IMG/VR virus record: IMGVR_UViG_3300015360_000235
Coordinates: 1 to 20,558 of that record
Strand: one strand, 5' to 3'
DNA: 20,558 nucleotides
Origin: a virus
The stretch's first letter is position 1. The number at the start of each line of letters is the position of its first letter. The notes beneath the pieces are model-generated. The model saw only the letters and a list, made by a program, of their open reading frames with translations. It did not search any database and was not told the DNA's origin. The position numbers and the translations under genes were made by a program. Below, piece by piece: positions 1 through 20,558 of this stretch.

Positions 1-1333
1 CGTTCGCGTCCCAGCCGACGATCGGGATGCCAACACTCTGGAATGAAACGCCCTGGGTGCTTCCAAACTCGGTGCCGACAACGCGGGCTAGTGGGGAGCT
101 CCCACCATTTCCGCCAATATAAAGCAGGTTCGCATTATCCGTGTTAACGACCAACGTGTACGGCGCAGTTACGGCGTCTCTAGAAAGCTGCCCGACCGTG
201 GACGTGACGGCGGCGTTAATCTTAGCGGTGTCCACCATGAGCCCGGTGGGGAGTGAGATCGAGGCAGTGGAGCCAGAAACCGTACCCGTGGTGAATCGGC
301 CCTGCACAAAGAGTTTGTCACCGACGCGAGAGTAATAAACGGCAGAGTTGGCGACCGTACCGAATCCAACGTAGGTCGGCGTGTATGACGTGGTGTTCGA
401 CCCAGCCATCCCATACGCCGCTACGCCGGGCGAGACCGAGAAGTTGTCAAACTTCAGCGTGACGGCGGTTGCCGTCGCGGTCGCGCGATAAATGCCCAGC
501 CGGTATTGTTGGTTCGCCGGAGTAGCTGCCCGCGCGGTCGTGGGGAACGTCGCGGTCAACACCCCGTTCGCCACGATATCGTTATTGTCCGGCGTGATGA
601 GGGTCGAGTTGGTCACGTCGTACACGAAAAACTTCAGGTCGCCCGAGACAAGCGAGCCCGACGCGACACTGAGCGCCGCCGTGATCGTAGCGGTCGCGCC
701 CTGGTAGGCTGGCTGGACGTTGAACACGACCGAGCAACCTTCGCCCTGTCGGTCTGCTGCGGTCTGCGTGTAGAGCAGGGACGCCACGCCGTCGAGAGGG
801 TCTGACGTTGACCGCGTGCAGGTGACGTTCGCAGTCCCGGCCGTCAGGTCCACTGGCAGAGTCGCGGCAGCGTCCCTGAACGAGAGCCAGTTACCTACCG
901 TGGTATCCAGGTCGCGGTCGTTCGTGTTCGTGGGAAGCCATGCGGTCGTCTGCCCGATGAAGTTCACGCCCCCAGCGCCGCCCCCGGTGCCCCATTCCAC
1001 CGCCGAGCCGTTGTACTTTAGCACTTGGTTCGTCGTGGCGCCGGTCGGGTCAAGGTTCGTCGCGATGACCTTCTTTGAGTCCGTGCCGTCATGGTCGTGG
1101 CCGGTCGTGGTGTTTGACACCGAGCTTGTGACGGTCGTGATCTGCGCGTCGGTCGCAAGCGTCGAGGTGCCGGTCGGGATAGTGACGGTCCCCGTGGACG
1201 GAATGACGACCTTGCCTACACCGTTCCTGACTTCGGTCGCGTTCACATGGCGATCGGCTGATGGTGCTGCGTAGGCCGCTGGCGCCATGGCGAGGTTGAA
1301 GATCAGGAGTGCCGATACGATTTTAGAGATCAT
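1..1333 (-). CDS. Tail appendage/fibre-like protein with N-terminal signal peptide (3' end beyond window)
   Basis: The frame is open from the ATG at 1333 to the window edge, giving at least 444 codons, so the C-terminus is missing. The start is supported by a GAGG motif about 9 bases upstream and an 11-base overlap with the preceding tail gene. The body is rich in Thr, Ser, Gly, Asn and Val, has almost no charged helices, and carries a GHDHDGTDSKK segment, as in beta-rich phage tail appendages. It is last in the tail module, where receptor-binding or fibre genes usually sit. Residues 1-23 look like a Sec signal peptide: a Lys near the start, a hydrophobic core (ALLIFNLAM) and an AYA-A cleavage motif. 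That is unusual for a virion protein assembled in the cytoplasm. The appendage role is inferred from position and composition; a secreted or surface protein is the alternative. Confidence 0.72.
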   Translation of the reverse strand, partial: MISKIVSALLIFNLAMAPAAYAAPSADRHVNATEVRNGVGKVVIPSTGTVTIPTGTSTLATDAQITTVTSSVSNTTTGHDHDGTDSKKVIATNLDPTGATTNQVLKYNGSAVEWGTGGGAGGVNFIGQTTAWLPTNTNDRDLDTTVGNWLSFRDAAATLPVDLTAGTANVTCTRSTSDPLDGVASLLYTQTAADRQGEGCSVVFNVQPAYQGATATITAALSVASGSLVSGDLKFFVYDVTNSTLITPDNNDIVANGVLTATFPTTARAATPANQQYRLGIYRATATATAVTLKFDNFSVSPGVAAYGMAGSNTTSYTPTYVGFGTVANSAVYYSRVGDKLFVQGRFTTGTVSGSTASISLPTGLMVDTAKINAAVTSTVGQLSRDAVTAPYTLVVNTDNANLLYIGGNGGSSPLARVVGTEFGSTQGVSFQSVGIPIVGWDAN

Positions 1334-1706
1334 TGCGCGTTACCTCTGCCCAGTTGGTTCCGTCATAGACGAGATGGAGTGTGCTGCCTTCGCTGAGAAC
1401 ACACGTTCCGTTCAGCGCAAGGCCAGTCCCGTTTTCAAGCGTGACCGTGTTCACGTCGGAGCGGCCGATCAGGATGAGTTCCTGCCCCGTGGTTCCGGCC
1501 GCTACCTGTGGGTTCGCCGTCACGTCGACAGCGCCTCCTGAGCCGGTGATGAACTTGATCTCGCGCGCGACCCCAGCCACGGTGACGCCCGTTCCGGCGA
1601 CAATCGCAGTGGGCGCGGCGCGGGTGCCCGTCACTCGGGACAGGAGGCCAAGCGTCGGCGCGCTCTCGGTTGTGAAACCATCATCTAGGTCAAGTACTCG
1701 TGCCAT
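1323..1706 (-). CDS. Small tail-tip associated structural protein (hypothetical)
   Basis: This encodes 127 residues. The ATG at 1706 is preferred over an upstream in-frame start because it overlaps the previous stop as TAATG and has an AAAAGGAG ribosome site 9 bases upstream. The sequence is Gly/Thr/Val-rich and beta-like. Its C-terminal half (GQELILIGRSDVNTVTLENG, then HLVYDGTNWAEV) resembles the short repeat-like ends of phage tail fibre proteins that close with a 'YDGTNW' strand. It lies between two other tail-end genes and overlaps the appendage gene, so a part in the tail tip or fibre attachment is likely. I do not recognise a named family. Confidence 0.7.
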   Translation of the reverse strand: MARVLDLDDGFTTESAPTLGLLSRVTGTRAAPTAIVAGTGVTVAGVAREIKFITGSGGAVDVTANPQVAAGTTGQELILIGRSDVNTVTLENGTGLALNGTCVLSEGSTLHLVYDGTNWAEVTRNDL

Positions 1707-2146
1707 TAGGCCGCTCCTTTTGGCGCGTGGCGCCTCGTCCACATTTCAACCGCCAGAGGCGCGCTAAAGCCCACGGCGGGCGTGTAGGTGGCCTCGAGGC
1801 TCGCCAGATCAAAGCTATTGGCCCATCCGAGGTACGCCGCTTCCGCGAACGTGTAGCCCGACGCAATCAGCACGACCTTGTAGGTGGTGTTCGGCGCGAG
1901 ATGGGCGGACACCACGAACCGAGACTTGCCGTGCCAGTAGGTGCCGGTTCCGATCGACGTGATCGCGCGAGTGTCGCTGGTTGCGACAACCGCGTCCGCA
2001 GTGGTGCGAATCTCCACATACACCGAGCCAGCGGGCGAACCGTGCCGGTACATGTGCGGGCGGACCGCATAGACCTGCTTCACCTTGGCGTCGGTCGTCA
2101 CTTCCAGGGTCAACGTAGTCAGGAGTTCTTCGACGATCAAGGTCAT
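1706..2146 (-). CDS. Hypothetical tail protein
   Basis: This encodes 146 residues, starting at an ATG that overlaps the end of the upstream gene (ATGA) and ending in a TAATG overlap with the next gene. The protein is predicted to be mostly beta-strand (SVYVEIRTTADAVVATSD, KSRFVVSAHLAPNTTYKVVL), with no membrane segment and few Cys. The strand pattern recalls a carbohydrate-binding or fibronectin-like sandwich, but no diagnostic motif is visible. Tight coupling to the genes downstream of the tape measure implies a role at the distal tail end. The function is otherwise unknown. Confidence 0.68.
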   Translation of the reverse strand: MTLIVEELLTTLTLEVTTDAKVKQVYAVRPHMYRHGSPAGSVYVEIRTTADAVVATSDTRAITSIGTGTYWHGKSRFVVSAHLAPNTTYKVVLIASGYTFAEAAYLGWANSFDLASLEATYTPAVGFSAPLAVEMWTRRHAPKGAA

Positions 2147-2940
2147 AGCGCCTCTTCAATGCGGAGGCCGCTGTCAAAGTAGCTGTAGAAGCGGTTCGTG
2201 CTCTTGAAAGACCCGTTCAGGTAGCCGTACAAGAAAAAGCGGTCCTTATCGAAGAGTGTTGCGGTTGGGTCAAGCGCCACCGCGATCGGCGTCACCTTGC
2301 CCACACGCCGAAAGATCATCTGAAGCGTCTCGATATCCGCCTCCGTCATGGCCGCGTAGTTGAATTCAAACGAGCGCCGGGTCGGGTAGACGTCCGCGTA
2401 CCGATGCCCGTAGGGGGTTTCGGTCGTCTTGCTCTGGTCTTCGAGCGTGTCGGTGAAGCCGATCTCAGGCGTCTGCCCGAGCTGGGTCGCCTTCGAGAGC
2501 AGCACCTTTGCGATTTCGATGTACCCGTAGGCGTTCGCCGTGTCGGTGATCTCAACCGCCCAGTAGCGGTAACTCTGGGATGTTGCGAAAAAGTGGGTCG
2601 CGACCTCGTAGGCGTTGTCGAGCGTCACCGTCTGGTTGATCGCAGGCGCGGCCCATGAGTCGGTCGCATTCGCCTGAAGCTTGATGACCGCCGTGTCGGA
2701 CAGCTTGATCCCCTCGCCCGCGATCGGGTTGAATAGGAGCGCAAACGAGTCGATCTCTTCGGTGGACCCTAAGTCAAACACCACGCGCTGAGCGACGGCG
2801 ACCGATGAGGACCGCCACACGCGCGAGCGGAACGGGTGCGCTAGGTTCGACGCGGGGAAGTTCGTATCGGAGCTCGTCGCTGCGATCGTGACTACCGGGT
2901 CAAAGGCGTAGTTCGTATCCAGGATGCGAAACTCGCTCAT
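2143..2940 (-). CDS. Distal tail protein with discoidin-like N-terminal half
   Basis: This encodes 265 residues, starting at an ATG that overlaps the tape-measure stop (ATGA), with a GGAAGG motif upstream. Residues about 30-150 have the look of an F5/8 type C (discoidin) beta-sandwich: PASNLAHPFRSRVWRSSS, RVVFDLGSTEEIDSFALLF, then a YRYWAVEITD strand before YGYIEIAKV. The C-terminal part holds PTRRSFEFNYAAMTEADIETL and an FFLYGYLNGSF ending. The gene directly after the tape measure usually encodes a distal tail or tail-tip protein, and a sugar-binding fold fits that place. The fold is inferred by eye from the alternating Trp and aromatic strands. Confidence 0.72.
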   Translation of the reverse strand: MSEFRILDTNYAFDPVVTIAATSSDTNFPASNLAHPFRSRVWRSSSVAVAQRVVFDLGSTEEIDSFALLFNPIAGEGIKLSDTAVIKLQANATDSWAAPAINQTVTLDNAYEVATHFFATSQSYRYWAVEITDTANAYGYIEIAKVLLSKATQLGQTPEIGFTDTLEDQSKTTETPYGHRYADVYPTRRSFEFNYAAMTEADIETLQMIFRRVGKVTPIAVALDPTATLFDKDRFFLYGYLNGSFKSTNRFYSYFDSGLRIEEAL

Positions 2941-5000
2941 GTAAACGCCCTTCCGCCGCCGAGCTGGTTGCGTATCGAGTTGAAAATCTCGCGGCCGTCG
3001 AGCGTGACTGCGACCTGCGGCTGGAGGCGGTCAAGGCGGTCCCGAATCTGCTCAAGGATCGCGGCCTGACCGCCACCGCCGCGCTCACCGTCTGCGACGG
3101 ACAGGAGCCTGCGTTGCTGAGCCGAGTTGAGGATGACCTCGCCCGAGTTCGCGAGCACCGGCACCTTATCGCCCACCATGGAGTTACCCGGCACGATACC
3201 GCCGTCAGCGAACTTCGGAGGCTGGGCGTTGGCGATTTTTCCGATGTTCACGGCCGACGCGGTGCCGACGAGTGCGGCGAGCGCGAAGTTGAACGGCGGT
3301 GGGGCTGCGGTCAGTGCCTTCTGAACTGCGGCGTACCCGTCCATAGTGGCTTGCGCAATGGCTGCGGCCTGGCCGAGCCGGAATAGCTCGGCGTTACCTG
3401 ACTGCATGAGAGTCGAGATCGTGCCGAGCGAGGACTTGAAATTCTGCTCGCGCTCCTTATTCTCCTTGTCCTTCCGCTGCGTCTCGGCCTGCTCATACTT
3501 GAGCCGCGCGGCACTTCCAGCCCGCTCCTGTGCAAGCTTCCGTTCAATGGCGCCTTGATTCTCGGTGATCTCGCGCGCGTACTTTTCCTTATCAATAGAG
3601 ATCATCAGCTCATTTCGAGCCATGAGATCGGCAATCTCAGACGCGCGCTTTTCAGCCACCTTCGCGTCTCGCTCGGCCTCAAGCAGCGCCTTGCCCTCTT
3701 CAAAGGTGAAATCAATATTGCGCTTGGCGTCGACAGCTGCGGTGAATGCGACGAGGTCTTTCTCGTACTTCGCGGCTGGGTCCTCTCCAGCAAGTCGCTC
3801 TGCAACCTTCTGTCCCTCGTCGGCAAGCGCCCTCATCGCCCTGGACTTGTCGATCAGTGCGGCGGTGCCACCCTTCGTTGAGGCGGTGCCCTTCTCCTGT
3901 TTTACGGTAAACTTTTCAGCCTCTGCCTGAGCCTTGGCAAGTTCGATGCTTTGGGTCTTTAACTCCGCGTTCAGCCCCGCCATCTCTCGTGCGCGGTCGC
4001 GTGCCACGAAAGGATCGCCGCCGCGGTTCTTGATCATGACCCGATCAAGGTCGATGATCGCGGCCTTCGTGCCGTTTACCTTCTCGGTGATTCGATCAAG
4101 TGCAGCGTTTGCCTTCTCGGCGCCCTCGCCGAAGTTCGCCTGGAGCGAGCGCTTGGCGTCGGAGGCCATGGCGGACAGTCCACCCAGGAATGCCCTTACG
4201 GCGGGCCCTGCGAGCTTTTCAAACGCGAGGGTAGCCGTCTCACCGATCTGCTGAAGCGTGACCCTTAGCCGTTGAAACGTGTCGGTGTTTTCCTTGAGGT
4301 TGACGTTTACCCCCGAGAAGGACGTTTTGCCCTCGTTCAGAACGGCGTTTAGAATCGCCTGTTGACGACCGGCTTCGCTCAAAGAGTCGGCACTAGTCCC
4401 AATGCTCGAAGCAAAGTCCCGGTACGCCTTTTCGGAGTCGACGATGATCCCAAGGCTTCGAACTGCACGCGTGTTACCCGTGGAGATTGCGCTATTGATC
4501 TTCTCGAAGTTGTCCGCAAGTTCGCCGCCGAATACGCTGGTCGCCTTGCGTGCCAACTCCATCACGGGCGGGAGCTGTGCGGCGCTTGCGCCCATCTGGA
4601 TGATCGCCTTGTTGGCGAGTTGAATTAGGTCTGTATCGTCGATCAGGCCGTCAGACGCCGCCACGAGCCCGTTCTTTAGTTCTTCGCCAGCGATCCCGGC
4701 ACTGGTCGCGAGAAGCTCAAACTGCGCGTTAATAGCGCGAACCGTCTCGGCCTCCATGGTGAGATCAAGCGCCTCTTTCAGCACCCATAGCTCCCCAGCC
4801 ACCACGGCCGCGACTGACCCGAAAGTAACGGCCACCTTCTTGGCAACGTCGAATGACTTTTCGGCAGAAGCCCCGAAGTTTGCGAAAGAACTGTTACCAG
4901 TTTTTTCAAGATCCTGAACCGCGCCCGCAATCTTCTTGAGCTTAGCTTCCGCGTTTCCTGTGACCTCAAGCTCTAAAGAAACCTTAGCTTCACCGGCCAC
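2937..5000 (-). CDS. Tail tape measure protein
   Basis: This encodes 687 residues from a GTG at 5000 that overlaps the end of the chaperone reading frame by 11 bases. Family hallmarks are an Ala/Lys-rich helical N-terminus, a hydrophobic stretch near residues 55-80 (VAVTFGSVAAVVAGELW), long charged coiled-coil sections in the middle, a second hydrophobic stretch near 570-600, and a C-terminal FADGGIVPGNSMVGDKVPV segment followed by a LANSGEVILN motif common in tape measures. It sits just after the frameshifted chaperones, the usual order. Tape measures set tail length at about 0.15 nm per residue, so this one predicts a tail near 100 nm. Siphovirus morphology is inferred from the lack of sheath or baseplate genes in the window. 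Confidence 0.93.
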   Translation of the reverse strand: MAGEAKVSLELEVTGNAEAKLKKIAGAVQDLEKTGNSSFANFGASAEKSFDVAKKVAVTFGSVAAVVAGELWVLKEALDLTMEAETVRAINAQFELLATSAGIAGEELKNGLVAASDGLIDDTDLIQLANKAIIQMGASAAQLPPVMELARKATSVFGGELADNFEKINSAISTGNTRAVRSLGIIVDSEKAYRDFASSIGTSADSLSEAGRQQAILNAVLNEGKTSFSGVNVNLKENTDTFQRLRVTLQQIGETATLAFEKLAGPAVRAFLGGLSAMASDAKRSLQANFGEGAEKANAALDRITEKVNGTKAAIIDLDRVMIKNRGGDPFVARDRAREMAGLNAELKTQSIELAKAQAEAEKFTVKQEKGTASTKGGTAALIDKSRAMRALADEGQKVAERLAGEDPAAKYEKDLVAFTAAVDAKRNIDFTFEEGKALLEAERDAKVAEKRASEIADLMARNELMISIDKEKYAREITENQGAIERKLAQERAGSAARLKYEQAETQRKDKENKEREQNFKSSLGTISTLMQSGNAELFRLGQAAAIAQATMDGYAAVQKALTAAPPPFNFALAALVGTASAVNIGKIANAQPPKFADGGIVPGNSMVGDKVPVLANSGEVILNSAQQRRLLSVADGERGGGGQAAILEQIRDRLDRLQPQVAVTLDGREIFNSIRNQLGGGRAFT

Positions 5001-5478
5001 GCTTCGCCCCCTTCGGCGCGCGCGCCAGCATGTCGGCCTTGCGTTGCTCGGCGGCCTGGCGCTCGAGCCGGTGCGCGGTCAGTACGCCGAAAATCTCGAT
5101 CACCTTGTTCGGCTGGTCCATGAGGCCGCCAGCATACGGGAGCGTGCCCGCCTCAAACTTCCGATGCGACTCCATCAGTGATGCGACCTGCGGCCGGTAG
5201 AAGTTTCCGATGCAGGTTGAGAAGCGGATCTCATCACCGATGGAATGCAGGGTAGCGCCCTTCGCGCCGTAACACCCGCTTGCTTGCCGCACCCGCTCGG
5301 TCATCGCGCTTCCGTCTTCCCTGCCTGAGTACTTAGTCAGGCACTTTGAGCAGTTAAATCGGTCGTTCTCGATCGCGTGAAGGGTCGCTTTGATCTCCAC
5401 CCACTCGCTCACCGTCAGCCCTGAAACCTCGTCGATTCGCCGCTCCAGGTACGAGGTGAAGGCACCCGGAGTCAGTCC
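4990..5478 (-). CDS. Tail assembly chaperone, -1 frame extension (T-like part)
   Basis: This is the downstream half of the chaperone pair. Read in the -1 frame from base 5478 it is open to the TGA at 4990 (162 residues), and joins residues 1-132 of the upstream gene to give a 294-residue fusion. A GTG at 5412 could start a 140-residue free protein, but the ribosome site there is poor and the frame stays open back to the slippery site. The product has a CSKC motif followed by two further Cys, a possible metal site, and a basic Ala/Lys/Arg tail. Such fusions bind the tape measure and recruit tube subunits. The fusion is strongly supported by the shift signal; independent translation from GTG is not excluded. 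Confidence 0.85.
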   Translation of the reverse strand, partial: GLTPGAFTSYLERRIDEVSGLTVSEWVEIKATLHAIENDRFNCSKCLTKYSGREDGSAMTERVRQASGCYGAKGATLHSIGDEIRFSTCIGNFYRPQVASLMESHRKFEAGTLPYAGGLMDQPNKVIEIFGVLTAHRLERQAAEQRKADMLARAPKGAKRGR

Positions 5479-5484
5479 TTTTTT
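5443..5484 (-). promoter_or_regulatory. Programmed -1 ribosomal frameshift site
   Basis: On the minus strand the heptamer A_AAA_AAG lies at 5484-5478, in the exact phase for -1 slippage relative to the upstream gene (GTA AAA AAG GAC TGA). A 6-base spacer (5477-5472, containing the zero-frame stop) is followed by an 8-bp stem, CTCCGGGT (5471-5464) with ACCTGGAG (5450-5443), one G-U pair and a 13-base loop. Slippery site, spacer and stem match the layout of known frameshift signals in tail chaperone genes. Confidence 0.9.
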
Positions 5485-5873
5485 ACGCTGGAGATGACCC
5501 CCTTCAGGTCAACCGTTGCCCCTTCGATCTCATCCCCGCCGACGCCATTAATGAGCCCGACGCAGACCTTCACGAGCGGGAGACATCCGTCGAGGTTGAT
5601 CAGCTCGTCGACCGAACTCATCGCCAGAGTCCCGTCCGAGTCCATCGTAGGCGCGTAGTCCGTGCCATCCGCGCACTTCAAGCCCTCGACGCCCTTCACT
5701 GCGAATTTCAGCGCCAGACGCGCCCGCTGCCCGCCGTCCGTCACCTCGACACCCGCCTGCATTTTCTTGCAATCGAGAAGGTTCGTCTTCTGCTCATAAG
5801 ACAGAGGCGAGAGCCAGAACTTCAGCTCCCCCACTTGAACCGGGATGCGGTCAGATAGGCGATAGATGACCAT
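5472..5873 (-). CDS. Tail assembly chaperone, upstream product (G-like)
   Basis: This encodes 133 residues from an ATG at 5873, one base before the tail tube stop (TAACATG), so translation is probably coupled; an earlier in-frame start would run into the tube gene. The protein opens with MVIYRLSDRIPVQVGELKFW and has a compact mixed fold typical of the small protein between tube and tape measure. It ends SSVKKD, where the AAA AAG codons are the slippery site. In siphoviruses this shorter product is made in excess over the frameshifted fusion, and both are absent from the virion. The family is inferred from position and the shift signal, since the sequence is poorly conserved. Confidence 0.85.
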   Translation of the reverse strand: MVIYRLSDRIPVQVGELKFWLSPLSYEQKTNLLDCKKMQAGVEVTDGGQRARLALKFAVKGVEGLKCADGTDYAPTMDSDGTLAMSSVDELINLDGCLPLVKVCVGLINGVGGDEIEGATVDLKGVISSVKKD

Positions 5874-5874
5874 G

Positions 5875-7071
5875 TTAGATAAGCCCCAGGTACATCTCTT
5901 CGGTGGCCCCATCCGAGCCGCGAACAGCTTGGAAGGAGATCTCGTCCGTGAGAATTCCTTCCTGCTCTCCCACCTTGCATTCCGTCGCCAGGCACTTCGG
6001 GAGATAGATTCCGACGACCGATCCCATCACGTACTCGCCGGCCGTGGTGGACGGGTTGGCCGCGATGACGAACATGCTGAACTCGGTTGCGTCGTCGAAT
6101 GCATCGAAGAACGCGACCGACGTGTCATCCTTGTACGGGTTGATCGTGCCCGTGATCTCGCGGCCCGTGATGCGCGATGCAGACTTGCCGCTCGCGTTGC
6201 CGGTCGAGGTGATGAAGCCGAGCTCGTTCGACAGAGACAGGCCAAACTGGTTGATCTCGATCAGCGCGCCGTCCTTGTAGACGTAGGCGCCGAGGATGAT
6301 CGGCGGAATGCCCGAGTCATAAGACGCGGTGTGAGGAGCGGCCCCGTTCACCTCGTCGTAGGACAGGCCTTCGAGCCCGAAGTTGAGTGCAGCGACCTGT
6401 CCGGTTGCGAAGTTGTCGATGCTCATCGACGTGACCTTGCATCCGATGGCCTTCTGTGTGATCTCGTTCGCCCAGTAGTAGCTGAGCGAGAGCGACGGGT
6501 GGCCGGTCGAGGCCGTGTAGTACATGGTCGACTTCGAGATGACGACCGAGTCGGTGTGGTCGCCGGAAGGATGAGCGGGAGAGACGGTGACCGTGGCTAC
6601 GCCTGCGCCCGTGGCCTTCGCGGTGATGAAGCAAACGTGATGAGCGCCCGTCTGCTTGACGAGGATCACGTCACCCACGTTGAACTTCGAGATATCCGCG
6701 TCTTCGATCTGAAGCAGCGTCGCGGTGTTACCCGACGCCTTCGTGGTCGTGGTCGTGGCGATTGCGCGGGTCGCGCCGAGCGCACCCTTCAGGAGCGGGC
6801 CAAAATCGACGTCAGCCCCTTCGGTGCCCGAGGCGCGAAGCTCGCACGGCAGGGACGCGCTCACCGAGCGCATGCCGAGCCGGGGCGTCGCCTTGCCAAT
6901 CGAGTTCGTCAGGATGCCGCGGTCGATCTTCTCGCGGGACGGTGCCATCTCGAAACCGTCAGCCATGGGCTGAACGTAAGAGGTCGCCGCCTGGGGCGCG
7001 ATGTAGGTTCCCGCGGTCGATTCGACTTCCAATCCGATGACGCTGGTATTCTTGGTTAAGCCGGTAGCCAT
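5875..7071 (-). CDS. Major tail protein (tail tube)
   Basis: This encodes 398 residues from an ATG with a GAGG motif 9 bases upstream. The N-terminal TSVIGLEVESTAGTYIAP segment, where the protein announces an E-x-T-x-GT pattern, is typical of tail tube proteins of the Phage_tube_2 type. The rest alternates beta-strands with a central insert (about residues 110-190, an Ala/Thr/Val-rich stretch) that could be a surface Ig-like or OB-like addition. It lies between the tail terminator and the chaperones, the standard tube position. It polymerises into the tail channel. At nearly 400 residues it is longer than minimal tube proteins, in keeping with an added decoration domain. Confidence 0.9.
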   Translation of the reverse strand: MATGLTKNTSVIGLEVESTAGTYIAPQAATSYVQPMADGFEMAPSREKIDRGILTNSIGKATPRLGMRSVSASLPCELRASGTEGADVDFGPLLKGALGATRAIATTTTTKASGNTATLLQIEDADISKFNVGDVILVKQTGAHHVCFITAKATGAGVATVTVSPAHPSGDHTDSVVISKSTMYYTASTGHPSLSLSYYWANEITQKAIGCKVTSMSIDNFATGQVAALNFGLEGLSYDEVNGAAPHTASYDSGIPPIILGAYVYKDGALIEINQFGLSLSNELGFITSTGNASGKSASRITGREITGTINPYKDDTSVAFFDAFDDATEFSMFVIAANPSTTAGEYVMGSVVGIYLPKCLATECKVGEQEGILTDEISFQAVRGSDGATEEMYLGLI

Positions 7072-7082
7072 GTTTTAGTCCC

Positions 7083-7529
7083 TCAAATGGTTTGGCGGTA
7101 CTTCACGTTGAAATTCTGGCGAAGTGCCACGAACTTATTGCCTGCGATGAACTCAGGCTCAGACAGCGACGGCGACCCCACGATGAGGACCGTTCCGGCC
7201 AGGTTGACCTTAGTCCGAACGAGGCTTTTGTAAATCTCGTCCATCTTGTCGAACAGGTTGCCGGCGACCGTCATTGCCTGCGAGTCGTCGTCCGTGCGCG
7301 CGACCGAGTCCATCAGGATCAGCTGGAATTGGTGGTCGAGCGCGTAGCTGTTCAGCGTTGACGGCGCATCAGACGCGCCCAGTGGGCGAACGCCGTAGCC
7401 CTTCGAGCCGCGTCGGTCGTCGTTCGCATCAAGGCTCAGGACGTTCGGGAGCTCATGCCAGGCGGTGCCAAGCTCTGCGGAGGCCAGTGCTTTGACCTGC
7501 GTCATGATGGAGGAGACGGTGGTTGCCAT
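7083..7529 (-). CDS. Tail terminator / tail completion protein
   Basis: This encodes 148 residues. The ATG at 7529 overlaps the previous stop as TGATG; an upstream TTG at 7544 would add five residues but lies inside the connector gene. The protein begins with a helix, then has RRGSKGYGVRPLGASDAP followed by an HQFQLILMD strand, a pattern seen in small tail terminators that cap the tube and join it to the connector. The neighbours (connector upstream, tube downstream) support this. No catalytic motif is visible. It could also be called a minor tail or neck protein. Confidence 0.78.
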   Translation of the reverse strand: MATTVSSIMTQVKALASAELGTAWHELPNVLSLDANDDRRGSKGYGVRPLGASDAPSTLNSYALDHQFQLILMDSVARTDDDSQAMTVAGNLFDKMDEIYKSLVRTKVNLAGTVLIVGSPSLSEPEFIAGNKFVALRQNFNVKYRQTI

Positions 7530-8350
7530 CAGCGACTCAGCCAAGTCGTGCCGGTGAACTTCTCGGAAGCGTCCAGGCGCCCGTCCGAGTTCGTGTCCAC
7601 GGTCTGAACCGCCCGCGAGAGTTCCTGCGAGAGCGCCTTATAGGCTTCGTTCGCCTTCGCTCGAGACTCATCGCCGGTCGCGATCGGGTGCAGGAGGATC
7701 CACGCCGTAGCGTGAACCGCAGCGGCCGCAACCTCGTTCACGTCGAGGATATCGCCCTCGTCCTTGATCTTTCCGGCCTGCTTGAGTCGCATCACGACCA
7801 TGTCCTTCGCGGCCAGGTACTGCGCCATGAAGTCGGTACGGCCGGGCGGGAGGTAGCGCGTGTCGTCGGCCAGGTCCGGGTAGTAGACTCGGAATAGGTC
7901 GGAGTCACAGAAGAGGTTCAGGACGCTTTGGAGTGACGTCGCCGCACTGAAGTTCGCAGAGGTCGAGATCCTGACCCAGTAGTGCTCAAGATCCAGCTGG
8001 TCCGCGTTCGCAGCGTTTACATGCGTGATGGGAGAGACGGTCTTCATGTCCCAGAACCCGAAGTTCAGCCACGAGATGAAGCCCGATTTAGTGAAGCCAG
8101 CGGTCTGATCGACCAGGCCCTCGACAGCGGTCCATGCGGTGCCGTCCCAGAACGAGACGGAGAGCGTGGCGGCGACCGTGTTCGGGGTGTCGAGGTGGAA
8201 GTAACGGGTCGTGAAGGGTTGCTTGAAGCCCAGATACAGGTAGCCAGCGGTAGTCAGCGCGCACGCGAGCGCCTGATCAGACGGAGTTTTCGTCTTCTCA
8301 GTGGCCTCGGTCGAGTTCAGTATCGTGCGAGTAACGTTCCGGTTGATCAC
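7529..8350 (-). CDS. Head-tail connector protein with extra N-terminal beta domain and EF-hand-like loop
   Basis: A GTG at 8350 is chosen because GAGG lies 5 bases upstream; a TTG at 8392 would add 14 residues but falls inside a hairpin. The 273-residue product has two parts. Residues 1 to about 145 form a beta-rich region (YLYLGFKQPFTTRYFHLDTP, ATLSVSFWDGTAW) that looks like a carbohydrate-binding or discoidin-type sandwich. The C-terminal part is helical (RYLPPGRTDFMAQYLAAKDM, EVAAAAVHATAWILLHPIAT) and fits head-tail adaptors of the HK97 gp6 type. Near the end, DTNSDGRLDASE (residues about 252-263) has all the ligand positions of an EF-hand calcium loop. The fusion of a beta domain onto an adaptor is the odd feature. 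Confidence 0.78.
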   Translation of the reverse strand: MINRNVTRTILNSTEATEKTKTPSDQALACALTTAGYLYLGFKQPFTTRYFHLDTPNTVAATLSVSFWDGTAWTAVEGLVDQTAGFTKSGFISWLNFGFWDMKTVSPITHVNAANADQLDLEHYWVRISTSANFSAATSLQSVLNLFCDSDLFRVYYPDLADDTRYLPPGRTDFMAQYLAAKDMVVMRLKQAGKIKDEGDILDVNEVAAAAVHATAWILLHPIATGDESRAKANEAYKALSQELSRAVQTVDTNSDGRLDASEKFTGTTWLSR

Positions 8351-8371
8351 GAATGCCTCGGTGTTTAGTGA

Positions 8372-8407
8372 GGGAGCCGGCGACCCCGCCAAGAGTTTCC
8401 GGCTCCC
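8372..8407 (-). other. GC-rich hairpin between decoration and connector genes
   Basis: GGGAGCCGG at 8372-8380 is the exact reverse complement of CCGGCTCCC at 8399-8407, giving a 9-bp stem with an 18-base loop. No U-run follows on the minus strand, so it is not a classic intrinsic terminator. It may slow read-through, protect the upstream mRNA end or hide the alternative TTG start of the connector gene. Confidence 0.6.
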
Positions 8408-8440
8408 CGCCTACATTGAGCCCCTCTCGGGTCTCAAATC

Positions 8441-8848
8441 TTAGAACTTCTGAAACACCATGACGAACTTCACCTTGCCGGCCGTGAGGGCGGAGGTGCC
8501 GATCGTCATCTCGAGGATGTCATCGGCCGCGAGCTTGATGTGACGGCTGGCCGTCTCGCCGGGGATGACTGCGCCGAGGGTCAGGGACGCCACGGCGCCC
8601 GAGGTGGCGTCGAGACATGCGTCGGTGTCGCCGGCCTTGACCCCCCAGATGAGGGTCGCAGAGCCGGCCGAGGTGCAGGCTGCGACGACCTTCGTGTAGG
8701 CGTCGACCAGTACGGCCGCTTCCTTCAGTTTGATGATGTCGAGCGCGCCCGTGGAGCCCGCGTCCTTCGCGAAGTCGTACTCGATCTCGACCACTTCGAG
8801 CGGGCCGGTGAACTGCGCGTGTTCTTTGTATTTCTTGAGAGTCGCCAT
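8441..8848 (-). CDS. Capsid decoration/stabilisation-type protein
   Basis: This encodes 135 residues from an ATG with AAAGGAA about 11 bases upstream. The protein is acidic and beta-rich, with an internal VAACTSAGSATLIWGVKAGD segment and a MTIGTSALTAGKVKFVMVF C-terminal hairpin. It sits directly after the major capsid gene and is bracketed by hairpins, a layout common for abundant head decoration proteins. I do not see a specific named family, so the role is inferred from size, composition and position. It has two Cys that could be structural. Confidence 0.72.
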   Translation of the reverse strand: MATLKKYKEHAQFTGPLEVVEIEYDFAKDAGSTGALDIIKLKEAAVLVDAYTKVVAACTSAGSATLIWGVKAGDTDACLDATSGAVASLTLGAVIPGETASRHIKLAADDILEMTIGTSALTAGKVKFVMVFQKF

Positions 8849-8894
8849 GGTTTCAGTTTCCTTTTTGGTTCGTAAAAGTTTGGAGCGTTGAAGC

Positions 8895-8920
8895 GGGCTC
8901 CAGGCGTTAACCCGGAGCCC
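8895..8920 (-). other. Strong hairpin after the major capsid gene
   Basis: GGGCTCCAGG (8895-8904) pairs with CCCGGAGCCC (8911-8920) across a 6-base loop, giving a 10-bp stem with one wobble pair. It lies between the capsid stop (8937) and the next gene. There is no U-run, so partial termination or mRNA 3'-end stabilisation is more likely than full termination. Confidence 0.65.
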
Positions 8921-8936
8921 AGAGCCTCAAGTCAGA

Positions 8937-9824
8937 TCAGGTCGCCATGACCACGGCGGATGCCGACCCGTTGGCGTTCACGAGCATGTGCTTCTTGCTG
9001 CCCGAGATGCCGAGAGCTGCGCCGTAGAGGATGTCGGCCGAGATCACGAAACCGAACTTCTTCTGCGAGTGCAGGTCGGACACCTTGAACCGAACCGACT
9101 TCTGCATCACGAGATGCAGGAAGTCCGGGTGGAAGACCACGGCCTGGTCAGTCGCCAGCGAGTTGTCTTCCAGGATGTTGAAGCCGAAACGCTTGTTTGC
9201 GATCTGGCCGCCGATGACCGGGGATTCGTCGCCCACGTAGTCCTTGGAGGTCAGGGTCGTGGCGGCGAGATTGTCGCCGTAGTACACGGGGTCGGCAAGC
9301 ACCCACCAACCCTTGGACTTCTCCCACTTGGCCTGAGCGGCCAGGATGCGGAGCGCCTGGAGCTGGGAGGCGTCGAAGTTGGTCACCGAGTTGATCAGGT
9401 GATCGGGGGCAGAGGTCGACGGTGCGACCTTTGAGTAGAGATGCGTGTTCATCTGCTGCTCGACGGCGTACATGAGCGCCTTGCGGATATCGCTGTCCTT
9501 GCTCCCAAGCTGAGACTGGAGCATGGCCAGGTCGTCGAACTCGTATGCGGCCACGGCGCGCTTGTCGGCGGCCACCGCGATGCGGCTCATGGAGAGCTGG
9601 TCCGTTTCGAACGCGTCGGCGTCGGTGCCAACGGTGCGGTTCTCGCCGGTCGGAGCGTTGATCTGGGAGACGTACACGGTGTCGCCACCCTGCTTGATCT
9701 CGCCCTGATACTCCTTGTTGACGATGCCGGCGAGCATTGCCGACTTGCGAAGTTCGTCCATGAACAGGGGGGGCCAGAATTTCTGAACCTGGTCGGTGAC
9801 GGCTGCTAAAGTGGTCTGAGACAT
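8937..9824 (-). CDS. Major capsid protein (HK97-fold)
   Basis: This encodes 295 residues from an ATG with a near-perfect CCGGAGG ribosome site, the best in the operon, as expected for the most abundant virion protein. The N-terminus (QKFWPPLFMDELRKSAMLAG followed by EYQGEIKQGGDTVYVSQIN) is typical of coat proteins of the P22 gp5-like branch of the HK97 fold. Later parts hold KGWWVLADPVYYGDNL and an IADILYG-like end with a GISGSKKHMLVNA tail. There is no obvious N-terminal delta domain, in keeping with a separate scaffold gene just upstream. It builds the icosahedral shell. Confidence 0.93.
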   Translation of the reverse strand: MSQTTLAAVTDQVQKFWPPLFMDELRKSAMLAGIVNKEYQGEIKQGGDTVYVSQINAPTGENRTVGTDADAFETDQLSMSRIAVAADKRAVAAYEFDDLAMLQSQLGSKDSDIRKALMYAVEQQMNTHLYSKVAPSTSAPDHLINSVTNFDASQLQALRILAAQAKWEKSKGWWVLADPVYYGDNLAATTLTSKDYVGDESPVIGGQIANKRFGFNILEDNSLATDQAVVFHPDFLHLVMQKSVRFKVSDLHSQKKFGFVISADILYGAALGISGSKKHMLVNANGSASAVVMAT

Positions 9825-9953
9825 TTTAAGTCCTCCGGTTGTGGAAAGGGTTCAATCGTTTGATCGATCGTTCCGTTTCCCCACCGGGGAGCAGGCAGGC
9901 CGTCACCGACAGCCAGAGATCACTTCAGTTTTCTTAGGGTCTAGGGTCGCGCT
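9825..9953 (-). other. Intergenic leader of the capsid gene with small hairpin
   Basis: This 129-base gap between scaffold and capsid genes is long for this operon. It holds TCCCC (9878-9882) facing GGGGA (9886-9890), a GATCGATC palindrome near 9861-9869 and the strong capsid ribosome site. I see no clear sigma-70 promoter. It may be a 5' leader that lifts capsid expression or an RNA processing site. Confidence 0.5.
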
Positions 9954-10571
9954 TCAGTCGACTACGTCCACCTGGCGCTTAATCTTTTCTTCGTAGGGAA
10001 GTTTTAGCCAGTCCTTGTACAGAATCTTGCCGCCTCCCCCTTGCGGGGCATCGCTCGGGAGGCGTCCTTTCGTGGGTTTCTTCACCACTTCCGGGAATAG
10101 CTTCTCGAAGTTGTCGGCCGCCTTCTTAACGCTCGCCTCGTCTGGCATTCCCGTTGCCGGGTCAACCGCGATGCCGTCCAGGTCGATCAGGTTCCAATAC
10201 TGTTTAGGAACCTCGCCCGTCACCGCACCCAGAAACGCGTTCATCTTCCGTCCGTCTGCGATCTTGCCTTCGAGCCCGCCGAGTTTTTCCTTCAGCTCCT
10301 TGTTTTCCGCATCGCGGGAATCAAGAAGCTTTTTGTACTCGCCGGTTTCGACCAGCTTTGCGTCCTCGCGCTCCTTCTCTTTGCGCTCAAACTCGGCAAG
10401 CTTGGCTTTCGCCTTCTTGGCCTCGTCCAGCACCTTCGAGTAGGTGTCGTGAGAAACGGTCTGCGGCTTCGAGTCGCCTTCAGGTTTCGGATTCTGATTG
10501 TCGCTGGGTTTGTCAGACGCCCCACCGGGGGTCTGGTCGGCTCCACTGGAGCCTGGCTGTGGTGTGCTCAT
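9954..10571 (-). CDS. Scaffolding protein
   Basis: This encodes 205 residues from an ATG with AGAGGA 6 bases upstream. The N-terminal 40 residues are Pro/Ser/Gly/Asp-rich and disordered. Residues about 45-110 are a highly charged coiled coil (KVLDEAKKAKAKLAEFERKE, then the KLVETGEYKKLL pattern common in phage scaffolds), and the C-terminus is basic (KDWLKLPYEEKIKRQ), suiting binding to the inner coat surface. It is immediately upstream of the major capsid gene, the usual scaffold position. It would direct procapsid assembly and then leave or be cleaved. No protease motif is visible. Confidence 0.88.
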   Translation of the reverse strand: MSTPQPGSSGADQTPGGASDKPSDNQNPKPEGDSKPQTVSHDTYSKVLDEAKKAKAKLAEFERKEKEREDAKLVETGEYKKLLDSRDAENKELKEKLGGLEGKIADGRKMNAFLGAVTGEVPKQYWNLIDLDGIAVDPATGMPDEASVKKAADNFEKLFPEVVKKPTKGRLPSDAPQGGGGKILYKDWLKLPYEEKIKRQVDVVD

Positions 10572-10591
10572 ATATTTCCTCTCTCTTCGTT

Positions 10592-11089
10592 TCAGGTCAA
10601 TCGCTTTTTTATGGCTTCGCGCAGGTCGCGCTTCACTTCTTCGGACAGTCGCTTGATCTCGATCTTGGACAGGTTGTTAAAGGGGCGGCCACCGTCAGTG
10701 ACGTACTCGGCTACCTTCTGATTCGTTTTTCCGTCAGTTCGCGAGCCGCTCGGGCTCACGGTGACGGACCCATAGGCGGACTTAGTCACGCCGACGCTAT
10801 CGAGAAGCTGCCCAGTTTCGGTCAGGTTCGAGCGGTTCGGCGTGGTGAGTTCGGAGAGCTTGCCCTTTTTCTTCTTGGCCTTGCGGCTCTCTTTGGTCGA
10901 GTCGGCCAAGCGCTTGAGCGCCTTCTTTGAGTCGCCGGACGCGTCGACTCCAGAGCCCAGGCGCGTCCGAAGCTTGATCATGGCCGCGCTCATGTCGCCG
11001 TACTTGCGCATGTTGGCGGGCGCCTTGATCTCGGGGATGACCGCGCGAATGGCGTCCTGAAGCTTGCGGGTGTCGATCTTCTTAGCCAT
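10592..11089 (-). CDS. Virion morphogenesis protein (gpG/neck-type), second copy
   Basis: This encodes 165 residues. The ATG at 11089 overlaps the previous gene by 8 bases and has GAGG close upstream; an earlier start adds six residues within that gene. The protein is Lys/Arg-rich, with a basic KESRKAKKKKGKLSEL stretch, then LTETGQLLDSVGVTKSAYGS and a C-terminal GGRPFNNLSKIEIKRLSEEV. The 'TG-x-L--S' plus 'RPF--LS' pair matches phage virion morphogenesis proteins of the Mu gpG / Phage_tail_S type, which act at head-tail joining. The upstream neighbour has the same two features, so the two may be distant paralogues. Confidence 0.75.
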   Translation of the reverse strand: MAKKIDTRKLQDAIRAVIPEIKAPANMRKYGDMSAAMIKLRTRLGSGVDASGDSKKALKRLADSTKESRKAKKKKGKLSELTTPNRSNLTETGQLLDSVGVTKSAYGSVTVSPSGSRTDGKTNQKVAEYVTDGGRPFNNLSKIEIKRLSEEVKRDLREAIKKRLT

Positions 11090-11606
11090 CGTCGTCCTCG
11101 CTTTCAAAGTCGGTCACGACCTCGCCCTGCATAGACTTCGCTGCCTTCTTTGCGCCCCTGGATGCGGCCTCGTCCTCGGGCGTGAAGCGGTCCAGGATGC
11201 GCGAGAGATCTGTCTTCGTGATGCCAAGGAAGTCCCGCTTCGGTCCAGTCTGCGTCGCCTTGCCGTAGGTGCCGCGGATATTTCCGTCAGCAATAGCGTT
11301 CTCCTGGCTCCCCTTCTCGAAGCCGATCACAAGCTGGCCTGTCTTGTGGTCAAGAAGCGTCAGCGCGCCGAGCGTGTCCCCGCTCTGGGTCAGGTTCACG
11401 TCGCCCTTGGACTTGCCCGCAATCTTAAAGTTCAGTGACTTCGCGTAAGCGTCCGAGTAGCCCGCGAACTCGCGGTTGCGCCAGGACTTGCCGTCCTTTG
11501 TCCGCTCACGGATGAAGTCGATCACCTCGTCCGCAATTGCCTCGCGCTCACTGGCCGAGAGGTTTCTGGGGACGTCGACGGTGAAGCGTTGCCACTCGGT
11601 AGCCAT
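11082..11606 (-). CDS. Virion morphogenesis protein (gpG/neck-type), first copy
   Basis: This encodes 174 residues. The ATG at 11606 overlaps the stop of the zinc-finger gene (TAATG), so the longer frame reaching 11747 is rejected. The protein begins MATEWQRFTVDVPRNLSASE, contains SWRNREFAGYSDAYAKSLNF, a LTQSGDTLGALTLL segment, and GTYGKATQTGPKRDFLGITK near the end. The 'SG-x-x-x-x-L' and 'R-FLGI' elements fit phage virion morphogenesis or neck proteins. The C-terminal tail is acidic (FESEDDDG). It lies between portal and scaffold, so a role in head completion or connector assembly is likely. Confidence 0.77.
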   Translation of the reverse strand: MATEWQRFTVDVPRNLSASEREAIADEVIDFIRERTKDGKSWRNREFAGYSDAYAKSLNFKIAGKSKGDVNLTQSGDTLGALTLLDHKTGQLVIGFEKGSQENAIADGNIRGTYGKATQTGPKRDFLGITKTDLSRILDRFTPEDEAASRGAKKAAKSMQGEVVTDFESEDDDG

Positions 11607-11827
11607 TAGCCGCCACGCTTCTTTGGCTTCAGGTCCTGCCGGCGCACCTTCTCGTAGCCGCGGTGACAGGTCCGGCAACGGGTAGAAAACCCGTCCCGGT
11701 AAAGGTCGTTCTTGTAGAACTCGGCAGGCTTTTTGTGGTCGCCGCACTTCATGCAGGCGCGGAGGCCGGCCTCAACCTTAGCCTCCACGCTCTCAATCAA
11801 CTCTGCGACGAACGGCGGGTAGGTCAC
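11606..11827 (-). CDS. Small zinc-finger protein inside the head operon
   Basis: This encodes 73 residues from a GTG that overlaps the portal stop (GTGA); the stop overlaps the next start. After a helical N-terminus it has two knuckles, CMKC and CRTC, separated by DHKKPAEFYKNDLYRDGFST with Arg before the second. This C-x2-C ... EFY ... C-x2-C layout matches the zinc ribbon often found next to phage HNH or endonuclease VII-type nucleases, but no nuclease residues follow; the tail is only basic. It may bind nucleic acid or act as a small packaging or assembly factor. A remnant of a nuclease gene is another option, though the clean overlaps argue for a working gene. Confidence 0.75.
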   Translation of the reverse strand: MTYPPFVAELIESVEAKVEAGLRACMKCGDHKKPAEFYKNDLYRDGFSTRCRTCHRGYEKVRRQDLKPKKRGG

Positions 11828-13320
11828 TCGCCAGCCACCGGCCGCATGCCGAACGCTGGCTTTGCCTTACCAGGTTGTACTGGCTTGCCGTCCTCGTCCA
11901 CTTCCGCCTCGTCGCCCATCATCTCGGCCTGGCGCTCCTGACTCTCGGCCGCCTCGTCCGCGATCTCTTTGAGCTTCGCGTCGATCTCTTCCTCGGTCGC
12001 GTCTGGAGACAGTGCCTTGAGCGCCCCGCGTTTCGTTTCAAGCCCGGCGCCGAGCTTCTTGATCTGGTCGTCGATGGCCTTGGTTGAGTCCGTCACTGGC
12101 CGCTGCTCAGCGAACGCGCACTTGATCATGGCCCTGGGAGAGAACTGCATCCCGCGAAACTTAAAGTCAGGATCTTGCGTCCAGACCGGGTGGAAGTGGT
12201 CCTTGATCAGCCGGAAGAGTTCTTCCTCGCCCGCCTTGAAGTACGGAACCTGCTGCTTCCGGTCGCCGCTTGTGTCCATCTCGTCAATGACCTTGGCGAC
12301 TCCGGACGCCGCATCCTCAGCTGAGAGCTGCCCCATGGTGCCGGCCTTGATATTCCTCGTCTCCATCCAAAGAGAGAACAGCGCCTTGATAAGAGTAAGC
12401 GCCTTGTCCGAGTCCACCTCGGGCTTGATCACGCCCACTTGCGGCGGCTTGTCAGAAGTCGGCGTACTCTTCAGATCCCAGAGCGCGTTTGGCCCGAGCT
12501 TCAGGCCGGCCTGGTCGACGTCGATCGTGTAGACGACCGAGAAGCACTGATACATGAGCGCGTAGTTCAGGTCCGACAGGAGCACCGGCAGGAGTTTCGT
12601 CATGGTGAGCGTGTCGGAGTCGGGCTTCGGCATGAGTAGATGCTTTGAGCGGTTCAGGTACACGCCTGGGAGCGCGCCGAACGGGTTCACGCCGTCCACG
12701 TTCTGAAGGTCCGCCATCTTCTCGACCCGGATCGTCTTCTCGTCGTCGAACGCGACGAACTCGGTCGCCGTGTACGCGTAGAACAGGGTGCGGACCGCGC
12801 CCGTCACATCCTTGAACTCACCCATGATCTCGACCATGTGGGTCGGCCTGGTCGGGTTCGTCGGGTCGTCTGAGTAGACAAAGAAGCTATGGGACGGAAG
12901 GATGCGGAGTTTCGGGCTCCCGTCCGAGTCCTTGTAGGGCTTAACCCACGAGTTTTTGAACAGGTTGAACAGGCCGTTTGCGCCGTCAGCCGAGCCCATC
13001 GTCGTGTTGAGGTCGAGCACCTCGATGTAGTCGGTGAGAAGCTTCTTATCAGACTCCGAGCCGTCGACGACCTCGCGCCTGGGCGCCTTCTCGTAAATCT
13101 TCGAGAGCTTATCGATGAGCCTGCGAAGGACGTTGATTGGTGCCACTCGCTTCGACGCTTCTTTAAACGCATGTGCTGAGAGCTGCTTCTCGAGATCCGC
13201 GAGCACATAGCTCAGTAGGTCGCCCTCGAAGATGTTGAACAGCTGCTCATTATGCGCGAGCAATTCCTTGTGGTCGGCCCACTTGTCGAGCAGCGTCGGG
13301 ATGTCTTGTCTTAGGCCCAT
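11824..13320 (-). CDS. Portal protein
   Basis: This encodes 498 residues. The ATG at 13320 is preferred because GAGG lies 8 bases upstream; an ATG at 13326 overlaps the terminase stop but its spacing is too short. The size, the place right after the large terminase and the structure fit a portal: a helical N-terminal region with RRLIDKLSKIYEKAP, a central beta-rich part with RILPSHSFFVYSDDPTNPTR, an SDLNYALMYQCFSVVY helix, and an acidic C-terminus with many Glu (DATEEEIDAKLKEIADEAAE). It forms the dodecameric DNA channel at the head vertex. Assignment rests on context and general layout, as portals are poorly conserved. Confidence 0.9.
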   Translation of the reverse strand: MGLRQDIPTLLDKWADHKELLAHNEQLFNIFEGDLLSYVLADLEKQLSAHAFKEASKRVAPINVLRRLIDKLSKIYEKAPRREVVDGSESDKKLLTDYIEVLDLNTTMGSADGANGLFNLFKNSWVKPYKDSDGSPKLRILPSHSFFVYSDDPTNPTRPTHMVEIMGEFKDVTGAVRTLFYAYTATEFVAFDDEKTIRVEKMADLQNVDGVNPFGALPGVYLNRSKHLLMPKPDSDTLTMTKLLPVLLSDLNYALMYQCFSVVYTIDVDQAGLKLGPNALWDLKSTPTSDKPPQVGVIKPEVDSDKALTLIKALFSLWMETRNIKAGTMGQLSAEDAASGVAKVIDEMDTSGDRKQQVPYFKAGEEELFRLIKDHFHPVWTQDPDFKFRGMQFSPRAMIKCAFAEQRPVTDSTKAIDDQIKKLGAGLETKRGALKALSPDATEEEIDAKLKEIADEAAESQERQAEMMGDEAEVDEDGKPVQPGKAKPAFGMRPVAGE

Positions 13321-13325
13321 GGTCA

Positions 13326-14738
13326 TTACCTCGAGGAAGATGAGGACTTCTGTCCCCGTTTCAGTGCTTCAAAACAAACTGCGTAGCCGGCCGCGGTGCC
13401 CACGTGCTGATAGGCGGGCTGGTCGTCTTCGATGTACTGGCCGCCGTTCTTTAGCTTCGTGAGCCGCATGGCCTCGTCGAGAGTCGGCGCCTTGCGGTAA
13501 ACAAAGAAGCGGTGCTCCTTTAGCGTGTTACGCATGTAGCCGTTCATCAGGTTGTGGCGCGTGCGAACGGGCGGGTTTGCCGCCGTGATCTCGATCTCAA
13601 ACTCCAGGCGCGACCCGTCCGTGCGGCGGTAGTCGGCGAGAAACTTCTGAATGATCTGGTAGTCGGTCCGCTTTGAGCGCGTGTCGCGGTTCTTCCCCGC
13701 GGCGTCCCCGCGAACGAGGAACTTCGAGCGCCGCTCAAACAGCTCGCGGCCGGCGATCTCTTCCATGATCTGCTCGGTGTCGGCGCCGTCCACGACAAAG
13801 TCTTCGGCCCAGTGCCACTCGTCCGTGGCCTGGTCGTACTGGCCCGCGCAAGCCGACATGGGCTTTCCAACGCCGATGTTGAAGTCATGCGAGACGACGA
13901 TCGGGAGCTTTTCGCTCCACTCGTAGTCGCGGTCGCGGAAGTTCGCGGCCTTGTCATACGCGTGGTAGACGACTTCCTGGCTGATCTCGATCCACTGGCC
14001 TTCAAGCATCCGAAGCGCCATTTTGGGGTCAAGATCCCGCTTCAGCTGCGCCACGTACTCAGGCGGGAGGAACGGGTTATCGGTCGTCACCGAGTAGTAG
14101 ACATGGCGGGTCGGGGACTTCGAGGTGATCCAGTGCTTATGCGCCCAGTGAGCGGGCGAGTCTGGGTTCGTGGCAACGCCGATCCAGCTCTCCGGGACGT
14201 GCGGGAGGCGGCCGACTCGCATGCGGAGCTCAGGATAGAACGCCTTGTAGGAGTCGTCGTTCTCGGTCAGTTCCTCGACGATGGCAGCTGAGAGCGCGAC
14301 CGAGCGGAACTTCTTGAACTTCTTATCCGCCCACGAGCGCGAGATGATCTCTGAGCCATTCGAGAAGCGCACCGAGCCCTTCTGCTTATTGTGCGTGTAG
14401 TCCTTGCCCTCGACCAGGTCGCCTTCCATGTGCTCGAGCACCGTGGCGAGGATCGTCTCTTTCAGGTCGGGCATGGCCTTGCGGCAAAGGGCGAGCTTTG
14501 CGCCTGAGTACATCAGGCAATGCGTGACGCCCAGGTGCGCGAGCAGGATCGACTTCGCAGAGCCCACCGAACCAGAGAGTATGAACTCGTGGATGCGGCC
14601 CTTTCGTCCCTCGTCGTCCTTGTAGCTCCAGTTTTTCCGCACGTCCTGGATCACGCGGAACTGGTACGGGATCACGCGCGGGTCAAACCCAGAGAGGCTC
14701 GGGGTCGATGATGTGCGGAAGGCTTCGGCGGCGCTCAC
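13326..14738 (-). CDS. terL: Terminase large subunit
   Basis: This encodes 470 residues from a GTG at 14738 that overlaps the small terminase stop (GTGA), with GAGG 7 bases upstream; the longer frame to 14903 is a shadow. The ATPase half has Walker A GSVGSAKS (residues 56-63) and Walker B AAIVEEL (about 151-157) with the catalytic Glu. The nuclease half shows VVSHDFNIGVG (Asp about 285), LVRGDAAGKN (Asp about 345) and a late DDQPAYQHVGTAAGYAV segment. The position next to small terminase and portal is standard. It powers DNA packaging and cuts the concatemer. The packaging type cannot be read from this window. Confidence 0.95.
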   Translation of the reverse strand: MSAAEAFRTSSTPSLSGFDPRVIPYQFRVIQDVRKNWSYKDDEGRKGRIHEFILSGSVGSAKSILLAHLGVTHCLMYSGAKLALCRKAMPDLKETILATVLEHMEGDLVEGKDYTHNKQKGSVRFSNGSEIISRSWADKKFKKFRSVALSAAIVEELTENDDSYKAFYPELRMRVGRLPHVPESWIGVATNPDSPAHWAHKHWITSKSPTRHVYYSVTTDNPFLPPEYVAQLKRDLDPKMALRMLEGQWIEISQEVVYHAYDKAANFRDRDYEWSEKLPIVVSHDFNIGVGKPMSACAGQYDQATDEWHWAEDFVVDGADTEQIMEEIAGRELFERRSKFLVRGDAAGKNRDTRSKRTDYQIIQKFLADYRRTDGSRLEFEIEITAANPPVRTRHNLMNGYMRNTLKEHRFFVYRKAPTLDEAMRLTKLKNGGQYIEDDQPAYQHVGTAAGYAVCFEALKRGQKSSSSSR

Positions 14739-15127
14739 TTTCTGCCCTCGTCCTCGAGCCGGTAAGCCAGGCGAAGGGCCGAGCGTGCCTCGTCCTCGAT
14801 CTCTTCGGGCTGCTTGTCTCGCCACTTGAAGCGGTTCTTCATGTTGAACGTCCAGACGGGAGAGTTCAGGCAAGTCGAGCCGACACGGTCCGACACGGTC
14901 CAAAGTCCCTTAATCCCCTGGCGCTCCCAGAACAGGAGGCACGCATCGAAGGCGCGCGCCTTGGCGTTACGCCATTCCTCGTGATCCTTTTCCCAGTTGT
15001 AGAGCGTGGTACGCGCAACGCCGGTTAACCCGGCGAAAGCCTCGTAAGAGAGCCCCGCGGACATGTGCGCGATGAGCTCGGCGCAGTACTTCGGGTCGTA
15101 ATCTGTCGGGCGACCGGCCGTACTCAG
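14735..15127 (-). CDS. terS: Terminase small subunit, apparently started at CTG
   Basis: The reading frame is open from a TAG at 15139-15137 to the TGA at 14735. The first ATG (15064) would cut off a GRPTDYDPKYCAELIAHM segment that is characteristic of small terminase N-termini. No ATG, GTG or TTG precedes that segment; only CTG at 15127 does, with AGAGG placed 6 bases upstream and a CTGA overlap with an upstream 26-codon frame, mirroring the other overlaps here. The 130-residue product has a helix-turn-helix (SYEAFAGLTGVARTTLYNWE) and a VWTFNMKNRFKWRDK motif. It recognises the packaging site and regulates the large subunit. ATG 15064 remains possible with 109 residues. Confidence 0.85.
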   Translation of the reverse strand: MSTAGRPTDYDPKYCAELIAHMSAGLSYEAFAGLTGVARTTLYNWEKDHEEWRNAKARAFDACLLFWERQGIKGLWTVSDRVGSTCLNSPVWTFNMKNRFKWRDKQPEEIEDEARSALRLAYRLEDEGRK

Positions 15128-15204
15128 CGTGAGCCTCTAAACAGGCAAACGACGAGCGCGAGCACGATGGCCTGGACGGAAATGATGGCGGCGCATTCCC
15201 ACAT
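15124..15204 (-). CDS. Possible 26-residue hydrophobic peptide
   Basis: A short frame begins MWECAAIISVQAIVLALVVC and ends with Arg-rich FRGSR, the shape of a single membrane helix with a positively charged end. Its TGA overlaps the CTG start of the small terminase. It has no convincing ribosome site and a stop codon precedes the ATG directly. It could be a leader peptide that couples translation to the terminase, a tiny membrane protein, or chance. Confidence 0.35.
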   Translation of the reverse strand: MWECAAIISVQAIVLALVVCLFRGSR

Positions 15205-15222
15205 TCAACTAGGTTCGCCGCA

Positions 15223-15244
15223 TGCAGCTATAGTTTCAGCTGCA
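15223..15244. promoter_or_regulatory. Inverted repeat upstream of the late operon
   Basis: TGCAGCT (15223-15229) and AGCTGCA (15238-15244) form 7-bp arms around an 8-base centre. It is just upstream of the first minus-strand reading frame, so it may be an operator or an mRNA leader hairpin for the structural operon. Confidence 0.5.
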
Positions 15245-15252
15245 ATCTGCTT

Positions 15253-15272
15253 AATTTAAGATAACTTAAATT
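15253..15272. promoter_or_regulatory. AT-rich operator-like palindrome in divergent control region
   Basis: AATTTAAG (15253-15260) and CTTAAATT (15265-15272) are perfect 8-bp arms separated by ATAA. It is the only clear AT-rich island in this GC-rich stretch and lies between the leftward late operon and the rightward small regulator gene. TATAAA on the minus strand and TTATAC on the plus strand overlap its right end and could be -10 elements, though no good -35 pairs with either. Confidence 0.65.
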
Positions 15273-15335
15273 TATACCACCGCTTGCCGCTCAGGATGGA
15301 ACGCGGGCAGTGGTTCAAAGAGAGATGGAGGGAGT

Positions 15336-15524
15336 ATGGGAATGAAGAAAGAGATGCCGAAGCCAGCCTTCGGGAAGCTGAACCTGGTCGTCGGGGTCGC
15401 GGTCGATGACGACCTCAAGGCGCGCGTGGACCGCCTGAAAGCGAAGCGAGCGCCGTTCAATGAGCGAGCGCGGGCCCTGCTGTACTCGCTCGCGCAGGAC
15501 ATGGAGGACGAGGAAAAGGGCTAA
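15336..15524 (+). CDS. Ribbon-helix-helix-like small DNA-binding protein
   Basis: This is the only convincing plus-strand gene, 62 residues. TGGAGGGAG lies just upstream; ATG 15336 has tight spacing, while ATG 15342 (two codons later) has about 7 bases and may be the true start. The protein has a basic tail (MKKEMPKPAFGKL), a short strand (NLVVGVAV), helix DDDLKARVDRLKAKR, then FNERARALLYSLAQDMEDEE. Strand-helix-helix with this spacing resembles Arc/MetJ-type regulators. Such proteins bind palindromes as dimers, and a perfect one lies 64 bases upstream, so autoregulation and control of the divergent late operon are likely but inferred. Confidence 0.75.
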   Translation: MGMKKEMPKPAFGKLNLVVGVAVDDDLKARVDRLKAKRAPFNERARALLYSLAQDMEDEEKG

Positions 15525-15697
15525 CCCTTCGGGAGCTTCCGCTTCGGCGCTGGCTTCGGCTTCACGCGCGCGGGCAGCGGGTTGAACGAGAGCGTGAACT
15601 CGACATTGGATGTGGGGTAGTCGGCGTCGGTGCGCGGGTCCATTGCTGGGCCGTTCACGGGAATGTCGGGTAGCTTGCGCTTCGGCTTCTTCGGCAT
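15521..15697 (-). CDS. Small Lys/Pro-rich hypothetical protein
   Basis: This 58-residue frame starts at ATG 15697 and ends with TAG overlapping the stop of the plus-strand regulator, so the two genes converge end to end. Both ends are basic and Pro-rich (MPKKPKRKLPDIP at the start, KPKPAPKRKLPKG at the end), and the middle has a TSNVEFTLSFNPLPARV strand. The ribosome site is weak. The repeated KRKLP element at both ends could bind nucleic acid. I do not recognise a family. Confidence 0.5.
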   Translation of the reverse strand: MPKKPKRKLPDIPVNGPAMDPRTDADYPTSNVEFTLSFNPLPARVKPKPAPKRKLPKG

Positions 15698-15730
15698 GAG
15701 GCGCCGTCTTAGCTGGCGTTACGCCGCGTG

Positions 15731-15850
15731 TCAAGCTGGGCTGGAGGCCCTGACGTCGATCACCCCGTGGTAGTGGTCGCCGCCAGCCTTACCTCCGAGA
15801 GAGTAGAGTGCGTCCTTGGAGTTGCCGCGATAAGTGAAAATTTTCGCCAT
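15731..15850 (-). CDS. Possible 39-residue small protein
   Basis: A short frame reads MAKIFTYRGNSKDALYSLGG and continues with KAGGDHYHGVIDVRASSPA. The composition is protein-like, but the bases before the ATG (CACCTCCT) are the reverse of a ribosome site. Together with the two candidates around it, this fills an otherwise empty 250-base stretch. Low confidence; chance is a fair alternative. Confidence 0.3.
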   Translation of the reverse strand: MAKIFTYRGNSKDALYSLGGKAGGDHYHGVIDVRASSPA

Positions 15851-15885
15851 AGGAGGTGATCAGCATCCTTTGGCGGGGTACCGGA

Positions 15886-15914
15886 ATCGTGGATAATGTG
15901 CGGGCGGTTGTCAA
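15886..15914 (-). promoter_or_regulatory. Candidate sigma-70 promoter
   Basis: On the minus strand a perfect TTGACA (15914-15909) is followed after 17 bases by CACGAT (15891-15886), which matches the -10 consensus at three positions. It would drive the small genes toward 15521. The weak -10 keeps confidence low. Confidence 0.25.
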
Positions 15915-15949
15915 AAAAGCCATCACCCCGTCCACACTCAGGCACCTAC

Positions 15950-16309
15950 TCACCGCGATAACTGCATCGCGCGGGCAATCACGCCCTTCATGTACTCCTG
16001 CCGCCTGGTCTCGGGCGTCTGCCGCTTGAGCCCAGCGAGATACCGCGCCTCGGCCTTGGCCCCCCTGACCTTCGCAGCCGCTTTGGCCTTCGCCCTGGCG
16101 GACGCCTCCCGTGCTCTGCGCACCCTTTCCGCTGCCGCTACCCCCTCGCGCTTGATGCGTGCGGCGAGCGTACGGGCGCGTTTTTGCGCCAGCGCATATC
16201 TGACCGCGACCCGCCCGAGATGGTGTCGTGGCGCTGCGCTGAACTCAAGCAGTCTCTCAGCGGCGCGAAGGGATTTAGCTAGCTCCACGCAATGAGGACA
16301 CGCGCTCAT
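15950..16309 (-). CDS. Basic Ala/Arg-rich helical protein, hypothetical
   Basis: This encodes 119 residues from an ATG overlapping the lipoprotein stop (ATGA). It starts with MSACPHCVELAKSLRAAERL, a CPHC knuckle with no second pair, and continues as a long, very basic helix rich in Ala, Arg and Lys (residues about 40-95). The charge suggests nucleic acid binding, or a coiled-coil scaffold role. No membrane segment is present, so it is not an inner-membrane spanin despite its place next to a small lipoprotein. It is the last gene of the accessory run before the control region. Confidence 0.62.
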   Translation of the reverse strand: MSACPHCVELAKSLRAAERLLEFSAAPRHHLGRVAVRYALAQKRARTLAARIKREGVAAAERVRRAREASARAKAKAAAKVRGAKAEARYLAGLKRQTPETRRQEYMKGVIARAMQLSR

Positions 16310-16449
16310 TTCGGGAATACCCGGAGCTTCTGCCCGCGCTGCATCGGCCCCACGACCACGGGTGCGGGCTCCATGACGTTCCGGGTGGGAGGCGGGAGTG
16401 GGCGGGCGCAGGAGGTGAGTAGTAGGCAGGCGATGAGGGCGCGGGTCAT
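16306..16449 (-). CDS. Small Pro-rich lipoprotein, possible Rz1-like outer spanin
   Basis: This encodes 47 residues. The ATG at 16449 has AAAGGAA about 5 bases upstream and overlaps the preceding stop (ATGA), so a longer in-frame start at 16515 is rejected. Residues 1-13 are a short signal (MTRALIACLLLTS) followed by Cys14 in a clear LTSC lipobox, so the mature protein is a lipid-anchored 34-mer with PLPPPT and two further Pro clusters. Outer-membrane spanins of the Rz1 type have this size and composition and complete lysis of Gram-negative hosts. A partner Rz gene is not evident next to it, so a different lipoprotein, for example one for superinfection exclusion, is also possible. Confidence 0.65.
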   Translation of the reverse strand: MTRALIACLLLTSCARPLPPPTRNVMEPAPVVVGPMQRGQKLRVFPK

Positions 16450-16643
16450 GGTGTTCCTTTGGTTTTGTGTCCGTCGAACTTGATTTGCAGGGTGAACTCG
16501 CCGCCGAAAAGCCACCCTGAAACCGTGTGCTCGGTTATCGTCATCGTCTCCATCGCGCGAAGGTGTGCATCGAGAAGCGCTTCTTTCCCTCCAAATACTT
16601 TAATCAGCGCCATCACTTGTTCAACATCGTCTTGCGTGTTCAT
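16446..16643 (-). CDS. Hypothetical small acidic protein
   Basis: This encodes 65 residues. ATG 16643 is one codon after a GTG at 16646; GAGG is 8 and 5 bases upstream of them, so either could be used. The N-terminal half is helical (TQDDVEQVMALIKVFGGKEA, then LLDAHLRAMETMT), and the C-terminal half is a beta-hairpin ending FTLQIKFDGHKTKGTP. No Cys and no membrane segment. It overlaps both neighbours by a few bases, so it is part of the accessory operon. No family recognised. Confidence 0.65.
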   Translation of the reverse strand: MNTQDDVEQVMALIKVFGGKEALLDAHLRAMETMTITEHTVSGWLFGGEFTLQIKFDGHKTKGTP

Positions 16644-17017
16644 CACTCAGTCCTCGCTGGGGTTGGGGGTTCGTCGTGGTACACGGGTTCCGCAGAGGTG
16701 CGTGGACGGAGGAGTAAACCACCTCGCGCGACGTGCGCGGCTTCGCCAGCACTTAGCCCTTTTAGATCGATCGGCTTGTACCATTCGTGCGTCGGCGCTG
16801 GTATGTACGCCGGTCTCGGCGCCTTCGGGTAGAAAGTGCTCCGTGCCGTGCCGTTGCACACGCCGTCGGCGCCTAAAAACTTATTGTCAATAGGTCTTGC
16901 CATCGTAGGCTTGCGGACACACGCCATCATAAACGGCGTCACGCCCACGTCCACGTCAACCGTGACGTTAATGCAGTTGTGCGCGCAGATATAGACGTTT
17001 TCTCTTGGTAGTTTCAC
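16643..17017 (-). CDS. Hypothetical Cys-containing phage protein with PPTPARTE tail
   Basis: This encodes 124 residues from a GTG at 17017 with GAGG 5 bases upstream. It begins with a Cys pair (YICAHNCINVTVDVDVGVTP), has a middle region ARPIDNKFLGADGVCNGTAR, then YPKAPRPAYIPAPTHEWYKP, and a Gly/Leu/Arg-rich segment. PTHEWYKP-type strings occur in small uncharacterised phage proteins I remember, but I cannot name the family. The four Cys could bind zinc. The last nine residues, EPPTPARTE, are encoded by a 23-base sequence that also ends an unrelated gene at 17497. Confidence 0.68.
   Translation of the reverse strand: MKLPRENVYICAHNCINVTVDVDVGVTPFMMACVRKPTMARPIDNKFLGADGVCNGTARSTFYPKAPRPAYIPAPTHEWYKPIDLKGLSAGEAAHVARGGLLLRPRTSAEPVYHDEPPTPARTE
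16650..16672 (-). repeat. Gene-end boundary repeat, PPTPART type (copy 1)
   Basis: A 23-base sequence encodes the PPTPART tail and part of the following ribosome site. It is repeated exactly at 17504-17526, where it ends a different gene. The proteins before the tail are unrelated. Confidence 0.85.
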
Positions 17018-17064
17018 TTCGTCCTCGTTCTGAAAGAGCCGCCGTCCGTGGCAGCGGGTTTCTG

Positions 17065-17286
17065 TTACGCCGGTTCGTAGGACTTCTCGAAAATATCGGG
17101 CTTACACGGGTAATATTCCCCGCGCAGACCCTCGATGATGTAGTCGCCGATATTCGCAGTCATCACACCCTCAAGCGTTGGAATTGTCCACTGCGACGCC
17201 ACTGGCCCGATCGCGCGCTTTACCGTGATCTTGCTCTTGAAGTTTTTTGGGCTGTATTTCTCGAAAGACTGCTTCATAGTTTCCAT
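17065..17286 (-). CDS. Conserved phage hypothetical protein (PCKPDIFEKSYE family)
   Basis: This encodes 73 residues from an ATG with GAGG about 10 bases upstream; ATG 17277 is an alternative. The C-terminal GDYIIEGLRGEYYPCKPDIF followed by EKSYE matches a short protein seen in many tailed phages, with GDWI/GDYI, a basic Gly turn and PCKPDIF as its core. Function is unknown in the examples I recall. A CCCC-GAGA-GGGG hairpin (17307-17318) lies just before its ribosome site, and it is preceded by the structured element at 17326-17418. Confidence 0.75.
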   Translation of the reverse strand: METMKQSFEKYSPKNFKSKITVKRAIGPVASQWTIPTLEGVMTANIGDYIIEGLRGEYYPCKPDIFEKSYEPA

Positions 17287-17325
17287 TGTTTCTCGTCCTC
17301 ATTTCTCCCCTCTCGGGGCGTTGTT

Positions 17326-17418
17326 AAAAAGCGGCGGGCCGGTGGGTCGTCGTTATAAGCCGGAGTCGCCACCCCGAAACCCCACCGTGCGAGGGCTAGC
17401 GTTTCCCACCCGCCGCTT
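17326..17418 (-). ncRNA. Candidate structured RNA: three-way junction with terminal U-run
   Basis: A 10-bp closing stem pairs AAGCGGCGGG (complement of 17409-17418) with CCCGCCGCTT (17329-17338), extended by TGGG/CCCA. Inside are two hairpins that abut: one with AAAC/GTTT and CCC/GGG pairs (17377-17404), and one with CGGGGT and ACTCCG closing a 4-base loop (17361-17376). On the minus strand it is followed by TTTTTAA (17330-17324), so it could be a terminator, a small RNA or a leader element. No convincing gene crosses it. Confidence 0.5.
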
Positions 17419-17496
17419 CATTGCCCAGGAACCGCGAGCCCGGCTTGCGCCGCTCCCTCGCGCCAGTGCTGAAACACCGCCTGGCAATTCCATTGT
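17419..17496 (-). pseudogene. Possible gene remnant before the structured element
   Basis: In one minus frame this stretch reads WNCQAVFQHWREGAAQAGLA and then VPGQ before a TGA at 17420-17418, which looks like the end of a real protein. There is no start codon for it: upstream the frame runs back through the 17497-17745 gene out of phase. It may be the 3' end of a gene whose front was replaced by recombination at the shared boundary sequence. A 46-codon frame from an ATG at about 17490 runs through the structured element and is less protein-like. Confidence 0.3.
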
Positions 17497-17745
17497 TCAC
17501 TTCGTCCTCGCTGGGGTTGGGGGTTCATTCCATCCGCCGCGCCCGTTACAGGTTTGGCATCGCATATTCTCGTCAGGGTGAAGACATGCACATACGTCCT
17601 CGCCGCAGTCGTGGCCGGACACGAACTCCCCGGAGCACTCATGGCAGACTACCCATGCATAATCCGGCGTGTTGTCCTCAGCCTCGTGCTGCGCATTCAG
17701 CGCATCGTCAGCCTCTTGTCCGCATAGCGGATCGACGTAGCCCAT
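17497..17745 (-). CDS. Cys-rich putative zinc-binding protein
   Basis: This encodes 82 residues from ATG 17745, which overlaps the previous stop (TGATG); an earlier start would lie inside that gene. It has CHEC (after VV), a GHDCGEDVCACLHP segment, and CQTCNGRGGW near the end, giving two or three C-x2-C type knuckles; the last resembles the DnaJ-type CxxCxGxG unit. It probably binds one or two zinc ions. It ends NEPPTPARTK, the tail shared with the gene ending at 16643. Function unknown. Confidence 0.7.
   Translation of the reverse strand: MGYVDPLCGQEADDALNAQHEAEDNTPDYAWVVCHECSGEFVSGHDCGEDVCACLHPDENMRCQTCNGRGGWNEPPTPARTK
17504..17526 (-). repeat. Gene-end boundary repeat, PPTPART type (copy 2)
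   Basis: Exact second copy of the 23-base boundary sequence at 16650-16672. It includes the GCGAGGAC ribosome-site core that follows the stop region. Confidence 0.85.
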
Positions 17746-17764
17746 CACTTCCCCACCTTCTTCG
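17743..17764 (-). repeat. Gene-end boundary repeat, KKVGK type (copy 1)
   Basis: A 22-base sequence encodes the KKVGK tail, the stop and the overlapping next start codon (TGATG). It is repeated exactly at 17934-17955. Confidence 0.85.
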
Positions 17765-17936
17765 CTGGGCGCGTGGGTTTTACACCCATCTCGCAGGGGT
17801 AGAACCAGCAGTTGCAGTCTGCGCATATGCCCGGCTTCATACCGGCTTTTTCCAGCGCTTCTGCCCACAACATAAACTGAATGAAGCCTAGCTGTACGGG
17901 TTTATGCCAGGCGCACTGGCGCCAGTGATCTCTCAT
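17745..17936 (-). CDS. Small Cys/Trp-rich hypothetical protein with KKVGK tail
   Basis: This encodes 63 residues from ATG 17936 (GTG at 17939 is directly before it). It has MRDHWRQCAWHKPVQLGFIQ, an amphipathic FMLWAEALEKAGMKPG helix, and CADCNCWFYPC, a Cys cluster that may hold zinc. It ends RPAKKVGK, nearly the same as the upstream gene's RPKPKKVGK; the DNA coding this end and the next start is repeated exactly over 22 bases. Start and stop overlap neighbours as TGATG. No family recognised. Confidence 0.65.
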   Translation of the reverse strand: MRDHWRQCAWHKPVQLGFIQFMLWAEALEKAGMKPGICADCNCWFYPCEMGVKPTRPAKKVGK

Positions 17937-17955
17937 CACTTCCCCACCTTCTTCG
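17934..17955 (-). repeat. Gene-end boundary repeat, KKVGK type (copy 2)
   Basis: Exact second copy of the 22-base boundary at 17743-17764, again spanning the end of one gene and the start of the next. Confidence 0.85.
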
Positions 17956-18220
17956 GCTTCGGCCGTTTCATCGGCATATCAACCCCCTCGCGCCGTGGCT
18001 CGTCGAGTTCTGCTGAGTCGTAAATCGCGCAGCCAGCGTGCGCTATTCCGGGCAGTCCCGCTAGGACGCCCTTAACCAGTGCGGTGTTCTCGCCGGCTTG
18101 AAGGGCGATTCCGCAAAGCGCGCATGTGGTCGGGAGCCACGCGGACTCTCGGGAGTCTTTGCACTTCTCGCACTGGCAGATGGTGTGATGGGCGGTGGGC
18201 TTGGGCTTGGGTTTACTCAT
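17936..18220 (-). CDS. Putative zinc-binding phage protein with KKVGK tail
   Basis: This encodes 94 residues from ATG 18220, overlapping the Lar-like gene's stop (ATGA). It has a basic KPKPKPTAHH start, then CQCEKC, a CALCGIAL knuckle, and a later AGCAIYDSAE. The C-x2-C pairs suggest a zinc ribbon. The last residues, RPKPKKVGK, match the tail of the next gene. It belongs to the tightly packed accessory run; its function is unknown. Confidence 0.68.
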   Translation of the reverse strand: MSKPKPKPTAHHTICQCEKCKDSRESAWLPTTCALCGIALQAGENTALVKGVLAGLPGIAHAGCAIYDSAELDEPRREGVDMPMKRPKPKKVGK

Positions 18221-18906
18221 GGGGTGGGCTTCTTTGTGTACAGGGCTCCCGTCGCAAGTGCGCACATGGCCAGCATTCGCTCGTGCACGTTTGCGTCTAC
18301 GCCCGAGGGCACGCCTCCGCCTCTGATCTTCTCAAGTGCTTCTCGCAGTACTTTCACTTCAGCCAGTGCGGCTTCGTGTGCGGGCTCCACTATGCGCGCA
18401 TCGCTGATCGTTTCCTCATTTCCACACTGCTGGCAAACAACACCAAGAATGCGCATCCCGTCCTTCATGTATGCGCGTGTTGGTGGCGGCTCCTTTGGAG
18501 TGATGGCTTCGCTCAGGTCTGAGCACTTGCCGGTCAGGTAGGAGCTGTCGGCACTCAGGTCGGGGTTGTATCGCCGGATCACGGTATTTGCGGAGCCGTA
18601 CTTTCGCCCGTGGGTATGCTCCACAAGGAAGCGCCCACAGTTAGAATAGTGCATGCCCGCGCTACCACAGTGGGCGCAGGCTTGTGTGGGCTCCTGTACG
18701 GGCAGCACGCTAACCCAGCGCCGGGATCCTGCGGCGTCAGCCTCCGCCACGCGGCGATTCCACGCGGCGATGGTCGATAACATGTCTAGGCCATCCTTGC
18801 CGGAGGGTCCGACCGCGTCGCACTCGTTACACTCAACGCCTAGTGCGCCAATCTCCAGCTCCCTGCCTCCGCAGAATGGGCACGGCTTTAGTTCTTCGGT
18901 GGTCAT
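18217..18906 (-). CDS. Lar-like restriction alleviation protein with extended C-terminus
   Basis: This encodes 229 residues from ATG 18906, which has AAGGAGA upstream and overlaps the previous stop (ATGA). Residues 1-52 are the Lar module: LKPCPFCGG, VECNECDAVGPSG and AAWNRRV. Lar proteins blunt host type I restriction, though many such modules in phages are uncharacterised. The remaining 175 residues add CAHCGSAGMHYSNCGRF, a CQQCGNEETISD knuckle and a helical EAALAEVKVLREALEKIRGG end. The full length is far beyond the usual 60-90 residues, so this looks like a fusion of Lar with other zinc-ribbon and helical modules. Its first seven residues, MTTEELK, recur at the starts of two neighbouring genes. 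Confidence 0.78.
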   Translation of the reverse strand: MTTEELKPCPFCGGRELEIGALGVECNECDAVGPSGKDGLDMLSTIAAWNRRVAEADAAGSRRWVSVLPVQEPTQACAHCGSAGMHYSNCGRFLVEHTHGRKYGSANTVIRRYNPDLSADSSYLTGKCSDLSEAITPKEPPPTRAYMKDGMRILGVVCQQCGNEETISDARIVEPAHEAALAEVKVLREALEKIRGGGVPSGVDANVHERMLAMCALATGALYTKKPTP

Positions 18907-19232
18907 TTCGTCTCCTTGAGGGCGAGGGCTTTGCGCACTTTTTCCATGGACCAATTTGTAAAGAAATACTGACCGGAGGAGTCGGGGCATTCGATCGAGT
19001 CAATAAAGACGGCCTGGAGCGCCGCGCGTAGTTTTGCGTTCTCCGCCAGTGCGGCGTCGCGCTGCTCACGAATATCGGACACGTTGCGCTCACTCGCCTC
19101 GAAGAAATCGTCAGCTTGTGCCTTCTCGGCGTCCATGTGGTCTAGCAGCGCGATGACTTCGGCGGGGCCTACCGAATAGCGGAACCGTGATGTAACGCAA
19201 CCACGCAGCCGCTTCAGTTCTTCGGTTGTCAT
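18903..19232 (-). CDS. Ea22-like mosaic protein
   Basis: This encodes 109 residues from ATG 19232, overlapping the previous stop (ATGA). It starts MTTEELKRLRGCVTSRFRYS, then has GPAEVIALLDHMDAEKAQAD, a coiled-coil part (RNVSDIREQRDAALAENAKL), and ends KVRKALALKETK. The 'xxVIALLDxxDAE' unit and the 'ALAENAKLRxAL' helix are hallmarks of lambda Ea22-type early proteins, whose role is not settled. Start and end are each shared with other genes in this cluster, so it looks assembled from exchangeable parts. Confidence 0.72.
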   Translation of the reverse strand: MTTEELKRLRGCVTSRFRYSVGPAEVIALLDHMDAEKAQADDFFEASERNVSDIREQRDAALAENAKLRAALQAVFIDSIECPDSSGQYFFTNWSMEKVRKALALKETK

Positions 19233-19364
19233 TTCGTCACCTTTGGTTCGAGCGCATCCCGCGCCCTCGCACCGTAGTCCACCATGATGAGCACCGTCTG
19301 TTCAACCGCGTGAACGGCCTGATAGTGGTGATCGTCGGCGTACCAGGACAGTGCCGCGCGCAGC
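19197..19364 (-). repeat. Direct repeat, copy A
   Basis: This 168-base segment recurs at 19807-19974 at an offset of 610 bases. The first 68 bases (19197-19264) are identical and the rest differs at scattered positions. It spans the end of one gene (ALEPKVTK tail), the overlapping start and the first codons of the next (MTTEELKRLRGC), so the junction itself is the repeated unit. Confidence 0.93.
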
Positions 19365-19639
19365 TGCCCTATTTCCATTTCCATTTGTAATCTTGGCCTG
19401 ATGTCGGCCAAGGGGTCAGCAAGCACAGCATTCAGCTGACACCGCGTCTCCTGCAGTTTTCCCTCTGCCTCATCCGCCCGCGCGCGCTCGGCGTTGATGC
19501 GGGAGAGTAGGGCGACAATAGCTTCAGAGTCCTTGCGCTGCCCAGGGGAGACGACCCCAGGGTCCGCAGCGTCGCGGTCGAGAAAGCCCTGATGCTGGGC
19601 GCGTAGTTCATCATCCGTCGCGGGGTTTGGGGTTCTCAT
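19229..19639 (-). CDS. Ea22-like mosaic protein with WYADDHHYQAVHA module
   Basis: This encodes 136 residues from ATG 19639, overlapping the previous stop (ATGA); a longer frame to 19726 is not used. It opens MRTPNPATDDELRAQHQGFL, then has EAIVALLSRINAERARADEA (the Ea22-type unit), a short coiled coil, and a C-terminal module LRAALSWYADDHHYQAVHAV followed by DALEPKVTK. The same C-terminal module ends the gene at 19839. The ADDHHYQ motif is rich in His and acidic residues and could bind metal, but no enzyme family is recognised. Confidence 0.72.
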   Translation of the reverse strand: MRTPNPATDDELRAQHQGFLDRDAADPGVVSPGQRKDSEAIVALLSRINAERARADEAEGKLQETRCQLNAVLADPLADIRPRLQMEMEIGQLRAALSWYADDHHYQAVHAVEQTVLIMVDYGARARDALEPKVTK

Positions 19640-19842
19640 GGGGAATCCGTGGGTGGGTTGTATACGCCGGACTTTCGGTAGCAGGCCCAGGCCGCGCGAG
19701 AGAAACCGCTCGCGAGCCAGTTCCAAAAGTCATTTTTACGACGTCTGTGTGCTCTCATCATTTCTCTCCCCTTGCTCGCGAGCATCGCGCGGATCACTGA
19801 TGCGATGCAACCACGCAGCCGCTTCAGTTCTTCGGTTGTCAT
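19636..19842 (-). CDS. Short mosaic protein, possibly a truncated copy
   Basis: This encodes 68 residues from ATG 19842, overlapping the previous stop (ATGA). The first 12 residues, MTTEELKRLRGC, are the same as those of the gene at 18903, then the sequence turns to IASVIRAMLASKGREMMRAH and a basic, aromatic end (NDFWNWLASGFSRAAWACYR). None of the Ea22 coiled-coil follows. It seems to be a common front end joined to a different short back end, either a working small protein or a deletion derivative. Confidence 0.6.
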   Translation of the reverse strand: MTTEELKRLRGCIASVIRAMLASKGREMMRAHRRRKNDFWNWLASGFSRAAWACYRKSGVYNPPTDSP

Positions 19843-19974
19843 TTCGTCACCTTTGGTTCGAGCGCATCCCGCGCACGCTCGCCGTAGTCCGACATGATGA
19901 GCACCGTCTGATCTATCGCGTGGACGGCCTGATAGTGGTGATCGTCGGCGTACCAGGACAGCGCGTCTCGCAGC
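19807..19974 (-). repeat. Direct repeat, copy B
   Basis: This is the second copy of the 168-base junction repeat at 19197-19364. It covers the front of the 68-residue gene and the C-terminal module of the gene at 19839. The exact block is 19807-19874; beyond it the copies differ mainly at isolated positions, consistent with an older duplication followed by recent exchange at the junction. Confidence 0.93.
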
Positions 19975-20144
19975 TTTGCGTTCTCAGCCAGTTCAGCGTC
20001 GATACGGGCAATCAGACGCGCAAGGCCACGACGCGTTATGTAGGCGTTGGAATTATCGTTAGATGAGGTCATGTACCGCCAGTTCTGAACGAACTCAGCG
20101 TCTGCGGGTACTACGGCATCCGTCGCGGGGTTCGGGGTGGTCAT
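19839..20144 (-). CDS. Mosaic protein with PNPATD start and WYADDHHYQAVHA module
   Basis: This encodes 101 residues from ATG 20144 with AAGGAGA upstream and an ATGA overlap; a frame reaching 20246 is rejected. It begins MTTPNPATDAVVPADAEFVQ, has NAYITRRGLARLIARIDAEL, then AENAKLRDALSWYADDHHYQ and ends DALEPKVTK. The last 45 residues are nearly the same as those of the gene at 19229, while the middle is unrelated. The PNPATD start is also shared with that gene. No known function. Confidence 0.72.
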   Translation of the reverse strand: MTTPNPATDAVVPADAEFVQNWRYMTSSNDNSNAYITRRGLARLIARIDAELAENAKLRDALSWYADDHHYQAVHAIDQTVLIMSDYGERARDALEPKVTK

Positions 20145-20558
20145 GGAGTCTCCTTGTGGGCGAGGGTTTTGTCTATGTCCGCAACACAGGACCGCGCTAC
20201 GTGCCCCGCCGAGCCTTCGCAATATCTTGAGTTTTCGCCAAGCCACAGCAGGCGTTGTCGCAATGTTTTTAGCGTGTTTCGCAGTCTCACAATATCAGCC
20301 AGTGAAGCATCGCGCTCGTCGCGAAGCTCATCCCTCTCGTTCGCGAGGCTATTAATCCCGTCAATAACTCCTTCAAGGACATGATGCCCAGTCTCGCCGA
20401 GGAGGGCGTTGCATTCATGCAGGTACTCGTCGTTTTCGCGTGCATCAAGTTCAGCTTCATCCGCCCGCGCGCGCTCAGCGTCCAGACGATCTAGCAGCGC
20501 AAGCACCGTAGCGGGGTTCGCGGCGGCAATGTACCGATAGTTCGCCTCATCGCAGCTC
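20141..20558 (-). CDS. Ea22-like protein (5' end beyond window)
   Basis: The frame is open to the right edge of the window, so the true start lies outside. The visible 138 residues begin SCDEANYRYIAAANPATVLA and continue LLDRLDAERARADEAE, the classic Ea22-type signature (YIAAANPATVLALLD), then a coiled coil with repeated Glu/Asp/Arg (ANERDELRDERDASLADIVR) and an ENSRYCEGSAGHVARSCVAD segment, ending KTLAHKETP. The last residues resemble the end of the gene at 18903. The role of this family is unclear. Confidence 0.78.
   Translation of the reverse strand, partial: SCDEANYRYIAAANPATVLALLDRLDAERARADEAELDARENDEYLHECNALLGETGHHVLEGVIDGINSLANERDELRDERDASLADIVRLRNTLKTLRQRLLWLGENSRYCEGSAGHVARSCVADIDKTLAHKETP

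Follow-up and report, generated by a model that had tools for sequence, protein, structure and literature searches.

Does the 210-nt gap between two co-directional genes of this virus encode a functional RNA element and, if so, of what kind? The virus record is linear, and the window analysed here is the whole of it, 20,558 bases, with nearly every gene on the minus strand. The gap, at 17287–17496, is as long as an earlier note on this DNA had claimed; that note suggested a terminator, a small RNA or a cis-regulator. We estimate a probability of about 0.5 that the gap contains a terminator-like element or attenuator, acting on the minus strand between two co-directional groups of accessory genes. 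The best-supported candidate, judged from sequence features, is an intrinsic-terminator-like or attenuator element whose loop is branched and uncommonly long, inside a co-directional operon.

The higher coordinates of the record hold a series of short accessory genes, beyond the large terminase (13326–14903) and a small-subunit-like terminase protein (14735–15064). The nearest relatives in viral collections are metagenome contigs, with terminase identities of about 45–54% and an identity of up to 65% for the protein at 8937–9824, which by its position we take to be the major capsid protein. Downstream of the gap is a gene for a 73-aa protein (17065–17286, minus strand) with a phrog_419-type C-terminal domain of unknown function. 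Upstream is an ORF with CxxC motifs (17497–17868, minus strand), which matched nothing in a family search and is likely to have an internal start near 17744. A search for tRNA and tmRNA genes found none.

The minus strand of the gap is predicted to form a branched stem-loop at 17329–17418, with a minimum free energy of −45 kcal/mol. Its closing stem is the 10-bp stem described in the earlier note: a perfect inverted repeat whose 5ʹ arm, AAGCGGCGGG (17409–17418), and 3ʹ arm, CCCGCCGCTT (17329–17338), are separated by 70 nt. Eight of the ten pairs are G-C, and pairs 3–9 have a probability of 1.0 in the ensemble, making the closing stem near certain. The stem runs directly into TTTTTAAC. The TTTTT claimed to follow it is indeed there, at 17330–17326 on the minus strand, immediately 3ʹ of CCCGCCGC; its first two T are also the last two bases of the 3ʹ arm and are paired in the stem. 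This is one of only six runs of five or more T on the minus strand, and its U-tract score of 3.69 is reached at 9 of about 20,500 minus-strand positions.

Between the arms, the minimum-energy fold has two branches. One is a GGG/CCC hairpin of 3 bp; the other, a long CGGTGGG..CCCACCG arm, has a probability of 0.8–0.9 and contains an inner hairpin, CGGGGU/ACUCCG, with a probability of 0.6. The three-way junction proposed from the sequence is therefore present in the model fold, but it is lopsided, with one branch of only 3 bp. The proposed extension of the closing stem to “10 plus 4” pairs fared less well: a fold with that extension retains the closing stem but is 5 kcal/mol weaker than the minimum-energy fold (−40 versus −45 kcal/mol). 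The complementary strand has no U-run and folds less stably than the minus strand (−37.1 versus −45 kcal/mol; z −0.7 to −1.1 versus about −2.2). The GC-rich stem with its U-run is on the strand that is transcribed, and the complement folds more poorly; among the three functions originally listed, these features favour the terminator-like one.

How closely does the element resemble a known terminator? Like intrinsic (Rho-independent) terminators, it has a GC-rich stem leading straight into five U, it is intergenic, and it is on the same strand as the genes. Unlike them, it has a branched loop of 70 nt, sits inside a co-directional operon, and is known from sequence alone. The median loop of terminators mapped by Term-seq is 4 nt (PMC12207403), and canonical criteria specify a loop of 3–13 nt and a stem-loop of no more than 59 nt; the pipeline used in that study would have been unable to report longer loops (PMC12207403). 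The gap element has the GC-rich stem and the directly adjoining U-tract, and the 70 nt between its arms, although partly folded, exceed the canonical loop length; hence, it would act as an intrinsic terminator on paper but is not classed as a canonical member. Perhaps it is no more than a slightly modified ordinary terminator. In layout it is a familiar signal with a long loop, not a demonstrated new class of RNA, and a literature search on branched and long-loop terminators found no close precedent among the papers covered.

We propose that RNA polymerase on its way out of the gap would produce the GC-rich 3ʹ arm CCCGCCGC, which would pair with the 5ʹ arm transcribed about 70 nt earlier. The RNA between the arms would already be folded, keeping the effective loop short, and the closed stem adjoining five U would cause some or all polymerases to terminate. 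Those that read through would continue into the 73-aa gene, for which a separate ribosome site is present. Since the genes on both sides have the same direction, a strong terminator would require a downstream promoter or antitermination; a consensus scan for sigma-70 promoters found none in the gap. Termination itself and its efficiency are inferred here, as is any setting of downstream expression by partial termination or antitermination.

Could the fold have arisen by chance? The gap might be a GC-rich spacer, non-coding or decayed, that remained after two copies of a translation initiation module recombined, with a 10-bp repeat that happens to lie beside a T5 run. We consider this possible but rather doubtful. 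The suggestion that the minus strand of 17300–17425 would fold better than shuffled sequence was borne out only moderately (z −2.07, with 6 of 200 shuffles equally good); the corresponding z values are −3.0 for 17320–17421 and −2.0 to −2.2 for the 90-nt core. Among the genome's own 126-nt windows on both strands, the element ranks 78th of 2726, with a z of −1.76 after regression on GC content. In a GC-rich genome, this rank makes the stability by itself unremarkable, and it is consistent with a chance fold, as is the presence in the window of three further perfect stems of at least 10 bp with spacers of up to 100 nt. The combination of stem and U-run argues in the other direction. A GC stem of at least 8 bp adjoining T5 occurs at this single site in the 20.6-kb window, as compared to 0.08 per shuffled genome, and a stem of at least 10 bp adjoining T5 occurs in 3 of 200 shuffled whole genomes, although this test was picked after the site had been seen and its figure overstates the significance. 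A chance origin is also disfavoured by the location of the site, which occupies one of a small number of gaps and is on the strand that is transcribed. A T6 run near 15918 was considered as a second terminator and rejected, the fold there not being unusually stable (z +0.9).

The edges of the gap may point to some form of recombination. The gap is flanked by two copies of one module comprising a ribosome site and a start, visible as the direct repeat GAGGACGA..AACAATGGAA, and this repeat is a point in favour of a chance fold. The first copy, GAGGACGAAGTGAACAATGGAA (17488–17509, minus strand), overlaps the upstream gene's stop codon and provides the starts of two short ORFs of 34 and 46 aa; the second, GAGGACGAGAAACAATGGAA (17281–17300, minus strand), is the start of the 73-aa gene. 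The form GAGGACGAAGTGAA recurs, unchanged, where the gene at 17017 starts. Gene starts in this region have a common module, and the gap resembles a segment inserted between two copies; the repeat at both edges suggests module shuffling, as far as this can be read from the sequence. We rejected the gap as a degenerate remnant of the 73-aa gene: past the shared module, the two align no better than shuffled sequence. As a separate observation, two otherwise unlike genes share the terminal peptide PPTPART(E/K) (16646–16662 and 17500–17516) because both finish in CCCCAGCGAGGAC, which also serves as the ribosome site for the following ORF.

A further point consistent with a chance fold is that the element was found in no relative. 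BLAST of the gap against phages and plasmids gave no homologue, and neither did a 19-base exact pattern searched in viral contigs or word-7 blastn in 165 loci, 84 of them chosen by terminase or capsid protein; some of the 165 loci end too soon upstream of the terminase to cover the corresponding position. The element is known only from this single virus record, which leaves no relatives in which compensatory changes in the stem could show. We also rejected a role for the RNA as an invariable leader of phrog_419-type genes: 81 other loci carrying the domain have no comparable upstream stem and U-run, with one locus among them (L008) having a 7-bp stem and T6. Consistent with the earlier statement that no known family has this layout, the window had no match among 4227 Rfam families at the gathering threshold, a relaxed Rfam search of 17200–17600 gave no match up to E = 5, and Rfam searches of the comparison loci returned nothing relevant. 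The element resembles many structured cis-regulators in Rfam in being branched, closed and near a gene start, and differs from them in matching no family.

Do other viruses have elements of this kind? A search for the exact closing arms, with 50–80 nt between them and TTTT following, matched 13 viral contigs, of which about 10 are distinct; at six distinct sites the T run is five or more. By inspection, four of these sites with T5 or more are wholly or almost wholly intergenic (L169, L171/L175, L172/L173/L179 and L176), and three of the four immediately precede a ribosome site. When the 3ʹ arm was scrambled as a control, 6 contigs matched, 3 of them distinct, and one control site has a shifted 12-bp stem ahead of a ribosome site. 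These numbers are small. We do not claim the 13 matches as one family, since their arms are fixed by the query, their interiors differ, and several fall within coding sequence. Over other viral loci totalling 1.77 Mb, stems that adjoin T4 and have a 41–100-nt loop are near the chance level (5 versus 2.6 expected), whereas short-loop stems adjoining T4 are strongly enriched (18 versus 0.2 expected). Long-loop elements like the stem in the gap seem to exist but are rare.

Two of these sets of loci deserve separate mention. The sites L172:50–128, L173:3801–3881 and L179:2725–2805 are a terminator-like compound hairpin beside convergent genes; as judged by eye, the inner helix is kept between L172 and L173 by paired differences (GAGGACTGC/GCAGTCCTC versus GAGGATGGC/GCCATCCTC), which are apparent compensatory changes. 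A scrambled-control site, L180:2806–2881 (also L181 and L183), has a branched GC stem and TTTT, followed by a ribosome site and ATG.

Terminator finders limit the loop to about 13–20 nt, and arms lying 50–80 nt apart around a folded domain escape such searches. If the element in the gap terminates transcription, operon maps of GC-rich phage genomes would overlook stops inside operons. Otherwise, the lesson is that an attractive stem with a U-run can arise by chance at 60% GC.

An alternative to simple termination is that termination is linked to translation. Ribosomes translating a leader ORF, starting from GTG at 17500 or ATG at 17493, would cover the 5ʹ arm and block the stem, such that the 73-aa gene is expressed only during leader translation. 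The 34-codon ORF (17396–17500, minus strand) starts with the GTG, which overlaps the upstream gene's stop codon (GTGA), and has its own stop inside the RNA fold; the 46-codon ORF (17353–17493, minus strand), in another frame, passes through the 5ʹ arm. Both reach into that arm, and the gene at 17017 has an identical ribosome site. Because a short, coupled ORF runs into the stem, translation-linked attenuation may be possible on sequence grounds. The arrangement is like that of leader-peptide attenuators, in which a short ORF coupled to a ribosome site enters a terminator-like stem before a gene. It is unlike them in that the ORF in the gap is only putative, as any regulatory codons or alternative antiterminator fold would be; the alternative “10 plus 4” fold keeps the closing stem intact. 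The codon signals of the two ORFs, −0.02 and −0.23 per codon, are indecisive, falling between the in-frame mean of 0.40 and the wrong-frame mean of −0.41; the signal of some accessory genes is no better. The 34-codon ORF is thus a candidate coding sequence of uncertain status, and we regard attenuation by leader translation as unlikely.

Might the RNA instead act on its own? Small RNAs usually finish in a closed fold with a 3ʹ U-run. The compact, closed fold and 3ʹ U-run of the gap element would suit a stand-alone phage small RNA of about 90–130 nt whose 3ʹ end is the terminator stem. We consider this distinctly unlikely: a consensus scan of the minus strand found no sigma-70-like promoter upstream, Rfam gave no match, and conservation was not seen. 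Least probable of all is that this phage RNA acts in cis through the branched domain in its terminator loop, with binding of a ligand, protein or ribosome to that domain deciding whether the stem closes on the U-run, and that the whole moves as a module between copies of the shared ribosome site.

The terminator-like reading of the gap owes nothing to the second hairpin noted in it. This CCCC-GAGA-GGGG hairpin, CCCCGAGAGGGG, with a GNRA loop, is present at 17318–17307 on the minus strand, and the region previously given for it began 3 bases off, at 17304. It ends short of the ribosome site, and 3ʹ of it lies GAGGACGAGAAACAATG, where the 73-aa gene starts. The minus strand has 23 all-GC 4-bp tetraloop hairpins, four of them, including this one, with GNRA loops. 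The GAGA hairpin is of ordinary frequency and contributes nothing measurable.

Elsewhere in the window, small minus-strand ORFs (MAKIFTYRGNSKDALYSLGGKAGGDHYHGVIDVRASSPA and MPKKPKRKLPDIP...) lie at 15516–15850, between the terminase and the accessory genes, and a plausible plus-strand ORF lies near them, at 15336–15524. The protein encoded at 18217–18990 has a restriction alleviation domain of Lar type (Pfam PF14354, E = 3e-7). The region 18885–20312 is an array of short related genes with common starts (MTTEELK...) and common ends (...ALEPKVTK), and includes a 187-nt repeat of 89% identity (19179–19365 and 19789–19975). From their sequences, these genes seem to be cassettes that duplicate and recombine at their ends.
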